Part shown: in pieces, positions 1 through 64,000 of the stretch
How the letters are laid out: every line of letters starts with the position of its first letter
Numbering within the stretch: position 1 is the stretch's first letter
DNA from: Ilumatobacteraceae bacterium
GTDB taxonomy: Bacteria > Actinomycetota > Acidimicrobiia > Acidimicrobiales > Ilumatobacteraceae
Direction of reading: 5' to 3'
Assembly (NCBI GenBank): GCA_033344875.1
Contig: JAWPMO010000001.1
Location: 2,319,595 to 2,383,594, forward strand
Length of the DNA stretch: 64,000 bases
Made by a program: the position numbers and the translations under genes
The notes under the pieces: model-generated
What the model was told of the DNA's origin: nothing
Database searches by the model: none
What the model saw: only the letters and a program-made list of their open reading frames with translations

Positions 1-2
1 TC

Positions 3-1238
3 GGGCTGACACTGCTCGCCGGCATCGGCATCGGGTTCGTCGCGGCGTACATCCTCGATCATGCGCTGCGCCGGTTCCTGATCCCCGACCACCTGGGCAA
101 CCCGATCGCGCTGGCGTTCGTGATCGTCGCCTTCGTCGTCAGCAACGAGATCCAGGAAGAGGCCGGTCTCCTGACCGTGACCGTCATGGGCATCTGGCTC
201 GCCCGCCGCGACACGGCCGCCGTCCGCCAGCTGCTCGAGTTCAACGAGAGTCTCCGCACGCTGCTCATCTCGGCGCTGTTCATCCTGCTCGCGGCTCGCA
301 TCGAGACCGACCAACTCCGCGACGTCGCACTGCCGTCGCTCGCGTTCCTGGCGCTGCTCGTGTTCGTCGCGCGGCCGATGTCGGTGATCGCGTCGACCGT
401 TCGCAGCAGCCTCTCCTGGCGCGAACGACTGTTCCTGATGGCGATGGCTCCTCGCGGTATCGTCGCCGCCGCCGTGTCGGCGATCTTCGCGCTCCGGCTC
501 GAGGAGGAGGGGGTGCGCGGGGCCGAGCTCATCGTGCCGATCGTGTTCCTCGTCATCATCGGCACGATCGTCGTGTACGGCTTCCTGGCCGGTCCGTTCG
601 CGCGGGTGCTCGGGCTCGCCGAGGCGAGGGCGAACGGTGTGCTGATCGTCGGTGCCCATTCGGTCGCCCGCGGGCTGGCGTCGTCGCTGCGCGACCTCGA
701 GGTCACGACGATGCTGGTCGACACCGACCCGTACAACGTGACGCGCTCGGTGGCGCTGGGACTCCCGGCTCGGCGACTCAGCGTGCTCACCGAGGAAGCC
801 GCCCACGATCTCGATCTGCGCGGCATCGGCCGCATCCTCGCGATGACCCCCAACGACGAGGTCAACGCGCTCGCCACGAGTCGGTTCTCGCGCCAGTTCG
901 GTCGTCGCGAGACGTTCCAGCTCGCCCCCAACGGCGAGCAGCGCTCCGGCGCGCTCCCCGAGGAACTGTTGGGGCGGATCGTCGGCATCGAAGGCCTCGA
1001 CTACGCGACGGTCGACGAACGCGCACGGCAGGGTTGGCGCGTCCGGTCGGCCGATGCGACGCCGTCGATCTCCGCGATGACCGAGGGTGGGCTGTTCATC
1101 CCCCTCGCCAGGGTCTTCGAGGGCCAGCTCGGATTCATCTGCCGCAACGACCCGGTCCCCACGCAGGGCACGGTGATCGGTCTCGCGGCCCCGTCGGTCC
1201 AGAAGGAACTCGACGGCGTGAACGTCGCCGCCAAGTAG
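3..1238 (+). CDS. Cation:proton antiporter (CPA1/NhaP-like), 5' end cut by the window
   Basis: The frame is open from the first bases, so the N-terminus lies outside the window; 411 residues are visible. The first half is a run of hydrophobic helices typical of Na+/H+ or K+/H+ exchangers in the inner membrane. From about visible residue 210 a Rossmann-type segment begins (GVLIVGAHSVARG) and resembles the nucleotide-binding TrkA-N/RCK domain that gates such exchangers. The role is inferred to be pH or cation homeostasis. The stop is followed five bases later by the start of the next gene, so the two are probably co-transcribed. The ion specificity cannot be read from the sequence. Confidence 0.8.
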   Translation, partial: GLTLLAGIGIGFVAAYILDHALRRFLIPDHLGNPIALAFVIVAFVVSNEIQEEAGLLTVTVMGIWLARRDTAAVRQLLEFNESLRTLLISALFILLAARIETDQLRDVALPSLAFLALLVFVARPMSVIASTVRSSLSWRERLFLMAMAPRGIVAAAVSAIFALRLEEEGVRGAELIVPIVFLVIIGTIVVYGFLAGPFARVLGLAEARANGVLIVGAHSVARGLASSLRDLEVTTMLVDTDPYNVTRSVALGLPARRLSVLTEEAAHDLDLRGIGRILAMTPNDEVNALATSRFSRQFGRRETFQLAPNGEQRSGALPEELLGRIVGIEGLDYATVDERARQGWRVRSADATPSISAMTEGGLFIPLARVFEGQLGFICRNDPVPTQGTVIGLAAPSVQKELDGVNVAAK

Positions 1239-1243
1239 CCCCG

Positions 1244-1618
1244 ATGACCGAGTTCCTGTTCGTGTACGGCACGCTCCGTCCTGGCGACGTCCGGTGGCCG
1301 CTGCTGCAGCGGTACGTCGACGACGAGGGGGTCGACGACACGACGACCGGCCGGCTGTTCGACACGGGTCTCGAGTATCCGGCGGCCGTGTTCGGCGAGG
1401 GCGACCGGATCCACGGGCGCACCTACCGGCTGAATGCCGAACTGCTCGTGGATGCACTGGCCGTCCTCGACGAGGAGGAGGACACGGTCGACGGCGTGTA
1501 CCGACGGGTGCGGGTCGTCACGGCCGGGGGCATCGACGCGTGGGCGTACGCCTACGGCGACGGCCTCGAACTGACGCCGATCCCGTCCGGCGATTGGTTC
1601 GACCGCCCCGTCCGCTGA
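1244..1618 (+). CDS. Gamma-glutamylcyclotransferase-like (AIG2/GGCT fold) protein
   Basis: This 124-residue protein opens with FLFVYGTLRPG, the signature glycine-rich loop of the GGCT/AIG2-like cyclotransferase fold. An acidic stretch around residues 80-86 (LDEEEDT) lies where the family places its catalytic Glu. Members cleave gamma-glutamyl amines or peptides to 5-oxoproline, but many bacterial homologues have unknown substrates. The ATG at 1244 was chosen because the upstream part of the same frame overlaps the antiporter and does not resemble the family. It probably belongs to the same transcript as the antiporter, five bases upstream. Confidence 0.75.
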   Translation: MTEFLFVYGTLRPGDVRWPLLQRYVDDEGVDDTTTGRLFDTGLEYPAAVFGEGDRIHGRTYRLNAELLVDALAVLDEEEDTVDGVYRRVRVVTAGGIDAWAYAYGDGLELTPIPSGDWFDRPVR

Positions 1619-1625
1619 CCCGACG

Positions 1626-2528
1626 TCACCGCTCGGCAGCGTGACGGCGCACGAACTCGCCGATCTCGGCGATCGAGGCGCGGGCCTCCGGTACGACCGG
1701 TGCCATCAGGTGCCAGACGTGCCACAGGTCGTCGGCCACCCGGAGATCGACATCGACCCCGGCGGCTCCAGCGCGGTCGGCGAACGTGTCGCTGTCGCTG
1801 AACAGCAGTTCGTTGCGCGACACCTGGACGAGCGTCGGTGGGAGTCCGGTCAGGTCACCGAACAGCGGAGAGACGGCCGGGTCGTCGGCGGCGACGTCAC
1901 CGCGATAGAAGCGCGTCGCACGCTCGACCGACGCCGGCAGGATCAGGATCTCGGAGTCGGCATTCGCCGTATGGCTCTCACCGTCGCCGGTCAGGTCGAG
2001 CCACGGGCTGAGCAGCACCAAGCAGGCCGGCATCGGGAGACCCGCACGTCGGGCTGCCTGGAGTACCGCCACCGAGAGCCCGCCGCCGGCGGAGTCGCCA
2101 CCGACGGCCAGACGCTCCACGGGCACCTGTTCGATCAGCGCCCGGTACGCGGCCAGCCCGTCGTCGACGGCCGCTGGGTGCGGGTGCTCGGGCGCCAACC
2201 GGTACGACGGGAGGTAGACGGCGGCGGAAGCGGCCTTGGCGACGCGGCCGGCGAGCGGCCGGTACATCCTGGGCGACCCGAACACGTAACCCCCGCCGTG
2301 GAACATGAGCACGGCCCGCTCGGGGGTCGCCGATCCGCTGGGCGTCAGCCGCAGACCGTCGCGTCCACCGAGCTCGACGGGGGCGGTGGTGACACCCAGG
2401 CACGGAGCGAGCAGGGCGTTGGCCCGTCCGATCACGCGGCGCATCCGCTCCGCGGTGGTGGCCGCTGCGAGGCGACGACCGATCAGACGGACGACCGGAC
2501 GTTGGAGCCGTGCGGGAAGACTTGCCAT
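1626..2528 (-). CDS. Alpha/beta hydrolase, hormone-sensitive-lipase (HSL) family esterase
   Basis: The 300-residue protein has the HSL-family oxyanion motif HGGG near residue 76 and the nucleophile elbow GDSAGG near residue 142. A late Asp region and the LWHVWH segment can supply the acid and the histidine. It is probably a cytoplasmic carboxylesterase acting on short acyl esters. The start at 2528 is fixed by a strong Shine-Dalgarno AGGAGG eight bases upstream, so longer upstream reading is rejected. It is convergent with the cyclotransferase-like gene. The physiological substrate is unknown. Confidence 0.85.
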   Translation of the reverse strand: MASLPARLQRPVVRLIGRRLAAATTAERMRRVIGRANALLAPCLGVTTAPVELGGRDGLRLTPSGSATPERAVLMFHGGGYVFGSPRMYRPLAGRVAKAASAAVYLPSYRLAPEHPHPAAVDDGLAAYRALIEQVPVERLAVGGDSAGGGLSVAVLQAARRAGLPMPACLVLLSPWLDLTGDGESHTANADSEILILPASVERATRFYRGDVAADDPAVSPLFGDLTGLPPTLVQVSRNELLFSDSDTFADRAGAAGVDVDLRVADDLWHVWHLMAPVVPEARASIAEIGEFVRRHAAER

Positions 2529-2611
2529 GAGCGACCTCCTGGGTCGGTGCGTGCGACGCCACCGTAGTGCGCCGCCGCGGAACCGTGCCGGGAGATCCGC
2601 CGCGCGGCGAA

Positions 2612-3592
2612 TCAGAAGAACTCGGTGGCGATCGTGTACACGGCGCCGACGTGGGCGACGATCTCCTCCTCCGACAGTGTCGGGCCGAGTTCGACGGTGA
2701 TGCCGACCCCGGCCTCGGGGATCACCGTGCGCGACCACTGCGACGCCGTGCCGGTGTAGGTACCACCGGTGATGTCGACGACCGGTAGACCGGCGACGTC
2801 GGCGTAGCGGGTACGGATCTCACCCGACCGGCCCGAGCCGGGCGCGATCCGGAACAGGTCCTGGTGGTACCAGAGGATGATCTGCGGCTGCACCGAGGCA
2901 CCGAGCGCGACCATCGCCCTGGTCTCGGGTTCGCTCGCGGGTGCCGAGCCGCCGTACTGCCAGAAACCCGGCTCGCCGAGTACGTCCCAGTTCTCGGGGA
3001 AGTTGCGATTGAGGTCGACCGCGTTGGCGTTCTGGCGGTCGGATCGCGCCTGACCGTCGGGGTTCATCGAGCGGACCAGCCACAGTTCCACGCCGTCGGG
3101 AACGGGTTCGACCGCCAGTCGGTCGATGATCGAGACCCCGTCGGCCTCGTTGCCGTGGATCGCTCCGACGGCCAGCACCCTGGTGCCGGAGGGGTCGCCG
3201 CGGCGGATCACCGTGATCGGCCGTCCTTCGACCGACCGTCCGATCTCCACCTCGACATCGGTCGGGAACGCGAGCGCGTCGATCGGTTCGATCCCCGCCG
3301 GCAACGCGGGCGGCGGCAACGTCGTGGTCGTGGTGGTGCTCGGCGTGGACGTGCTGGTCGTCGTGGTCGTGGTGGTCGTGGTGGTCGTCGAGGTGGTGGT
3401 GCTGGTCGTCGCCGGGATCGCCGTGGTCGTCGTGGAGGTCGGCGTGGACGTCGGCGTTGCCGTCGTCGGGGCGGGTGTCGTGGAGGTCGACGCCGCGGAG
3501 GTCGCCGTCGACTCGGCGGGGTCGGTGGAGCACGCCGTGGCGCCGAGCACGAGCCCGGCGGCACCGAGCAGTGCGGCCGGACGTCGCATCAT
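2612..3592 (-). CDS. M14-family zinc carboxypeptidase-like lipoprotein with Thr-rich linker
   Basis: The 326-residue protein begins with a lipoprotein signal ending in a lipobox (GATAC), then a Thr/Ser/Pro linker at about residues 35-91, then an M14 peptidase domain. Zinc-ligand motif H146-G-N-E149 is visible, as are DLNRNF, a later YHQD histidine and a TVELG segment that can carry the catalytic Glu. The family removes C-terminal residues or, in MpaA-like members, cleaves murein peptides. It is probably anchored outside the membrane. Its ATG overlaps the stop of the upstream M20 peptidase (ATGA), so the two are translationally coupled and may process the same peptides. Confidence 0.8.
   Translation of the reverse strand: MMRRPAALLGAAGLVLGATACSTDPAESTATSAASTSTTPAPTTATPTSTPTSTTTTAIPATTSTTTSTTTTTTTTTTTSTSTPSTTTTTTLPPPALPAGIEPIDALAFPTDVEVEIGRSVEGRPITVIRRGDPSGTRVLAVGAIHGNEADGVSIIDRLAVEPVPDGVELWLVRSMNPDGQARSDRQNANAVDLNRNFPENWDVLGEPGFWQYGGSAPASEPETRAMVALGASVQPQIILWYHQDLFRIAPGSGRSGEIRTRYADVAGLPVVDITGGTYTGTASQWSRTVIPEAGVGITVELGPTLSEEEIVAHVGAVYTIATEFF
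3321..3489 (-). repeat. Low-complexity Thr-rich linker coding repeat
   Basis: Imprecise runs of GTC/GTG triplets on the plus strand encode a Thr/Ser-rich tether in the M14 lipoprotein. Such tracts are prone to slippage, so length differences between strains are likely. It is a coding repeat, not an independent element. Confidence 0.7.
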
Positions 3593-5010
3593 GGGTTGCG
3601 CCGGGCGTGGGCGTCGAGCAGGTCGCCGACCGCGAGCGTCAGTTTGCGGGCGGTCGGCAGGTGCAGGTACTCGTTCGGGCCGTGGGCGTTCGCGTCCGGA
3701 CCCAGCACTCCCGTGATCACGAATTGGGCGTCGGGGAACCGTTCGCCGAGCATGCCCATGAACGGGATCGACCCACCCTCGCCGAACAGCCTGGCCGGTT
3801 GCCCGAATGCCCGACTCGACGCGTCGTCGAGCGCCTGTTCCAACCACGGCGCCAACGGCGGAGCGTTCCAGCCCGGTCCGGACTCGGTCCCGCTGATCTC
3901 GACGCGCGCGCCGTACGGCGGGTCGGCGCGCAGCGTCGTCACCAACTCCTCGAGCGTCGCTTCGGCGTCGGCGGTCGGCGGCACCCGGACCGACAGCTTC
4001 AGCGTGGTGCTCGGCCGGAGCACGTTGCCGGCACGGGCGACCGGCGGCAGGCCTTCGGCGCCGACGACGCTCAGTGTGGCCCGCCAGGTCCGGGCGAGGA
4101 GCTGTTCGGCGGGGTCGTCGGTGGTCGGCCCGGCCCCGTCGACGAACGGGTAGTGGTCGCCGATGCGCCCGATCTCGGCGCCCGTCTGCTCGGCCTGGGC
4201 GACGCGGTCGGCGGGGATCTCGACCGCGGCCGACTCGAGCAGCACCTCCCCGGTGCGTTCGTCCTCGATCCGCGACAGCAGCATTCGAGCGATCCGGAAG
4301 GTCGACGGCACCATGCCCGACACGTCACCCGAGTGGAGACCTTCGCGGACGATGTCGATGCGCACCGTCGCCGAGGCCATGCCGCGCAGCGACGTGGTGA
4401 CCCACATCCGGTCGTAGTCGATGCAGCCCGAATCGAGACAGACCACCAGCGAGGGCGAACCGATCCGATCGGCGAGCGCCTCGACGTAGGCGGGCAGGTC
4501 GGGCGAGCCCGACTCCTCGCTCGCTTCGATCAACACGACGAGTCGACCGTGTTCGCCGCCGGCGGCGTGCACGGCCTCGATCGCCGTGAGGCTCGCGAAC
4601 GCGGCGTAGCCGTCGTCGGCGCCGCCGCGGCCGTACAGCCGGTCGCCCTCGAGCACCGGCGTCCAGGGCCCCAGGTCGTCACGCCAGCCCTCCATCTCGG
4701 GCTGCTTGTCGAGATGGCCGTAGAGCAGCACCGTGTCGTCGGGATCGGCCCCCGGCGTCGCCGGCACCTCGGCCAGCACGACGGGCGAGCGGCCGGGCAA
4801 CTCGACGACCTCGACGGTGAGGCCGGGGATGGGCCGAGCGGCGCACCAGCTGCGGACCAACTCGACGGCCGTGGCCATGTGCCCGTGCTCACGCCACTCC
4901 GGGTCGAACGACTCACTCACGTTCGGGATCGCGATGTACTCCTCGAGGACCGGCACGATCTCCTGCCAGCGGGCGTCGACGAGTTGGGCAGCGGATTCGG
5001 ACAGCGACAT
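3589..5010 (-). CDS. M20-family metallopeptidase (dipeptidase-like)
   Basis: The 473-residue protein shows the M20 di-zinc motifs in order: GHLDKQPEMEGW near residue 97, GRGGADDG near residue 132 and EASEESGS near residue 164. The lid/dimerisation domain follows in the centre. Such enzymes hydrolyse dipeptides or N-acyl amino acids in the cytoplasm. There is no signal peptide. The start at 5010 has no clear Shine-Dalgarno but has a TACCGT box seven bases upstream. The stop overlaps the start of the M14 lipoprotein by four bases, indicating an operon of one internal and one exported peptidase. Confidence 0.87.
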   Translation of the reverse strand: MSLSESAAQLVDARWQEIVPVLEEYIAIPNVSESFDPEWREHGHMATAVELVRSWCAARPIPGLTVEVVELPGRSPVVLAEVPATPGADPDDTVLLYGHLDKQPEMEGWRDDLGPWTPVLEGDRLYGRGGADDGYAAFASLTAIEAVHAAGGEHGRLVVLIEASEESGSPDLPAYVEALADRIGSPSLVVCLDSGCIDYDRMWVTTSLRGMASATVRIDIVREGLHSGDVSGMVPSTFRIARMLLSRIEDERTGEVLLESAAVEIPADRVAQAEQTGAEIGRIGDHYPFVDGAGPTTDDPAEQLLARTWRATLSVVGAEGLPPVARAGNVLRPSTTLKLSVRVPPTADAEATLEELVTTLRADPPYGARVEISGTESGPGWNAPPLAPWLEQALDDASSRAFGQPARLFGEGGSIPFMGMLGERFPDAQFVITGVLGPDANAHGPNEYLHLPTARKLTLAVGDLLDAHARRNP

Positions 5011-5017
5011 GTCCGCA

Positions 5018-5023
5018 ACGGTA
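5018..5023 (-). promoter_or_regulatory. Putative -10 box (TACCGT) of a leaderless transcript
   Basis: TACCGT ends seven bases before the ATG at 5010 and there is no ribosome site between. This matches the TAnnnT spacing of leaderless actinobacterial genes. No convincing -35 is present. Confidence 0.4.
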
Positions 5024-5081
5024 CGGCCTCGGGTGGCGCACGGCCCGGCACCGGCGCCCGCCGACCTGCGATGCTGGATCG

Positions 5082-6296
5082 ATGCGACCGATCGCGTTGC
5101 TCCTCGTGATCGGGCTCGGTGCCTGTTCCACCACCGCGTCGAGCCGGTCGGCCACCACGGTCGACGTCGCGACCCCGTCGGGACCGACGGCCGCCGAGCC
5201 GACGACCAGCACCACCACGACGACCAGCACGACCAGCACCACGATGATCAGCACGACCAGCACCACGACGGAGCCGGACCGACCGCGCACCATCCGCATG
5301 GCCTTCAGCGGCGACATCCTCCCCCACAGCCCGCTCTGGCGTCGCGCTGCCCGCAACCACGAACCCGACCCCGGCTTCGATTTTCGCCCGATGCTGGCGG
5401 CCCTCGGTCCGCTCCATGCCGACGTCGACCTGGCCGTGTGCCATCTGGAGACCCCGATCGCCCCCGTCGGCGAGGAGCTCTCCACCAATCCGTTCTACGG
5501 CGTCCCGGCCGAGGTGGTCGACGCGATCGCCGCCGCCGGATTCGATCGGTGCTCGACGGCAAGCAACTACGCAGCCGACCGCGGCACGGCGGGTGTCGAT
5601 CGCACGGTCGACGTGCTCGAGGCGAACGGCATCGCACAATCGGGGATGGCTCGACGGCCCGCGGAGATCGAGCCACAGGTCGTCGACGTCGACGGCGTCA
5701 CGGTGTCGCACCTCTCGTACACGTTCAGCTACAACGGTCTGTCGTTCCCCGAGGGCGAGGACTGGCGCTCGGCCGTGATCGACCCGGAACGGATCATCGC
5801 CGACGCGACCGCGGCCAGGGCGCTCGGGGCCGACGTGGTGATCGCCAGCATGCACTGGGGCGCCGAAGGGGTGCACGCACCGACGGGGTGGCAGCGCGAG
5901 ATCGCCGACGAGATCACCGCCGAGGGGCTGATCGATCTCGTCGTCGGTCATCATGCGCACGTCCTGCAACCGATCGAGCTGGTCAACGGCACGTGGGTGC
6001 TGTACGGGTTGGGCAACATCCTGTCGAACCTGCCGACGAGCGACCGCTGGCCGGACGCGAGTCAGGACGCTTCGGTCGTCACCCTCGACGTGACCGTCGA
6101 CGAACGCGACACCGTGACCGTCTCGAACATCGCGGTCCATCCCACCTGGGTCGACCACGATGCCGGGTGGCTCGTCCGGCTGGTCGACGACGAGTTGGCC
6201 CGCACCGACATCGGCGCCGGACAGCGCGGCCGGCTCGAGCGTTCGCGTGAGCGCACCGAACGGATCCTCGGTGCGTTCATGACGCCGGCGAGCTGA
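5082..6296 (+). CDS. CapA-like (poly-gamma-glutamate synthesis type) lipoprotein
   Basis: The 404-residue protein starts with a lipoprotein signal (LVIGLGAC), followed by a Thr/Ser linker to about residue 65. The CapA/PGA_cap metallophosphatase-like domain then begins with MAFSGDILPH near residue 75. HWGAEG and GHHAHVLQPIE near residue 290 are characteristic of the family. CapA takes part in poly-gamma-glutamate capsule export in Bacillus, but most actinobacterial homologues are uncharacterised surface proteins. No capsule genes flank it here, so the function is only a family-level call. It is divergent from the peptidase pair and convergent with the GH3 gene. Confidence 0.8.
   Translation: MRPIALLLVIGLGACSTTASSRSATTVDVATPSGPTAAEPTTSTTTTTSTTSTTMISTTSTTTEPDRPRTIRMAFSGDILPHSPLWRRAARNHEPDPGFDFRPMLAALGPLHADVDLAVCHLETPIAPVGEELSTNPFYGVPAEVVDAIAAAGFDRCSTASNYAADRGTAGVDRTVDVLEANGIAQSGMARRPAEIEPQVVDVDGVTVSHLSYTFSYNGLSFPEGEDWRSAVIDPERIIADATAARALGADVVIASMHWGAEGVHAPTGWQREIADEITAEGLIDLVVGHHAHVLQPIELVNGTWVLYGLGNILSNLPTSDRWPDASQDASVVTLDVTVDERDTVTVSNIAVHPTWVDHDAGWLVRLVDDELARTDIGAGQRGRLERSRERTERILGAFMTPAS
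5201..5270 (+). repeat. Thr/Ser-rich linker coding repeat
   Basis: Repeated ACC/ACG/AGC triplets encode a TTSTTS-type tether between lipobox and CapA domain. It resembles the linker of the neighbouring M14 lipoprotein encoded on the other strand. Confidence 0.65.
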
Positions 6297-6317
6297 GGTG
6301 CGGCGGACCCCCGACGA

Positions 6318-8885
6318 TCAGCCGGCGGTGACCTCGATCGTCAGCGTGTGGACCGGGTCGACCGACGACCGGGCGATCACCAGCTCGTACCCGCCCGACT
6401 CGATCGTCCATCCCGGCTCGGTGCGCCGGACGGCCGCCTGCAGCTGTGGGAGGGTTGCCGCCGTGTGCGCCTGCACCTCCGGCCACTCGGGCTGCGCCGG
6501 GTCCCAGTAGGCGAACGAGCGGTCGTCGAACTCCAGGGTGACCGCGCCGGTCTCACCCGGGTCGAGCGTCACCTTGCCGAACGCCTTGAGTTCCTGCTCC
6601 GGCCGCACGATCCGGCTCGCGGCCGGCCGCACGTAGCACTGCACGACCTCGGAGCCACGACGGTCGCCCGTGTTGGTGACGTCGACGGTGACGGTCAGCG
6701 TGTCACCGGGAGCGAACGTGTCGCTCGACGCGGTCGGGGCGCCGATCTCGAACGTCGAGTACGAACCGCCGTGCCCGAACGCGAACAGCGGTTCGAGTTC
6801 GCGGGCGTCGTACCACCGGTACCCCATGAAGATGCCCTCGGCGTAGGGCGTCTGGCCGTTGTCGCCGGGGAAGTTGCCGTACGACGGCGTCTGCCGGATG
6901 GAGACCGGGAACGTGGTCGGCAGCCGACCACCCGGGTCGGCCGCCCCCGTCAGCACGTCGACGAGCGCCGGCGCCATCTCCTGACCACCGAACCACGACT
7001 GCAGGATCGCCGGGGCGTCGTCGACCCACGGCATCGTGACCGGTGAGCCGGTGTTGACGACGACGATCGTGTTCGGATTCGCGGCGAGTACGGCGGAGAC
7101 GAGCGCGTCCTGCTCGCCGGGCAGCGCGAGCGTCGAACGGTCCTCGCCCTCGGTCTCCCAGTCGTCGTTGGTGCCGACGACGACGATCGCGACGTCGGCC
7201 GCGGCTGCGGTCGCAACGGCACGATCGAACGCGTCGTCGCCGATCGGCATGCGCACGCCGACGTCGGCGCCGGCGAACATCAGCACCCGCGGCGCCACCG
7301 TCTCGATCACGAGTTCGTGCGTCGACCCGGCCTCCAGTTCGACATCGACGGGCGACACGCTGCCACCGAAGCCGAAGAACGCCGTTCCGGGCCGCGGCGG
7401 GTCGGTCACGCCGTCGACGACGACCTCGCCGTCGAGCAACACTCGGGTTCCCGTCACCTGGGTCACCTCGAACCGGTACGTGCCGGCCGTCGGCGCGGTG
7501 AACCGCGTCGTCCCCCGCGCCGAGAACGCCGACCTGGCCGGCTCGGGCAGCTGGTCGCTGCCGAACGTGAACCGACTCGTGTCTCGGTTGACGACCGCAG
7601 CCGGTTCCCCCTCGAACGCGGCGTTGTCGAAGATCTCGACGCGGAAGCCTTGCTCGCCATCGGGATCCTCGATGCTCGACCCGGCGAGCAGCGGCGCCGA
7701 CTTGTCGATCAGGCAACCGGGCTCGAACGCGATGTCGACGCGATCGCCCAGCCGCGCCCGGAGGGCGTCGATCGGGCTGGTGCGATGGAACGGACGCAGG
7801 TTCGCCGATCCGCCACCCATGATCTGAGCCCTCGCCGCGTTCGGGCCGATCACCGCGATCGAGCCGACCGACGCGACGTCGAGCGGGAGCACCGGGCGAC
7901 CCGCCACCGGTTCGTTGCGGAGCAGCACCATCGCCTCGGCTGCAGCGCGATGCGCCGCAGCGCGGTGCTCGGGGACGTCGATCGACTGCTCGGCACCGGG
8001 TTCGTCGTGCCACGCCCCGATCCGTTCGAACACCCCGAGCAGGCGCTCGGCGATCGCGTCGAGCGCGGCGTCGGGCACCCGGCCGTCGCGCACGGCAGCC
8101 GCCAGCTGCTCACCGAAGGCACGGCTGCCCGCCGGCATCTCGATGTCGAGTCCGGCCCCGGCGGCGAGGACGGTGTCGGCACCGGCGAGCCAGTCGGTCG
8201 TGATGAAGCCCTCGAAGCCCCACTCGTCGCGAAGCACGCCGGTCAACAACCAAGCCTGGTCGTTGCAGTAGGCACCGTTGAGTCGGTTGTACGCCGTCAT
8301 GATGCCGAGCGTGCCGCCCTGCTCGACCGCGTACTCGAACGGCACGAGATAGAGCTCGCGCAGCGCACGTTCGTCGATGATCGAGTTGCTCGTGTACCGG
8401 TCGGTCTCGCACTCGTTGCCGACGAAGTGCTTGACGGTGGTCACCACGCCCTGTGATTGCACGCCCCGGATGTACGCCGCTGCCAGCTTGCCGCTGAGCA
8501 GCGGGTCTTCGGAGAAACACTCGAAGTTGCGACCGGCGAGCGGCGACCGGTGCAGGTTGACCGTCGGAGCGAGCAGCACCCGCGCCTGCTTCGTGCGGGT
8601 TTCGCGACCGAGTATCTCGCCGAGCTCCTCGACGAGGGTCGGGTTCCAGGTGGCACCGAGCGCCGACCCCGACGGGATGCACGTGGCCTCGGAGTCGCCC
8701 GAACCGAGGAACGACGAACCTCTCGCCCCGTTCGGGCCGTCGGTGGTGGCCCAGTTCGGGATGCCCAGCCGCGGCACTCCCGTGAACGTGAAGAACCCGG
8801 AGCCGGCCGAGATCGCGGCCTTTTCGTCGAGACTCAGATCGGCGACCGTCGCGACGGTCCGCTCGGGAGGTGGAGCTGCACTCAT
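6318..8885 (-). CDS. Glycoside hydrolase family 3 beta-glucosidase-like enzyme with PA14 insert
   Basis: The 855-residue protein has the GH3 catalytic barrel with LAPTVNLHRSPLAGRNFE, VKHFVGNE and the nucleophile segment FITTDW near residue 228. A PA14-like carbohydrate-binding insert lies at about residues 420-550, and a fibronectin-III-like domain closes the protein. There is no signal peptide, so it should act on imported glycosides in the cytoplasm. It starts 52 bases after the putative sulfate exporter stop and runs in the same direction, so it is probably the last gene of the sulfonate operon. The ATG at 8885 was preferred over an upstream start because homology begins near VADLSLDEKAA. 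Confidence 0.88.
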   Translation of the reverse strand: MSAAPPPERTVATVADLSLDEKAAISAGSGFFTFTGVPRLGIPNWATTDGPNGARGSSFLGSGDSEATCIPSGSALGATWNPTLVEELGEILGRETRTKQARVLLAPTVNLHRSPLAGRNFECFSEDPLLSGKLAAAYIRGVQSQGVVTTVKHFVGNECETDRYTSNSIIDERALRELYLVPFEYAVEQGGTLGIMTAYNRLNGAYCNDQAWLLTGVLRDEWGFEGFITTDWLAGADTVLAAGAGLDIEMPAGSRAFGEQLAAAVRDGRVPDAALDAIAERLLGVFERIGAWHDEPGAEQSIDVPEHRAAAHRAAAEAMVLLRNEPVAGRPVLPLDVASVGSIAVIGPNAARAQIMGGGSANLRPFHRTSPIDALRARLGDRVDIAFEPGCLIDKSAPLLAGSSIEDPDGEQGFRVEIFDNAAFEGEPAAVVNRDTSRFTFGSDQLPEPARSAFSARGTTRFTAPTAGTYRFEVTQVTGTRVLLDGEVVVDGVTDPPRPGTAFFGFGGSVSPVDVELEAGSTHELVIETVAPRVLMFAGADVGVRMPIGDDAFDRAVATAAAADVAIVVVGTNDDWETEGEDRSTLALPGEQDALVSAVLAANPNTIVVVNTGSPVTMPWVDDAPAILQSWFGGQEMAPALVDVLTGAADPGGRLPTTFPVSIRQTPSYGNFPGDNGQTPYAEGIFMGYRWYDARELEPLFAFGHGGSYSTFEIGAPTASSDTFAPGDTLTVTVDVTNTGDRRGSEVVQCYVRPAASRIVRPEQELKAFGKVTLDPGETGAVTLEFDDRSFAYWDPAQPEWPEVQAHTAATLPQLQAAVRRTEPGWTIESGGYELVIARSSVDPVHTLTIEVTAG

Positions 8886-8937
8886 GGCGCCAACACTGCC
8901 ATGTCGCGTTGTGCCGGTCGCACCGGTGATCACAGGG

Positions 8938-9975
8938 TCAGGTGACGAGTGCGGTACCGGCGTACGCCGTGCCGGCGACCAGCACCCACGCCATCAGGCC
9001 GAGCACCAGCGGACGGCCTCCGAGCCGGCGCATCTTCGCGACATGGACACCGAATCCGAGCGCGACGAGCGCGACGGTCAGCAGCAGCTTCTCGACGTCG
9101 CCGGCCCATCCGAGCGCCCGATCGCCGAGCACGCCACTCGACCGGAGGACGATCGCTCCGAGGAACCCGATGACGAACACGGGGAGCAACGGCGGGTGTG
9201 CGGTGTCCGACCCGACCTGGGGCCGCGCCGCCCGACGCCGGAGCGCGACGACGGCCACCAGCGGAGCCAGCAGCACGACGCGTGTGAGCTTCACGACGGT
9301 CGCGGCCTCGAGCGCCCGGTCGCCGTCCTGGCTGGCGGTGGCGACGACCTGGCCGACGTCGTGCACCGCACCGCCGACCCACGTGCCGAACGCGGCACCC
9401 GACAGGTCGATCGCCCCGGCGATCAACGGGAGCACGGCGATCGACAACGTGCCGCACAGTGTGACCAACGTGATCGCGTACGCGGTCTCCTCCTCGTCGG
9501 CGCCCACGACACCGTCCATCGCGGCGATCGCCGAGGCGCCGCAGATCGAGTACCCGGTCGCGACCAGCAGGCCCATGTCGGGGCCGATGCCGAGCCGGCG
9601 GGCGATCCACTGGGTCCCGATGAACGTGATGGTCACCACACCGGCGACGACGACGAGGCCGTCGACGCCGAGCCCGGCCAGGTCACCCAGCGAGAGCCGG
9701 AGGCCGAGCAGGACCACGCCGGCACGGAGGATCGGTCGGGCGCAGAAGGTGATGCCCGACGTCAGCCGTTCGGACACCGGCACGGTGTTGGCGACGACGG
9801 CGCCCAACACCACCCCGGCCACCAGCGGTGACACCGACGAGGAGAGTCCGGCGAGGAGCGTGGCGACGGCGGCGACCGCGACGACGGCGAGGACGCCGGG
9901 CGCGCGTTCGAGCAGCGGGCCGCGTGGCGCGACGGTCTCGACCGGCGCGCTTCGGGGGGCCTGCACGCTGGGCAC
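8938..9975 (-). CDS. Putative sulfate/sulfite exporter (PSE, YeiH/UPF0324 family)
   Basis: The 345-residue integral membrane protein has about ten hydrophobic helices and the family segments VAGVVLGAVVANT, LRAGVVLLGLRLSL and GYSICGASAI. The PSE family (TC 2.A.98) is known from taurine, sulfolactate and cysteate degradation clusters, where it is proposed to export the sulfur anion released from sulfonates. The GTG at 9975 lies one base after the stop of the sulfonate monooxygenase gene, which argues for coupling. A longer upstream start would overlap that gene and adds non-family sequence. Export of sulfite or sulfate is inferred, not shown. Confidence 0.82.
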   Translation of the reverse strand: MPSVQAPRSAPVETVAPRGPLLERAPGVLAVVAVAAVATLLAGLSSSVSPLVAGVVLGAVVANTVPVSERLTSGITFCARPILRAGVVLLGLRLSLGDLAGLGVDGLVVVAGVVTITFIGTQWIARRLGIGPDMGLLVATGYSICGASAIAAMDGVVGADEEETAYAITLVTLCGTLSIAVLPLIAGAIDLSGAAFGTWVGGAVHDVGQVVATASQDGDRALEAATVVKLTRVVLLAPLVAVVALRRRAARPQVGSDTAHPPLLPVFVIGFLGAIVLRSSGVLGDRALGWAGDVEKLLLTVALVALGFGVHVAKMRRLGGRPLVLGLMAWVLVAGTAYAGTALVT

Positions 9976-9976
9976 G

Positions 9977-11056
9977 TCAGTCGATGACGACGGGATCGGG
10001 CTCGAACTCCAACCGCCCGTGGTCGATGTGGGGCAGCACGTGCCGGGCGAACAGGTCACATTCGGCGGCGTGCGGATACCCCGAGAGGATGAACGCCTCG
10101 ATCCCGGCGGCGGTCAACTCCTGGATCTTGCCGAGCACCTGATCGGGATCGCCCACGATCGCGGCACCGGCGCCGGAGCGCGCCCGACCGACCCCGGTCC
10201 AGAGGTGACGCTCGACATAGCCGTCCTCGTCCGCCGCCTCCCGGAGCGCCGCCTGGTTGGCGACGCCGGCCGACGCCGAGTCGAGCGAGCGCTTGCGGAT
10301 CTGCTCGCCGGTCTCGACGTCGAGCTTCGACAGCAACCGCGACGCGGCGGCGCGTGCCTCCTCCTCGGTCTCACGGACGATGACGTGCGATCGCCAGCCG
10401 TAGCGGAGCGATCGTCCCTTCGCAGCGGCGCGGGCATCCATGTCGTCCTTGACGGCGAGCATCTTGTCGGTCGTGTCGGGCCACATGAGGAACACGTCGG
10501 CACCGGCGGCCGCACACTCGCGCGCCGCCGGCGACAGCCCGCCGAAGTAGAACAGCGGGCTGCGTCCGCTGACCGTGCCCACCCGCGGCGGCTCGACGGT
10601 CAGGTCGACGAACTCGCCGTGGAAGTCGAGCGGCTCACCGTCGAGGAGGCGACGCAACGCGTACATGACCTCGGTCGAACGCCGGTAGCGGGGTTCGCTG
10701 TCGAGCTGCTCGCCGGGCATCTCCGAGGAGATGATGTTGACGGTCAGCCGCCCGTCCATCATCTGGTCGAGGGTCGCCAGCTGCCTGGCGAGCTGGGGGA
10801 CGACGAGCTCGCCGCACCGCACGGCCAGGAGCATCCGGAGCGAGGTCATCGGCGCCATGCCCGCCGCGAACGCCGTGTTGTCGATCCCGAGCGCGTACCC
10901 GGACGGCAGCAGCACGTTGTCGAACCCGTACCGGTCGGCGGTGAGCACGATGTTCCGGCAGTGCTCCCACGAGCTCTTCAGCTCTTGGTCCGGCACACCC
11001 AGGAACTCGTAGTCGTCGTCGCACAGGGCGCTGAACCAGGACATTTCCACACTCAT
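9977..11056 (-). CDS. LLM-class flavin-dependent monooxygenase, SsuD/sulfonate monooxygenase-like
   Basis: The 359-residue protein aligns by eye over its full length with alkanesulfonate monooxygenase SsuD. Shared segments are FYFGG (169-173), RSHVIVRETEEEA (222-234), LWTGVGRARSGAGAAIVGD (285-303) and FILSGYPH (322-329). H224, R293 and Y327 correspond to the SsuD active-site His, Arg and Tyr; the SsuD active-site Cys is not conserved. These enzymes use FMNH2 and oxygen to release sulfite from a sulfonate, leaving an aldehyde. No flavin reductase lies nearby. The start overlaps the upstream Gfo/Idh stop (ATGA). Sulfoquinovose monooxygenases (SmoC) belong to this group, which makes a sulfosugar plausible as substrate. 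Confidence 0.83.
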   Translation of the reverse strand: MSVEMSWFSALCDDDYEFLGVPDQELKSSWEHCRNIVLTADRYGFDNVLLPSGYALGIDNTAFAAGMAPMTSLRMLLAVRCGELVVPQLARQLATLDQMMDGRLTVNIISSEMPGEQLDSEPRYRRSTEVMYALRRLLDGEPLDFHGEFVDLTVEPPRVGTVSGRSPLFYFGGLSPAARECAAAGADVFLMWPDTTDKMLAVKDDMDARAAAKGRSLRYGWRSHVIVRETEEEARAAASRLLSKLDVETGEQIRKRSLDSASAGVANQAALREAADEDGYVERHLWTGVGRARSGAGAAIVGDPDQVLGKIQELTAAGIEAFILSGYPHAAECDLFARHVLPHIDHGRLEFEPDPVVID

Positions 11057-12198
11057 CGGGCCGTTCCTCCGGTCGTGACGTCGTCGTTCGCCGACGCAGC
11101 GGCGCCGGCGTGTTGCATGATCTCCGTGAGTTCGACCGGCCGGCCGAGCTCGATACTGCGGTGCGCTGCGGCACCCATCGCGACCGCCCAGTAGCCGTCG
11201 ACCAGCGTGACCGCCGGCTGCCCCCCGGTGCGGATCGCCTCGATGAACTGGGCGTGCTCGAGGTAGCTCGAGCCGTGATGGAAGCCTTCGAAGGCGATCC
11301 GTTCATCGGTCGAGACATACTTCTCCACGTCGCCGATCCAGTGTTCGCCGCGTCGACCGACGACCACGGTGCCGGACGGCAGACGGGCCTCGACCTTGCC
11401 GAGTTCGCCGACCACCGACATCTCCTCCTGCTCCTCGGTCGCGTCGGCGAACATGCAGAGGTCGAGCAACGCCCGTGCCCCGCTCGGGTACTCGACGATG
11501 ACGTAGGCGTTGTCGAGGATGTCGGGGGTGCGCCCGTCGTACTCCTCGTCGAGGTGGTTGACGTCCTGCGCGCCCGATGCCATCACCCGGACCGGGTGTT
11601 CCTGCAGGATCAGGTTCATCAGGTCGAAGAAGTGACACGTCTTCTCGACGAGGGTGCCACCGGTGTTCTCGCTGAAGCGGTTCCAGTTGTCGACCTTGAC
11701 GAGGAACGGGAACCGGTGCTCGCGGATCGCGACCATGCGAGGTCGACCGACGGCGCCGTCGTGGACCCGAGCGATCAGGTCGGCGGCGGCGGGCATGTAG
11801 CGATACTCCATCGCCATCCAGGTGATCCACCCGTCGGGCCGGTCGGCAGCCAACTCGAGGATCCGTTCGCAGTCGGCGACCGTGGTGCACAGCGGCTTCT
11901 CGATCATCACGTGCACGGGGGCGGCGAGCGCATCGGGCAGCACGTCGATGTGCGTGTGATTGGGCGTCGCGATCACGACCGCGTCGCACAGCCCACTCGC
12001 CAGCAGCTCGCGATGGTCGTCGAACACCGCCACCTGCTGACCGGCGGCCATGGCGCCCTTGGCCCGGGAGTCGGCGTGCGTGTCGCTGATCGCCGTGACG
12101 ACGGCATCGCCGAGCGCCATCACGTTCTCGATGTGCTCGACACCCATCATCCCGGTGCCGATCACCCCGTAGCGGATCGGACGCGCAGCCGTACTCAT
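11053..12198 (-). CDS. Gfo/Idh/MocA-family NAD(P)-dependent oxidoreductase (possible GH188-like glycosidase)
   Basis: The 381-residue protein starts with a Rossmann fingerprint, YGVIGTGMMG, then ATPNHTH and the family motif EKPLCTT. A GGTLVEKTCHFFD segment follows in the C-terminal half. The family covers sugar dehydrogenases and NAD-dependent glycosidases such as GH109 and GH188; GH188 enzymes cleave sulfoquinovosides. Because the next gene is an SsuD-like monooxygenase (ATGA overlap) and then a sulfate exporter, a role on a sulfonated sugar is a reasonable inference. It may equally be an ordinary sugar dehydrogenase. An ATG at 12198 is used; a GTG nine bases further up is possible. Confidence 0.8.
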   Translation of the reverse strand: MSTAARPIRYGVIGTGMMGVEHIENVMALGDAVVTAISDTHADSRAKGAMAAGQQVAVFDDHRELLASGLCDAVVIATPNHTHIDVLPDALAAPVHVMIEKPLCTTVADCERILELAADRPDGWITWMAMEYRYMPAAADLIARVHDGAVGRPRMVAIREHRFPFLVKVDNWNRFSENTGGTLVEKTCHFFDLMNLILQEHPVRVMASGAQDVNHLDEEYDGRTPDILDNAYVIVEYPSGARALLDLCMFADATEEQEEMSVVGELGKVEARLPSGTVVVGRRGEHWIGDVEKYVSTDERIAFEGFHHGSSYLEHAQFIEAIRTGGQPAVTLVDGYWAVAMGAAAHRSIELGRPVELTEIMQHAGAAASANDDVTTGGTAR

Positions 12199-12296
12199 GA
12201 CCGCCACTCAATCAGAGATACGGGTGGACGACCAGGTGGATCATGGCTCGGAGGTCATAGGTGATGTCTATGGGGGTGGATTTTCTTCCCGATGGG

Positions 12297-12325
12297 CCGA
12301 CACCGAGTCCGACGCTCGCTACCAT
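12297..12325 (+). promoter_or_regulatory. Promoter of the aldo/keto reductase gene (leaderless type)
   Basis: CCGACA (12297-12302) and TACCAT (12320-12325) are separated by 17 bases. The -10 box ends seven bases before the GTG at 12333, which is where family homology begins. This supports a leaderless transcript and decides the start. Confidence 0.5.
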
Positions 12326-12332
12326 CGGCGAC

Positions 12333-13235
12333 GTGACCTCGCTCATCCACTCCGCCAACCGCACCATCGGATCCCTCGGCGAGGTCGGACCGATCTCGTA
12401 CGGACAATGGCGCTACACCACCGACGACCTGGCGACCGCACGCAATCTGATCGAGACCGCGATCGATGCCGGCATGAACCTGATCGACACCGCCGACGTG
12501 TACGGCCTCGACTGGGGCGGCGACGGGTTCGGTGAGGTCGAGGCGCTCCTGGGGCGCGTGCTGACCGACGCACCGCACCTCCGCGATCGTATGGTCCTCG
12601 CCACGAAGGGCGGGATCCGGCCGCCGACGCCGTACGACTCGTCCGCCGAGTGGCTGACGACCGCCTGCGAGGACTCGCTGCGGCGGCTGGCCGTCGACAC
12701 GATCGACCTCTACCAGATCCATCGCGCCGACCTGTACAGCCACCCGGCCGACGTCGCCGACGTCCTGACCCGGCTCCGCGAAGCCGGGAAGATCCGCGAG
12801 GTCGGCATCTCCAATCACACGACCGCGCAGACGACAGCGCTGCAAGCCCACCTACCGTTCCCGCTCGTCACCGTGCAGCCCGAGTACTCGTTGCTCGCGC
12901 TCGACCCGATGTTCGACGGCACGTTCGACCACTGCGCCGAGGTCGGGCTGCTCCCACTCGCGTGGAGTCCGCTCGCGGGCGGGCGGCTCGCCACCGGCGA
13001 GGGGGTCGATCCCGACCTGCTCGCCGCGATCGACCACATCGCCGAACGCGAAGACGTCGATCGCTCGCACGTCGCCATCGCGTTCGTCCTCGCCCATCCG
13101 AGCGCGCCGATCCCGATCATCGGGACACAACGTCCCGAGCGCATCGTCGACACGTTGCGGGCGCTCGACGTCGAGCTCGACCGGGCCGACCTCTACACGC
13201 TGGTCCAGGCGTCGATGGGCGAGTCGCTGCCGTGA
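12333..13235 (+). CDS. Aldo/keto reductase
   Basis: The 300-residue TIM-barrel enzyme carries the full catalytic tetrad D52, Y57 (IDTADVYG), K92 (LATKGG) and H130 (YQIHRAD). The C-terminal IGTQRPERI segment fits NADPH binding. It reduces aldehydes to alcohols. Divergent from the sulfonate monooxygenase operon, it may correspond to SmoB, which reduces 6-oxoglucose to glucose after sulfoquinovose desulfonation; this is inferred from context. The GTG at 12333 is preferred for its promoter spacing. The alternative is an ATG at 12264, with GGAGG at 12250-12254, which would add 23 residues without family similarity. Confidence 0.85.
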   Translation: MTSLIHSANRTIGSLGEVGPISYGQWRYTTDDLATARNLIETAIDAGMNLIDTADVYGLDWGGDGFGEVEALLGRVLTDAPHLRDRMVLATKGGIRPPTPYDSSAEWLTTACEDSLRRLAVDTIDLYQIHRADLYSHPADVADVLTRLREAGKIREVGISNHTTAQTTALQAHLPFPLVTVQPEYSLLALDPMFDGTFDHCAEVGLLPLAWSPLAGGRLATGEGVDPDLLAAIDHIAEREDVDRSHVAIAFVLAHPSAPIPIIGTQRPERIVDTLRALDVELDRADLYTLVQASMGESLP

Positions 13236-13283
13236 CCGCCTCGTCGGCGATGCCGTCGACCGGACCAACCGGATAGCGGGCCG

Positions 13284-14201
13284 ATGTCGCCGCTCGGCAC
13301 CGACGGCGTCGATCTCGCCGCCGTCCGGCTGTTCCTCTCGGTCGTCGAACTCGGCAGCGTCTCCAAGGCGGCGGCGCGGCACTCGATCGCACAACCGTCG
13401 GCCACCAGCAAGCTGCAGAAGCTCGAACGCCGCTTGGGCGTCGCCCTGCTCGAACGCAGCCCGACCGGCTCGACGGCGACCGCCGGCGGGGTGCGTCTCG
13501 CTCCTGCCTGCGCAGAACTCCTCGTCGCAGCCGGCGCCCTGACCGACCGCGCCGCCTCACTGCGCGATGACGAGACGCATCTGCGGATCGCGGCGACGCG
13601 CCACGTCGCCGAACACCATCTGCCCGAATGGACCGCTGCCATCCCGTTCCACGACGTGCGCGTCGACGTGGTCGAACTCGACACGTTGCGCGTCGCTCAG
13701 GCCGTGCGCTCGGGCGATGTGGCGCTCGGGTTCGTCGAAGGCCCCCAGGCGCCGGTCGGCCTGCGGTCCGAAGTGGTCGCGACCGAGCAACTCGTCGCGG
13801 TCGTCGGGCGGTCACACCCGTTGGCCGCACGGCGTCGGTCGCTCACCCCGAACCAGATCGTGACGTCGACGATGATCCTGACCCGGATCGGTTCGGGCAC
13901 GCGCGACGTGATCGAGGATGCGTTCGCCGCGCACGAGCTCGGCGCCGTCGGCGAACACATCGAGGTCGACAACGCAGCCGCCGTCCGAATCGCGGTCGCC
14001 AACGGTGCCGGCGTCGGATTCCTCCCCCGCTGTCGGGTCGATCGCGACCTCGAGGCGGGCCGGCTCGCGGAGCTCACGATCCGCTCGGTCTCGATCATCC
14101 AGCCCGTGCGCGTGGTGTGGCGGGGAGCCAGACCGTCGGCGCGACCCGCCCGATTGCTGGTCGACTCGATCGTCGGCCGCGCCGCGAACACGAGCGGCTG
14201 A
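13284..14201 (+). CDS. LysR-family transcriptional regulator
   Basis: The 305-residue protein has an N-terminal winged helix-turn-helix at about residues 10-65 (FLSVVELGSVSKAAARHSIAQPS), then a periplasmic-binding-like effector domain. Such regulators usually activate a neighbouring or divergent operon on binding a small metabolite. It follows the aldo/keto reductase by 48 bases on the same strand and so is probably in the same transcript. The likely target is the divergent region near 12199-12330, but no clear T-N11-A box was confirmed there. Confidence 0.88.
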   Translation: MSPLGTDGVDLAAVRLFLSVVELGSVSKAAARHSIAQPSATSKLQKLERRLGVALLERSPTGSTATAGGVRLAPACAELLVAAGALTDRAASLRDDETHLRIAATRHVAEHHLPEWTAAIPFHDVRVDVVELDTLRVAQAVRSGDVALGFVEGPQAPVGLRSEVVATEQLVAVVGRSHPLAARRRSLTPNQIVTSTMILTRIGSGTRDVIEDAFAAHELGAVGEHIEVDNAAAVRIAVANGAGVGFLPRCRVDRDLEAGRLAELTIRSVSIIQPVRVVWRGARPSARPARLLVDSIVGRAANTSG

Positions 14202-14260
14202 CACCGTTGCCGATCGGGGCGCGCGCCGCCCCGTCCGGTGGCCCCGACGACCGACCGATC

Positions 14261-14280
14261 TTGACCTGTAAGCGTTTTCA
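14261..14280 (+). promoter_or_regulatory. -35 box plus LacI/GalR-type operator before the sugar ABC operon
   Basis: TTGACC (14261-14266) directly precedes TGTAAGCGTTTTCA (14267-14280). The latter matches the symmetric LacI/GalR operator pattern TGnAAnCGnTTnCA except for one central-flank base. A repressor here would sit between -35 and -10 and block transcription of the binding protein and permeases. No LacI-family gene is present in the window, so the regulator would act in trans. Confidence 0.62.
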
Positions 14281-14348
14281 TGGCACGCTGTGCGGAGCAG
14301 GCCCCGGTCTGCGACTCCGTGAACATCGGGTCAGAAGAAAATTTCAGC

Positions 14349-14367
14349 GGGTGGGATTCCCCCACCC
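14349..14367 (+). other. 5'-leader stem-loop before the sugar-binding protein gene
   Basis: Arms GGGTGGG and CCCACCC (7 bp) flank a five-base loop. The hairpin ends five bases before the ribosome site GAGGGGAG (14373-14380). It may protect the mRNA 5' end or tune translation. Confidence 0.45.
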
Positions 14368-14385
14368 ATCTCGAGGGGAGAATCA

Positions 14386-15849
14386 ATGATTTCACGTCGA
14401 ATCAAGGTGCTGGCACCCGTGCTGGCCATCTCGTTGATCGCCGCAGCCTGCGGCGACAGCGACGACGACACCGCAGAACCGCCGGCCGACACGGCCGACG
14501 AGGCGACCGGCGGCGCCGGTGATGACTCGGAGGAGGTGACGGACCAGCCGTCCGGGGAAATGACCGAGGACACCGGCGACACCGCCGCTCCTGCAACGGT
14601 CCCCGAGGGCGGCGAACTGCCCGAGACGTCCGAGGACGCGATCATCATCACCGGTCCCGAGCGCGACGAGTCCGAAGCCGGCTCGATCCAGGAAGTCCTG
14701 GGCGCCTGGGGTGCCGACAACGGCGTCGAGGTCGTGTACCTCGGTGACGCCAACTGGGAAGCGAACATCAACGTGCAGGTCGCCGGCGGCAACCCGCCCG
14801 ACATCTCGATCTTCCCGCAGCCCGGCAAGCTCGCCGAGTTCGCCCGCGCCGGAGACGTCGTGGCCTTGGCCGACGTCGCCGCCACCGCGACCGCCGACAA
14901 CTGGTCCGAGGCATGGACCGTGTTCGGCAACGTCGACGGCACCCAGGTGGGCGTCCCGGTCAAGTCCGACCTCAAGTCGCTCGTCTGGTACCAGCCGGCA
15001 CGCTTCGAGGCCGCCGGGTACGCCGTGCCCGAGACCTTCGACGAGTTCACCGCACTGATCGACCAGATGCTCGCCGACGGCGGCCCGAAGCCGCTCTGCG
15101 TCGGCATCGAGTCCGGTCAGGCCACGGGCTGGACCTACACCGACTGGGTCGAGGACATGGTCCTGCGCCAGCACGGCCCCGAGGTCTACGACCAGTGGGT
15201 GAGCCACGAGATCCCGTTCAACGACGAGCGCATCGTCGAGTCGATGCAGACCGTGCTCGATCTCTGGACCGAGGACAACGTCTACGCCAACAGCGGCACC
15301 ATCGCCGCCACGGCGTTCCAGGACAACGGTGGACCGCTCGTCAACGGTGACTGCTACATGCACCGTCAGGCGTCGTTCTACTCGGCGTTCATCCCCGAGG
15401 GCACGGCGTTCGCCGACGGCTCCGAGGACGCGGTCGACGTGTTCTACTTCCCCGACATCGACGGTTCAAAGCCGGTGCTCGGCGCCGGGACCCTGGCAGC
15501 GGCCTTCAACGACCGCCCCGAGGTCCACGAGCTCCTCGCCTACATGGCGACGCCCGACTACGCCGAAGCACGCCAGACGGCACAGCAGGCACTGAAGGGT
15601 GGCGGCGACGCCCTCTCCGGCTTCCTGTCCGCCGTCAACGGTCAGGACCCGTCGGTGTACCAGCCGCTCGAGCAGTCGTTCCTCGACATCCTCTCCGAGA
15701 GCGCGATCGTCCGGTTCGACGCCTCCGACCTGATGCCCGCCGACGTCGGCGCCGGCAGCTTCTGGACCGAGGGCACCTCGGCCGTCAACGGTGACATCAC
15801 GGCCCAGGAAGCGGCCGACACCATCGAAGCATCGTGGCCCGCCGGCTGA
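14386..15849 (+). CDS. Sugar ABC transporter substrate-binding lipoprotein (family 1)
   Basis: The 487-residue protein has a lipoprotein signal with lipobox IAAAC, an acidic linker rich in Asp, Glu and Thr to about residue 75, then a type-1 extracellular solute-binding domain. The domain contains GDANWEANINVQVAGGNPPD, typical of alpha-glucoside or oligosaccharide binders. It captures a sugar outside the membrane and hands it to the two permeases downstream. It sits behind a LacI-type operator, and a terminator-like hairpin follows its stop. Given the neighbouring desulfonation genes, a sulfosugar or its glyceryl glycoside is a possible ligand; an alpha-glucoside is the conservative alternative. 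Confidence 0.88.
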   Translation: MISRRIKVLAPVLAISLIAAACGDSDDDTAEPPADTADEATGGAGDDSEEVTDQPSGEMTEDTGDTAAPATVPEGGELPETSEDAIIITGPERDESEAGSIQEVLGAWGADNGVEVVYLGDANWEANINVQVAGGNPPDISIFPQPGKLAEFARAGDVVALADVAATATADNWSEAWTVFGNVDGTQVGVPVKSDLKSLVWYQPARFEAAGYAVPETFDEFTALIDQMLADGGPKPLCVGIESGQATGWTYTDWVEDMVLRQHGPEVYDQWVSHEIPFNDERIVESMQTVLDLWTEDNVYANSGTIAATAFQDNGGPLVNGDCYMHRQASFYSAFIPEGTAFADGSEDAVDVFYFPDIDGSKPVLGAGTLAAAFNDRPEVHELLAYMATPDYAEARQTAQQALKGGGDALSGFLSAVNGQDPSVYQPLEQSFLDILSESAIVRFDASDLMPADVGAGSFWTEGTSAVNGDITAQEAADTIEASWPAG

Positions 15850-15887
15850 GCCGACGGCACGAGCTGACACACACCTGAACCCGAAAG

Positions 15888-15920
15888 GGGCACCGGCACA
15901 TTGGTGCCGGTGCCCTTTTT
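15888..15920 (+). terminator. Rho-independent terminator/attenuator between binding protein and permeases
   Basis: A perfect 12-bp stem (GGGCACCGGCAC / GTGCCGGTGCCC) with loop ATTG is followed by five T residues. Because the permease genes follow on the same strand, it probably acts as a partial terminator that keeps binding-protein mRNA in excess. Confidence 0.8.
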
Positions 15921-15952
15921 CGTTCTAGATTGACCAACAAGGGGGTTGCAAC

Positions 15953-17899
15953 ATGGGGGAAACCTTTTCCAAGCTGCTGTCGACCGTCATCACGGTGATC
16001 GTCGCTGTCGGGGCCAGCGCGGGCATCTGGATCGGCGCCAACCTGGTGTTCAACCAGGTCAAGCAGAACTGGCGCACGTTCACGGCGCTGGCGTTCGGGC
16101 TGTCCGGCTTCTTCGTCGGCGTGCTGATCAGCGGCAACCGGGTGACGCGGTACTCCAGCGACCCCGACGCCGAGGGCTTGGTCAAGTTCGGCTACTGGGT
16201 CTGGTTGCCGCTCCTCATCGGTGTCTGCGCTGCGTTGATCGGCCTCCTCCTCGGGGCGACCGACGACCCGACCCGCCGGCTGGCGATCGGCGTCGGTGGG
16301 CTCGCCGCCCTCGGCGCACTCGTCGGGAGCTTCGTGCGGGCCGAGTACCGACCCGAACTCGACGCCGCTGCGCTCATCGGCTGGACCGTCGGCGTCGCGG
16401 TCGTCGGTGCCGGGCTCGGCGCACTCCGCAAACGACCGCCGCTCGGCGGCGCCCTGATCGGCGGAGCGATCGGATGGATCCTCGGTGCCTGGGGTGCACC
16501 CGAACTCGGCGGCGGCAGCGCCGCCTGGGCCGTCGTCGCGATGATCGTCCCCGCCGCACTGGTCGGCGTCCGGATCGGCATGGGAGCCGTACCCGACGCG
16601 ACCGGACGGGCCGCGATCGACCAGAAGTCCCGCGCCGTCATCTTCGTCGGCCCGGCGCTGCTGTTCATCTTCGCCATGCTCGTGGTTCCGGCGCTCCGGA
16701 CGCTGCTGCTGTCGATCAAGGATCGCGACAGCCAGGATTACGTCTGGTTCGACAACTACCGGGCGATCTTCCAGGATCCGAAGAGTTGGGACACCTCGAT
16801 GTGGACCGACATGTTCACCAGCCGCCTCTTCTACACCGGCCTCGTCCTGCTCGGTGTCGCGCTGCTCCTCGGTCTGCGGGCGCGTCGTCGCACCGGGCGA
16901 TTGGTCGAGCTGGGCAGCCCGAGCATGGGCCCCCTCCTCTTCGGCGGCCTGCTGCTGTCGTTCGCGGTGTTCACGACCGTCCGCGGCACGATCATGAACA
17001 ACCTGTGGTGGGTCGTCGTCGTGACCCTCTTCTCCACCTCGATCGGTCTCGCCATCGCGGTCCTGGCCGACGGCGCCAAGTTCGAGAAGGTGGCCAAGTC
17101 GCTGGTGTTCATGCCGATGGCGATCTCGCTGGTCGGCGCCTCGGTCATCTGGCGGTTCATGTACGTCGCCCGCGACTCGAGCAAGGAACAGACCGGCGTG
17201 ATGAACGCGCTCTGGGTCGGGCTCGGCAAGCTGAGCACCGGCAGCGGTGTGGCCACGATCGTGTTCGGCCTCGTGTTCACCGCGATCTTCGTCGGCGTCA
17301 TGGCGCTCGTCGCCGACGCACTCGTGAAACGCGAGTACCCCCGCGCCGTCATCCCGGGTGTGCTCGCCGTCCTGCTCGGCTGGTTCCTCCTGCGGTACTG
17401 GCAGATCTACGGCGGCGGGGTCGGAGGCCAGCGAACCAACGCCGGCGGACGCACCGTCGGCGACCCGATCAACTTCATCCAGGACGGCCCGTTCAACAAC
17501 ATGTGGTTGATGGTCGTGCTGATCTGGATCCAGACCGGGTTCGCGATGGTGATCCTCTCCGCGGCGATCAAGGCGGTGCCGACCGAGTACATCGAGGCGG
17601 CCAAGGTCGACGGCGCCACCGACGGTCAGGTGTTCTGGCGGATCACGCTCCCGTCGATCAGCACGACGATCGGCGTGGTCGTCACGACGCTGATCGTGCT
17701 GGTCATGAAGGTCTACGACATCGTGCAGGTCCTCACCAACGGCAACTTCGGTACCGAGGTGCTCGCCAACAACATGTACCGAGAAGCGTTCCTCAACCAG
17801 GACTTCGGACTCGGGGCGGCACTCGCCATCCTGATCTTCGTCTCGGTCCTCCCGGTCATGGTCATGAACATCCGTCGCATGCAGCAAGAGGAGGCCTGA
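15953..17899 (+). CDS. Sugar ABC transporter permease (MalF/AglF-like) with large extra membrane regions
   Basis: The 648-residue protein is about twice the usual MalF length. Roughly the first 215 residues form about seven extra helices. The permease core starts near residue 225 and includes the cytoplasmic EAA loop (YIEAAKVDGA, near residues 545-560) that docks the ATPase. Two further hydrophobic hairpins appear inserted, near residues 285-345 and 435-480. It should form the translocation pore with the next gene product. The stop is two bases before the next ATG. The extra regions carry no motif that I recognise. Confidence 0.85.
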   Translation: MGETFSKLLSTVITVIVAVGASAGIWIGANLVFNQVKQNWRTFTALAFGLSGFFVGVLISGNRVTRYSSDPDAEGLVKFGYWVWLPLLIGVCAALIGLLLGATDDPTRRLAIGVGGLAALGALVGSFVRAEYRPELDAAALIGWTVGVAVVGAGLGALRKRPPLGGALIGGAIGWILGAWGAPELGGGSAAWAVVAMIVPAALVGVRIGMGAVPDATGRAAIDQKSRAVIFVGPALLFIFAMLVVPALRTLLLSIKDRDSQDYVWFDNYRAIFQDPKSWDTSMWTDMFTSRLFYTGLVLLGVALLLGLRARRRTGRLVELGSPSMGPLLFGGLLLSFAVFTTVRGTIMNNLWWVVVVTLFSTSIGLAIAVLADGAKFEKVAKSLVFMPMAISLVGASVIWRFMYVARDSSKEQTGVMNALWVGLGKLSTGSGVATIVFGLVFTAIFVGVMALVADALVKREYPRAVIPGVLAVLLGWFLLRYWQIYGGGVGGQRTNAGGRTVGDPINFIQDGPFNNMWLMVVLIWIQTGFAMVILSAAIKAVPTEYIEAAKVDGATDGQVFWRITLPSISTTIGVVVTTLIVLVMKVYDIVQVLTNGNFGTEVLANNMYREAFLNQDFGLGAALAILIFVSVLPVMVMNIRRMQQEEA

Positions 17900-17900
17900 G

Positions 17901-18902
17901 ATGAGCAACATCACCACGGTCGAGACCGACCCGGGCGGCGTCGCCGACCCGATGGCGAGCGAACACGGGCGCAGCGGCACCGGCGGCGACGGCGGCTCCG
18001 GGCCGATCGATCGCGTCTACCGACTCCTCAAGGGCATCCCGACCTGGATGCTCTGGCTGATCGTCGCGATCTGGAGCCTGCCGACCGTCGGTCTGTTTAT
18101 CAACGGCTTCCGCGAACGCGATGCACAGCGCTCGACCGGCTTCTGGAAGACGCAGGCGGGCGAGGGCACGCTCGACAACTACCGGACGATCTTCGAGTCC
18201 AACCAGGGGTTCGGCAAGTCGCTCCTGAACTCGGTCGCGATCGCGGTGCCGGCGACGATCATCCCGATCGCGATCGCCGCGTTCGCGGCGTACGGGTTCG
18301 CCTGGATCGACTTCAAGGGTCGCAAGCCGCTGTTCATCGCCACCGTGGCGCTGCTCGCCGTGCCGTTGCAGGTCGCGCTGATCCCGCTGCTCCAGTTGTG
18401 GATCTCCGGTGCCCACCTGACGCTGCCGTTCATCGACAAGACGATCACGCTGATCCCCGACTTCGACCTCGTCAACACGACGACCGCGGTCTGGCTGACG
18501 CACACCGGGTTCGGTCTGCCGTTCGCGATCTTCCTGATCCACAACTACATCTCGGCCCTGCCGAAGGACGTGTTCGAGGCGGCCCGCATCGACGGCGCCG
18601 ACCACTTCACGATCTTCTGGCGGCTGGTGTTGCCGTTGTCGATCCCCGTGCTCGCCGCCTTCGCGATCTTCCAGTTCCTCTGGACCTGGAACGACTTCCT
18701 GATCGCGCTCACGATGGCCGGCACCAACCCCGACGCTCGACCCACGACGATCCTGATCGCGAACCTCGCCGGCGACTTCGGCCGCAACGAACACCTGCTG
18801 CCCGCGGCTGCGTTCGTGCAGTCGTTCATCCCGCTGTGCGTGTTCTTCGCCCTCCAGCGGTACTTCGTCAGAGGCATGCTCGCCGGCGCCGTCAAGGGCT
18901 AG
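17901..18902 (+). CDS. Sugar ABC transporter permease (MalG/AglG-like)
   Basis: The 333-residue membrane protein has six main helices after a roughly 35-residue Gly/Ser-rich cytoplasmic N-terminus. The EAA loop reads FEAARIDGADHFTIFWRLVLP. It pairs with the preceding permease to import the sugar delivered by the binding lipoprotein. It begins two bases after the upstream stop. No ABC ATPase follows, so a shared MsiK/MsmX-type ATPase elsewhere is expected to energise the complex. Confidence 0.9.
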   Translation: MSNITTVETDPGGVADPMASEHGRSGTGGDGGSGPIDRVYRLLKGIPTWMLWLIVAIWSLPTVGLFINGFRERDAQRSTGFWKTQAGEGTLDNYRTIFESNQGFGKSLLNSVAIAVPATIIPIAIAAFAAYGFAWIDFKGRKPLFIATVALLAVPLQVALIPLLQLWISGAHLTLPFIDKTITLIPDFDLVNTTTAVWLTHTGFGLPFAIFLIHNYISALPKDVFEAARIDGADHFTIFWRLVLPLSIPVLAAFAIFQFLWTWNDFLIALTMAGTNPDARPTTILIANLAGDFGRNEHLLPAAAFVQSFIPLCVFFALQRYFVRGMLAGAVKG

Positions 18903-18921
18903 GAGACGCCGTCGACCCTGG

Positions 18922-18948
18922 GTTCCCCGGCCAGCGTGGTCGGGGAAC
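18922..18948 (+). terminator. Stem-loop at the end of the sugar ABC operon
   Basis: GTTCCCCGGCCA pairs with TGGTCGGGGAAC (12 bp, one G-U pair) around loop GCG, 20 bases after the permease stop. No T-run follows, so this is a terminator-like hairpin rather than a classic one. Confidence 0.5.
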
Positions 18949-18960
18949 GCACCCACTGAT

Positions 18961-18966
18961 TAGGTT
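18961..18966 (+). promoter_or_regulatory. Putative -10 box (TAGGTT) of a leaderless gene
   Basis: TAGGTT ends six bases before the GTG at 18973 and no ribosome site is present. The spacing matches other leaderless candidates in the window. No clear -35. Confidence 0.4.
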
Positions 18967-18972
18967 CGCGGC

Positions 18973-19914
18973 GTGAACGAACTCCCTGCCGTGTTCGACA
19001 ACCGGGTGAGCCGAGATCTCGGCGTTCCGATCCCGATCGTCCAGGCCCCGATGGGCTGGATCGCCCGCAGCCGCCTGGCGTCGGCGGTGTCGGCCGCCGG
19101 CGCCTGCGGCATCATCGAGACCTCGTCGGGCGAACTCGACGCCGTCAAGGCTGAGATCGCCAAGATGCGCGACCTGACCGACCGACCGTTCGGGGTCAAC
19201 ATCGCACAGGCCTTCGTCCGCGATCCGGCGATCGCCGAGTTCGTGATCGACCAGGGCGTGAAGTTCGTGACCACCTCGGCGGGCTCCCCAACCAAGTACA
19301 CGTCGATCCTCAAAGGCGCCGGACTCACGGTGTACCACGTCGTCCCGACGCTCTCGGCCGCGCTCAAGGCGGTCGATGCCGGGGTCGACGGGCTGGTCGT
19401 CGAGGGCGGCGAAGGTGGCGGCTTCAAGAGTCCGACACCCGTGTCGACCATGGTGCTGCTCCCGCTGATCCGCTCACGCGTCGACGTCCCCATCATCGCC
19501 GCCGGCGGCATCATCGACGGCGCCACGATGGCCGCTGCGTTCGCGCTCGGTGCCGAGGGCGTCCAGATGGGCACGCGCATGGTGTCGGCGGCCGAGTCCC
19601 CGGTGCACGACAACTGGAAGCAGGCGATCGTCGATGCCGACGAGACCGACACCCTGTTCCTCAATCAACGCCACTCCCCCGCACTCCGGGCCCTGCGGAC
19701 CGATCGCACGGAGGCGCTCGTCGACGCCGCCCACAACGTCTTCGGTGACTTCGGCGACGCGCAGGCGCTGTACTTCGGGGGCGACATGAACGCCGCGATC
19801 GCGCTGAGCGGACAGGTCGCCGGACGCATCGACGCCGTCCGGCCGGTCGCCGACATCATCGCCGACACCGTGCGCGAGTTCGGCGAGGTCGTCGCTCGCC
19901 TCCGAGGGGTCTGA
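18973..19914 (+). CDS. Nitronate monooxygenase / 2-nitropropane-dioxygenase-like FMN enzyme
   Basis: The 313-residue TIM-barrel protein shows PIVQAPMGWIA at the start, the FMN phosphate segment VEGGEGGGF near residue 140 and AAGGIIDGATMAAAFALGA downstream. This order is typical of NMO-family flavoproteins. The family oxidises alkyl nitronates, but many actinobacterial members act on unknown substrates or are enoyl-reductase-like. The GTG start lacks a Shine-Dalgarno and has a -10-like box six bases upstream. The stop shares one base with the next start (TGATG), so the next gene is coupled. Confidence 0.82.
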   Translation: MNELPAVFDNRVSRDLGVPIPIVQAPMGWIARSRLASAVSAAGACGIIETSSGELDAVKAEIAKMRDLTDRPFGVNIAQAFVRDPAIAEFVIDQGVKFVTTSAGSPTKYTSILKGAGLTVYHVVPTLSAALKAVDAGVDGLVVEGGEGGGFKSPTPVSTMVLLPLIRSRVDVPIIAAGGIIDGATMAAAFALGAEGVQMGTRMVSAAESPVHDNWKQAIVDADETDTLFLNQRHSPALRALRTDRTEALVDAAHNVFGDFGDAQALYFGGDMNAAIALSGQVAGRIDAVRPVADIIADTVREFGEVVARLRGV

Positions 19915-20531
19915 TGTCGTTCGAATGGCAGGAACTGATCGGCTACCTGGCGTCGGCGCTCGTCGTCACGTCGCTGGCGATGACATCGGTCGTCCGTCTG
20001 CGAATGATCTCGCTCGCCGGCTCGGTCACCTTCACCACGTACGGCTTCCTGATCGGCTCGGTCCCGATCATCATCACCAACGCGTCGATCGCGTGCCTCA
20101 ACGTCTGGTTCCTGTCGCGCGAGCTCGGCGGACGCCGCGATCTCGGCGCCGTCTTCGTGCCACCCGACTCCCCGTTCCTCGCCGACTTTCTCGCGAACCA
20201 CGCCCGCGACATCCAGATGTTCCAGCCCGAACACGACCCGACGCATGCTCCCGACGTGGCGATCGTGCTCACCCGCGACGGTCTGCCGGCCGGTGTCGTG
20301 CTCGGCGACCTCCACGACCGATGTCTCGACATCACACTCGACTACGTGCTGCGCGCCTACCGCGACTCCCGCCTGGGCCACTGGTTGTTCGGCGACGGGG
20401 CCCGCGTGCTGCGCGCCGAGGGCATCGAACGGGTCACCACACCCGGTGGCAACGAGACCCATCGCAACTACCTGGCCCGCATCGGGTTCGACTACGACAT
20501 CGAGATCGGGCGTTTCACCCGGAGCGTCTGA
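19914..20531 (+). CDS. YgjV-like membrane domain fused to an acetyltransferase-like domain
   Basis: The 205-residue protein has three predicted helices in the first 70 residues (starting IGYLASALVV) that resemble the YgjV inner-membrane family. The soluble remainder looks like a GNAT fold: a YRDSRLGHWLF segment fits the acetyl-CoA loop, and NYLARIGF fits the late conserved strand. The function is unknown; a membrane-tethered N-acetyltransferase is the simplest reading. The start overlaps the previous stop by one base. Both domain calls are by eye and moderate in strength. Confidence 0.62.
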   Translation: MSFEWQELIGYLASALVVTSLAMTSVVRLRMISLAGSVTFTTYGFLIGSVPIIITNASIACLNVWFLSRELGGRRDLGAVFVPPDSPFLADFLANHARDIQMFQPEHDPTHAPDVAIVLTRDGLPAGVVLGDLHDRCLDITLDYVLRAYRDSRLGHWLFGDGARVLRAEGIERVTTPGGNETHRNYLARIGFDYDIEIGRFTRSV

Positions 20532-20538
20532 GCCTGGG

Positions 20539-20544
20539 TAGCTT
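20539..20544 (+). promoter_or_regulatory. Putative -10 box (TAGCTT) of a leaderless gene
   Basis: TAGCTT ends seven bases before the ATG at 20552; no Shine-Dalgarno is seen. It lies just after the stop of the preceding gene. Confidence 0.35.
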
Positions 20545-20551
20545 CCGTCTC

Positions 20552-21688
20552 ATGCTCGAGATCGACGATGCTGCAGCGTGTTCGGCCTGGTTGGCGCTCG
20601 GCGACGACCGACCACCCGCCGCGTTCCAGCAACTCGACCTGCGCGACCAACCGGGATTCGAGTCGGGTTCGTTCCGCGGGTGTCTGTTCCTGTCGTGTCG
20701 GTTGACCCCGGCCCAGGCCGGGTTCCTGACCACGACCGGGGCGACCGTCATACGCGACGGCGACGAGCGGCCGTTCGCGGCGCACCGGGCCCGGCTCTAC
20801 ACACCGGAGGAACTCTTCGCCGGGTTCGACCCGACCGCCGGCGCGGCCTACGACGAGACGCTCGATGCCCGCGTGTACCGGCACTGGGTCGCGACCGGCC
20901 GCCAATACCCCGAGATGATCGACGAGAGCCTGGCGCGCCGGTTGCACGACCACTCGATCACCGACGCGTTGCACGAGGCGATCGCCGGCACCAAACCGGT
21001 GGCGATCATGGGTGGTCACGGACTCGAGCGCCGCGACCCGACCTACGCCGCGATCGCACGCATCGCGCGATCACTCACACGTTCCGACCGGCTGATGCTG
21101 TCGGGTGGGGGCCCCGGCGCGATGGAGGCGACACATCTGGGCGCCTGGATGGCGAACTTCGACGACGACCAACTCGACCATGCGATCGAACTCCTCGCGC
21201 CGCGGCCGTCCGGCGCCGTCGAGGGGCAGGAGTACGCGGACCCCGATTGGCTCGACCGAGCGTTCGCCGTTCGTGAGCGCTGGCCGCTGCCGGCCGCCTC
21301 CGACCGCTACGAATCGATCGGCATCCCGACCTGGATGTACGGCCACGAGCCACCGAACGCATTCGCCACTCGAATCGCCAAGTACTTCGCGAACAGTGTG
21401 CGCGAAGAGGGACTGCTCGCGATCGCGACCTACGGCGTGGTGTTCGCCCCGGGCAGCGCCGGCACGATCCAGGAGATCTTCCAGGACGCGGCACAGAATC
21501 ACTACGTGTCGTTCGGCCCGGCGTCGCCGATGGTGTTGCTCGGCGAGCGGTACTGGACCGAGCGCCACCCGGTGTGGGCGGTGCTCGAGTCGCTGGCCGG
21601 CGGGCGCGAGTACCGCGAGCTGATCACGATCACCGACGACGAGCAGCAGGTCGTCGACGAGATCCTCCGGTACGAGCGGACGGCCTGA
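20552..21688 (+). CDS. LOG-like Rossmann-fold nucleotide-binding protein with N-terminal extension
   Basis: The 378-residue protein contains VAIMGGHG near residue 150, LMLSGGGPGAMEATHLGAW near residue 182 and PGSAGTIQEIFQD near residue 300. This is the architecture of the LOG/TIGR00725-type Rossmann proteins, some of which release cytokinin-like bases from nucleotides. Canonical LOG enzymes have PGGxGTxxE; here the second Gly is Ser. Length is well above the usual 190-240 residues because of a roughly 140-residue N-terminal region without a recognised motif. The ATG at 20552 was chosen because earlier sequence in this frame overlaps the previous gene. The substrate is unknown. Confidence 0.75.
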   Translation: MLEIDDAAACSAWLALGDDRPPAAFQQLDLRDQPGFESGSFRGCLFLSCRLTPAQAGFLTTTGATVIRDGDERPFAAHRARLYTPEELFAGFDPTAGAAYDETLDARVYRHWVATGRQYPEMIDESLARRLHDHSITDALHEAIAGTKPVAIMGGHGLERRDPTYAAIARIARSLTRSDRLMLSGGGPGAMEATHLGAWMANFDDDQLDHAIELLAPRPSGAVEGQEYADPDWLDRAFAVRERWPLPAASDRYESIGIPTWMYGHEPPNAFATRIAKYFANSVREEGLLAIATYGVVFAPGSAGTIQEIFQDAAQNHYVSFGPASPMVLLGERYWTERHPVWAVLESLAGGREYRELITITDDEQQVVDEILRYERTA

Positions 21689-21697
21689 TCGGGGCCG

Positions 21698-22906
21698 TCA
21701 ACCGCGGGCGTCGTCGGCGCGTTCGAGTCGGCCCTCGTCGTCGACCGGAAGACCGGTGAGCAGCGCGACCGACAATGCGGCCGCGACCGCGCAGGCGATG
21801 ATCGCCCACCGGTACGAGTCGGTTCGGTCGATCAGCCAGCCGGCGGCGGGCGGCCCGAGCAGCCCACCGAGCCCTGGCGCCGTGTACAGCACGCCGAGGA
21901 TCGAACCGAGCCCGGCCACGCCCATCCGGTCGGAGATCAGGATCGGGCTGAGCGCCACGAACCCGCCGTAGCCGACGCCGAGCACCAGGACGAACACGAC
22001 CAACAGCGCATACGACGAACCGGCGACGAGCCAGATCAGGAAACTGACGCCGTGGATCACGAAGCACGCCCGGTACAGCCGGAACGAACCGAAGCGGCGC
22101 ACGAGCGACCCGAACCCGATCCGCGACAGCACGCTCGACCCGCCCAGCACGCCGACGAGCACGGCCGCCTGCACCGCGTCGATGCCGCGCTCCTTGGCGT
22201 ACTGACCGACGAAGACGAACGGCACGAACAGGGCGAGTCCGAGCGCGAACGCCGACAGGTGTACGCGTCGGAACACCGGGCTGCGCAGCGCATCGGCGAA
22301 CCGCGACGGTTGCGGCGAACCGTCGCCGGGCGGACGATCGACCAGCGGCACGCACGCGAGCAGGACCGCGGCGCCGCCGAACGCGAACACGACGTACGTG
22401 TCACGCCAGCCGTACCGGTCGATCATCGCCGCCGACAGCGGCGACAGGACCATCGTGCCGACCCCGATGCCCGCCACCGCCAACCCGACCGCCAGTGCCC
22501 GGTACCGCACGAACCACCCGCCGACCGTGGCGACCATCGGCACGTACCCGCATGCCGCCGCGATGCCGACACCGGCGCCGTACGTCACGTAGCCGGCACC
22601 GAGCGAGTCGACGCGGCTCGTGAGCAGCAACCCGACGAACATCGCGACGGCGCCGACGACCAGCACCAGACGCGGCCCGAACCGGTCGGTCATGCGACCC
22701 GTCACGATGCTCAACCAGAAGAACGAGAACGTCGTGATGCCGAAGATGACCGCGGTCGCTCCGGCCGCCGCGTCGAACTCCTCGCTCATCGACTCGAAGA
22801 AGGCGCCGAAGCTGTACGCCGTGCCGAGCGTCACCGCCGACGAGAAGAACGCCGCGACCACGGTGAACCACGCTCGACGCGAGTCGACGGTCGCACTCGG
22901 GCTCAT
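21698..22906 (-). CDS. MFS transporter (monocarboxylate/oxalate-formate-like)
   Basis: The 402-residue protein has twelve hydrophobic helices. The loop between helices 2 and 3 reads GRMTDRFGPR, the MFS signature. The AYSFGAFFESM start and RALAVGLAVAGIGVG segment resemble the monocarboxylate/oxalate-formate antiporter branch. It probably moves an organic anion across the inner membrane. It is convergent with the LOG-like gene (nine bases apart) and lies 64 bases from the end of hrpA on the same strand. The substrate is not inferable. Confidence 0.85.
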   Translation of the reverse strand: MSPSATVDSRRAWFTVVAAFFSSAVTLGTAYSFGAFFESMSEEFDAAAGATAVIFGITTFSFFWLSIVTGRMTDRFGPRLVLVVGAVAMFVGLLLTSRVDSLGAGYVTYGAGVGIAAACGYVPMVATVGGWFVRYRALAVGLAVAGIGVGTMVLSPLSAAMIDRYGWRDTYVVFAFGGAAVLLACVPLVDRPPGDGSPQPSRFADALRSPVFRRVHLSAFALGLALFVPFVFVGQYAKERGIDAVQAAVLVGVLGGSSVLSRIGFGSLVRRFGSFRLYRACFVIHGVSFLIWLVAGSSYALLVVFVLVLGVGYGGFVALSPILISDRMGVAGLGSILGVLYTAPGLGGLLGPPAAGWLIDRTDSYRWAIIACAVAAALSVALLTGLPVDDEGRLERADDARG

Positions 22907-22912
22907 CGCCGC

Positions 22913-22918
22913 ACCGTA
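22913..22918 (-). promoter_or_regulatory. Putative -10 box (TACGGT) of a leaderless gene
   Basis: TACGGT ends six bases before the MFS start at 22906; no Shine-Dalgarno lies between. Confidence 0.38.
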
Positions 22919-22970
22919 ACGACCGGACGTCGACGGTCGAGGGTCGGAACGCAGCGGTCGTCGGTCGCGG

Positions 22971-25900
22971 TCAGCCGTCCGGGAGTTGCTGCCCGGTGAT
23001 CGATCGGAACGCCTGCCGGATCCGCTTGACGCTGACGGGTCCCTCGACCCCGAGCGGCTGGGCGAAGATGCTCATGCGGAGTTCTTCGACCATCCAGGCG
23101 ACGTCTCGGAGATCGTGGCCACGCACGGCCGGATCGCTCATGGCCGCCGCGACCGCGCGTTCGATCGGTCGCACCTCGGCCATCCGCCGGCGGTCACGCT
23201 CGACATCGCCGCCGAGGTGGTCGAGGCGGTACTCGATGCCGCGGACGTACCGGTGCACGTCGGGCAGCCGGTCGGTGCCCGAGCGGCGGACGAAGCCCGA
23301 CGCGACGAGCCGGCGCGCGTGTGCTTCGGCGTCGGCGACCGTGGCGGACAACGAACCGGCGGTGAGCGACGAGGTGCGCTGCGCCACCCGATGGGCGGCC
23401 GCCACGATGTCGGCGGCGACCGCGAGCGCGTCGGCGGCGAGCGTCGGGGTCTCGTCGCGGACGGCTCGTTCGAGTCGGGCGAAGGCTCCGTCGTCCCACG
23501 GCAACTCGTACCTCGACATCACCGCTTCGACCGCGGCCTCGATCGCGTCGCCGGCGAGTTCGGAGAGCGGCACCGAGCCGGCGGCGACCGCCAGGGCCGA
23601 CCGCTGGTCGAGCGACCGCTCGACGCGCGCCACGGTCGGGGCCGCGGCCATGAGCAGCAGACGTCGAACGCCGCCGCGCATCGCTCGTTGCTGCAGGGCC
23701 TCGTTGTCGACGACCCGCAACGAGACGCTGTCGCCCCGATCGAGCAGTGTGGGGTACGCCCGCACGACGTGACCGTCACCCGACCGCTGTTCGACGACTC
23801 GATCGAGCGTGCCGATGTCCCAGGTGAGGATGTCGCGTCGCTCGGCCAACGGCGCCGCGTCGGCCAACGCCGATCGGGCCGAACCGGCCTGACGCTCCCG
23901 GATCGCCGCCAGGTCGTCACCTGCGTCGACGACCGCCCCGTCGGCGTCGACGACCACGATGTGGAGTCGCAGGTGCGTCGGCAGCCGGTCGAACACGAAG
24001 TCGTCGCCGCTGACCTCGACGCCGTTCGACTCGCCGAGGACCCGGGCGAGCGCGTCGACGAGTCGGCCGTCGGGCGACCCGAGCTGCTCGAACGCGGCGG
24101 CGGTGGTGTCGTTCATCGGGATCAGCTCCCGACGCAGCTCCTTGGGCAACGAGCGGATCAGCAGCCCGACGAGTTCTTCGCGGTAGCCGGGGACCAGCCA
24201 GTCGAAGCCCCGATCGTCGAACTGGTTGAGCGCCGTCAGCGGCACGTTGACCGTCGCTCCGTCGAGTGCCGTACCCGGCTCGAACCGGTACGTGAGCGGG
24301 TACTCGGCACCGCCGACGGTCCAGGTGTCGGGATAGTCGGCGAGCCGGATGCCTCGGCGGTTCCGGAGCACGGACGGATCGAGCTCGAGCAGCGTGGGCT
24401 GGTCACGTCGGGCGGTCTTCCACCAGCGATCGAAGTCGCGTCCCGATGTGACGTCGGCGCCGACGCGCTCGTCGTAGAACTCGAACACCATCTCGTCGTC
24501 GAGCAGGTCGATGCGGCGCACGCGCGCCTCGAGCAGCGCGACCCGCTCGACGAATCGCTCGTTGGCGGCCAGGAACTCGTGTCGGGTCTCCCAGTCGCCG
24601 GCGACCAGTGCGTGCCGGATGAACATCTCCCTGGCGAGGGTCGGATCGACCCGGCCGACGCCGATCATGCGGGCGCTGACGATCGGCAACCCGAACAGCG
24701 TGACGGTCTCGGCGACGACCGCACGGCCCGAACGGGCGTCCCACCACGGATCGCCGTACGATCGCTTCACGAGGTGCTCCGCGAGCGACTCGGCCCACTC
24801 GGGCTGGATCGTCGCGACGCGACGCGCCCACAGCCGGTTCGTCTCGACCAGCTCCGCCGCCATCACCCACTTCGACCCACGCTTCGACAGCACCGAACCG
24901 GGCGCGATCACGAACCGGGCGTCGCGGGCGGCCCGGTACTCGCGACCATCGCCGTCCTTCGTGCCGATCTGCGACAGCAGCCCCGAGAGCACCGCCCGGT
25001 GGACGTGGTCGGGATGGGATTCGTCGACCGTCGGCCGGATGTCGAGCTGGCCGGCGACCTGTCGGAGCTGGCTGTACAGGTCGCGCCATTCGCGGACGCG
25101 CAGGTAGTTGAGATGCTCGTCGCGACACATCCGACGGAAGCGGTTGCCGGACAGCTCACGCTGCTGGGCCCGCAGGTAGTCCCACAGCGCGACGATCGAG
25201 AGCAGGTCGGAACCGTCGACGTCGAAGCGTCGGTGCAGTTCGGCGGCGCGTTCGGGCGAGTCCTTCGGCCGTTCGCGGACATCTTGGATCGACAGGGCGG
25301 ACGCGATGACGAGCACCTCGCGGACACACCCGAGACGCCCGGCCTCGACGACCATGCGGCCGAGTCGCGGGTCGATTGGCAGGCGCGCCAGTTGACGACC
25401 CGTCGACGTGAGTTCGCGAGGCGAACCCATCTCGCCCTCGCGCAGCGCTCCCAACTCCTCGAGCAGTTGGTAGCCGTCGCGGATGGCGGGATGATCGGGC
25501 GGCTCGACGAACGGGAACCGGGCGACGTCACCGAGCCCGATCGCCGTCATCTGCAGGATGACCGACGCCAGGTTCGTCCGCAGGATCTCGGGGTCGGTGA
25601 ACTCGGGGCGGGCGTCGAAATCGTCCTCGGTGTAGAGCCGGATGCACACGCCCGGAGCGACCCGGCCGCACCGACCTGCCCGCTGGTTGGCCGACGCCTG
25701 GGACACGGGCTCGATCGGGAGTCGCTGGACTTTCAGCCGGCGGCTGTAGCGCGAGATGCGCGCGGTGCCGGCGTCGACGACGTAGCGGACACCCGGCACG
25801 GTGATCGAGGTCTCGGCGACATTGGTCGACAGGACGATGCGTCGACCCCGATGCGGCTGGAAGATGCGGTGCTGTTCGACCGACGACAGCCGCGCGTACA

Positions 25901-26777
25901 GCGGCAGCACTTCGGTGTTGCGCAGGTCGGCGCGACGGAGCGCATCGGCGATGTCGTGGATCTCGCGCTCGCCGCTCAGGAACACGAGCACGTCCCCCGG
26001 CCCCTCGGACTCCAACTCGGCGACCGCGTCGATGACGGCTCTGACCTGGTCGCGTCGGTCGCCGGGGTCGTCCTCGTTGTCGGCACCGAAGGGGCGGTAG
26101 CGCACCTCGACCGGGTACGTGCGGCCCTCGACGACGAACACGGGCGCCGGCACGCCGTCGACGCCGAAGTGCTCGGCGAACCGGTCGGTGTCGATCGTCG
26201 CCGACGTCACGATCACCTTGAGATCGGGACGCTTCGGCAGCAACTGTTTGACGTAGCCGAGGATGAAGTCGATGTTGAGACTGCGCTCGTGCGCCTCGTC
26301 GATGATCAACGTGTCGTAGCGGCGGAGCATCCGATCGCGCTGCAGTTCGTTGAGGAGGATGCCGTCGGTCATCACCCGCAGCAGCGTTCCGTCGCCCACC
26401 CGGTCGTTGAAGCGGACGGTGTAGCCGACCGCCTCGCCGATCGTCGTGCCGACCTCCTCGGCGATCCGCTCGGCGACCGTGCGGGCCGCGACCCGGCGAG
26501 GCTGCGTGTGCCCGATCATCCCGTCGACACCCCGACCGGCCAACAGACAGAGCTTCGGCAGCTGGGTGCTCTTGCCCGAACCGGTCTCACCGGCGACGAC
26601 GACCACCTGGTGCTCGCGGATGGCGGCAACGAGTTCGTCCTGCCGGTCGGCGATCGGGAGCGACTCCGGGATCCGGACCGGGTTCGCCAGGCGATCGAGC
26701 ATCGCCCGGCGCGCGTCGATCCGTCGCTGATCGCGCTCGGGGGCCGAGCGCTGTTGGCGGTTCGAAGAACGGGACAT
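22971..26777 (-). CDS. hrpA: ATP-dependent RNA helicase HrpA (DEAH family)
   Basis: The 1268-residue protein has Walker A GETGSGKST near residue 62, LIIDEAHERSLNIDF near residue 157, TSATID near 187 and QRAGRCGR further on. The DEAH/OB-fold region and a long C-terminal domain of the HrpA type follow. Length matches HrpA (about 1300). In E. coli HrpA rescues stalled or collided ribosomes and processes some mRNAs. The start at 26777 (MSRSSNRQQ) is favoured because the extra upstream frame has no family sequence and would overlap the divergent peptidase gene. Confidence 0.95.
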   Translation of the reverse strand: MSRSSNRQQRSAPERDQRRIDARRAMLDRLANPVRIPESLPIADRQDELVAAIREHQVVVVAGETGSGKSTQLPKLCLLAGRGVDGMIGHTQPRRVAARTVAERIAEEVGTTIGEAVGYTVRFNDRVGDGTLLRVMTDGILLNELQRDRMLRRYDTLIIDEAHERSLNIDFILGYVKQLLPKRPDLKVIVTSATIDTDRFAEHFGVDGVPAPVFVVEGRTYPVEVRYRPFGADNEDDPGDRRDQVRAVIDAVAELESEGPGDVLVFLSGEREIHDIADALRRADLRNTEVLPLYARLSSVEQHRIFQPHRGRRIVLSTNVAETSITVPGVRYVVDAGTARISRYSRRLKVQRLPIEPVSQASANQRAGRCGRVAPGVCIRLYTEDDFDARPEFTDPEILRTNLASVILQMTAIGLGDVARFPFVEPPDHPAIRDGYQLLEELGALREGEMGSPRELTSTGRQLARLPIDPRLGRMVVEAGRLGCVREVLVIASALSIQDVRERPKDSPERAAELHRRFDVDGSDLLSIVALWDYLRAQQRELSGNRFRRMCRDEHLNYLRVREWRDLYSQLRQVAGQLDIRPTVDESHPDHVHRAVLSGLLSQIGTKDGDGREYRAARDARFVIAPGSVLSKRGSKWVMAAELVETNRLWARRVATIQPEWAESLAEHLVKRSYGDPWWDARSGRAVVAETVTLFGLPIVSARMIGVGRVDPTLAREMFIRHALVAGDWETRHEFLAANERFVERVALLEARVRRIDLLDDEMVFEFYDERVGADVTSGRDFDRWWKTARRDQPTLLELDPSVLRNRRGIRLADYPDTWTVGGAEYPLTYRFEPGTALDGATVNVPLTALNQFDDRGFDWLVPGYREELVGLLIRSLPKELRRELIPMNDTTAAAFEQLGSPDGRLVDALARVLGESNGVEVSGDDFVFDRLPTHLRLHIVVVDADGAVVDAGDDLAAIRERQAGSARSALADAAPLAERRDILTWDIGTLDRVVEQRSGDGHVVRAYPTLLDRGDSVSLRVVDNEALQQRAMRGGVRRLLLMAAAPTVARVERSLDQRSALAVAAGSVPLSELAGDAIEAAVEAVMSRYELPWDDGAFARLERAVRDETPTLAADALAVAADIVAAAHRVAQRTSSLTAGSLSATVADAEAHARRLVASGFVRRSGTDRLPDVHRYVRGIEYRLDHLGGDVERDRRRMAEVRPIERAVAAAMSDPAVRGHDLRDVAWMVEELRMSIFAQPLGVEGPVSVKRIRQAFRSITGQQLPDG

Positions 26778-26878
26778 GCCGCTCTCAGGTTCGCAGCTCG
26801 ATGCGCGCAATCCCACACGATTTGCCGAAGCGTCGAGTGGAGGCTGCGAACCGCTGCCGGCGACGGCACACTGTCGGG

Positions 26879-27601
26879 GTGAGGTCCGGGACGCGTGCGG
26901 CGTTGCGCGATGCGGCACCGGCCGAGTTCGACCGATTGTCACCGGCCGAACAGGAACGGTTCCTCGTGCACGGTGAGCGCCTGGTCGCCCGGGCTTCGTG
27001 GGAAGGCGCCCGCGACGTCGACGTCACCGACGTGATGATCCACGTGATCGCGGCGCACGCCGCGCTCCTGACCGCCGGCTTCGGCACCGACACCCACCCT
27101 TACCTCAACGTGAAATCGGTGATCGTCCACGGCCGAACGATCGTCACGCGGGGCGATCGTCCCGGTCCGGTGCGCGGCGTGTACACGTCCGGTCGGCAGT
27201 ACCTCGCCGGCCAGTCGGGTCACGGCCGGGGGCCGGTGCTGCTCGACTGGCAGACCGTGGCCCGGCAGATCGACAACCCCGAGCGCGGGGTGAACGTGGT
27301 GTACCACGAGTTCGCCCACAAGCTCGATCAACTCGACGGTGCGGCCGACGGCATGCCGCCGCTCCCCTCGCCCGCCGACGAGTCGGCCTGGGTCCAGACG
27401 CTCGGCACGAACTACCGGCGGCTGCGGCGCCGCGGCAGCGACGGGCTGATCAGGGGGTATGCCGCGACGAATCCGGCCGAGTACTTCGCCGTGACCAGCG
27501 AGCTGTTCTTCACACGGCCGGTCGAACTGCGCGAACGCCACCCGCGGGTGTACCGGCGCTTGGCCGACTTCTACGGTCAGGAACCGGCCGACCGCCGCTG
27601 A
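26879..27601 (+). CDS. mtfA: MtfA-family zinc metallopeptidase (M90)
   Basis: About 240 residues. The zinc motif H143-E-F-A-H147 is followed by KLDQLDG, and the later NPAEYFAVTSELFF supplies the third-ligand Glu. These are diagnostic of MtfA/M90. In E. coli MtfA binds the repressor Mlc and affects glucose transport regulation; in actinobacteria its role is not clear. Homology begins at LSPAEQERFL. The GTG at 26879 leaves 101 bases for divergent promoters with hrpA; an ATG at 26801 would leave only 23. The start is therefore uncertain. Confidence 0.82.
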   Translation: MRSGTRAALRDAAPAEFDRLSPAEQERFLVHGERLVARASWEGARDVDVTDVMIHVIAAHAALLTAGFGTDTHPYLNVKSVIVHGRTIVTRGDRPGPVRGVYTSGRQYLAGQSGHGRGPVLLDWQTVARQIDNPERGVNVVYHEFAHKLDQLDGAADGMPPLPSPADESAWVQTLGTNYRRLRRRGSDGLIRGYAATNPAEYFAVTSELFFTRPVELRERHPRVYRRLADFYGQEPADRR

Positions 27602-27609
27602 CGCCCCGG

Positions 27610-28398
27610 CTATTCGCCGATGAAGTCGGGCGATCGCTTCTCGACGAACGCCGCGATGCCCTCTTGGCCGTCGTGACCCCGCATCGACTGCGCGATGACG
27701 ACGCCCTCGTACTCGCCCGCCGTCGGCAGCGAGTTCTCGTAGCCGTGGTACACGACCCGCTTCGCGTGGCCGAGCGCCCACGCGGGCCCGTCGGCGAGCT
27801 GCTGCGCGAGCGCTGCGCAGGCCGAGTCGACGTCGTCGTCGGCGACGACGCGGTTGACCAACCCCCACGACTCGGCCTCGGCCGCGTCGAGCACCCGATT
27901 GGTCAGCGTCAGGTCGAGCATGCGGCGCAGACCGATGTGGCGGGCGACGAAGTACGACGACGTGCCGTCGGGCGTGACGCCGGCGCGGGTGTACGCCATC
28001 GTGTACTTGGCGGACTCGCCCGACACCACGAGATCGAATGCGCTCATCAGCGAGAGCCCGGCGCCGCCCGCGGCGCCACGGACACCGGCGACGAACGGCT
28101 TCGGGATCGAGTTCATCTTGTAGATCGCGCCGTGGTAGTCGACGAGCATGTCGGAGGCGAGCTCGGCCACGCGGTCACCCGCCTGATGGAACAGCTTGAG
28201 GTCGCCGCCCGCGCAGAACACCTTGCCCTCGGCGGTCACCGAGACCGCGCGGACGTCGTCGTCGAACTCGATCGCCACCATCACCGCGCGCAGATCGGCG
28301 GAGAACGCGGGATTCACGGCGTTCGCTCCTTCGGGGCGGGTGAAGCGAACGTGCGCGACCCGGTCGCGCACCTCGTAGGACATCGTCGACAGCTCCAT
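27610..28398 (-). CDS. Enoyl-CoA hydratase/isomerase (crotonase) family protein
   Basis: The 262-residue crotonase has the oxyanion-hole segments FCAGGDLKLF (near residue 62) and GVRGAAGGAGLSLMSAFDLV (near residue 105). The Gly-Gly of the second loop is intact. The catalytic Glu position near DGTSSYF is not obviously conserved, so it may be an isomerase or another crotonase chemistry rather than a classic hydratase. The ATG at 28398 has a TACGCT box seven bases upstream and no Shine-Dalgarno. It is divergent from a VOC gene and convergent with the MtfA-like gene. Confidence 0.83.
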   Translation of the reverse strand: MELSTMSYEVRDRVAHVRFTRPEGANAVNPAFSADLRAVMVAIEFDDDVRAVSVTAEGKVFCAGGDLKLFHQAGDRVAELASDMLVDYHGAIYKMNSIPKPFVAGVRGAAGGAGLSLMSAFDLVVSGESAKYTMAYTRAGVTPDGTSSYFVARHIGLRRMLDLTLTNRVLDAAEAESWGLVNRVVADDDVDSACAALAQQLADGPAWALGHAKRVVYHGYENSLPTAGEYEGVVIAQSMRGHDGQEGIAAFVEKRSPDFIGE

Positions 28399-28405
28399 GC
28401 CTGGC

Positions 28406-28411
28406 AGCGTA
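28406..28411 (-). promoter_or_regulatory. Putative -10 box (TACGCT) of a leaderless gene
   Basis: TACGCT ends seven bases before the crotonase ATG at 28398. A TGACGA 19 bases further upstream could be a poorly spaced -35. Confidence 0.4.
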
Positions 28412-28478
28412 GGTTGCTTCGCTCGACAGATCGTCACGAGAGCTGCTAAGCTTGCGAGCACAACAAAAGGAGCCCACC

Positions 28479-29051
28479 ATGAACCCCATCGAGTCGACCG
28501 TGCCCTGGCAAGGACTGAACCACCTGGCCCTGATCACCAACGACATGGATGCGACCGTGCGGTTCTGGCACGGCGTCATGGGCGCGCCCCTGGTGGCGAC
28601 GATCGGCACCGACACGTTCCGCCACTACTTCTTCTCGTTCGGCCCGTCGCACTCGGTCGCCTTCTTCGAGTACATCGGCCACGAGACCAACATGGTCGCC
28701 AAGCCTGCCGGCGTGTTCGACGAGCGGGCCGGCCAGTTCGACCACCTCTCCCTCGATCTCCCCGACGAGGCAGCGCTGACGTCGCTGCGCGAACGGCTGA
28801 CGGCGGCCGGCACCGAGGTCACCGACGTGGTCGACCACGGACTCATGCGGTCGATCTACTTCACCGATCCCAACGGCATCGCACTCGAAGCATCGTGGTG
28901 GGCCGACGACCCGACCGGGAGCGAGCCCGACTACGCCGACGCCACGTACTTCCAGGACCCGAATCCGGTGCCGGCGTTCGCCGAACTCCGCGCCGGAGGG
29001 CTCGAGAGCGTGCCGGCGACCAAGCTCGTCGACGAACCGGTCGCCGTCTGA
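28479..29051 (+). CDS. VOC/glyoxalase-family protein
   Basis: The 190-residue protein has paired beta-alpha-beta-beta-beta modules: LNHLALITNDMDATVRFW at the start, FDHLSLDLPDE in the middle, and IYFTDPNGIALEASWW at the end. The His and terminal Glu of these strands are typical metal ligands of the vicinal oxygen chelate fold (glyoxalase, extradiol dioxygenase and resistance proteins). The ATG at 28479 is supported by AAAGGAG six bases upstream. Substrate unknown; the neighbouring crotonases suggest catabolism. Confidence 0.82.
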   Translation: MNPIESTVPWQGLNHLALITNDMDATVRFWHGVMGAPLVATIGTDTFRHYFFSFGPSHSVAFFEYIGHETNMVAKPAGVFDERAGQFDHLSLDLPDEAALTSLRERLTAAGTEVTDVVDHGLMRSIYFTDPNGIALEASWWADDPTGSEPDYADATYFQDPNPVPAFAELRAGGLESVPATKLVDEPVAV

Positions 29052-29063
29052 CGAACCTCGCCC

Positions 29064-29873
29064 CTACTCCGACGTCGGACCGGTGAACTCGGGCGGCCGC
29101 CGCTCGCGGTGCGACGCCAGGCCTTCCACCACGTCGGGCCCGCCGAATCCGTAGAACTCGAGCGCCAACGAGGCGTCGAACGCCGGCCCCGCCGAGCGGT
29201 ACCAGTGGTTGAGCGAGTGCTTCGTCCACCGCATCGCCGACGGCGACACGGCCATCAGCTTGTCGGCGACCACCAGCGCCTCGTCGTGCACCCGGTCGTC
29301 GTCGACGCACAACGAGACCAACCCGATCCGCTCGGCCTCCTCCCCCGTCAGCGTGTCGCACGTCAAGAGGTAGTACTTCGCCTTGGCCATCCCGACCAGC
29401 AGCGGCCAGCACACGGCGGCGTGGTCGCCCGCCGCGACGCCCAGCCGGGTGTGGCCGTCGATGATCCGAGCCGTGCGACCCACGACGGAGACGTCGGCCA
29501 GCAATCCGGCCACGAGCCCGGCACCGACGGCCGGCCCGTGGATCGCCGACACGATCGGCTTCGAGCAGTTGATGACGTTCCAGACCAGATCGCGGGCTTC
29601 GCGCATGACGCGGGTCCGGGTGGCGTAGTCGTTGATCATCCCGTCGATCAGTTCGAAGCTGCCTCCGGCGGAGAACCCCTTGCCGGCGCCCTGGAGGATC
29701 GCCACCTGCACGTCGGGGTCGCGGTCGACCTCGAGCCAGATCTCGGCGATCTCGCGGTGTGCGTCGGGCCCGACCGAGTTGAGGCCCGGCGCATCGAACG
29801 TCACCCGCAGCACGCCGTCGCGCGGGCGGTCGTAGGTGAAGCTCGGGAACCGCTCCGCGTAGTCGACGGTCAT
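29064..29873 (-). CDS. Enoyl-CoA hydratase/isomerase family protein
   Basis: The 269-residue crotonase carries [14 protein letters not shown] near residue 65 and [20 protein letters not shown] near residue 110, the two oxyanion-hole loops. [18 protein letters not shown] follows where hydratases carry the catalytic Glu, which here appears replaced, so the exact reaction is uncertain. The ATG at 29873 overlaps the stop of the upstream alpha/beta hydrolase by four bases (ATGA), indicating coupling. It is convergent with the VOC gene. Likely acts on an acyl-CoA in fatty-acid or aromatic-acid breakdown. Confidence 0.84.
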
Positions 29874-30811
29874 CGGGTGCCTCCCAGCGCCGTCTCGATG
29901 ATGCGTGCGAGTTCGATCGGCTGGTCGCCCTGCACGCTGTGTCCGGCATCGACCTCGACCACGACGGCGTCGGTCCGGCGGCGGCGCAACTCCTCCACGT
30001 CGCCGTCGTCGACGACCGACTGTTCGCGCGTCCCGCGCACCAGCGTGAGCGGCACCGTCGACGCCTCGACGTGTTCCCACAACTCGGTGATGTCGGCCCG
30101 GCGTTCGGGGTGGTCGGTCTCGCCCATGGCGGTGTAGTCGTCCCGACGGTGACGCCACACCCAGCTGCCGTCGTCGAGCTGCAACGCGTTGTGGAGGATC
30201 CCGCGACGGAGCGAGCTCTCAGATCGCGTCGGGTTGAACTCCATCGTGCGGGCGAGCAGGTCGTCGAACCTCGGGAAGGTCGCCGGACCGCGGACGAAGT
30301 CGTGGATCGCCTTCGCCTTGTCGCCGGTGACACCGGGTGTGATGTCGACGAGCATCAGCCGCCGGACGAGGTCGGGGCGGGCCGAGGCGAGCGCGATCGC
30401 GGTGAGACCGCCGAGCGACATGCCGACGATCAGGGCCGCACGCGGCGCCAGGCCGTCGATCACCTCGGCGAGGTCCGCGGCGTTGGCGTCGGGCCGAGTG
30501 CCCACGTCGGGGGCGGGGCTGCCCGAGTGGCCGTGACCGGGCAGATCGGGCGCGATCAGCGGACGATCGAGCGCGAGCGCGACCGTGTCCCACGTGTGTG
30601 CGTTCTGCGCCCCGCCGTGGATGAGCACGACCTCGGGGTCGCCCGTGCCCCAACGCAGCGTGCTGAGCGACCGACCGTCGCGCAGCGACGTCTCGATCCG
30701 TTCGACCGTGGGCGGCTCGTCGTACGGCAGCCCCCATTCCCGTGCGTTCTCGTGGAACATCGAGAACTCGTCGTAGGCCACACGGTCCGGGTCGCTCGTC
30801 ACCTCCAGCAC
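29870..30811 (-). CDS. Alpha/beta hydrolase
   Basis: About 313 residues. [13 protein letters not shown] (near residue 63) gives the oxyanion hole, GMSLGG with S132 is the nucleophile elbow, and DAGHSVQG near the end supplies the His. The family covers esterases, C-C hydrolases and haloalkane-type enzymes. It is coupled to the downstream crotonase, so a CoA-linked or ring-cleavage substrate is possible. The start is uncertain: a GTG at 30811 is used; an ATG at 30856 adds 15 residues and a GTG at 30802 removes three. It is divergent from the butyrobetaine dioxygenase-like gene. Confidence 0.8.
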
Positions 30812-30885
30812 CGTAGAACCCGACGGCGAACGGAGCGAACCCGGATCGCCGCACATCGCCGGCCGGCGCGTGGTTGACTGACGCG

Positions 30886-31992
30886 GTGAACGGCATCGAT
30901 CGCCTCACCCCGGAGTCCGACCGACTCCACATCGACTGGGCCGACGGCCGTGTCAGCGAGCACTCGTGGATCTGGCTCCGCGATCATTCGCACGACCCGA
31001 CGACCATCCACCCCGACACGCAGCAGCGCCAACTGGTGACCGCCGAGATCGACCCGTCGCTCCGGCCGACCGGCGTCACGACGACCGGCGGCGCGGTCGT
31101 GATCGAGTGGAACGACGACGACCACCCGCCGTCGATCCTGCCCACCGAGTTCCTGGCGGCCCATCGCGACCCGAACGTGTTCGACGACACCGAACGTGTG
31201 CTGTGGGACGGCACGTCGATCCTCGACGACTGGCCCGTCGTCGAGTACGACGAGGTGATCGCCGACGACGCCGGTGTCGCCCGCTGGCTCGAACTCGTCG
31301 CCCGTTACGGCTTCGGCATCGCCACCGGCACCCCAACGACGGCCGAGGCGACGGAACGGCTCGCTCGCCGCATCGGGTACGTCCGCGAGACGATCTTCGG
31401 CGGCATGTGGGACTTCCAGGCCGATCTGTCCAAGGCCGACACCGCGTACACCGACCAGGAGCTGCGACCCCACACCGACGGCACGTACAGCAACGACGCA
31501 CCGGGCCTCCAGCTCCTGCACTGCCTGGCGTTCGACGGGACCGGCGGGGAATCGACGATGGTCGACGGATTCCGGGTCGCGGCCCAGCTCCGGGTCGCCG
31601 ACCCCGACGCGTACGAGGTGCTGTCGACCGTCGACGTGCCCGGCCGATACCTGGGGGACGGTGTCGATCTCCGGGCGGCCCGCTCGGTGTTCCGCCACGG
31701 CGCCGACGGCGTGCTCGAGCAGGTGTCGTTCAACAACGCCGACCGAGCACCGTTCACCCTGCCGTTCGACCGGATGAATCGTTTCTACGACGCGCTGCGA
31801 GCGTTCGAACGTCGGGCGAACGACGTACGGCTCCAGTGGCGCCGCGTCAACCCACCGGGCGACGCGATGCTCTTCGACAACTGGCGGGTCCTCCACGGGC
31901 GCCTCTCGTACACCGGCCACCGACACCTGTGCGGTTGCTACATCAACCGCGAGGACTACCTGAGTCGCCGCCGAGTCCTCGCGACCGGCTGA
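30886..31992 (+). CDS. Gamma-butyrobetaine dioxygenase-like Fe(II)/2-oxoglutarate oxygenase
   Basis: About 368 residues. An N-terminal domain with WLRDHSHDPTTIHPDTQQR resembles the small domain of gamma-butyrobetaine hydroxylase. A TauD-like core follows with the iron facial triad H196-T-D198 (LRPHTDGTYS) and H337 (RVLHGRL). The family hydroxylates butyrobetaine to carnitine or trimethyllysine. No carnitine-specific transporter is adjacent, but two oligopeptide-type ABC systems follow. The start is ambiguous: a GTG at 30886 is used; a TTG at 30874 would add four residues. Confidence is high for the enzyme class and lower for the substrate. Confidence 0.82.
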   Translation: MNGIDRLTPESDRLHIDWADGRVSEHSWIWLRDHSHDPTTIHPDTQQRQLVTAEIDPSLRPTGVTTTGGAVVIEWNDDDHPPSILPTEFLAAHRDPNVFDDTERVLWDGTSILDDWPVVEYDEVIADDAGVARWLELVARYGFGIATGTPTTAEATERLARRIGYVRETIFGGMWDFQADLSKADTAYTDQELRPHTDGTYSNDAPGLQLLHCLAFDGTGGESTMVDGFRVAAQLRVADPDAYEVLSTVDVPGRYLGDGVDLRAARSVFRHGADGVLEQVSFNNADRAPFTLPFDRMNRFYDALRAFERRANDVRLQWRRVNPPGDAMLFDNWRVLHGRLSYTGHRHLCGCYINREDYLSRRRVLATG

Positions 31993-32107
31993 CCTCCCGG
32001 CGCTGTCGAGCGCTGTGTCCGCGGCCAGTCGAGTCGACGCGACGGCGGTCGGGGCCGACCGCTCGACGATCTTCGTCGTCGGATCCGACCCTCCGACTGG
32101 CGGTCGG

Positions 32108-32124
32108 GTGGTCAGACCGACCAC
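32108..32124. promoter_or_regulatory. Inverted repeat resembling a GntR/FadR-type site
   Basis: GTGGTC and GACCAC flank AGACC. The core GTCAGAC fits the GTM-N-KAC pattern of FadR-subfamily GntR operators. It lies in the 246-base gap ahead of the first ABC cassette. Confidence 0.4.
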
Positions 32125-32144
32125 AATGAGCCGAACCGGGGTGC

Positions 32145-32173
32145 GACCGATGTCACCATCGATGACATCGGTC
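32145..32173. promoter_or_regulatory. Long perfect inverted repeat upstream of the first ABC cassette
   Basis: GACCGATGTCA and TGACATCGGTC are perfect 11-base arms around a seven-base spacer. After one mismatch the symmetry continues for three more bases on each side (32141-32177). The symmetry and the position, about 65 bases before the first ATPase start, suggest an operator for a dimeric regulator. Confidence 0.55.
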
Positions 32174-32238
32174 ACACGTCGGCGGCAGTTCGGTCGCAGG
32201 GGGCGACCGGCGGGGAACGAACCGAGGGGGAATCGTCG

Positions 32239-33600
32239 TTGACGGTCATGGCTGACGCCAACACGCACGGCAGGCGGCAACGGAGCGAGGACGACCTCCT
32301 CGTCGTCGACGACCTCCGCACGCACTTCCACGTACCCGCCGGCGCCGTCAAAGCCGTCGACGGCGTCTCGTTCCGCCTCCGGCGAGGCACGACGCTCGGT
32401 GTCGTCGGCGAGTCCGGGTCGGGCAAGACCGTGCTCTCGCGGTCGGTGATGGGGCTCACCACCGCCGGCAACGCGGTCACCACCGGATCGGTGCTCTACG
32501 ACGGCCTGGAGCTCGTCGGCCGGTCACCCAAGGAGATGAAGTCGCTGTGGGGCGCCGAGATGGCGATGGTCTTCCAGGACCCGATGACCTCGCTGAACCC
32601 GGTCGTCAAGATCGGTCGACAGCTGACCGAGCACATGCGCCACCACCTCGACATCGGCAAAGCCGAGGCGCGGGCCGCTGCGGTCGAACTCCTGAAGTCG
32701 GTCCGTATCCCGGAGGCGAACGAACGGTTCGACAACTACCCGCACGAGATGTCGGGCGGGATGCGCCAGCGCGTGTGCATCGCGAGCGCGCTCGCCTGCA
32801 GTCCGAAGCTGCTCTTCGCCGACGAACCGACGACCGCCCTCGACGTCACCGTGCAGCATCAGATCCTCAACCTGCTCGCACAACTGCAGCGCGAGCACCA
32901 CATGACGATGATCATGGTCACCCACGACCTCGGTGTCGTCGCCACACGAGCCGACGAGATCGCCGTGATGTACGCCGGTCGGATCGTCGAGAAGGCGCCC
33001 ACCTCGACGCTGTTCTCCGACATGAAGCACCCGTACACACAGTCGCTGCTCTGGTCGATCCCGAAGACGTCGCAGCCGAAGCACACACGGCTGAGCGCGA
33101 TCGCCGGCCGTCCGCCCGACCTGATCAACCCACCTCCCGGCTGCAAGTTCGCGCCCCGCTGCGCCTATGCCCAACCCGTGTGCATCGAGGTCGAGCCGCC
33201 GCTGCAGACCGATGCCGCGGGCCACCAGTACGCGTGCCACATCCCGGTCGGCACCCCCGAGAACACCGCTGCGTTCGAGAGCAACCTCGCCGCCGGGCTC
33301 CCGCAGACCCTCACCGCTGCGGGCAAGATGTCGGCCCGCGAAGACCTCGTCCCCGACTACTCGAGCATCGTCGGCGATGCGGTCGACCACCGCGCCGTCG
33401 CCGAGGGACTCGCCCACACCAACATCCAGCACTCCAACATCCAGGGGGATCCAGCTGATGGCGGGTTCGGGCAAGGCACACATGTCGGCCAACGGCGATG
33501 CGCTGCTGCGTGTCGACGACCTGGTCATGGAGTTCCCGCTCGGCGGCGACCGGGTGGTCCACGCCGTGTCGGGCATCAGCTTCGAAGTCCTCAAGGGTGA
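32239..33600 (+). CDS. Oligopeptide/dipeptide ABC transporter ATP-binding protein (DppD-like), cassette 1
   Basis: The 453-residue protein has Walker [11 protein letters not shown]-loop [10 protein letters not shown], signature MSGGMRQRV, Walker [13 protein letters not shown] and the C-terminal Cys-rich oligopeptide-transport domain ([14 protein letters not shown]). It hydrolyses ATP to power import with the next ATPase. A TTG at 32239 fits GAGGGGG eight bases upstream; an ATG at 32248 is the alternative. The frame runs 143 bases into the following gene in another frame, adding an Arg/Gly-rich tail of about 48 residues that looks non-functional. Length is therefore above the family norm of about 330-350. 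Confidence 0.88.
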
Positions 33601-34480
33601 GACCCTCGGCCTCGTCGGCGAGTCGGGGTGCGGCAAGTCCACCACGGGCAAGGCGATCCTCCAGCTCCCCCGCCCCACCAGCGGGTCGATCACCCTCAAG
33701 GGCACCGACCTGACGCAGCTCGACACCGACGCGATGCGCCAGAAGCGCACCGACATCCAGATGATCTTCCAGGACCCGATCTCGTCGCTGAACCCGCGCC
33801 GCATCATCGGCGAGGTCGTCGCCGAACCGCTCAAGGTGTGGGGACCCAAGGACACCGACGAGCAGTGGGCGAAGGTGTCCGAGATGCTCGACGCCGTCGG
33901 CATCGACCCCGATGTCGCCCGCTACAAGCGGCCGCACGAGTTCTCCGGTGGCCAGTGTCAGCGCATCTCGATCGCACGCGCCCTGGTGATGGAGCCCGAG
34001 CTGATCATCTGCGACGAGCCGGTGTCGGCACTCGACGTGTCGGTCCAGGCCCAGATCCTCAACCTGCTCGAAGACCTCAAGGCCAAGTACGGGCTCACAC
34101 TCGTGTTCATCGCACACGACCTCGCGGTCGTCAAGAACATCAGCGACCGGGTGGCCGTGATGTACCTCGGCAAGATGTGCGAGCTGTCCGAGTCCGACGA
34201 GCTGTACGCCAATCCGGCGCACCCGTACACCCGGCTCCTCATGGAATCGCACCCGGAACCGAATCCGGATGCCGAGGTCGACGAATCGATGGTGCAACTC
34301 GGCGAGCTGCCGTCGCCGATCGCGCCGCCGTCCGGGTGCCGCTTCCGGACCCGCTGTCCACATGCCGACGAGCGATGCGCACGCGACGAACCGCAGATGC
34401 GCCGGGTGAACGACGACCACTACGTCGCGTGCCACCACCCGCTCGTCCCGGCCGAGGAGATGGAGGTGTCGATCGCCTGA
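33458..34480 (+). CDS. Oligopeptide/dipeptide ABC transporter ATP-binding protein (DppF-like), cassette 1
   Basis: The 340-residue ATPase has GESGCGKST, FQDPISSLNP, a slightly unusual signature FSGGQCQRI (Cys where Arg or Gln is common), IICDEPVSALD and a terminal Cys-rich segment (CRFRTRCPHADERC). It pairs with the preceding ATPase in an oligopeptide-type importer. The ATG at 33458 follows a CAGGGGGA ribosome site; an ATG at 33482 is possible. It overlaps the previous gene by 143 bases in a different frame. Confidence 0.9.
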   Translation: MAGSGKAHMSANGDALLRVDDLVMEFPLGGDRVVHAVSGISFEVLKGETLGLVGESGCGKSTTGKAILQLPRPTSGSITLKGTDLTQLDTDAMRQKRTDIQMIFQDPISSLNPRRIIGEVVAEPLKVWGPKDTDEQWAKVSEMLDAVGIDPDVARYKRPHEFSGGQCQRISIARALVMEPELIICDEPVSALDVSVQAQILNLLEDLKAKYGLTLVFIAHDLAVVKNISDRVAVMYLGKMCELSESDELYANPAHPYTRLLMESHPEPNPDAEVDESMVQLGELPSPIAPPSGCRFRTRCPHADERCARDEPQMRRVNDDHYVACHHPLVPAEEMEVSIA

Positions 34481-34522
34481 CCATCGTGCTCGTCGGCGCC
34501 GCCGAACGGGCACCCGACCGAT

Positions 34523-34576
34523 GCCGAGGCCACGCCTCGGCGTCACGAACACACAATTCCGAGAGCGACCGCTCTC
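34523..34576 (+). other. Two stem-loops before the cassette-1 binding-protein gene
   Basis: The first hairpin (34523-34541) has perfect 8-bp arms GCCGAGGC/GCCTCGGC around CAC. The second (34561-34576) has GAGAGC/GCTCTC around GACC and ends nine bases before the AAGGGG ribosome site. They may separate expression of the ATPases from that of the binding protein. Confidence 0.5.
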
Positions 34577-34601
34577 ATCGAGACAAGGGGAATCTCACAC
34601 C

Positions 34602-36479
34602 ATGACGACGCGACGATGGAAGAAGTCAGTCGCTCTCTTCGCAGCCGCCGGCCTGTTGGTCGCCGCATGCGGAGGCGACGACGACGCCGACACACCCGAC
34701 AGCGAGGACACCGCCGAACCGACGGCCGACGAAGGTGGCGACACCGACGAGGGCAGCGAGCCGTCCGACGATGACGGCGACGGCGACGGCGACGGCGATG
34801 TCGAAGCCGGCCAGGAGGCGACCGGGGACGTCGACACCGAGGTCACCGAGGAGTCGGTCGACGAGGGCGTCGATCGGTACGGCGGATCGATCGCCGTCGG
34901 CCTGGAGGCCGAGGCCGTCGGTCTCCGCCCGTGGGAGGACTCCTGCTCCGCCCCGTGTTACAACATCATGGTCACGCTCTACGACAAGCTGATCGAGCAG
35001 GACGTCAACGGTGAGTACCGGGGCTACCTGGCCGAGTCGTTCTCGTCGAACGACGACTTCACGGTCTGGACGGTCAACCTCCGTCCCGGCGTGACGTTCC
35101 ACAACGGGACCGAGCTGACGGCACAGACGATCGCCGACATGTTCCCGATCCAGCAGGAGGGCGCAACGGCGTCGTCGCAGATCGGCGCATCGAACCTCGC
35201 CAGCGTCGAAGCGACGGGCGATCTGGAGGTCACCTACACGCTCAGTTCGGGCAACTCCGCGTTCCCGGCCTTCCTCGCCCGCGCCTCGCTCGGCATGCCG
35301 TTCGACCCGGCCGCGGCAGCGGCCGACATCGACGGCTACAGCACGAACCCGATCGGCACCGGGCCGTTCATGATCGAGACCAGAGACCTCGACAACGAGA
35401 CCACGGTCGTCCGCTACGACGGCTACTGGGGCGTCGACCCCGAGGGCAACCAGCTCCCGTACCTCGACTCGATTTCGTTCCGGCCGATCCCCGACGAGCA
35501 GGCTCGTCTCGACGCGCTCCTCTCGGGCACCGTCGACGCGATCCAGTCGCTGCGTCAGGGCACCATCCGTGACGCCCGGGCGGCACGCGACGGCGGCGCC
35601 GAGATCGACCTGCTCGAGTTCCAGGGCAACAACGTCGGTGGCGGCATGTTCAACATGGCCGTCGCCCCGTTCGACGACATCCGCGTCCGGCGTGGCCTGA
35701 CGCAGATGAACAGCCAGGAGAAGGTCATCGAGGCACTCGGCGGCACCGGCATCTCCCTGCCGGGCACGCAGTGGTTCAGCCCCGACAGCCCGTGGTGGTC
35801 GCAGGCCGCCGCCGACGCCTGGCCGACGTTCGACTTCGAGGCCGGCGTCGCCACGCTGCAGGGCTACATCGACGACCCCGACCGTTCCGACGGCAAGGCG
35901 GCCGGCGAGCCGATCGACGTCGAACTCTCCTGCCCGCCCGACCCCACCCTGATCGCCGCGATGCAGGTGCTCGAGCAGACGTGGGCCGGCAGCGGCATGG
36001 TCAACGTCGAGTTGACCAGCTTCGACCAGCAGACGCACATCAACAACGCGCTGGGCGCCGAGAACGGCTTCATCGGCACGCACGGTGCCCACTGCTGGCG
36101 TTGGAGCGACCAGGACGATCCGTCGCTGTCGCTCAACCCGGCGCTGGCGCCGTACAGCGCCGAGGTGGCCGAGGCGGCCGGGCTGCCCGGTGTCGTCTCG
36201 CCGTTGAACTTCGCCAACTACTGGAACCCCGAAGCGTTCCAGGCTGCACAGCAGGCGATCACGACCGGCGATTTCGACGAGCGCTTCGCGCTGTACGAGC
36301 AGATCAACCTGGCGATCGCCGAGGACGTCCCGGTCTGGTACTCGGGTCACACGGCGACGATGCTGGCGACGTCATCCGACATCGCAGGCCTGAACGGCTG
36401 GCATCTGCCCAACGGTGATCTGGGTATCGGCTTCCCGGGCGCCGAAGGTCGCTGGGTCGAAGTCTTCGTGGCCGGCTGA
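34602..36479 (+). CDS. Peptide-type ABC transporter substrate-binding lipoprotein (family 5), cassette 1
   Basis: The 625-residue protein has a signal with lipobox LVAAC, an Asp/Glu/Gly-rich linker to about residue 85 that includes four GACGGC hexamers in the DNA, then a family-5 solute-binding domain. Typical segments are LAESFSSNDDFTVWTVNLRPGV and NPIGTGPFMIE. Such proteins bind oligopeptides, but also other small solutes. It is encoded between the ATPase pair and the permease pair. The ATG at 34602 follows AAGGGG. The ligand is unknown. Confidence 0.9.
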   Translation: MTTRRWKKSVALFAAAGLLVAACGGDDDADTPDSEDTAEPTADEGGDTDEGSEPSDDDGDGDGDGDVEAGQEATGDVDTEVTEESVDEGVDRYGGSIAVGLEAEAVGLRPWEDSCSAPCYNIMVTLYDKLIEQDVNGEYRGYLAESFSSNDDFTVWTVNLRPGVTFHNGTELTAQTIADMFPIQQEGATASSQIGASNLASVEATGDLEVTYTLSSGNSAFPAFLARASLGMPFDPAAAAADIDGYSTNPIGTGPFMIETRDLDNETTVVRYDGYWGVDPEGNQLPYLDSISFRPIPDEQARLDALLSGTVDAIQSLRQGTIRDARAARDGGAEIDLLEFQGNNVGGGMFNMAVAPFDDIRVRRGLTQMNSQEKVIEALGGTGISLPGTQWFSPDSPWWSQAAADAWPTFDFEAGVATLQGYIDDPDRSDGKAAGEPIDVELSCPPDPTLIAAMQVLEQTWAGSGMVNVELTSFDQQTHINNALGAENGFIGTHGAHCWRWSDQDDPSLSLNPALAPYSAEVAEAAGLPGVVSPLNFANYWNPEAFQAAQQAITTGDFDERFALYEQINLAIAEDVPVWYSGHTATMLATSSDIAGLNGWHLPNGDLGIGFPGAEGRWVEVFVAG

Positions 36480-36526
36480 CCTGTAGCAACCCATCCGATC
36501 GGAACCCGGGGTAGGAGAACGCGTCA

Positions 36527-37486
36527 ATGCGCAAAGTGATCATCAGTCGACTGTTGCGGCTCGCAGCCACGCTGCTCGCCGTCACGTTCCTGACGTTCAG
36601 CTTGACGTCACTCCTCCCCGGGGATCCGGTCAACGTGATCCTCGGGGTCGATTCCAACCAGGACCCCGAGCTCGTCCAGAAGATCCGTGACGACCTCGGG
36701 CTCGACGACCCGTTCATCGTCCGCTACGGCAACTGGTTGTGGGACGCCGTGGTGCATTTCGACCTCGGCGAGTCGTACGTCAACCGCGGCCAATCGGTGA
36801 GCGGCACCATCATGGACCGCATCCCGGTCACCGGACAGCTCGCCTTCATGGCGATCATCATGGCCGTCCTGATGGCCGTGCCGATCGGTGTGCTCGGTGC
36901 CTACCGGCAGGGTAAGTGGCAGGACACGGTCAGCTCCGCCGGTGTGCAGGTGGCGTTGTCGATCCCCAACTTCATCATGGGCATCTTCTTCATCTGGCTG
37001 TTCGCGGTCCAGCTCCAATGGTTGCCATCGTCGAACTGGAATCGGATCAGCGACAAGGGCCTGATCGAGAACCTGAAGACCGCGATCATGCCGGCCGCCG
37101 CCCTCGCCATGACCCAGATGGCGATCTTCTCCCGCCTGGTCCGCGCCGACATGGTCGCGACGTTGCAGGAGAACTACATCCTGGCAGCGAAGGCCAAGGG
37201 CCTCAACGACCGGTTCATCCTGATCCGCCACGCGCTCCGACCGAGTTCGTTGAGCCTGATGACGATCGTCGGCATCAACTTCGGGGCACTGCTCGGTGGC
37301 ACGGTCGTGATCGAAACGCTCTTCGCCGTACCCGGCCTCGGGTTCCGGCTCATCAACGCGATCAACCAGCGCGACATCCTCGTGATCCAGGGCATCACGG
37401 TCTTCGTCGCCGCCGTGTACGTGATCATCAACACGGTCGTCGACCTGCTGTACGCCGTCATCGACCCACGAATCCGGAAGGGCTGA
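36527..37486 (+). CDS. Oligopeptide-type ABC transporter permease (DppB/OppB-like), cassette 1
   Basis: The 319-residue membrane protein has six helices and the DppB hallmarks: RLLRLAATLLAVTFLTF at the N-terminus, DLGLDDPFIVRYGNW, and an EAA-type loop (YILAAKAKGLNDRFILIRHALRP). GLGFRLINAINQRD follows. It forms half of the pore with the next gene product. The start follows GGTAGGAG. The stop is four bases before the next ATG. Confidence 0.92.
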   Translation: MRKVIISRLLRLAATLLAVTFLTFSLTSLLPGDPVNVILGVDSNQDPELVQKIRDDLGLDDPFIVRYGNWLWDAVVHFDLGESYVNRGQSVSGTIMDRIPVTGQLAFMAIIMAVLMAVPIGVLGAYRQGKWQDTVSSAGVQVALSIPNFIMGIFFIWLFAVQLQWLPSSNWNRISDKGLIENLKTAIMPAAALAMTQMAIFSRLVRADMVATLQENYILAAKAKGLNDRFILIRHALRPSSLSLMTIVGINFGALLGGTVVIETLFAVPGLGFRLINAINQRDILVIQGITVFVAAVYVIINTVVDLLYAVIDPRIRKG

Positions 37487-37490
37487 CCCG

Positions 37491-38492
37491 ATGTCGACCA
37501 CCGAGGGCGCTCCCCACACTCCCGACTTCCCCCGCGACCGCATCTCCAACGTCTCGACGGCCGTCCAGCCCGGCTCGGTCGGCGGGCCGCCGCGTCGGGC
37601 GCGCCCGCGCGAGATCTTCGCGTCGATGCCGATCCTGGTGAAGATCTCCGCGATCTGGTTGATGTTCATCGTGTTCGGCGCGATCTACGCCAAGCTCGAC
37701 GCCACCGTCTTCAACGGTTCGCTCCCGCTGCAGGATCCGAACTACCAGACCAACAACTTCAACGCGAACACCGGCGAGTTCGGTACCGGCGAGCGACTCG
37801 AGCCCATCTCCTCGGCACACTGGCTGGGCACCGACGCCATCGCGCGCGACACGTTCTCGCGCATCATGCACGGCGGATGGGTCAGCCTGATCGTCGCCGG
37901 TGTCTCGGCGATGTTCGGCATCGTCGTCGGCGGGCTCCTCGGCGCACTCGTCGGCTTCGTGCGCGGCCGCACCGAGACCGTGATCATGTCGATGATCGAC
38001 GTCATCCTGGCGTTCCCGGCGCTGATCCTCCTGCTCGCACTCGTGTCGATCTTCCAGGTGCGCGACCTGTTCCTGATCAGCGTCGTGATCGGCGTGCTGT
38101 CGATTCCCGCCTACACCCGTGTCGCCCGCGCCAACAGCCTCGCGATCTCCAACCGCGAGTTCGTCATGGCCGCACGCGCCATCGGCACTCGACCACGCTC
38201 GATCCTGTTCCGCGAGATCATCCCCAACGTGTTGCCGACGCTGATCGCGTACGCGATGGTCGCGTCGGCGTTCGTCATCGTCGTCGAAGGCGCACTGTCG
38301 TTCCTCGGCCTCAGCGTGCAGCTGCCCACCTCGACCTGGGGCAACATGATCAACCAGGCACGGGGCGACATCAAGGTCGACGCGACGCAGGTGCTGTGGC
38401 CCTCGCTCGCACTGTCGCTGACCGTGCTGTCGCTCAACCAGGTCGGCGACTTCTTCCAGAAGCGCGGCTCGGTTCGGGGTTCCGCCCTGTGA
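37491..38492 (+). CDS. Oligopeptide-type ABC transporter permease (DppC/OppC-like), cassette 1
   Basis: The 333-residue membrane protein has HWLGTDAIARDTFSRIMHG, the conserved DppC loop, and an EAA loop (FVMAARAIGTRPRSILFREI). SFLGLSVQLPTSTWGNMI follows. The roughly 45-residue cytoplasmic N-terminus is Pro/Arg-rich. It completes the five-gene cassette. The 210 bases that follow, up to the next ATPase, hold a hairpin and a weak promoter-like region. Confidence 0.92.
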   Translation: MSTTEGAPHTPDFPRDRISNVSTAVQPGSVGGPPRRARPREIFASMPILVKISAIWLMFIVFGAIYAKLDATVFNGSLPLQDPNYQTNNFNANTGEFGTGERLEPISSAHWLGTDAIARDTFSRIMHGGWVSLIVAGVSAMFGIVVGGLLGALVGFVRGRTETVIMSMIDVILAFPALILLLALVSIFQVRDLFLISVVIGVLSIPAYTRVARANSLAISNREFVMAARAIGTRPRSILFREIIPNVLPTLIAYAMVASAFVIVVEGALSFLGLSVQLPTSTWGNMINQARGDIKVDATQVLWPSLALSLTVLSLNQVGDFFQKRGSVRGSAL

Positions 38493-38546
38493 TCTTCCGC
38501 CTCGTCGTCGGCGTCCGACCGAACCGGCACCGGTCGGGCACCGACG

Positions 38547-38567
38547 CTCGGCGCGCGCGTCGCCGAG
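38547..38567 (+). terminator. Stem-loop after cassette 1
   Basis: CTCGGCG and CGCCGAG flank a seven-base loop in the gap between the two ABC cassettes. No T-run follows, so this is only terminator-like. The same gap (38493-38702) contains TATGGT at 38660-38665, a possible -10 for cassette 2. Confidence 0.4.
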
Positions 38568-38702
38568 GGGAACACGCTCGATGATCGTGTCACGGGGGAC
38601 ATCGCCGAGTCGGCACGTACAGAAAGTAAGAACCCCTGGTGCAGACGTTTCACGACAGCTATGGTTCCGGCTCATGCTGACCTCGGGGGCGGGAGCAATC
38701 TG

Positions 38703-39695
38703 TTGAGCACACCTGTGCTCAAGGTCGACGACCTCCGCACGGAGTTCGACACTCCGGACGGTGTCGTCCACGCGGTCAACGGCGTCAGCTTCGAGGTCCG
38801 GCCCGGCGAGTTCGTCGGCGTCGTCGGCGAGAGCGGATCGGGCAAGAGCGTCACGATGATGTCGCTGTTGCGGCTGATCCCGATGCCGCCCGGTCGCGTG
38901 GTCAGCGGCACGGCCGAGTTCGACGACCACGACCTGATCGCCATGGACAACGGCGAGCTGCGCACGGTGCGAGGCGGCAAGATCGGCTTCATCTTCCAGG
39001 ACCCGATGACATCGCTCAACCCGGTGCTCACGATCGGACACCAGATCACCGAGCCCCTCAAGCTCCACCTCCGCTGCGATCGCAAGACCGCCAACGAGAC
39101 CGCCGCCAACCTGCTGACGATGGTGGGCCTGCCCGACGCCAAACAACGACTCAAGTCGTACCCGCACGAACTCTCCGGCGGCATGCGTCAGCGCGTGATG
39201 ATCGCGATCGCGCTCGCCTGCTCCCCTCAGCTGCTGATCGCCGACGAGCCGACCACGGCACTCGACGTCACCGTGCAGGCACAGATCATCGAGATCGTGC
39301 GCAACCTGCGCGATCAACTCGGCACCGCGATGATCTGGATCACCCACGACCTCGGTGTCATCGCCGGGCTCGCCGACCGGGTCATCGTGATGTACGGCGG
39401 CGCCATCGTCGAAGAGGCGCGGGTCGCCGATCTGTACCAGCGCCCCGAACATCCGTACACGCAGGGGCTGCTGCGATCGATCCCTCGCCTCGACCAGAAG
39501 GGTTCGACGCTCGAGAGCATCACGGGCACACCGCCCAACCTCTACGCCGCGCCGACCGGATGCACGTTCGCTCCGAGGTGCCCGCACGCGTTCGAACGAT
39601 GCATCGACGAGGTGCCGGTACTGATCGGGGTCGGCGACGACCACCGCGTCGCCTGCTGGTACGACACGGCAGCGGAGGCGCCCCGCGATGTCTGA
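38703..39695 (+). CDS. Oligopeptide/dipeptide ABC transporter ATP-binding protein (DppD-like), cassette 2
   Basis: About 330 residues. [40 protein letters not shown] and the Cys-rich C-terminal domain ([14 protein letters not shown]) are all present. It powers the second importer. The TTG at 38703 has GGGAG seven bases upstream and gives the expected N-terminus; an ATG at 38661 lacks a ribosome site and overlaps a possible -10 box. The last eight bases overlap the next gene. Confidence 0.9.
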
Positions 39696-40716
39696 CGTCT
39701 CCACGGCCACGACGACCACCGCGACCCGGCAGGGCGACGCGCTGGTCTCGGTGACCGGTCTCAAGAAGCACTTCCCGATCATGAAGGGCGTGTTCCGCCG
39801 CCAGGTCGGCGCGGTGCGGGCGGTCGACGGCATCTCGTTCGACATCTTCCGCGGCGAGACGCTCGGCCTCGTCGGTGAGAGCGGCTCGGGCAAGTCGACC
39901 GCCGGACGCACGGTGCTGCGCCTCGAGAAGCCCACCGACGGATCGATCCTGTTCGAGGGCCGCGACCTCGCCAGCCTGTCCAACACCCAGCTGCGCAAGC
40001 TGCGCCCGCGCATGCAGATGGTGTTCCAGAACCCGCACTCGTCGCTCAACCCACGGATGACGGTGGCGTCGATCATCGGTGAACCGCTCGTCGAGCACCG
40101 CTCGCTCAGCAAGCAGGAGCGGCGCACCCGGATCGGCGAGTTGCTCGAACTCGTGGGCCTCGATCCGAGCCACGCCAACCGTTACCCGCACGAGTTCTCG
40201 GGCGGCCAGCGGCAGCGCATCGGCGTCGCCCGGGCGATCGCGCTCGATCCCGACTTCATCGTGTGCGACGAGCCGATCGCTGCGCTCGACGTGTCGATCC
40301 AGGCCCAGGTCGTCAACCTGCTCGAGCGGGTGCAGGACGAGTTGGGCCTCGCCTACCTGTTCATCTCGCACGACATGAGCATGGTGCGCCACATCGCCGA
40401 CCGGGTCGCCGTCATGTACCTCGGACGCATCGTCGAACTCGCGCCGGTCGACCAGCTCTACGAATCGCCGAAGCACCCGTACACCCGAGCGCTCCACTCG
40501 GCGGTGCCGGTACCCGACCCCGTCGTCGAGGGCCAGCGGGTGCGGGTGATCCTCAAGGGCGACATTCCGAGTCCCGCCAACCCCCCGAGCGGTTGCCCGT
40601 TCCACACCCGCTGCCCGGTCGCCCGCGACCGGTGCGCGAGCGATGTGCCGGAGAACCGAGAGATCGCACCGGGCCACGTCGTGGCCTGCCATTTCGCCGA
40701 CGAGCCAGGGTGGTGA
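39688..40716 (+). CDS. Oligopeptide/dipeptide ABC transporter ATP-binding protein (DppF-like), cassette 2
   Basis: The 342-residue ATPase has [39 protein letters not shown] and a terminal Cys-rich segment ([14 protein letters not shown]). It is the partner of the preceding ATPase and overlaps it by eight bases, so the two are coupled. The ribosome site GGAGG lies inside the upstream gene. It is clearly distinct in sequence from its cassette-1 counterpart, so the tandem arrangement is old or assembled from diverged copies. Confidence 0.92.
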
Positions 40717-40809
40717 ACGCCGTGAACATCACGAACACGATGGTCACATCGCCGTCACACGGTTCGCTCGCACCATCGTCATCCCAGCATTTAGGATGAT
40801 GAACACGAT

Positions 40810-40829
40810 GCCGGTCGACCTCGACCGGC
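40810..40829 (+). other. Stem-loop before the cassette-2 binding-protein gene
   Basis: GCCGGTCGA and TCGACCGGC are 9-base arms around CC. The hairpin ends just upstream of the GGGGGAGGGG ribosome site. It parallels the hairpins before the other two binding-protein genes. Confidence 0.45.
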
Positions 40830-40852
40830 TCTGGGGGAGGGGAATCCACCAC

Positions 40853-42757
40853 ATGAAAGCAAGAAGAATGTTCGCAGCTGCTGCTGCACTGGCGTTGATC
40901 GCCGGTGCATGCGGCGGAGACGACGACACGGCAGAACCACCGGCAGATGCCACCGACGACGGTGGCGGTGACACGGGCGACGACGGCGGCGACACCGGTG
41001 ACGACGGTGGCGACACCGGCGACGACGGCGGTGACACGGGCGACGACGGCGGTGACACCGGCGACGACGGCGGTGACACGGGCGACGACGGTGGCGACGA
41101 CGGCGGTGACACCGGCGGCGACTCCACTGCCGGCCAGGGCGGCAACCTCGTGATGCTGCAGTGGCAGGCCCCGTCACAGGCCAACTCGTTGCTCTCCAAC
41201 GGCACGAAGGACCTGCTCGCCGGCTCGCTCGTGCTCGAACCGTTCGCCGAGTTCACGCCCGACGGCGAAGTCGTCCCGGCACTCGCGACCGAGATCCCGA
41301 CGCAGAGCAACGGCGGCATCTCCGAGGACCTGACGACGATCACGTGGAAGCTCCGCGACGACGTGTTGTGGTCGGACGGCTCACCGTTCACCGCGGCCGA
41401 CGCCGTGTTCACGTACGAGTACTGCACCAACGAGGAGACCGGTTGTTCGGTCGAGGTGTTCGCCGACGTCACCAGCGTGGTGGCCGACGACGACTACACC
41501 GTGACCGTCACGTTCGACGCTCCGAAGCCGTACCCGTTCGCTCCGTTCGTCGGCTACACCAGCCCGGTCATCCAGGCGGCACAGTTCGCCGACTGCGTGG
41601 GTGCGGCAGCGAAGTCGTGCTCCGACCAGAACTTCCAGCCCATCGGTACCGGCCCGTACGTCGTGACCGAACTGCGCCCGGAAGACACCGTGTCGTACGC
41701 GATGAACGAGAACTACCGCGGCATCCCCGACGGCAAGCCGTTCTTCGGCACGATCGAGATCAAGGGCGGCGGCGACGCCGAGGCCTCGGCTCGTTCGGTC
41801 CTCGAGGTCGGCGAAGCCGACTACGCCTGGAACCTGCAGGTCGCTCCCGAGATCATCGCTCCGATGGTCGACGCCGGCAACGGCACGGTCAAGTCGGCCT
41901 TCGCGTCCAGCGTCGAGCACATCAACCTGAACCAGACCGACCCGGACGCGGATCCGCCCTCCGAGGGCACGCCGCACCCGCTGTTCGTCGACAACCCCGA
42001 CCTGCACCGGGCGCTGTCGATCGCGATCAACCGTGACGAGCTCGTCGCGGTCGGTTACGGCCCGACGGGTGCTCCGACCTGCAACATGTGGCCGGTGGGC
42101 GCCGAGAACAGCACCAACAACGACTGGTGCCTGACCCAGGACATCGAGGCGGCCAACGCCCTCCTCGACGGCCTCGGTTACATGGACACCGACGGCGACG
42201 GCGTTCGCGAGGCCGAAGGCTTCGGACCGCTCGAGTTCGACTTCGTCACGTCGACCAATGCCGTTCGTCAGAGCAACCAGGAGTTGATCGCCAACCATTG
42301 GGATCAGATCGGCGTGAAGGCCAACATGAAGAACGAGGACGCGAGTCTGTTCTTCGACGGCACCTGCGCCGCCGACGCCTGCATCTGGAAGTTCTTCAGC
42401 CCGATCCAGATGTTCACCAACTCGTCCTCGGGTCCGGATGCCGGCACCTACCTCAACGGTTGGACGAGCGGCAAGATCCCGACGTCGGCGACGAGCTGGG
42501 GCGGCGACAACATCCCCCGCCTCAACAACGCCGACTACGACGCGCTCGACACGCAGTTGTCGGAGACGGCACTGGACGATCCGTCCCGTACCGATCTCGT
42601 CATCCAGATGAACGACATCTTGTCGACGACGGCGATCATCCCGTTGATCCACCGGGCCAACCCCTCGGCCTTCGCCAACAGCATCGAGAACGTCGGCGAC
42701 CTCAACGGTTGGGACAGCGAGTACTGGAACATCGAGGATTGGACCCGAGCGGGCTGA
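40853..42757 (+). CDS. Peptide-type ABC transporter substrate-binding lipoprotein (family 5), cassette 2
   Basis: The 634-residue protein has lipobox IAGAC, then a linker of six GDTGDDG heptapeptides (residues 39-80) and a family-5 binding domain. Segments include TEIPTQSNGGISEDLTTITW and FQPIGTGPYVVTEL. Paired Cys residues occur in the domain (for example EYCTNEETGCS and GTCAADAC) and may form disulfides outside the cell. The ATG at 40853 is preceded by AGGGG. Ligand unknown. A long stem-loop follows its stop. Confidence 0.9.
   Translation: MKARRMFAAAAALALIAGACGGDDDTAEPPADATDDGGGDTGDDGGDTGDDGGDTGDDGGDTGDDGGDTGDDGGDTGDDGGDDGGDTGGDSTAGQGGNLVMLQWQAPSQANSLLSNGTKDLLAGSLVLEPFAEFTPDGEVVPALATEIPTQSNGGISEDLTTITWKLRDDVLWSDGSPFTAADAVFTYEYCTNEETGCSVEVFADVTSVVADDDYTVTVTFDAPKPYPFAPFVGYTSPVIQAAQFADCVGAAAKSCSDQNFQPIGTGPYVVTELRPEDTVSYAMNENYRGIPDGKPFFGTIEIKGGGDAEASARSVLEVGEADYAWNLQVAPEIIAPMVDAGNGTVKSAFASSVEHINLNQTDPDADPPSEGTPHPLFVDNPDLHRALSIAINRDELVAVGYGPTGAPTCNMWPVGAENSTNNDWCLTQDIEAANALLDGLGYMDTDGDGVREAEGFGPLEFDFVTSTNAVRQSNQELIANHWDQIGVKANMKNEDASLFFDGTCAADACIWKFFSPIQMFTNSSSGPDAGTYLNGWTSGKIPTSATSWGGDNIPRLNNADYDALDTQLSETALDDPSRTDLVIQMNDILSTTAIIPLIHRANPSAFANSIENVGDLNGWDSEYWNIEDWTRAG
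40967..41092 (+). repeat. 21-bp tandem repeat, six copies, coding for GDTGDDG
   Basis: Six in-frame 21-base units run without interruption; they vary mainly at third positions. The tract forms a flexible acidic tether between the lipid anchor and the binding domain. Copy-number variation would keep the frame. Confidence 0.85.
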
Positions 42758-42775
42758 TTCATCGATGACGTGACG

Positions 42776-42805
42776 GTGGCGGGGGCCCGACCGGGCCCCC
42801 GCCAC
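42776..42805 (+). terminator. Strong stem-loop between cassette-2 binding protein and permeases
   Basis: A perfect 13-bp GC-rich stem (GTGGCGGGGGCCC / GGGCCCCCGCCAC) encloses GACC. No T-run follows, so it may stabilise the upstream mRNA or pause polymerase rather than terminate. It lies 18 bases after the binding-protein stop. Confidence 0.6.
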
Positions 42806-42833
42806 GGTCGAACATTCGATTCACGGGGGGAAC

Positions 42834-43853
42834 ATGGGGCTGTACGTCATTCGCCGGTTGTTGTTGGCGATTCCGACTCTGCTGGTCATCAGCTTGATCG
42901 TTTTCGCAATTCTCGATCTGGCACCCGGCGACCCGACGAGTCAGCTCCCCCTCACGATCCCGGCCGAGATCCGCGAGCAGATCCGCGAGTCGCTCGGCTT
43001 CAACGACCCGTTCTTCCTCCGCTGGTGGAACTGGAACAAGTTGATGGTGATCAACGAACCGATCCACGCGTTCGAGTCGATCACCAACACGTGCTTCGGC
43101 GACTGCGACAGTCGAGAGCGCATCATCTCCTGGAGCTCACGCTCACCGGCGATGGACACGGTGTACCAGCGGCTGCCGCAGACCCTGTGGGTCCTCGGCC
43201 TCGGCCTCCTCTTCGGCGTCCTGATCGCCGTGCCGATCGGCACGATGCAGGCCTACAAGCAGTACTCGTGGTTCGACAACGTCGGCACGGTGGTCACCCT
43301 CCTCGGGTTCTCCGTCCCGGTGTTCGTGATCGGGCCGCTCTTCATCTACCTCTTCTCGGTCAAGCTCGGCTGGCTCCCCACCTACTACACGACGACCCAC
43401 GACGTGCAGTGGACGAGTTGGAGCAGCATCTGGTTTCAGATCAAACAGTTGCTGATGCCCGTCGGCGTGTTGACGCTGTTCAATGCCGCCACGTTCGGCC
43501 GGTTCGCCCGAGCCTCGGTGCTCGAGAACCTCAACCAGTCGTACGTGCGCACCGCCCGCTCCAAGGGCGTGCGCGAACGCTCGGTGATGACGACCCACGT
43601 GTTGCGCAACAGTCTGATCCCGGTGATCACGCTCCTCGCCCTGTCGGTCCCCGGCATCTTCGGCGGGGCGATCATCACCGAGAACATCTTCCGCATCAAC
43701 GGACTCGGGCAGCTGCTGCTGGTCTCGATCGGGCAGAACGACCTCCCGATGGTGCAATCGCTCGTGTTCATCTTCGCGGTGCTCACCGTGATGTTCAACA
43801 TCCTCGCCGACGTGCTGTACGGCTTCCTCGACCCACGGATCCGATATGACTGA
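42834..43853 (+). CDS. Oligopeptide-type ABC transporter permease (DppB/OppB-like), cassette 2
   Basis: The 339-residue membrane protein starts MGLYVIRRLLLAIPTLLVIS, a classic DppB N-terminus. The extracytoplasmic loop between helices 1 and 2 carries two Cys residues (NTCFGDCDS). The EAA-type loop reads YVRTARSKGVRERSVMTTHVLRN, and GLGQLLLVSIGQND follows. The ATG at 42834 follows GGGGGGAA. It overlaps the next gene by eight bases. Confidence 0.92.
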   Translation: MGLYVIRRLLLAIPTLLVISLIVFAILDLAPGDPTSQLPLTIPAEIREQIRESLGFNDPFFLRWWNWNKLMVINEPIHAFESITNTCFGDCDSRERIISWSSRSPAMDTVYQRLPQTLWVLGLGLLFGVLIAVPIGTMQAYKQYSWFDNVGTVVTLLGFSVPVFVIGPLFIYLFSVKLGWLPTYYTTTHDVQWTSWSSIWFQIKQLLMPVGVLTLFNAATFGRFARASVLENLNQSYVRTARSKGVRERSVMTTHVLRNSLIPVITLLALSVPGIFGGAIITENIFRINGLGQLLLVSIGQNDLPMVQSLVFIFAVLTVMFNILADVLYGFLDPRIRYD

Positions 43854-44811
43854 CATCGCTGACGAACCGCTGAACCCCGTGCTGGCCGTCGAGGGCGTCG
43901 GCATCGTGCCGCCGGCCGACGAGCTCCGCGAGTTCCGCTCGCTCCGGGCCGACGTGTGGCGCCAGTTCCGACGACACAAGGGTGCACTCGCCGGGATGGT
44001 GATGCTCACGGTGATCATCCTCGGCTGCTTCCTCGGACCGATCCTGCTGCCGTTCGACACGTCGACACCGGTCGTCCTCAACGCCAACCGCACCGCCGGC
44101 TGGCCGCACATCTGGGGCACCGACAACCTGGGCCGCGACGCATTCGCCAGGGCACTGCTCGGCGGGCGCATCTCGCTGCTGGTCGGCTTCGTCGCGATGG
44201 CGGTGTCGATCCTGCTCGGCGCCCTCGTCGGGGTGCTCGCCGGCTACTTCCGGCTCCTCGACGGAGCGCTCATGCGCATCACCGACCTGTTCCTCTCGCT
44301 GCCGCTGCTGCCCGTGTTGCTCGTGGTGATCGTGCTGTTCCGCGACCCGGTCCAGGACCGGCTCGGCGACGGCCTCGGCATCTTCGTGCTGATGGTGCTC
44401 ATCATCGGCGGCACGAGTTGGATGCAGACGGCGCGCATCGTGCGCGGCGAGGTCCTCACGATCAAGGAACAGGAGTTCATCCTCGCCAGCCGCAGCATCG
44501 GGACCCGGTCGCGGCGCATCATCGTGCAGCACATCATCCCCAACGTGATGAGCCCGGTGATCGTGTCGGCGTCGCTCGGCATCGCGGTCGCGATCCTCAC
44601 CGAGTCGGCGGTGTCGTTCCTCGGGCTCGGCTTCCCGCTCGAACTGCCCACGTGGGGGCGGCTGCTCAACGACGCGAAGGACCGCATCTCGCTCAACATC
44701 TGGCTCGTCGCCGGACCGGGCCTGCTGCTGTCGATGACCGTGATGAGCGTCAACCTGATCGGCGACGGTCTCCGCGACGCCCTCGACCCGCAGGTCCGCT
44801 CCAAGGGGTAG
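43846..44811 (+). CDS. Oligopeptide-type ABC transporter permease (DppC/OppC-like), cassette 2
   Basis: The 321-residue membrane protein has HIWGTDNLGRDAFARALLGG, the DppC hallmark, an EAA loop (FILASRSIGTRSRRIIVQHI) and SFLGLGFPLELPTWGRLL. The start overlaps the DppB-like stop by eight bases, so the two are coupled. It closes cassette 2. A long inverted repeat follows, before the convergent SDR gene. Confidence 0.92.
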   Translation: MTDIADEPLNPVLAVEGVGIVPPADELREFRSLRADVWRQFRRHKGALAGMVMLTVIILGCFLGPILLPFDTSTPVVLNANRTAGWPHIWGTDNLGRDAFARALLGGRISLLVGFVAMAVSILLGALVGVLAGYFRLLDGALMRITDLFLSLPLLPVLLVVIVLFRDPVQDRLGDGLGIFVLMVLIIGGTSWMQTARIVRGEVLTIKEQEFILASRSIGTRSRRIIVQHIIPNVMSPVIVSASLGIAVAILTESAVSFLGLGFPLELPTWGRLLNDAKDRISLNIWLVAGPGLLLSMTVMSVNLIGDGLRDALDPQVRSKG

Positions 44812-44817
44812 CGCCGA

Positions 44818-44852
44818 TCGGCCTCACCCGCTCGACGAGCGAGTGAGGCCGA
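44818..44852. terminator. Bidirectional terminator-like inverted repeat
   Basis: 17-base arms (44818-44834 and 44836-44852) pair with a single mismatch and lie between two convergent stop codons. It probably separates the ABC cassette from the SDR operon in both directions. There is no T-run on either side. Confidence 0.6.
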
Positions 44853-44857
44853 GTGGA

Positions 44858-45637
44858 TCACTTCGGTGGCATGCGGATGCCGCCGTCGACCCGGATGGTC
44901 TCGGCGTTCATGTAGGGGTTGGTGATCAGATCGACGACCATGAACGCCAGCTCCTCGCCGGAACCGAGCCGCTTCGGGAACAGCACCGATTGGCCGAGGT
45001 GCGCCTTGAATGCCTCGGAGGCTTCGCCCTCGCCGTAGATCGGCGTGTCGATCAACCCGGGGGCGATCGTGTTGACGCGGATCCCGACGGCCGACAGGTC
45101 ACGAGCGATCGGCAGGGTCATACCGACCACACCGCCCTTCGACGCCGAGTACGCGGCCTGGCCGATCTGGCCGTCGAACGCTGCCGCCGACGCCATGTTG
45201 ACGATCGCGCCACGGCTGCCGTCGGCGTCGACCGGTTCGGTCTTGGCCATCGCCGCCGCCGACTGGCGCAGCATGTTGAACGTGCCCAACAGGTTGATCT
45301 TGATGACGAAGTCGAACAGGTCCTGCGGCATCGGATCGTTGTTGCGGTCGACCGTGCGTGCCGCACGGCCGAGGCCGGCCGAGTTCACCAGCGAGCGCAG
45401 TGGCCCCATCTCCGAGGCGGCAGCGACCGCTGCGGCACCGTCTTCCTCGCTCGACACGTCACACTTGACGAACAGGCCGCCGATCTCGTTCGCCACCTCG
45501 GTCCCGCGGTCTTCCTGGAGGTCGGCGATCACGACGCGCGCGCCGAGCGCCGCCAGCTGCCGGGCCGACGCCTCACCGATACCGGAAGCGCCTCCGGTGA
45601 CGATCGACGAGGAACCTTCGAGATTCATTCTGGGCAT
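44858..45637 (-). CDS. SDR-family oxidoreductase, 3-hydroxyacyl-CoA dehydrogenase-like
   Basis: The 259-residue Rossmann protein has TGGASGIG near residue 12, NSAG, a Ser in the active-site strand and YSASKGG (Tyr and Lys catalytic pair). The NTIAPGLIDTPI segment and C-terminal MNAETIRVDGG fit the type-2 3-hydroxyacyl-CoA dehydrogenase (HSD10-like) branch. Its start shares one base with the thiolase stop, so it is coupled to it. It would supply the beta-ketoacyl-CoA that the thiolase cleaves. Confidence 0.87.
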   Translation of the reverse strand: MPRMNLEGSSSIVTGGASGIGEASARQLAALGARVVIADLQEDRGTEVANEIGGLFVKCDVSSEEDGAAAVAAASEMGPLRSLVNSAGLGRAARTVDRNNDPMPQDLFDFVIKINLLGTFNMLRQSAAAMAKTEPVDADGSRGAIVNMASAAAFDGQIGQAAYSASKGGVVGMTLPIARDLSAVGIRVNTIAPGLIDTPIYGEGEASEAFKAHLGQSVLFPKRLGSGEELAFMVVDLITNPYMNAETIRVDGGIRMPPK

Positions 45638-46803
45638 CAGCTGATCCTTTCGATGATGGTCGCGTTCGCGAGGCCCCCGCCTTCGCACATCGTCTGCAGA
45701 CCGTAGCGACCGTCGGTGCGCTCGAGCTCATTGAGCAGGGTGGTCATCAGCTTGGTGCCCGAACTCCCGAGCGGATGACCGAGCGCGATCGCTCCCCCGT
45801 TGACGTTGGTCTTCGCCAGGTCGGTGCCGTGCTCCTGCTGCCAAGCGAGCACGACCGAGGCGAACGCCTCGTTGACCTCGAACAGGTCGATGTCGTCGAG
45901 CGTCAGGCCCGACCGGGCCATGATCTTCTCGGTGGCGGGGATCGGGCCCTTGAGCATGGTGACCGGGTCGGTGCCGGCGACGGCGAAGCTGTGGAACCGG
46001 GCCCGCGGCGTGAGCCCGAGCTCGGCCGCCTTCTCCTCGCTCATGATCAGCACCGCCGATGCGCCGTCGCTGATCTGCGACGAGTTGCCGGCGGTGATCT
46101 TGCCGTCTTCCTTGAAGGCGGGCTTGAGGTTGGCGAGCGTCTCGGGCGTGGTGCCCTCGCGGATGCCCTCGTCGGCGGTCATCATCACCGTCTGGCCGTC
46201 GATCACGACCGGGACCGGGATGATCTCGTTCTCGAATCGACCCTCGGCCGTCGCCTGCGCGGCACGCCGCTGGCTCTCGGCCCCGAAGGCGTCGAGGTCG
46301 GCGCGGGTGATGCCGTACTCGTCGGCGATCATCTCGGCGCCGATGCCCTGCGGCGGCAGGCCGGTGTCGGCGTACCGGTCGATCATCGGCTGCGGGAACG
46401 GGAAGCCCATGTCCTTCACGATCGAGGCCCCCATCGGGGTGCGGGTCATCACTTCGACCCCGGCTGCGACGACGACGTCGTAGGCGCCGGCGATCACGCC
46501 CTGCGCGGCGAAGTGGAGCGCCTGCTGGCTCGACCCGCACTGACGGTCGACGGTCGTGGCGGGCACGGTCTCGGGCCAACCGGCGGCGAGCACCGCGTTG
46601 CGGCCGATGTTCAGCGACTGCTCACCGACCTGCATGACGCAGCCCATGATGACGTCGTCGATGATGGCCGGGTCGATGCCGTTGCGCTCCTCGAGCGCCT
46701 TGAGGACATGGGCAGCGAGGTCGGCGGCGTGCCAATCCTTCAGCATTCCGTTGCGACGTCCGCCCGGGGTCCGGACGGCGTCGACGATGACAGCGTTGGT
46801 CAT
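45637..46803 (-). CDS. Acetyl-CoA acetyltransferase / beta-ketothiolase
   Basis: The 388-residue thiolase has the acyl-accepting C89 (DRQCGSSQQAL), the GHPLG histidine and a C-terminal MCEGGG cysteine, all in standard order. It cleaves beta-ketoacyl-CoA or condenses acetyl-CoA. The ATG at 46803 has GGGAG upstream and overlaps the MarR stop (ATGA). It lies between the regulator and the dehydrogenase in a three-gene operon. Confidence 0.93.
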   Translation of the reverse strand: MTNAVIVDAVRTPGGRRNGMLKDWHAADLAAHVLKALEERNGIDPAIIDDVIMGCVMQVGEQSLNIGRNAVLAAGWPETVPATTVDRQCGSSQQALHFAAQGVIAGAYDVVVAAGVEVMTRTPMGASIVKDMGFPFPQPMIDRYADTGLPPQGIGAEMIADEYGITRADLDAFGAESQRRAAQATAEGRFENEIIPVPVVIDGQTVMMTADEGIREGTTPETLANLKPAFKEDGKITAGNSSQISDGASAVLIMSEEKAAELGLTPRARFHSFAVAGTDPVTMLKGPIPATEKIMARSGLTLDDIDLFEVNEAFASVVLAWQQEHGTDLAKTNVNGGAIALGHPLGSSGTKLMTTLLNELERTDGRYGLQTMCEGGGLANATIIERIS

Positions 46804-47324
46804 GGTGTAGCTCCCTGATGGTGTGACTGGTTGGTGGATCGATGGAGGTTCTGTTGGAGACGGACGAGCGTCGCCGCCAGCGTCTGGCGATCGGCCCGTG
46901 AGATCCCGGCCCGGAGTTCGGCCCGCAGGACACGGTCGACGTCGGCGATCGACACCGACAGGTCGAGTCCGTCCGGCGTGATCGCCACGAGCCAGACCCG
47001 GCGGTCGCGGGGATCGGGACGGCGTTCGACGTGGCCGAGTGCTTCGAGCCGGTCGATCTGGGTACCGGTCACGGCGCGCCCCTGACCCAGGTGTTCGGCG
47101 ACGCGCGTCTGGCTGACGGGGCCGTAGTCGGCCACGTAGGCGAGCAGGCTCGCCAGACTGAGCGTCAGACCGAGGTCGGCGAGCCGTTCGTCGTACGCGG
47201 CACGGATCGCGTTGGCGGTCGCCATCAGCGTGCTCTCGACCCGACGCCAGGGCGGCGCGTCGAGCTCGTGCTCCAGACCTGCCGGCGCAGTGGCCGCCCC
47301 GTTCGCACCATTTGTCGCGGACAT
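46800..47324 (-). CDS. MarR-family transcriptional regulator
   Basis: The 174-residue protein has a winged helix with VSQTRVAEHLGQGRAVTGTQIDRLEALGHVERRPDPRDRR, the MarR recognition helix and wing. MarR proteins usually repress their own operon and a divergent gene until a ligand (often an aromatic acid or CoA ester) binds. The start at 47324 is preferred because an upstream ATG (47348) would lie beyond the palindromic operator. The TACAAT just upstream suggests a leaderless or very short-leader mRNA. Confidence 0.88.
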   Translation of the reverse strand: MSATNGANGAATAPAGLEHELDAPPWRRVESTLMATANAIRAAYDERLADLGLTLSLASLLAYVADYGPVSQTRVAEHLGQGRAVTGTQIDRLEALGHVERRPDPRDRRVWLVAITPDGLDLSVSIADVDRVLRAELRAGISRADRQTLAATLVRLQQNLHRSTNQSHHQGATP

Positions 47325-47327
47325 GAT

Positions 47328-47343
47328 TGTATGAGACCATACA
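47328..47343. promoter_or_regulatory. Palindromic MarR operator between marR and the acyl-CoA dehydrogenase gene
   Basis: TGTATG and CATACA are perfect arms around AGAC. The site lies in the divergent gap and overlaps the likely -10 of the regulator (TACAAT on the minus strand), so binding would repress both directions. Confidence 0.65.
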
Positions 47344-47392
47344 GTCATCGGCGGTACAACGCCAAGCCGACATCGCCCGCCCGAGGAGACCC

Positions 47393-48604
47393 ATGACCGA
47401 CACGACCGACGCCACCCTGTCCCCCGCCGAGGCCGACGAGTTCCGAGCCAGGTGCCGCGCGTTCCTCGAGACGCACGCCCGCCCGGGAGCTCGCCGCAAC
47501 CTCGACGCCGCCCGTGAGTTCCAGGGCGAGCTCGCCGCGGCGGGGCTGGCGGGCTTGGCCTATCCGACCGAGTACGGCGGCGCCGGGCTCACGTCGGAGC
47601 ACGAACGCATCTGGCGCGCGGTCGCACAGGAGTTCCCGGCCATGACCGGCGAACTCGTGATCAGCCACGGTATGTGCCTCCCCGTACTCAACGAGTTCGG
47701 CACCGACGAGCAGAAGCGCACCTACATGCCCGACAACATCGCGGCGCGCACGGTGTGGTGCCAGATGTTCTCCGAGCCCGGTGCCGGTTCCGACGTCGCC
47801 AGCCTGCAGACCAAGGCCGAACGCGACGGCGACGAATGGATCCTCAACGGTCAGAAGGTCTGGACCACCCTCGCTCACGTCAGCGACTACGGCGTCGTCA
47901 TCGCCCGCACCGACCCCGAGCAGCCGAAGCACGCGGGCATCTCGATGTTCATCGTCGACCTGCAGGCACCCGGCGTCGAGATCCGCCCGATCCACCAGAT
48001 CGACGGTGGCCGCCACTTCAACGAGGTCTTCTTCACCGATGTCCGCGTCCCGGTCGACCACCTGATCGGCGAGTACAACAACGGCTGGCGGCAGGCGACC
48101 GCGATGCTCATGTACGAGCGGGTCGCGATCGGCTCGATGGGCGCCGGCTCGATCAGCCAGCCGATGTACGAGTTGCTCCGCAACGCAGCCACGGCCGCCG
48201 GCCGGATCGACGACCCGGTCGTGCGTGACCAGCTGATGGAGATCTACGCGATGGAAACCACCAAGTCCCTCGTCGCGATGCGCACCCGCGCCGAGATGAA
48301 GGCCGGCAAGGCACCGGGCCCCGGTGGGTCACTCGGCAAGCTCTACGGCTCGGTCATCTCGTGGCGATTCCGCGAGATCGCGATGGAGATCGCCGGCGCC
48401 GGATCACAGGCGTGGGACCCCGACGACGAGATCGCCGGCCTGCTCCAGAACACCGTCGTCGGGTCGTTCTCGTCGAGCATCGCCGGCGGCACCGACGAGA
48501 TCCAGCGCAACATCATCGGCGACCGCGTGCTCGGTCTCCCCCGCGACATCTCCGTCGACACCAAGGTCCCGTTCAAGGACCTGAAGGTCGGCACCGCCCG
48601 CTGA
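47393..48604 (+). CDS. Acyl-CoA dehydrogenase
   Basis: The 403-residue flavoenzyme shows MFSEPGAGSDVASLQTKA and WILNGQKVWTTLAH (FAD and substrate regions), and a late SSSIAGGTDEIQRNIIGDRVLGLP. It introduces a 2,3-double bond into an acyl-CoA. It is divergent from the MarR-thiolase-SDR operon and shares the palindromic operator, so it is probably co-regulated as the first oxidation step. The ATG at 47393 follows GAGGAG. Confidence 0.93.
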   Translation: MTDTTDATLSPAEADEFRARCRAFLETHARPGARRNLDAAREFQGELAAAGLAGLAYPTEYGGAGLTSEHERIWRAVAQEFPAMTGELVISHGMCLPVLNEFGTDEQKRTYMPDNIAARTVWCQMFSEPGAGSDVASLQTKAERDGDEWILNGQKVWTTLAHVSDYGVVIARTDPEQPKHAGISMFIVDLQAPGVEIRPIHQIDGGRHFNEVFFTDVRVPVDHLIGEYNNGWRQATAMLMYERVAIGSMGAGSISQPMYELLRNAATAAGRIDDPVVRDQLMEIYAMETTKSLVAMRTRAEMKAGKAPGPGGSLGKLYGSVISWRFREIAMEIAGAGSQAWDPDDEIAGLLQNTVVGSFSSSIAGGTDEIQRNIIGDRVLGLPRDISVDTKVPFKDLKVGTAR

Positions 48605-48638
48605 TCCGATCACGAGTTGTGCCTGGAGGATCAGCGGA

Positions 48639-49361
48639 TCAGGCGCTGAAGCCCGATGCGGCGGGGTCGGCCCCCGGTTCGCGGCCGAATGTCGGCCAGA
48701 GGTGGCCGGTGTCGTTGTAGCACCGCACGACCCACCGCGTCGGCTCGACGACGAGGTGAGTGATCGAGCCGTTCGCCGCGCCGTTGAAGGTGAACCCCGT
48801 CGCGCCCGAGGCGATGTTCATCGCCTGACCGATCACGCCGCCGTGCACCACGACCGCGACGAGTTGATCGGGGTGTGCCGCGGCGATCCGCTCGATGCCG
48901 CGGCGTACGCGGGCCTCGAAGTCGGCCGCCGGTTCTCCGTTGGGGATCACATCCCACCGCTGCTGGCGGTACATCTCCTGTGCGACCGCGTCGCCGTCCG
49001 CCACCCGGCGACGGAACTCACCACCCTCCCAATCCCCGAGGAACACCTCGTGCAGGTCGGGATCGACGATGGGATCCAGACCGAGCCGGGCAGCCAACGG
49101 TGCCGCGGTCTGGTGCGTCCGGGTGAGCTTCGTGACGTAGATCGCCGCGATCGACTCCGCCGTCGACGCCAACCGCTCGGCCATGCGCTCGGCCTGTTCG
49201 ACACCGTCGGGGTGCAGGTGCGGGTCGCCGTGCCCGTCGATGAGATCGAACGCCGACCCTTCGACCATCGGCGCGGACTCGCCGTGGCGGACGAGGAGGA
49301 TCTCGCACGAGCCGGGTGCCGGCGCGAAGCGGTGCTGACGGAACTCTCTCGGAGGGGTCAC
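48639..49361 (-). CDS. Histidine phosphatase (phosphoglycerate-mutase-like) family protein
   Basis: The 240-residue protein has ILLVRHGES near residue 22 (phospho-accepting His and Arg), and LTRTHQTAAPLA and VVVHGGVIG further on, the standard catalytic pocket. Substrates range from sugar phosphates to nucleotides. A GTG start at 49361 is used. It is convergent with the acyl-CoA dehydrogenase; the repeat CTGATCCG / CGGATCAG spans both stop codons. Confidence 0.87.
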   Translation of the reverse strand: MTPPREFRQHRFAPAPGSCEILLVRHGESAPMVEGSAFDLIDGHGDPHLHPDGVEQAERMAERLASTAESIAAIYVTKLTRTHQTAAPLAARLGLDPIVDPDLHEVFLGDWEGGEFRRRVADGDAVAQEMYRQQRWDVIPNGEPAADFEARVRRGIERIAAAHPDQLVAVVVHGGVIGQAMNIASGATGFTFNGAANGSITHLVVEPTRWVVRCYNDTGHLWPTFGREPGADPAASGFSA

Positions 49362-49371
49362 CCCGGCGAAG

Positions 49372-50094
49372 TTACCGGCCGGCGTCGGTCCGCGGGGTGT
49401 TCGGCGGCGGTCCGGCGAAGCGGGTGCCCTCCGGGTCGACCGCCCACGGCGCGGCGTCGCCCCAACCGCCGTCGTACACCACGTCGCCGATCGGGAGCCG
49501 TCGCACCGGACCGTGACCGCCGAGCGGACGACCGAGCGGGATCGTCGCCGAGATCGCCACCCCGTCGGGAATCGACAGGAGCCGCCGTAGGTCGGCCTCG
49601 ACCGGTGCGTGCCAACCGGTCAGCACCCCGCCGTACCCGAGCGCCCGTGCGGCCAGCAGGAGGTTCTGGCAGGCGGGATACACCGAGGCACCCTCGGACG
49701 GGTTGGGTTCGCGATAGCGCACCAGGCAGGCGAGCACGACGACGGGGACATCTTCGAAACGGTCGACGAGGTGTTGCATCGCGGCACGCTGCCTGCCCTT
49801 GCGTGAGTGCGGGTCGAGCGCCGACCCGGAGTCGTAGCCGGCGTCGTCGGACTTCGCGGCCCACCCTGCACGGAAGCCACGTGCGAGGGTCGCCTTGGCC
49901 GCGGCAGCGGTCTCACCGTCGCGGAGCACGACGAACCGGGTCGGCTGACGGTTGGTGCCCGACGGCGCACGTGTGGCGTGCCACAGGATCGTCGACAGGT
50001 CGTCGTCGGGAATCGGGTCGGGAGCGATCCGTCGGATCGCCCGCGTCGTCGCGAGACCGGTGAGCAGGTCGGGGATCTCCTGACTGGTCACCAC
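49372..50094 (-). CDS. Nitroreductase-family protein
   Basis: The 240-residue protein begins with TTRAIRRIAPDPIPDDDL and APSGTNRQPTRFVVL, the FMN-binding N-terminus of the nitroreductase fold. SVYPACQNLLLAARALGYGGVLTGW in the middle is also typical. The family reduces nitro groups, quinones or flavins with NAD(P)H. The GTG start directly abuts the stop of the upstream crotonase, so they share a transcript. It could in principle supply reduced flavin, but its distance from the sulfonate operon makes that speculative. Confidence 0.83.
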   Translation of the reverse strand: MVTSQEIPDLLTGLATTRAIRRIAPDPIPDDDLSTILWHATRAPSGTNRQPTRFVVLRDGETAAAAKATLARGFRAGWAAKSDDAGYDSGSALDPHSRKGRQRAAMQHLVDRFEDVPVVVLACLVRYREPNPSEGASVYPACQNLLLAARALGYGGVLTGWHAPVEADLRRLLSIPDGVAISATIPLGRPLGGHGPVRRLPIGDVVYDGGWGDAAPWAVDPEGTRFAGPPPNTPRTDAGR

Positions 50095-50952
50095 TCAGAG
50101 ACCGTCGCTCAGTGGCCAGAGGTCGGGGAACTCGGGTCGCCGCTGCTCCATCTGGGCAGCGAACGCCTCGGCCATGTCATCGGTGTCGAACATCGCTGCG
50201 TTCCAGTTGGCGATGAACTCGAGACCGTCGGCGACGCTGTGGTCGCGCGTGTAGTGCATCGCCTGCTTCGTGCCCCAGATCGCGATCGGGCTCTTCGCGG
50301 CGATCTCGGCCGCGGTGGCCATCACCGAGGCCATCATCGTCTCATGGTCGGGGAACACGGCGTTCACGAACCCGGCGGCGTAGGCCTCTGCGGCCGACCA
50401 TCTGCGGCCGGTGTAGGCCAGTTCGCGCACGATGCCCTCGGCGACGAGCTTCGGCATGCGCTGCAGCGTGCCGACGTCGGCCGTCATCCCGATGTTGATC
50501 TCCTGGATCGAGAAGTACGCGGACTCGGTCGCGTAGCGCATGTCGGCGGCGGAGATCATGTCGATGCCACCGCCGATGCAGGCGCCCTGGATCGCGCACA
50601 GCACGGGCACCCTCGCTCGCTCCAGGCACGTGAACGAGTCCTGCAGCTTCAGCGCGGTGCTGCGGAACCGTTCGTTGCGACGGCTTCGGTGACCGGCGGC
50701 CGTTCCGTCGGCGGCACCCTGCCCGATCGTGTCGTCGCTGCCGAACACCGACAGGTCCATCCCCGAACAGAAGTGTTTGCCATCGCCGGACAGGACGATC
50801 GCCCGAACCGAGCCGGACGCCGAGAGTCCGTCGACGATCTGGGGGAGGTCACGCCAGAACGACGCGACCATCGAGTTCGCCTTGTCGGGCCGGGTCATGC
50901 GGATGTGACCGATCTTGTCGTTCACCTCGACGTCGAAACACTCATATCCCAT
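50095..50952 (-). CDS. Enoyl-CoA hydratase/isomerase, dienoyl-CoA-isomerase (ECH1)-like
   Basis: The 285-residue crotonase has FCSGMDLSVFG near residue 66 and CIGGGIDMISAADMRYAT near residue 130. It also carries EINIGMTADVGTLQRMPKL, a segment characteristic of delta3,5-delta2,4-dienoyl-CoA isomerase. The Glu and Asp in that segment match the ECH1 catalytic acids. It would help degrade unsaturated acyl-CoAs. The ATG at 50952 is chosen over an upstream start because homology begins at YECFDVEV. The gene abuts the nitroreductase gene. Confidence 0.87.
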   Translation of the reverse strand: MGYECFDVEVNDKIGHIRMTRPDKANSMVASFWRDLPQIVDGLSASGSVRAIVLSGDGKHFCSGMDLSVFGSDDTIGQGAADGTAAGHRSRRNERFRSTALKLQDSFTCLERARVPVLCAIQGACIGGGIDMISAADMRYATESAYFSIQEINIGMTADVGTLQRMPKLVAEGIVRELAYTGRRWSAAEAYAAGFVNAVFPDHETMMASVMATAAEIAAKSPIAIWGTKQAMHYTRDHSVADGLEFIANWNAAMFDTDDMAEAFAAQMEQRRPEFPDLWPLSDGL

Positions 50953-51021
50953 CGCCCGAGCTTGGCAGAGCACCGGAGAACGTGACGGATCGGTGTACCG
51001 CCGGCGATGTCGCTCGACGGC

Positions 51022-51417
51022 TCAGGCGTCGGAGATACGGGCCTCGAGACGGGACAGGAAGTGTGTCCATCCGTCGACGTAGCCGGTTCCCTCGTCGTCG
51101 GAGTCGCACTCGTGCGTCACCGACACGAGCGTGCCGCGATCGGACGGGGCGAACATCACCTCGACCCGGCGCGGCGGCAGCTCTTCGTGGTCCCATGACC
51201 AGGTGAACTCGAGTCGTTCGCCCGGTGTCACGTCGCGGTACTCGCCACGCAAGGTGACGTCTGGCCCGGCCCAGAACAGTCGGTATCGCCCACCCTCGAC
51301 GGCGTGGGTCTCCGCCTCGCTCGGCCACCATCTCGGCAGCAGCACCGGATCGACGAACCACTCGAACACGGCGACCGGGTCGCCGGGCAGGTCGTGCTCC
51401 ACGTGGATCGTCGACAT
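51022..51417 (-). CDS. SRPBCC / AHSA1-like START-domain protein
   Basis: The 131-residue protein has the alpha/beta helix-grip features VFEWFVDPVLLPRWWPSEAE near the start, LRGEYRDVTPGERLEFTW in the middle and a terminal GWTHFLSRLEARI helix. Such small proteins bind hydrophobic ligands or act as stress-related cofactors. It begins four bases after the amidase stop and is probably co-transcribed. No ligand can be inferred. Confidence 0.8.
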   Translation of the reverse strand: MSTIHVEHDLPGDPVAVFEWFVDPVLLPRWWPSEAETHAVEGGRYRLFWAGPDVTLRGEYRDVTPGERLEFTWSWDHEELPPRRVEVMFAPSDRGTLVSVTHECDSDDEGTGYVDGWTHFLSRLEARISDA

Positions 51418-51421
51418 CGCG

Positions 51422-52858
51422 CTACGCCGGGGTACGGGCTGCCCACGGGGCAGCGGTCTCGAGCTGACCGGCCACCTGGATCAGCACGTCTTCGCGGCCG
51501 TAGGCGGCGACGAGTTGCACCCCGATCGGCAACCCGTCGGCGTTCCAGTGCAGCGGCACGTTGATCGCCGGTTGGCCGGAGGTGTTGAACGCCGGCGTGA
51601 ACGGCACGAACTCGGCGGCCCGACGCATCCCGGCCATCGGGTCGTCGGGCAACGGGTCGAGCGCACCGATCGGCACCGGCGGCTCGGCGAGCGTCGGTGT
51701 GAGGAGGAGGTCCCAACCGTCGGCCCACCACTGCTGCGTCGCCCTGCGGAACTCGGCGACCGCCGCGAGCGACTTGGCGTAGTCGACCGCCGACAGATGC
51801 TTCGCGAACTCCGCCTGCGCCCAGTTGACCGGCTCGATGTCGGCCTCGGTCAGCGTGCGTCCGATCGTGTCGCCGTACCCCTCGATGCCGGCCGCCATCA
51901 TCGTCGCCCAGATCGACATGAACCGCGCCGTGAACGAACCGTCGGCGAGGGTCGACGGGAAACCGATCTCGACGTCGTGGCCGAGCGACTCGAGCAACGT
52001 CGCCGCCGAACGGACCGCCTCGACGCAGTCGTCGTGCAGCGGGCCGCCGCGCGGGTGGACGTCGAGCAGACCGATCCGGAGGCGGCCGGGGTCGGCACCC
52101 ACCTCGTCGGCGTACGGACGGCGGGGAGGCGGGGCGATCACGGTGTCACCGACGCCAGGCCCGTGCACGGCATCGAGGAGGCGGGCGGTGTCTCGCACCG
52201 ACCGGCTGACACACAACTCGACGCTCAGCCCCGACTCGGTGCGCTGCGGGCCCAGCGTGATCCGACCCTGCGACGGCTTGAGACCGATCAGACCACAGCA
52301 CGACGCCGGGATCCGGATCGATCCGCCCCCGTCGGAGGCATGCGCGATCGGGACCAGGCCGGCGGCGACCGCTGCTGCCGCACCGCCGCTCGAGCCACCG
52401 GGGGTCCGGCTCGTGTCCCACGGGTTCCGGGTCGGGCCGTACGCCGCCGGCTCGGTGACGGGAACGCTCCCGAGCTCGGGACTGTTCGTACGACCCATCG
52501 TCACGAGGCCGGCCGAGCGGAAGCGCGACACCAGCGTCGTGTCGGTCGGTGACACCGGCTGCGCCTCGACCAGGGCGACGTTGCCGTTCGTGAGCACCTG
52601 GCCCCGGTAGCTCGCCCAGAGATCCTTCAGCAGGAACGGGACGCCACCGAAGGGAGCGTCGGGCGTCGGGCCGCGTTCGGCGACCTCGCGTGCGTGGTCG
52701 TACCACGTGATCACGACCGAGTTGAGCGGGCCGTCGTGGGCCTCGATCCGATCGATCGCCGACTCGAGCAGTTCGAGTGGCGTCGCCGCTCCGCTCGCGA
52801 CGAGTTCGGCCTGCGCCGTCGCGTCCATCCATCGTGTGTCGTCGGCCATCGTCCCCAT
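51422..52858 (-). CDS. Amidase-signature family amidohydrolase
   Basis: The 478-residue protein has the catalytic Lys (FLLKDL), the cis-Ser of SDGGGSIRIPAS and the nucleophile Ser in the GGSSGG signature, in the expected order. The family hydrolyses amides, including cyclic dimers, carbamates and aryl amides; no feature fixes the substrate. The start at 52858 (ATG) sits opposite the SDR gene on the other strand. It is likely an operon with the SRPBCC gene. Confidence 0.9.
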   Translation of the reverse strand: MGTMADDTRWMDATAQAELVASGAATPLELLESAIDRIEAHDGPLNSVVITWYDHAREVAERGPTPDAPFGGVPFLLKDLWASYRGQVLTNGNVALVEAQPVSPTDTTLVSRFRSAGLVTMGRTNSPELGSVPVTEPAAYGPTRNPWDTSRTPGGSSGGAAAAVAAGLVPIAHASDGGGSIRIPASCCGLIGLKPSQGRITLGPQRTESGLSVELCVSRSVRDTARLLDAVHGPGVGDTVIAPPPRRPYADEVGADPGRLRIGLLDVHPRGGPLHDDCVEAVRSAATLLESLGHDVEIGFPSTLADGSFTARFMSIWATMMAAGIEGYGDTIGRTLTEADIEPVNWAQAEFAKHLSAVDYAKSLAAVAEFRRATQQWWADGWDLLLTPTLAEPPVPIGALDPLPDDPMAGMRRAAEFVPFTPAFNTSGQPAINVPLHWNADGLPIGVQLVAAYGREDVLIQVAGQLETAAPWAARTPA

Positions 52859-52944
52859 GACGCGGTTCTACCAGGGCGGCGGGTCACGACCCGACCCGCG
52901 CGAGAGCCGACCGGTACGGTCGGAGCGACGTCGAGGAGGCTGAC

Positions 52945-53727
52945 ATGGGTGATCGGGTGGCAGGGAAGGTGGCGATCGTGACCGGCGGCGCGTCGGGAAT
53001 CGGTCGTGCCTCGGCGGTGCGGTTGGCCGAGGAGGGCGCGATCGTCGTCATCACCGACATCCAGGACGACACCGGCAAGGACGCCGTCGCCGAGATCGAA
53101 GCCGGCGGCGGCACCGCCCAGTTCGCCCATCTCGACGTCACATCGGAGGACGAGTGGATCGCGTTGGTCGCTTCGGTGTCGTCCGAACACGGACGCCTCG
53201 ACGTGCTGGTGAACAACGCCGGGATCGGCATCGGGGCGAGCATCGTCGAGATGACACTCGCCGACTGGCAGCGTCAGCAGGCGATCAACCTCGACGGCGT
53301 GTTCCTCGGGCTCAAGCACTGCATCCCGGCCATGCGCGACAGCGGTGGCGGTTCGATCATCAACATGTCCTCGGTCGCCGGCCTGAAGGGCAGTGCTCGC
53401 CTCGCGGGTTACAACGCGACCAAGGGCGGCGTCCGCCTCCTGACGAAGGGCGTCGCCCTCGAGTGCGCGCAGAACCGCTGGAACGTGCGGGTCAACTCGG
53501 TCCATCCCGGCATCATCGACACGCCGATCTGGAACTCCGTCGTACCCGGCTCACTCCGGCCCGGCGGGGAGCCGCTCGACGTGGCGGCGATGGCAGCGAT
53601 GGCGGTGCCGACCGGCGTGCTCGGCCAGCCGACCGACATCGCCAACGGGGTGCTGTTCCTGGCGAGCGACGAGTCGAGCTACATGACCGGCACCGAGCTG
53701 GTCATCGACGCCGGTGTGTCCGCCTAG
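52945..53727 (+). CDS. SDR-family NAD(P)-dependent oxidoreductase
   Basis: The 260-residue protein has TGGASGIG near residue 14, NNAGIG near residue 90, a Ser in NMSSVAG and the catalytic pair Y156 and K160 (YNATKGG). It ends with FLASDESSYMTGTELVIDAG. It resembles glucose- or hydroxysteroid-dehydrogenase-like SDRs that oxidise secondary alcohols. The ATG follows GAGGAGG. The next gene starts 11 bases after its stop. Confidence 0.9.
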   Translation: MGDRVAGKVAIVTGGASGIGRASAVRLAEEGAIVVITDIQDDTGKDAVAEIEAGGGTAQFAHLDVTSEDEWIALVASVSSEHGRLDVLVNNAGIGIGASIVEMTLADWQRQQAINLDGVFLGLKHCIPAMRDSGGGSIINMSSVAGLKGSARLAGYNATKGGVRLLTKGVALECAQNRWNVRVNSVHPGIIDTPIWNSVVPGSLRPGGEPLDVAAMAAMAVPTGVLGQPTDIANGVLFLASDESSYMTGTELVIDAGVSA

Positions 53728-53738
53728 GGTTTCGACCG

Positions 53739-54161
53739 ATGGCCGACTTCGACATGACCACCGAACAGCGCGAGGAGTTCCTCGCCGACCTGCACGTCGG
53801 CATCCTCTCGATCCAGCGCGACGGCAAGGGTCCGCTCGCACTCCCGATCTGGTACCGGTACGACGAGGGCCAGGTCGTCATCCACATGGGCCGCGACTCG
53901 GTCAAGGCCAAGCTGCTCCGTCGGCACGGTCGCGCCTCGCTCACCGTGCAGGACGAGACGCCCCCGTACCGGTACGTCATGGTCGAGGGTCCGGTCGCGG
54001 TGGCCCACGAAGACGAAGACATCACGGAGATGGCGGTCCGGTACCTCGGTGACGAGCTCGGTCGCCGGTACGCAGCCGACAACCCGGTGACCGACGAATC
54101 GGTCGTCGCGCGACTCACGCCCGAGCGCTGGCTGACCACCGATTACGGCTCGACCGGCTGA
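53739..54161 (+). CDS. Pyridoxamine-5'-phosphate-oxidase-like flavin/F420-binding protein
   Basis: The 140-residue protein has the split-barrel fold sequence VGILSIQRDGKGPLALPIWYRYDEGQVV, then KAKLLRRHGRASLTVQDE and YVMVEGPVAV. Homologues in actinobacteria use FMN or F420; the function is usually unknown. It probably shares the SDR transcript. The ATG at 53739 is eight bases after TAGGGT, a weak leaderless-type box. Confidence 0.78.
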   Translation: MADFDMTTEQREEFLADLHVGILSIQRDGKGPLALPIWYRYDEGQVVIHMGRDSVKAKLLRRHGRASLTVQDETPPYRYVMVEGPVAVAHEDEDITEMAVRYLGDELGRRYAADNPVTDESVVARLTPERWLTTDYGSTG

Positions 54162-54271
54162 CCGGCGCCCGAGGGCGACACACCGCGCCGTCGAGATCGT
54201 CCCTGCGGCCGACCCTCGGTCGTCCGGGCGGACGACCCCGATCGCCCAGCCGGGCGGTACCGTCGCACCCC

Positions 54272-57025
54272 ATGTCCGCCGGCGCTCCCTCCCCCCACGC
54301 ATCCACGGAGGCCGGTGCCGCCGTAGTCGACGACGTGGCCACCGATTCCGCGCACGATCGTTCCATCATCACCAAGCTGGCGACGTCGGCAGCGTCCAAC
54401 TGGAAGATCACCATGGCGATCTGGGGCGTCGTCATCGCGATCGGCCTGATCGCCTACGGCGGCGGCCTCGCCCGCGAGGGCTTTCCGCCCGTCAACCTGC
54501 CGATCGTCGTGGTCGACGGCACCTACTTCGTCGACGACCCGTCCGCCGTCGACGACGACGTCGCACTTCCCCTCCAGAACGCCTACGCCGACCTCGACGG
54601 CGTCGTCGAGGTCCAGAGTTTCGCCCGGGGCAATGCGTTCGCGGTCATCGTCGAGTTCGACGACACGTTCAGTTCACCCGACGGAGCCGCCGTGCTCGAC
54701 GCGGCCAACACCTCGATCGACCTGCCCGACGAGGCGTCGGTCACGGTCCGACCGATCGACGCGACCAAGTTCCTCGAGGTCTACGACCTGCTCGTGACCG
54801 TCAGCGGCCCGACCGATGCGACCGCCGAACAGCTCGAAGCGGAGGCGGCCCGGCTCGCCACCTACCTCGAGACCGGCGACGGCGTCGACCGCGCCGCCGT
54901 CCGCGATCTGCTGACCGAGGGCACCAACGCGACCTCCGGTGACGACGAGATCCGCCGGACGCGGTTCATCCGGGTCGCGTTCGCCGAGACGGGCCGCTAC
55001 GACGAAGCGATCGCGATCGGGCTCGTCCGCTCCGCCGACACCGACCTCGACCTGCTCGCGTTCAGCGACGAGATCAACGAGCTGGTCGACGACGAGACGG
55101 TGCTCTCCGACGGCTTCAGCGCCGCCGTCACCGCCGACTTCGCCAATGACATCCGGACGCAGATCAGCTCGCTCACCCGCAACCTGCTGCAGGGTCTGAT
55201 CGCCGTGGCGATCGTCAGCCTGCTCCTGATCGGTTGGCGCGTCTCGGTCATCACCGCTGGGTTCATGGCGACCGTGATGATGGCCGCCCTCGGCGGTCTC
55301 TGGTTCCTCGGCTACTCCCTCAACACGATCACGCTGTTCGGACTGATCCTCACGCTCGGCCTGCTCGTCGACGACGCGATCGTGATCTCCGAGTCGATCG
55401 ATTCGGCACGCGATCAGTCCGACGACGAGATCGGTGTCATCCGCGCCGCCATCAACCGGGTCGGGACCGCATCCCTGTCGGGCACCTTGACGACCGTCCT
55501 CGTGTTCGCTCCGATGCTGTTCGTCGGCGGCGTGCTCGGCGAGTTCATCCGTGCGATCCCGGCGACCGTGATCCTGACGCTGCTGGTGTCGTTCGTGTTC
55601 TCGATCATCTTCATCTCGGCCGTCGCCAAGCCGTTCCTCCTCAAGGGCGCCGCCCCGCACAACCCGGTGACCCGAGCCGAGCGGGCCATCGCCGGTCGGC
55701 TCGGCCGACTCGCCGAGTACCCCTCGAGCCACGGTTGGAAGGGCGTCGGCGTCGGCGTCGGCATCTTCGTGGGCGCGATCGCCGTCATCCTGGGTTCGTT
55801 CCAGATCGCCGCGACGCTCGGGTTCAACATCTTCCCGCCGAGCGACGACGCGAACGCCGTGTTCATCACCACCGACTTCGACCCGGGTACGACGATCGAC
55901 GAGGCCCAAGATCTCGCGGACGAGATCGACGCGGCCGTCGTCGAGACGATCGGCGACGACCTCGTGCGCTCCCAGTACATCAACGGCAACGAGCGGCAGG
56001 TTCTGACGTTGGTCGACCTCACCCCGTTCGACGAACGTGACACGAAGGCGCCGACGTACATCGAGCGCCTCGAGCGGCAACTCGGCGACCTGTCCGGCGC
56101 CAGGGTCTCGATCGCGATGTTGGAGAACGGACCCCCGGTCGAGGACTTCCCCTTCGCGGCCCAGATCGCCGTCGACGCCGACACCGCCGACGCCGGGCGA
56201 CAGATCGCCTTCGACCTGCGCGACCGGCTGATCGGCGTCGAACTCGACAAGCCGAGCGGCGAGGCGACCACGATCGACGACGCGATCGTGTCGACCGACG
56301 GCGTCGTCTACCGCATCGACGGCACACAGCAGATCGAGGTGCGCGCGTCGTTCTCGACCGACGATCTCACCAACAACCTCGACGCGACCGAGGCACTCGT
56401 CGGCGAGCTGATCGACGCCGACGATCTGGAGGCCGCCGGCCTGACGGCCGACGCGATCGACTTCGACTTCGGTCAGGAGTCCGACAACCAGGACGACTTC
56501 GCGTCGCTCGGCCAGGCCCTCATGATCGCACTCGGACTCATGCTGCTCCTGCTGGTCGTGCAGTTCCGGTCGATCGTGCAGCCGCTGCTGATCTTCCTCG
56601 CCATCCCGTTCAGCTTCTTCGGGGTGTTCACCGCGCTCAGCCTCACCGGCAACCCGATCAGCTTTTTCGTGGCCGTCGGCTTCATCGCCCTGATCGGCGT
56701 CGTCGTCAACAACACGATCCTGCTCGTCGATGCCGCCAATCAGGCACGCCGACGGGGTCTCCGCCCCGGAGCGGCGATCGCCGAGGCCGTCGAACGACGC
56801 TTCCGGCCGCTGGTCGCCACGACGCTCACCACGGTCGTCGGCCTGCTCCCGCTCGCGCTCAGCGACCCGTTCTGGGAGGCGCTCAGCTTCACCCTGATCG
56901 GCGGCCTCATCAGCTCGACGATCCTCGTGCTCCTCGCGTTCCCGGTGTTCTACCTCGCCGTCGAGAAGGTGCGGACGCCGGCGCGGAACGCCGTTCGCTC
57001 GCGGCGCGGCAAGCCGCTGGTCTGA
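54272..57025 (+). CDS. RND-superfamily efflux transporter (AcrB-like)
   Basis: The 917-residue protein has two AcrB-like halves. The first helix follows a roughly 45-residue cytoplasmic N-terminus and is followed by a porter loop. Proton-relay aspartates D367-D368 (GLLVDDAIVISES) and the second-half VVNNTILLVDAAN near residue 813 are conserved features of the HAE branch. It is about 100 residues shorter than AcrB, mainly through smaller loops. Neither a membrane-fusion partner nor an outer-membrane channel gene is adjacent. It may act alone in the membrane, as MMPL-type pumps do. Substrate unknown. Confidence 0.87.
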   Translation: MSAGAPSPHASTEAGAAVVDDVATDSAHDRSIITKLATSAASNWKITMAIWGVVIAIGLIAYGGGLAREGFPPVNLPIVVVDGTYFVDDPSAVDDDVALPLQNAYADLDGVVEVQSFARGNAFAVIVEFDDTFSSPDGAAVLDAANTSIDLPDEASVTVRPIDATKFLEVYDLLVTVSGPTDATAEQLEAEAARLATYLETGDGVDRAAVRDLLTEGTNATSGDDEIRRTRFIRVAFAETGRYDEAIAIGLVRSADTDLDLLAFSDEINELVDDETVLSDGFSAAVTADFANDIRTQISSLTRNLLQGLIAVAIVSLLLIGWRVSVITAGFMATVMMAALGGLWFLGYSLNTITLFGLILTLGLLVDDAIVISESIDSARDQSDDEIGVIRAAINRVGTASLSGTLTTVLVFAPMLFVGGVLGEFIRAIPATVILTLLVSFVFSIIFISAVAKPFLLKGAAPHNPVTRAERAIAGRLGRLAEYPSSHGWKGVGVGVGIFVGAIAVILGSFQIAATLGFNIFPPSDDANAVFITTDFDPGTTIDEAQDLADEIDAAVVETIGDDLVRSQYINGNERQVLTLVDLTPFDERDTKAPTYIERLERQLGDLSGARVSIAMLENGPPVEDFPFAAQIAVDADTADAGRQIAFDLRDRLIGVELDKPSGEATTIDDAIVSTDGVVYRIDGTQQIEVRASFSTDDLTNNLDATEALVGELIDADDLEAAGLTADAIDFDFGQESDNQDDFASLGQALMIALGLMLLLLVVQFRSIVQPLLIFLAIPFSFFGVFTALSLTGNPISFFVAVGFIALIGVVVNNTILLVDAANQARRRGLRPGAAIAEAVERRFRPLVATTLTTVVGLLPLALSDPFWEALSFTLIGGLISSTILVLLAFPVFYLAVEKVRTPARNAVRSRRGKPLV

Positions 57026-57029
57026 TCGC

Positions 57030-57950
57030 TCAGCCCAGCACCGCGACCACGAGTCGGCGGCCCATCCGTTCGAGCCGGGCATCGTCGGCCGAGTTCGCGA
57101 GGTAGAGCACGGCGAAGTACAGCGCCCACGCCTCGGCCCGGCGCCACATCGCATCGTCGACCGCGGCGAACCCGGCCGAAGCCGCCGCACGGAAGACGGC
57201 GCGGTCCGGTTCGTCGAACAGCATCCAGGCGATCGCGAGATCGACCGCCGGGTCACCCGCACACAGATCTCCGAAGTCGATGACGGCTCCGATCTCGCCG
57301 TCGGTGACGACGAGGTTCGCGGCGTGCACGTCGCCCGCGACCCACAGCGACGGGCCCGCCCACCGCTCGGTCCGACGGAGCGATTCCCAACGGTGCGCAA
57401 CGCGCTCGGCGCCGGACGCGGCGAGTTCGTCGAGCACGCCGGCCACGGCACGGTGCGCGTGTTCGAACCGCTCGGTCCGGTCGCCGGCGAACGTGTCACG
57501 GGCCGGGTTCGCCGGCGCATCGGACGGAGCGACGCGGTGCAGTGCCGCCATGAAGTCACCGAGCCGCCGCGCCTCGCGAGTCGGATCGGACAGATCGGTT
57601 TCGGCGGCGCTGGTGCCGCGGAACCAGGGCACCACACTCCACGACCACCGATATCCGAGCCCCGGCCGGCCCACTCGGACCGGTGCGGGAATCGGCAACG
57701 GCAGGCGGTCGGCCAGTTCGGGCAGCCAACGCTGTTCGTGCTCGACCAGGACCGCGCCGGCCGACCGGCGAGGAAGGCGGACGGCGAGGTCGTCGCCGAG
57801 TCGGAACATGATGTTGTCCCAGCCGTTCGCGAACGGACGCACGGGCAGATCCGCCAGATCGGCGTGCTGCGATCGCAGCAGCGCGACGACGAGTTCGACG
57901 CCGATGTCGACCTCGGCGGAGGGGATGGGCCTCGAGCCGCCGGATGTCAT
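57030..57950 (-). CDS. Aminoglycoside-phosphotransferase-like (APH) kinase
   Basis: The 306-residue protein has the APH catalytic loop WVAGDVHAANL (Asp and Asn, with Ala-Gly in place of the usual His-Gly) and the metal motif VIDFGD. A nucleotide-binding N-lobe precedes them (ANGWDNIMFRLGDDLAVRLPRR). Members phosphorylate antibiotics, sugars or choline-like molecules. Context gives no hint of resistance. It is convergent with the RND gene (four bases between stops) and sits 24 bases downstream of the dienelactone hydrolase gene on the same strand. Confidence 0.85.
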   Translation of the reverse strand: MTSGGSRPIPSAEVDIGVELVVALLRSQHADLADLPVRPFANGWDNIMFRLGDDLAVRLPRRSAGAVLVEHEQRWLPELADRLPLPIPAPVRVGRPGLGYRWSWSVVPWFRGTSAAETDLSDPTREARRLGDFMAALHRVAPSDAPANPARDTFAGDRTERFEHAHRAVAGVLDELAASGAERVAHRWESLRRTERWAGPSLWVAGDVHAANLVVTDGEIGAVIDFGDLCAGDPAVDLAIAWMLFDEPDRAVFRAAASAGFAAVDDAMWRRAEAWALYFAVLYLANSADDARLERMGRRLVVAVLG

Positions 57951-57974
57951 CGCGACCAGCCTGTCACGACGGTG

Positions 57975-58703
57975 TCAGTGACGGAGGTTGCGATCGAACA
58001 GGGCGAGCAGGCGCGACCAGTGGCGCTCGGCCGCGGCCTTGTCGTAGACCGGCCGCAGCGGGAACGCGAACCCGTGGTGGGTCCCCGGGTACCACTCGAC
58101 GCGTGCGTTGGCGCCGATCTTCTCCAGGTGCTCCTCGAGCGAATCGATCATCTCCTTCGGCGCGTACTCGTCGGTCTCGGCGCACGCGAAGTACAGCTCG
58201 CCCTGAACCTGGTCCGCGAGGTTGGCCGGCGAGTTGTCGCCGAACAGACGGACGCCGTACACCGACGCCGCCGCCTTGATCCGATCGGGGAACGTGCCGG
58301 CCATCGCGAACGAGAAGGGGCCGCTCATGCAGTAGCCGACGCACCCGATGTGCGAGCCGTCGGCGTACGGGTCGGCGTCGACGAGCTCGAACATCGTCTC
58401 GGTGTCGCGAGCCACCATCCGGTCGCTGAGCCCGTACATGAGCTCGGTCATCTGCTCGCGCGTCTCGCCGTTGGGCATCCCGATGAGGTCGAACTCGCGG
58501 ATCGACCGGTAGTACAGGTTGGGGAGCACGACGTAGTAACCGACGGTCGCGATCCGGCGCGCCATGTCGTGCAGCTCCTCCCGTTTGCCGGGCGCATCCA
58601 TGTAGAAGAACACCACCGGGAACGGCCCGCCCTCGTCGGGGTGCACGACGAACGTGTTCATCGCACCGTCGGCGGTCATCAGGTCGAGATGGTGTTCGAT
58701 CAT
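57975..58703 (-). CDS. Dienelactone hydrolase family protein
   Basis: The 242-residue alpha/beta hydrolase has the characteristic Cys nucleophile (VGYCMSG, near residue 123), an acid segment (CAETDEYAP) and TRHH-like YPGTHHGFAF with the catalytic His. Dienelactone hydrolase opens the lactone ring in chloroaromatic breakdown; most homologues have other ester substrates. The ATG at 58703 has no strong ribosome site. The 241 bases upstream carry the fasciclin-gene 3' hairpin and nothing else that I can support. Confidence 0.88.
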   Translation of the reverse strand: MIEHHLDLMTADGAMNTFVVHPDEGGPFPVVFFYMDAPGKREELHDMARRIATVGYYVVLPNLYYRSIREFDLIGMPNGETREQMTELMYGLSDRMVARDTETMFELVDADPYADGSHIGCVGYCMSGPFSFAMAGTFPDRIKAAASVYGVRLFGDNSPANLADQVQGELYFACAETDEYAPKEMIDSLEEHLEKIGANARVEWYPGTHHGFAFPLRPVYDKAAAERHWSRLLALFDRNLRH

Positions 58704-58897
58704 GTCAGCCCCGCTCGACGACGGTCGTCGGGGTCATCCCCAGGTCGCCGTGCTGCCCCCACGTTTGCGAACTCGTGCCCCGGCGGGTTCCCCTCGGGTT
58801 GCGGCAGGCGTCGATGATCGGTGCATCCGGCATGGGACGAGTCTTGCCGACCTGCCCGCCGGTTCACGAGGCCGGGCCACCGGGGCGGAGCGAGCGA

Positions 58898-58934
58898 GGG
58901 CCCCGGCCGACCTGACAGGGGTCGACCGGGGCCC
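58898..58934 (-). terminator. Stem-loop downstream of the fasciclin gene
   Basis: GGGCCCCGG (58898-58906) pairs with CCGGGGCCC (58926-58934), and inner GACC/GGTC arms extend the helix. It begins 11 bases after the fasciclin stop on the minus strand; there is no T-run. Confidence 0.5.
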
Positions 58935-58944
58935 GGTGGGAGGA

Positions 58945-59559
58945 TCAGAGATCGATCGGACGGAGCACGAAGCTGATGCCGTGTGCGATGCCGTTGCTCG
59001 CCTCGATGTCGAGCTTGCTCCGGACGAGGAACGGGTTGATGTCGTTCCTGTCCTGGTCGGCGAGGACCGCGGTGCCGAGGCGGCGCTTCGGGTACACGCG
59101 GATGTCGCCGCCCTGGAGCGTCGTGAGCGCCGTGCCGCGGGGCACGCTCAGTGCGGTCTCGGCATCGATGCGTCCCGGAACTGCGTGGTAGAGGATCACC
59201 GTCGCGAGGGTCTCCGCCCCGAGCGATGCAACCTTGTCGAGGATCTTCGCCTCGCCGGCGAACCAGTAGCGCCAGCCGAACAGATCGGCGACGAGGGCTT
59301 GGAACGCACGATCGTTCGGCAGGAAGACCGTCAGGTCGGCGGCCGGATCGTCGAGCGCATCGGACAGCCCGGCGACTTCGACCCCGGCGGCGAGGATGTC
59401 GAAGTCGTACCAGTTGCGGTCGGTGCCACCGCCCTGTGCTTCGAGCAGATCGGTGAGTGTCGGCCCGTCGACCTCGGTGGCCTCGGCGGGTGCAGCGACG
59501 GCGATGCTGCCGACCAGCGCGAGCGAAGCGGCGGCGGTGGCAAGGGAACGGAACTTCAT
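58945..59559 (-). CDS. Secreted fasciclin (FAS1) domain protein
   Basis: The 204-residue protein has a Sec signal peptide ending near AEATEV, then a single FAS1 domain with LTVFLPNDRAFQAL and TVILYHAVPG, the H1 and H2 conserved regions. FAS1 proteins mediate adhesion or cell-surface interactions. The start at 59559 is supported by GGAGG upstream. The frame stays open beyond the start because of high GC; that extension is antisense to the acyl-CoA dehydrogenase gene and is not counted. Confidence 0.9.
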   Translation of the reverse strand: MKFRSLATAAASLALVGSIAVAAPAEATEVDGPTLTDLLEAQGGGTDRNWYDFDILAAGVEVAGLSDALDDPAADLTVFLPNDRAFQALVADLFGWRYWFAGEAKILDKVASLGAETLATVILYHAVPGRIDAETALSVPRGTALTTLQGGDIRVYPKRRLGTAVLADQDRNDINPFLVRSKLDIEASNGIAHGISFVLRPIDL

Positions 59560-59685
59560 GGGATACCTCCGGGTGGGCGATGCTGGACGCATCGGTGGGA
59601 CGTTGAGGTGACTACGCACCGACCGCCCGTTCCGGATGCGACCAGGGCGAGATTCCCCGCTGCGACGCCGACCCGAGCGGGTCAC

Positions 59686-59691
59686 TACCGT
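59686..59691 (+). promoter_or_regulatory. Putative -10 box (TACCGT) of a leaderless gene
   Basis: TACCGT ends six bases before the ATG at 59698; no Shine-Dalgarno is present. Confidence 0.4.
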
Positions 59692-59697
59692 TTGGGC

Positions 59698-60942
59698 ATG
59701 CAGCCGACATACCCGCCAGAGGCCGACGCGTTCCGCACGAAGATCAGTGGGTTCCTCGACACCAACCTGCCCGACGGTTGGTCCGGCATCGGCGCGTTGC
59801 CCGACGACGAACGGGTCGACTTCCAGCAGAATTGGCGGGCGACGCTGCGGGCGAACAACCTGCTCGCCCCGAACTGGCCGGCCGAGTACGGCGGAGGCGG
59901 CCTCACCCACATCGAACAGGTCATCCTCAACGAGGAGTTCGCGAAGCGTGGCGTCCCGACGGCCGGAGCCAACGACGGGTTCTCGATCGGCATGGTCGGC
60001 AACACGATCCTCGTGTGGGGCACCGAGGAACAGAAGGCCCACTACATCCCGCGCATCCTCGACGGCGACGACGTGTGGTGCCAGGGCTACAGCGAGCCCG
60101 ACGCCGGTTCCGACCTCGCGAACGTCGGGTGCCGGGCCGAGCTCGACGGCGACGAGTGGATCATCAACGGCCAGAAGATCTGGACCTCGCAGGGCCACAC
60201 GGCGAACATGATCTTCTGTCTCGCCCGCACCGCACCCGACCAACCGAAGCACGCGGGCATCTCGTTCCTGCTCGTGCCGATGGAGCAGCCCGGCGTCGAG
60301 TTGCGACCGATCACCAACATGGTCGGGCACGATCACTTCAACGAGGTGTTCTTCAGCGATGCGCGCTGCCCCAAGGAGAACGTGCTCGGCGAGCTCAACA
60401 ACGGGTGGGCCGTCGGCAACACCCTGCTCGGCTTCGAGCGCGGCGTCGGCGCGACGGTCACGTCGCTCGCGTTCGGTGCCGAGTTCGACCAGTTCGTCGA
60501 ACTGGTGCGAGCCCACGGCAAGGCCGACGACCCGAACGTCCGCCAGGACGTCGCTCGCTTCTACACGAACGTGCAGATCATGAAGTACCGGGGCATGCAG
60601 ATGCTCACGCGGTACCTCCAGGGCAACCAGCCCGGGCCCGAGTCATCGGTGGGCAAGCTGTTCTGGTCGGAGCACCACCTGAAGATCACCGAGGCGGCGA
60701 TGCACGTGCTCGGCGCCGATGGCATGGTCGGCTTCGGCACGGAGACCCGAGGTGGACTCGCGGCGCCGCCGATTGGCACCGAGAACACGCCGGGCAACTG
60801 GATGGCGTCGTTCATGATCGCTCGCCCGGGCACGATCTACGCCGGCACGAGCCAGGTGCAGCGCAACATCATCGGCGAGCGAGTGCTCGGACTGCCGAAG
60901 GAACCGCGCGCCGACGCCGGCCCGTGGAAGGACGTCAAGTGA
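59698..60942 (+). CDS. Acyl-CoA dehydrogenase
   Basis: The 414-residue flavoenzyme contains GYSEPDAGSDLANVGCRAELDGDEW in standard position (quoted region spans about residues 132-156), WIINGQKIWTSQGH and the terminal YAGTSQVQRNIIGERVLGLP. The ATG at 59698 follows a TACCGT box by six bases and lacks a ribosome site. Downstream VOC and FadJ-like genes on the same strand suggest a catabolic run. The substrate chain type is not evident. Confidence 0.92.
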   Translation: MQPTYPPEADAFRTKISGFLDTNLPDGWSGIGALPDDERVDFQQNWRATLRANNLLAPNWPAEYGGGGLTHIEQVILNEEFAKRGVPTAGANDGFSIGMVGNTILVWGTEEQKAHYIPRILDGDDVWCQGYSEPDAGSDLANVGCRAELDGDEWIINGQKIWTSQGHTANMIFCLARTAPDQPKHAGISFLLVPMEQPGVELRPITNMVGHDHFNEVFFSDARCPKENVLGELNNGWAVGNTLLGFERGVGATVTSLAFGAEFDQFVELVRAHGKADDPNVRQDVARFYTNVQIMKYRGMQMLTRYLQGNQPGPESSVGKLFWSEHHLKITEAAMHVLGADGMVGFGTETRGGLAAPPIGTENTPGNWMASFMIARPGTIYAGTSQVQRNIIGERVLGLPKEPRADAGPWKDVK

Positions 60943-60981
60943 TCGCGAGTTACTTGCAGACACAAGCTTGTTGAGGAGATC

Positions 60982-61455
60982 ATGGCAACACTGGGAATCC
61001 GACACGCCGTGCTCTGGGTCACCGACCCGGTGGCATCGGCCGACTTCTACACCGAGGCACTCGGCCTCGAGGTCAAGAACGCCGGCGACGGCCGGGCGTT
61101 CCTCAGTTCGCCCGATTCGGCGACCGATCACGACCTCGGTCTGTTCCGCTCCGCCGGCACGACCCCGGGGCAACGCACGACCGGCTTGTACCACATCGCC
61201 TGGGAGGTCGGCACGCTCGCCGAACTCGCCGAGGCCAAGGAGCGTCTGGCCCGGATGGGTGCGCTCGTCGGCGAGAACAACCACGGCATGAGCCGCAGCC
61301 TGTACTGCCAGGACCCCGACGGCATCGAGTTCGAGGTCATGTGGGAGCTGCCCCTCGACCTGTACGACGAGGATGCTCCGTCGAACGTCCCACTCGACCT
61401 CGAGGCCGACATCGCCCGCTGGGGCGCCGATCGTCCCGGCCGCGGCGCCGGCTGA
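60982..61455 (+). CDS. VOC-family (extradiol-dioxygenase/glyoxalase-like) protein
   Basis: The 157-residue protein has RHAVLWVTDPVASADFY at the start, YHIAWEVGTLAEL in the centre and CQDPDGIEFEVMWE near the end. The His, His and Glu positions fit VOC metal ligands, resembling one-domain catechol-dioxygenase-like or glyoxalase proteins. The ATG at 60982 follows GAGGAG. It lies 39 bases after the dehydrogenase stop, so the two are probably co-transcribed. Confidence 0.84.
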   Translation: MATLGIRHAVLWVTDPVASADFYTEALGLEVKNAGDGRAFLSSPDSATDHDLGLFRSAGTTPGQRTTGLYHIAWEVGTLAELAEAKERLARMGALVGENNHGMSRSLYCQDPDGIEFEVMWELPLDLYDEDAPSNVPLDLEADIARWGADRPGRGAG

Positions 61456-61533
61456 CCCCCGGCCGCCCCGTCGGGCGACGCCGACGAGCCGGTCGAATCG
61501 GCACCGAGCGGGCGCGGCTGCTTGACTGTTCCG

Positions 61534-63633
61534 ATGACCGATCTGAGCCAGTCCGTCCGACTCGAGACCGTCGACCACGACGGTGTCGAGGTCGCCCTCG
61601 TCGTCGTGAACAACCCGCCGGTCAACGCGCTCAGCTGGCACGTCCGCCAGGGACTGTTCGACGGGATGACCCAGGCGGTCGAACGGGGGGCCAAGGCGAT
61701 CGTGGTCATCTGCGACGGCCGCACCTTCATCGCCGGCGCCGACATCTCCGAGTTCGGGGGCAACGTCCCCGACGCCGCCGGTCTCCCCCAGGTGCAGTCC
61801 GCGATGGAAGACGCTCCCGTCCCCGTGATCGCCGCGATCCACGGCACGGCGCTGGGCGGCGGACTCGAGGTCGCGCTGTGTGCCCACTACCGCGTGTCGG
61901 TGGCGACGGCGAAGTTCGGCCTGCCCGAGGTCAACCTCGGCCTGCTGCCCGGCGCGGGCGGCACGCAACGGCTCCCTCGCCTGACGGGCGTGCCGATGGC
62001 GCTCGAGATGATGACGACCGGCCGGCACATCAGCACCGGCGAGGCGCTCGAGAGCGGGCTCGTCGACGAGGTCGTCGAGGGCGGCACCGACGAACTGCGC
62101 AACGCCGCGATCGCCTTCGCCGCACGGGCGGTCACAGAGGGCCTCCCGCTCGCGAAGGTCCGCGACCGCGACGACAAGGTGGCCGAGGCTCGCGGCAACG
62201 ATCAGCTCTTCGCCGACTTCCGGAAGTCGATCGCCCGCAAGACGCGTGGCTTCCTCGCACCCGAGTACAACGTGCAGTGCGTCGAGGCCGCAGCGAACCT
62301 TCCCTTCGACGAAGGGCTCAAGGTCGAGCGGCAGCTCTTCAACGAGCTGATGGCCGGGCCGCAGTCGGGCGCGCAGCGCTACTACTTCTTCGCCGAGCGC
62401 GCCGCCAACAAGATCCCCGACATCCCCAAGGACACGCCGCTGATCGACATCCGGAAGGCCGGCGTCCTCGGTGCCGGCACGATGGGCGGCGGCATCGCGA
62501 TGAACTTCGCGAACGCCGGCATCCCGGTGGTCATCGTCGAACGTGACCAGGACGCCCTCGACCGCGGCCTCGGCGTCGTGCGCAAGAACTACGAGCGCTC
62601 GCGTTCGACCACACCCGAGCAGGTCGAACAGCGCATGTCGTTGATCTCCGGCTCGACGAGCAAGTCCGACTTCGCGGACTGCGACATCGTGATCGAGGCG
62701 GTGTTCGAGGACATGGACCTCAAGAAATCGATCTTCCGTGAACTCGACGAGATCTGCAAGCCCGGCGCACTGCTCGCGTCCAACACGTCGGCGCTCGACA
62801 TCAACGAGATCGCGACCGCGACGTCACGTCCCGAGAGCGTGATCGGGATGCACTTCTTCTCCCCCGCCAACGTGATGAAGCTGCTCGAGGTCGTGCGCGG
62901 CGAGCAGTCGTCCGACTCGGTCGTCGCCACGGCCATGGCGGTCGGCAAGCGGGTCGGCAAGGTCGCCACGCTCGTCGGGGTGTGCCATGGGTTCGTCGGC
63001 AACCGGATGCTGTTCCAGCGCCGGATCGAAGCCGATCAGCTGGTGCTCGAGGGTGCCACCCCGGCGCAGATCGACCGGGTGCTGTACGACTTCGGATTCC
63101 CGATGGGTCCGTTCGCGATGGGCGACCTCGCCGGGCTCGACATCGGCTGGAAGGCCGAGGAGTCGACGAGCTCGACGATCCGTGAGCTGATGTGCGAGAG
63201 CGGTCGCCGAGGCCAGAAGAACGGTCGCGGCTACTACACGTACGACCCAGAGACCCGGGCGGCGACGCCCGACCCCGAGGTCGAGCAGATGATCAAGGAC
63301 TTCGCGATCGCCCAGGGGCACGAGCAGCGTGAAGTGACCGACCAGGAAGTGCTCGAACGGTGCCTCTACTCGATGGTCAACGAAGGAGCGAAGATCCTCG
63401 AGGAGGGCATCGCGATCCGCGGCAGCGACATCGACGTGGTCTGGGTCAACGGCTACGGCTGGCCCGTCTACCGAGGCGGCCCCATGTACTGGGCCGATTC
63501 GGTCGGCCTCTCCGACGTGGTCGAGCGGATCGAGCACTACGGCAACACGGTCGGCGGTCGCCACTGGGAGCTCTCGCCGCTCCTCGCTCGTCTCGCCGCG
63601 GACGACGGCAAGCTCCACCAGTTCTCGAACTGA
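61534..63633 (+). CDS. FadJ-like bifunctional enoyl-CoA hydratase / 3-hydroxyacyl-CoA dehydrogenase
   Basis: The 699-residue fusion has an N-terminal crotonase ([46 protein letters not shown]) to about residue 190. A NAD-binding domain starts near residue 310 ([13 protein letters not shown]), and the 3HCDH C-terminal domains include [15 protein letters not shown] and a late [15 protein letters not shown]. It performs the two middle steps of beta-oxidation on one chain. The ATG at 61534 is used over a TTG at 61522. A ligase gene follows. Confidence 0.93.
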
Positions 63634-63707
63634 GGTCGTGAGGGGCCGACTCGCCGCGCCGCGAGCCTCGGTCGGACCCCGCTGCGGTACGAGGGGCGGC
63701 GAGCTGC

Positions 63708-63713
63708 TACAAA
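63708..63713 (+). promoter_or_regulatory. Putative extended -10 box (TGCTACAAA) of a leaderless gene
   Basis: TACAAA preceded by TGC ends eight bases before the ATG at 63722; no ribosome site lies between. Confidence 0.4.
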
Positions 63714-63721
63714 CCGTTGCT

Positions 63722-64000
63722 ATGTCGATGACCTTCCACGAGGCGTGTGCAGCGGTCTGTGCGCCGGGCACCATGTTCGAGATCCAGGAAACCGAGGTGC
63801 TCGGCGTCCCGACCAAGGTCTTCGCCGGGACGCCACCCAACCTCCGCTACCTCTACGCCCTCGCCGGCGGTCGCACCGACGACTTCATCGTCTACGAGGA
63901 CGACCGCTGGACCATGCCCGACGTGTTGGGCCTCGCGGGCAAGATCGGCCACGCGCTCGTCCACGAACTCGGTGTCGAGCACGGCGACCGCGTCGCGATC
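63722..64000 (+). CDS. Acyl-CoA synthetase / AMP-dependent ligase, N-terminal part, cut by the window
   Basis: Ninety-three residues are visible before the window ends. The sequence contains FIVYEDDRWTMPDVLGLAGKIGHALVHELGVEHGDRVAI, split here over residues 55-93, which is the standard N-terminal segment of AMP-forming acyl-CoA ligases ahead of the P-loop motif. It would activate a fatty or aromatic acid for the neighbouring FadJ-like enzyme. The frame is open to the end of the window. Confidence 0.83.
   Translation, partial: MSMTFHEACAAVCAPGTMFEIQETEVLGVPTKVFAGTPPNLRYLYALAGGRTDDFIVYEDDRWTMPDVLGLAGKIGHALVHELGVEHGDRVAI

Follow-up and report, generated by a model that had tools for sequence, protein, structure and literature searches.

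How does the permease subunit of a sugar ABC importer come to possess 648 residues and 17 predicted membrane helices? The question is raised by P0001, an AglF/MalF-type protein encoded by an open reading frame with an ATG start (15953..17899, forward strand) in the window, that is, the whole 64-kb stretch of DNA that was analysed. The original prediction portrayed it as a permease of MalF type enlarged by an additional membrane domain at the N-terminus and by inserted hairpins, a description supported by the analysis below.

Integrity and architecture of P0001

P0001 produces a BPD_transp_1 match of 48.4 bits against a Pfam cut-off of 26.4, identifying it as a permease of a type I (CUT1) sugar importer. 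The match is confined to residues 431–637, the best NCBIfam stretches likewise cover the C-terminal half, and the added N-terminal part has no Pfam match. The EAA coupling loop (residues 544–568; 17582..17656, forward strand) is kept, as had been claimed, with E548, A549, A550, D553 and G554 invariant in 16 aligned rows.

A survey of 100 related genomes, including the window's own, yielded some match in 77, and 20 loci were taken from it. The long frame is complete in 16 of these (the window's own included), the other four being broken off at contig ends. In the 15 complete long homologues, residues 1–215 share 25–56% identity with P0001, in frame, and the last 143 residues 57–83%. Crude dN is lower than dS in all 8 pairs tested for the N-terminal part and in 7 of 8 pairs for the insertion between core helices 3 and 4 (insertion 2), with dS close to saturation in both cases. 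A single match running from model position 10 or earlier to position 640 or later was counted by hand in 45 of 395 genomes of the class, with 3 candidates scored per genome.

A wrong start, fused frames or an assembly error could be suspected in such a protein, as all 37 long- and intermediate-form loci among the best 80 of 586 confirmed stretches come, judging by their titles, from metagenome-assembled genomes. However, the window's genome and a second one, G021, are single contigs with an intact long frame, stop-free long frames recur in many genera, and the N-terminal part is conserved at the protein level. Taken together, these observations exclude a late start or an assembly fault, and the explanation by artefact is refuted; specifically, an internal start near residue 215 is ruled out by the in-frame conservation of residues 1–215 in the 15 long homologues. 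P0001 is one conserved, oversized permease.

The AlphaFold2 model of P0001, built on a shallow alignment of 45 rows (mean pLDDT 85.5; whole-protein pTM just 0.69), contains 17 membrane-length helices: residues 3–38, 40–61, 76–102, 106–126, 138–158, 163–181, 190–210, 216–254, 291–314, 322–342, 346–372, 378–404 (broken), 433–458, 462–482, 515–540, 570–594 (broken) and 618–647. The same number of spans was called by a purpose-made hydrophobicity caller at one threshold, and a cruder Kyte-Doolittle count gave 16. The earlier estimate of about 16 helices is thereby borne out, and structure prediction did not reduce the protein to the ordinary six to eight.

According to the model, P0001 is a six-helix core of SugA/MalF type with an ancestral N-terminal helix and five added hairpins: three follow the N-terminal helix and precede the core, a fourth interrupts the core between its helices 1 and 2, and the fifth does so between helices 3 and 4. 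All of the following elements lie on the forward strand. The ancestral helix, TM-a (residues 3–38; 15959..16066), is a model helix that aligns over short and long forms; its N30 is conserved in at least 90% of 45 rows, ten of which are forms of about 411 aa without the N-terminal hairpin array (N-array). Hairpins A (residues 40–102; 16070..16258), B (residues 106–158; 16268..16426) and C (residues 163–210; 16439..16582) of the N-array were delimited by the model, by the N-terminal part folded alone and by profile comparison; the first 216 residues folded alone reach a pLDDT of 93.6 and a pTM of 0.82. The model and superposition on SugA define core helix 1 (residues 216–254; 16598..16714) and core helices 2 and 3 (residues 346–404; 16988..17164), and these two sources together with Pfam define core helices 4–6 (residues 515–647; 17495..17893). 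The two inserted hairpins were recognized from alignment, model and charge pattern: hairpin 1 (residues 291–342; 16823..16978) separates core helices 1 and 2, at a site which we take to be that of the MalF P2 loop, and hairpin 2 (residues 433–482; 17249..17398) separates core helices 3 and 4.

The core model aligns with SugA (7caf_A) in VIA-align with Z 23.5 at 2.7 Å over 276 of 284 residues, and Foldseek matches it to 7cad_A (E 5.2e-07, TMt 0.75). Because the superposed range spans residues 221–648 of the model, no part of the core is missing and insertions 1 and 2 come on top of it, so the two further hydrophobic insertions noticed earlier in the core are two additional hairpins. The claim of about seven extra N-terminal helices stands for six of them, forming three hairpins; the helix at residues 3–38 aligns with the single N-terminal helix of short AglF proteins of about 340 aa.

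The predicted topology is N-out/C-in and agrees with the positive-inside rule. In 34 long forms with the same hairpin counts, Lys and Arg amount to 0.174 per residue in loops predicted inside vs 0.076 in those predicted outside. Loop by loop, the values are 0.17–0.26 inside and 0.02–0.10 outside, with the EAA loop (0.073) as the sole exception.

Hairpin series among AglF-lineage relatives

By core sequence, the relatives of P0001 are AglF-type permeases, and the nearest named relatives of its genome belong to Ilumatobacteraceae and other Acidimicrobiia. An alignment of 116 proteins was assembled from the best 80 of 586 confirmed stretches found in a 16-row profile scan of genome contigs, together with loci from other searches. 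Within it, hairpin counts are quantised: 0, 1, 3 or 4 at the N-terminal site, 0–2 between core helices 1 and 2 and 0–2 between core helices 3 and 4. The loop from the N-terminal helix to core helix 1 falls into classes of 8–22, 58–81, 177–227 and 253–257 residues, the loop between core helices 1 and 2 into 23–49, 88–96 and 147–180, and the loop between core helices 3 and 4 into 31–51, 102–113 and 158–165; these steps fit whole hairpins.

A few proteins depart from this pattern. Loops of 106 and 109 residues at the N-terminal site are off-class and belong to L064, whose insert is of a kind of its own, and to L133, which was left unscored. The values 58 at the N-terminal site and 158 between core helices 3 and 4 both come from one odd protein, L111, whose extra stretch at the latter site is a soluble-type domain resembling CarboxypepD_reg/SdrD_B, slightly below cut-offs.

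The AglF lineage thus presents one transporter core to which between 0 and 7 hairpins have been added, at three constant sites and with intermediates, in a span series of roughly 7, 9, 11, 13, 17, 19 and up to about 26. Called spans climb with hairpin number; the caller, used at one threshold, was run on whole stop-to-stop frames, so leaders and helices preceding TM-a inflate its calls. Proteins without hairpins have 7 spans in 13 of 17 cases; L118 (annotated 'sugar ABC transporter permease'), which we take to be AglF, the alpha-glucoside permease of Sinorhizobium meliloti type, was called with 9 vs 7 predicted from its loop class. One hairpin between core helices 1 and 2 corresponds to 9 spans and two hairpins to 11 (one protein each), and the forms of about 411 aa were called with 10 spans in 37 of 43 cases, where the classes predict 9. 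Three hairpins give 13 spans in four of five proteins (the exception, L059, has 14), and five hairpins give 17 spans in 19 of 34, the remainder having 16 to 21. Two hairpins between core helices 3 and 4 yield 19, 19 and 20 spans in three proteins, and L031, with four hairpins in its N-array, has 20. Six proteins with two hairpins between core helices 1 and 2 show 22–23 spans instead of the expected 19, some having helices before TM-a. At the top of the series, L052 has 23 spans and L053, with seven hairpins, has 26. In our reading of the alignment, about six spans of L053 lie ahead of the ancestral helix.

The unusual feature is not a single protein but a series, in quantised steps, of hairpin gains and losses in one subunit; no description of enlarged AglF-type permeases was present among the literature matches listed. 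A one-off fusion of a foreign domain looks unlikely, P0001 being a single step in a graded family whose members gain or lose hairpins as units at three sites. The partner permease, a 333-aa protein of MalG/GlcU type recognized by domain matches (17901..18902, forward strand), is not enlarged in relatives: its inserts reach at most 19 residues across all 118 loci that gave a match, and at most 17 across the 45 long-form loci, indicating that growth affects one subunit only.

A quick tree based on the core only (116 rows, 273 columns) has long branches. Proteins with hairpins both between core helices 1 and 2 and between core helices 3 and 4 group together (51 members; support 94, or 98 without four long-branched rows). 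The short S. meliloti protein has as its sister group the alphaproteobacterial permeases of about 411 aa, whose only hairpin is the one between core helices 3 and 4. Placing every bearer of insertion 2 in a single clade was rejected (95 rows vs 17, AU p 0.0005) by a test that does not separate two gains from one gain plus losses; L111, L119, L120 and L122 were left out of this test and of a repeat tree. With L111 and L064 each scored as a state of its own and L133 unscored at the N-terminal site, the minimum number of changes is 9 at that site, 6–7 between core helices 1 and 2 and 5 between core helices 3 and 4. The one-hairpin forms L043, L045, L047 and L055 are nested inside the three-hairpin group, suggesting hairpin losses. 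Overall, the tree implies that whole hairpins would have been gained and lost repeatedly. In L012, L014 and L016 the second hairpin of insertion 2 looks homologous by eye, and P0001 is sister to L012, hinting that P0001 may have lost one hairpin at this site.

N-arrays were seen with one, three or four units. Their helices contain 18% Gly and 36% Gly plus Ala, vs 5% and 16% in core helices. Mean pairwise identity is 0.31 for the N-array vs 0.65 for the core, with the inserts at 0.30–0.35, about half of the core value; by this measure the N-array diverges more rapidly than the core. The share of charged residues is similar in N-array helices (3.9%; 3/107 in P0001) and core helices (4.3%; 4/123 in P0001), so their scarcity cannot serve as an argument for a scaffold. 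Over 23 N-arrays only N62 and G178 are invariant, and N62, R109, P134 and G178 are conserved in at least 90%.

Glycine-zipper models match some of these arrays: PF13441 weakly in 3 of 23 (best E 0.0014), PF13488 weakly in 2 of 23 (best E 0.00034) and PF05433 in 2 of 23 (best E 0.03). A glycine-zipper match in L053 scores 16.8 bits vs a cut-off of 25. The N-array of P0001 itself matches none of these three 2TM models. The statement that the extra region has no known motif accordingly holds for P0001, whose N-terminal part is without a Pfam match, but not for all of its homologues, since up to three of the 23 weakly match any one glycine-zipper model. Single N-arrays also weakly match Gly_transporter (E 0.004) or HisKA_4TM (E 0.0077).

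Hairpins A, B and C likely arose by tandem duplication. In a profile comparison of non-overlapping segments, the pairs A–B (39%), A–C (53%) and B–C (67%) ranked on top, followed by B–insertion 1 at 26%; after removal of insert letters the same pairs scored 40, 36 and 68% vs 29% for the next one, a smaller margin. In the four-hairpin forms, units 2 and 3 are alike (z 6.3 in L052 and 4.3 in L053), and other unit pairs give z 0.7 to 4.1. A column-shuffle control was non-discriminating: B–insertion 1 and TM-a–insertion 2 also beat 100 of 100 shuffles.

The search for a stand-alone N-terminal domain, which had been proposed as a check, compared a 23-row N-array profile with 396 Actinomycetota genomes, scoring at most 7 candidates per genome, and found no N-array outside an AglF-type permease. 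It produced 18 hits, and the 12 with E <= 2.3e-28 all lie within a permease: 11 were found again with a full-length query, and the twelfth, L013, is a truncated permease. Six weak hits (E 4.6e-5 to 4.2e-4) were rejected; they come from loci without a permease match, and their frames read as unrelated, some of them antiporter-like. Viral contigs gave 33 pattern matches and no relatives, and PHROGs gave no match to the N-terminal part. Among PDB folds, the best Foldseek match of the N-array has E 2.3, and the best VIA match, Z 7.1 over 55 residues, is in the chance range for helical bundles. The same applies to four-helix proteins which we take to belong to the Tim17/22/23 and NDUFA11-like families (VIA Z 5.5–6.9, 3.5–6.9 Å).

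Neighbouring genes and probable cargo

The P0001 gene is flanked on the same strand by the partner permease gene and by a gene for a lipoprotein-like substrate-binding protein of the SBP_bac_1 family (14386..15849, forward strand; Pfam, with C22 invariant in 11 rows), in the order found in other sugar ABC operons. The interval between the binding-protein and P0001 genes contains a strong RNA stem-loop with a U-run (15870..15935, forward strand; -37 kcal/mol, z -6.85, equalled by 0 of 200 shuffles). There is no cognate ATPase gene beside P0001; a UgpC/MsiK-like ATPase encoded 1.9 Mb off in the same genome shares 72% identity over 380 residues with the ATPase beside a long-form locus. An ATPase encoded apart is expected for a shared motor of MsiK type.

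The upstream genes include candidates for sulfosugar metabolism. A luciferase-like monooxygenase (9977..11056, reverse strand) is a candidate sulfoquinovose monooxygenase; its best PDB match is 7olf/7oh2, presumably SmoC (E 2.7e-108), vs E 6.2e-57 for the alkanesulfonate monooxygenase 1nqk. An aldo-keto reductase (12261..13235, forward strand) is a candidate 6-dehydroglucose reductase in the role of SmoB/SquF on the basis of its PDB matches. The best of these is a different enzyme, 4r9o (E 9.7e-42), followed by 7twz, with 7bby/7bbz, which we take to be SmoB, third and fourth (3e-39). The PF03601 membrane protein (8938..10059, reverse strand; Pfam) is a putative sulfite/sulfate exporter, and a LysR-type regulator is encoded at 13284..14201 (forward strand; Pfam). 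A Gfo/Idh/MocA protein (11053..12207, reverse strand) is closest to the SqgA NAD+-dependent sulfoquinovosidases, matching 8qc3 (E 1.2e-104) and 8qc2 (E 1.4e-98), both assigned to SqgA in PMC10755693.

Sulfo-ASMO/SMO chemistry, as outlined in PMC9594981, consists of oxygenolytic desulfonation followed by reduction to glucose. A flavin reductase (PF01613) is encoded at three places elsewhere in the genome and nowhere in the window; sulfo-SMO clusters without this enzyme are known (PMC9594981). Sulfo-SMO clusters in general are reported to be frequent in Actinomycetota (PMC13372026). No paper among the literature matches listed treats sulfoquinovose and Ilumatobacter together. Since the neighbouring genes are SqgA-, SmoC- and SmoB-like, the cargo at the P0001 locus is likely sulfoquinovose or a sulfoquinovoside. 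The binding protein, compared singly or as a profile with an entry which we take to be SmoF, gave no match at E <= 0.001, so this assignment rests on the gene neighbourhood.

Counted by hand in the 37 long- and intermediate-form loci among the best 80 of 586 stretches, many of them cut short, the monooxygenase gene is present in 14, the reductase gene in 15 and all three genes in 9. A Gfo/Idh match occurs in 12 of the 37, two of these matches being weak and near the locus edge. In the loci of the form of about 411 aa, the corresponding counts are 1/43 for the monooxygenase, 0/43 for the reductase and 2/43 for Gfo/Idh, with an alpha-glucosidase in 36/43.

Interpretation and comparison with known systems

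We propose, with a probability of roughly two in three, that P0001 is the MalF-side permease of an AglF-lineage importer whose hairpins were gained and lost in series, that the cargo is a glycoside of sulfoquinovose type, and that the hairpins serve as a peripheral scaffold. The binding protein would hand the glycoside, probably sulfoquinovose or a sulfoquinovoside, to the core formed by P0001 and the partner permease, and the cycle would be powered by a shared ATPase of MsiK type, present in two copies and encoded at another place in the genome. Less certain than these steps, and suggestive in the case of packing, are those concerning the hairpins, which may pack via glycine-rich faces around the exterior of the core, scaffolding it in the membrane, and would not be directly involved in the transport path. 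As to their role, we favour a peripheral membrane scaffold, with neutral growth as the second choice. More tentatively, at somewhat less than even odds, we speculate that the AglF lineage of Acidimicrobiia and neighbouring Actinomycetota is an ABC permease enlarged by entire membrane hairpins: the N-array would be a tandem glycine-zipper hairpin repeat resized by unequal recombination, additional hairpins would have entered two extracytoplasmic loops, and the subunit, with up to about 26 helices, would form an asymmetric membrane collar on one half of a sulfoquinovose importer.

Neutral accretion, in which two-helix units insert or duplicate because they leave the topology unchanged and are tolerated, would deprive the hairpins of any selected function. 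It gains from their coming and going as units with the minimum changes counted above, from the nesting of one-hairpin forms among three-hairpin forms, from the low identity of the inserts relative to the core and from the different kind of domain that L111 carries at the site of insertion 2. Yet 45 of the 395 genomes from the class show a match over the whole long model, crude dN stays below dS for the N-terminal part in every pair tested, and four N-array positions are conserved in at least 90% of arrays; we consider this explanation unlikely, though it is the strongest of the rivals. That the N-array is instead a second functional module joined to the permease, for example a sensor, a secondary transporter or a channel, appears improbable. 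Its compact folding on its own, its core-like share of charged residues and the weak single-array matches to Gly_transporter and HisKA_4TM speak for such a module, but it has just two invariant positions, lacks a good match among solved folds and, at the search depth given above, turned up in the 396 genomes only as part of the permease.

The cargo might also be an ordinary alpha-glucoside, with the sulfoquinovose-like genes being neighbours by chance. Short relatives and the forms of about 411 aa occupy aglEFGAK-type operons, the binding protein is not recognisably SmoF-like, and an alpha-glucosidase-like gene (33–43%) is found in 13 of the 37 long- and intermediate-form loci among the best 80 of 586 stretches. 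Against this, 12 of the 14 long-form loci that have a monooxygenase gene encode it and the reductase after the two permeases and on their strand (with the Gfo/Idh gene lying between reductase and monooxygenase in 7), gene ends overlap in L034 and L047, and the S. meliloti alpha-glucosidase used as query gave no match in the 64-kb window at E <= 0.001. We give an alpha-glucoside cargo a chance of about one in four, and retain a sulfoquinovose-type glycoside as the preferred reading.

The general view is that duplication of whole domains is the main way in which large membrane proteins acquire helices. The AglF-lineage series offers a natural ladder along which the growth and shrinkage of a membrane protein can be followed, and permits direct tests of the cost or gain of an inserted hairpin, of the upkeep of topology and of adaptive versus neutral growth. 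If the tandem glycine-zipper collar is real, the series would be a living record of polytopic membrane proteins gaining helices two at a time. The locus further suggests that Ilumatobacter-like bacteria use sulfoquinovose, taken up by members of an importer lineage that is otherwise associated with alpha-glucosides.

Compared with known systems, the P0001 locus resembles sulfo-SMO (sulfo-ASMO) clusters in combining a monooxygenase, an aldo-keto reductase and an SqgA-like glycosidase with an ABC importer, but its binding protein and permeases are of the AglEFG lineage, the former not recognisably SmoF. With AglF of S. meliloti type P0001 shares about 51% identity in the C-terminal half, the operon order binding protein–F–G and the single N-terminal helix. 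Unlike P0001 with its 648 aa and 17 helices, AglF has 336 aa, 7 helices by loop class and no added hairpins, and the alpha-glucosidase gene of AglF systems was not found in the 64-kb window. The AglF-like permeases of about 411 aa from Alphaproteobacteria, mostly Rhodobacterales, have a hairpin between core helices 3 and 4 as P0001 does, its sequence being weakly similar to that of the long forms (hhalign 50%), but possess neither an N-array (L064 carrying its own insert) nor insertion 1. SugA of the mycobacterial trehalose importer LpqY-SugABC has six helices and shares the core fold (Z 23.5), its chain being about 305 residues long, with 276 of 284 solved residues superposed on the P0001 core. 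E. coli MalF likewise shares the core fold (Z about 19–21) and carries an insert between core helices 1 and 2; in MalF this is a soluble loop touching the maltose-binding protein, whereas in P0001 it is a predicted membrane hairpin.

Genes and stem-loop upstream of the permease gene

The region upstream of the transporter in this Ilumatobacter-like genome holds a putative sulfoquinovose gene cluster (window 8938–14201), comprising PF03601 exporter-like, SmoC-like, SqgA-like, aldo-keto reductase and LysR genes. A very stable stem-loop with a U-run (window 15870–15935; −37 kcal/mol, z −6.85) separates the binding-protein gene from the permease gene, and perhaps makes possible an excess of binding protein over permeases.

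Alpha-glucosidase-like genes at long-form loci

An alpha-glucosidase-like gene is also found at long-form loci of relatives, whose permeases carry added hairpins (L026, L027, L028, L030, L032, L033, L035, L043, L044, L046, L047, L055 and L095), some of which hold sulfoquinovose-type genes as well.

Variant architectures among relatives

The short-form relative L111 (982–2865, minus strand) possesses a soluble CarboxypepD_reg/SdrD_B-like domain, with matches slightly below the Pfam cut-offs, in the loop that bears hairpin insertion 2 in other relatives. At locus L053 (4876–7899, plus strand) the permease is about 1004 aa long and is predicted to cross the membrane roughly 26 times, with around six of these spans lying ahead of the ancestral N-terminal helix. 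The Frigidibacter permease L064 (5647–7161, plus strand) contains a hairpin-like insert of its own at the N-array site, where P0001 has its three added hairpins; this insert is absent from the close relatives of L064.
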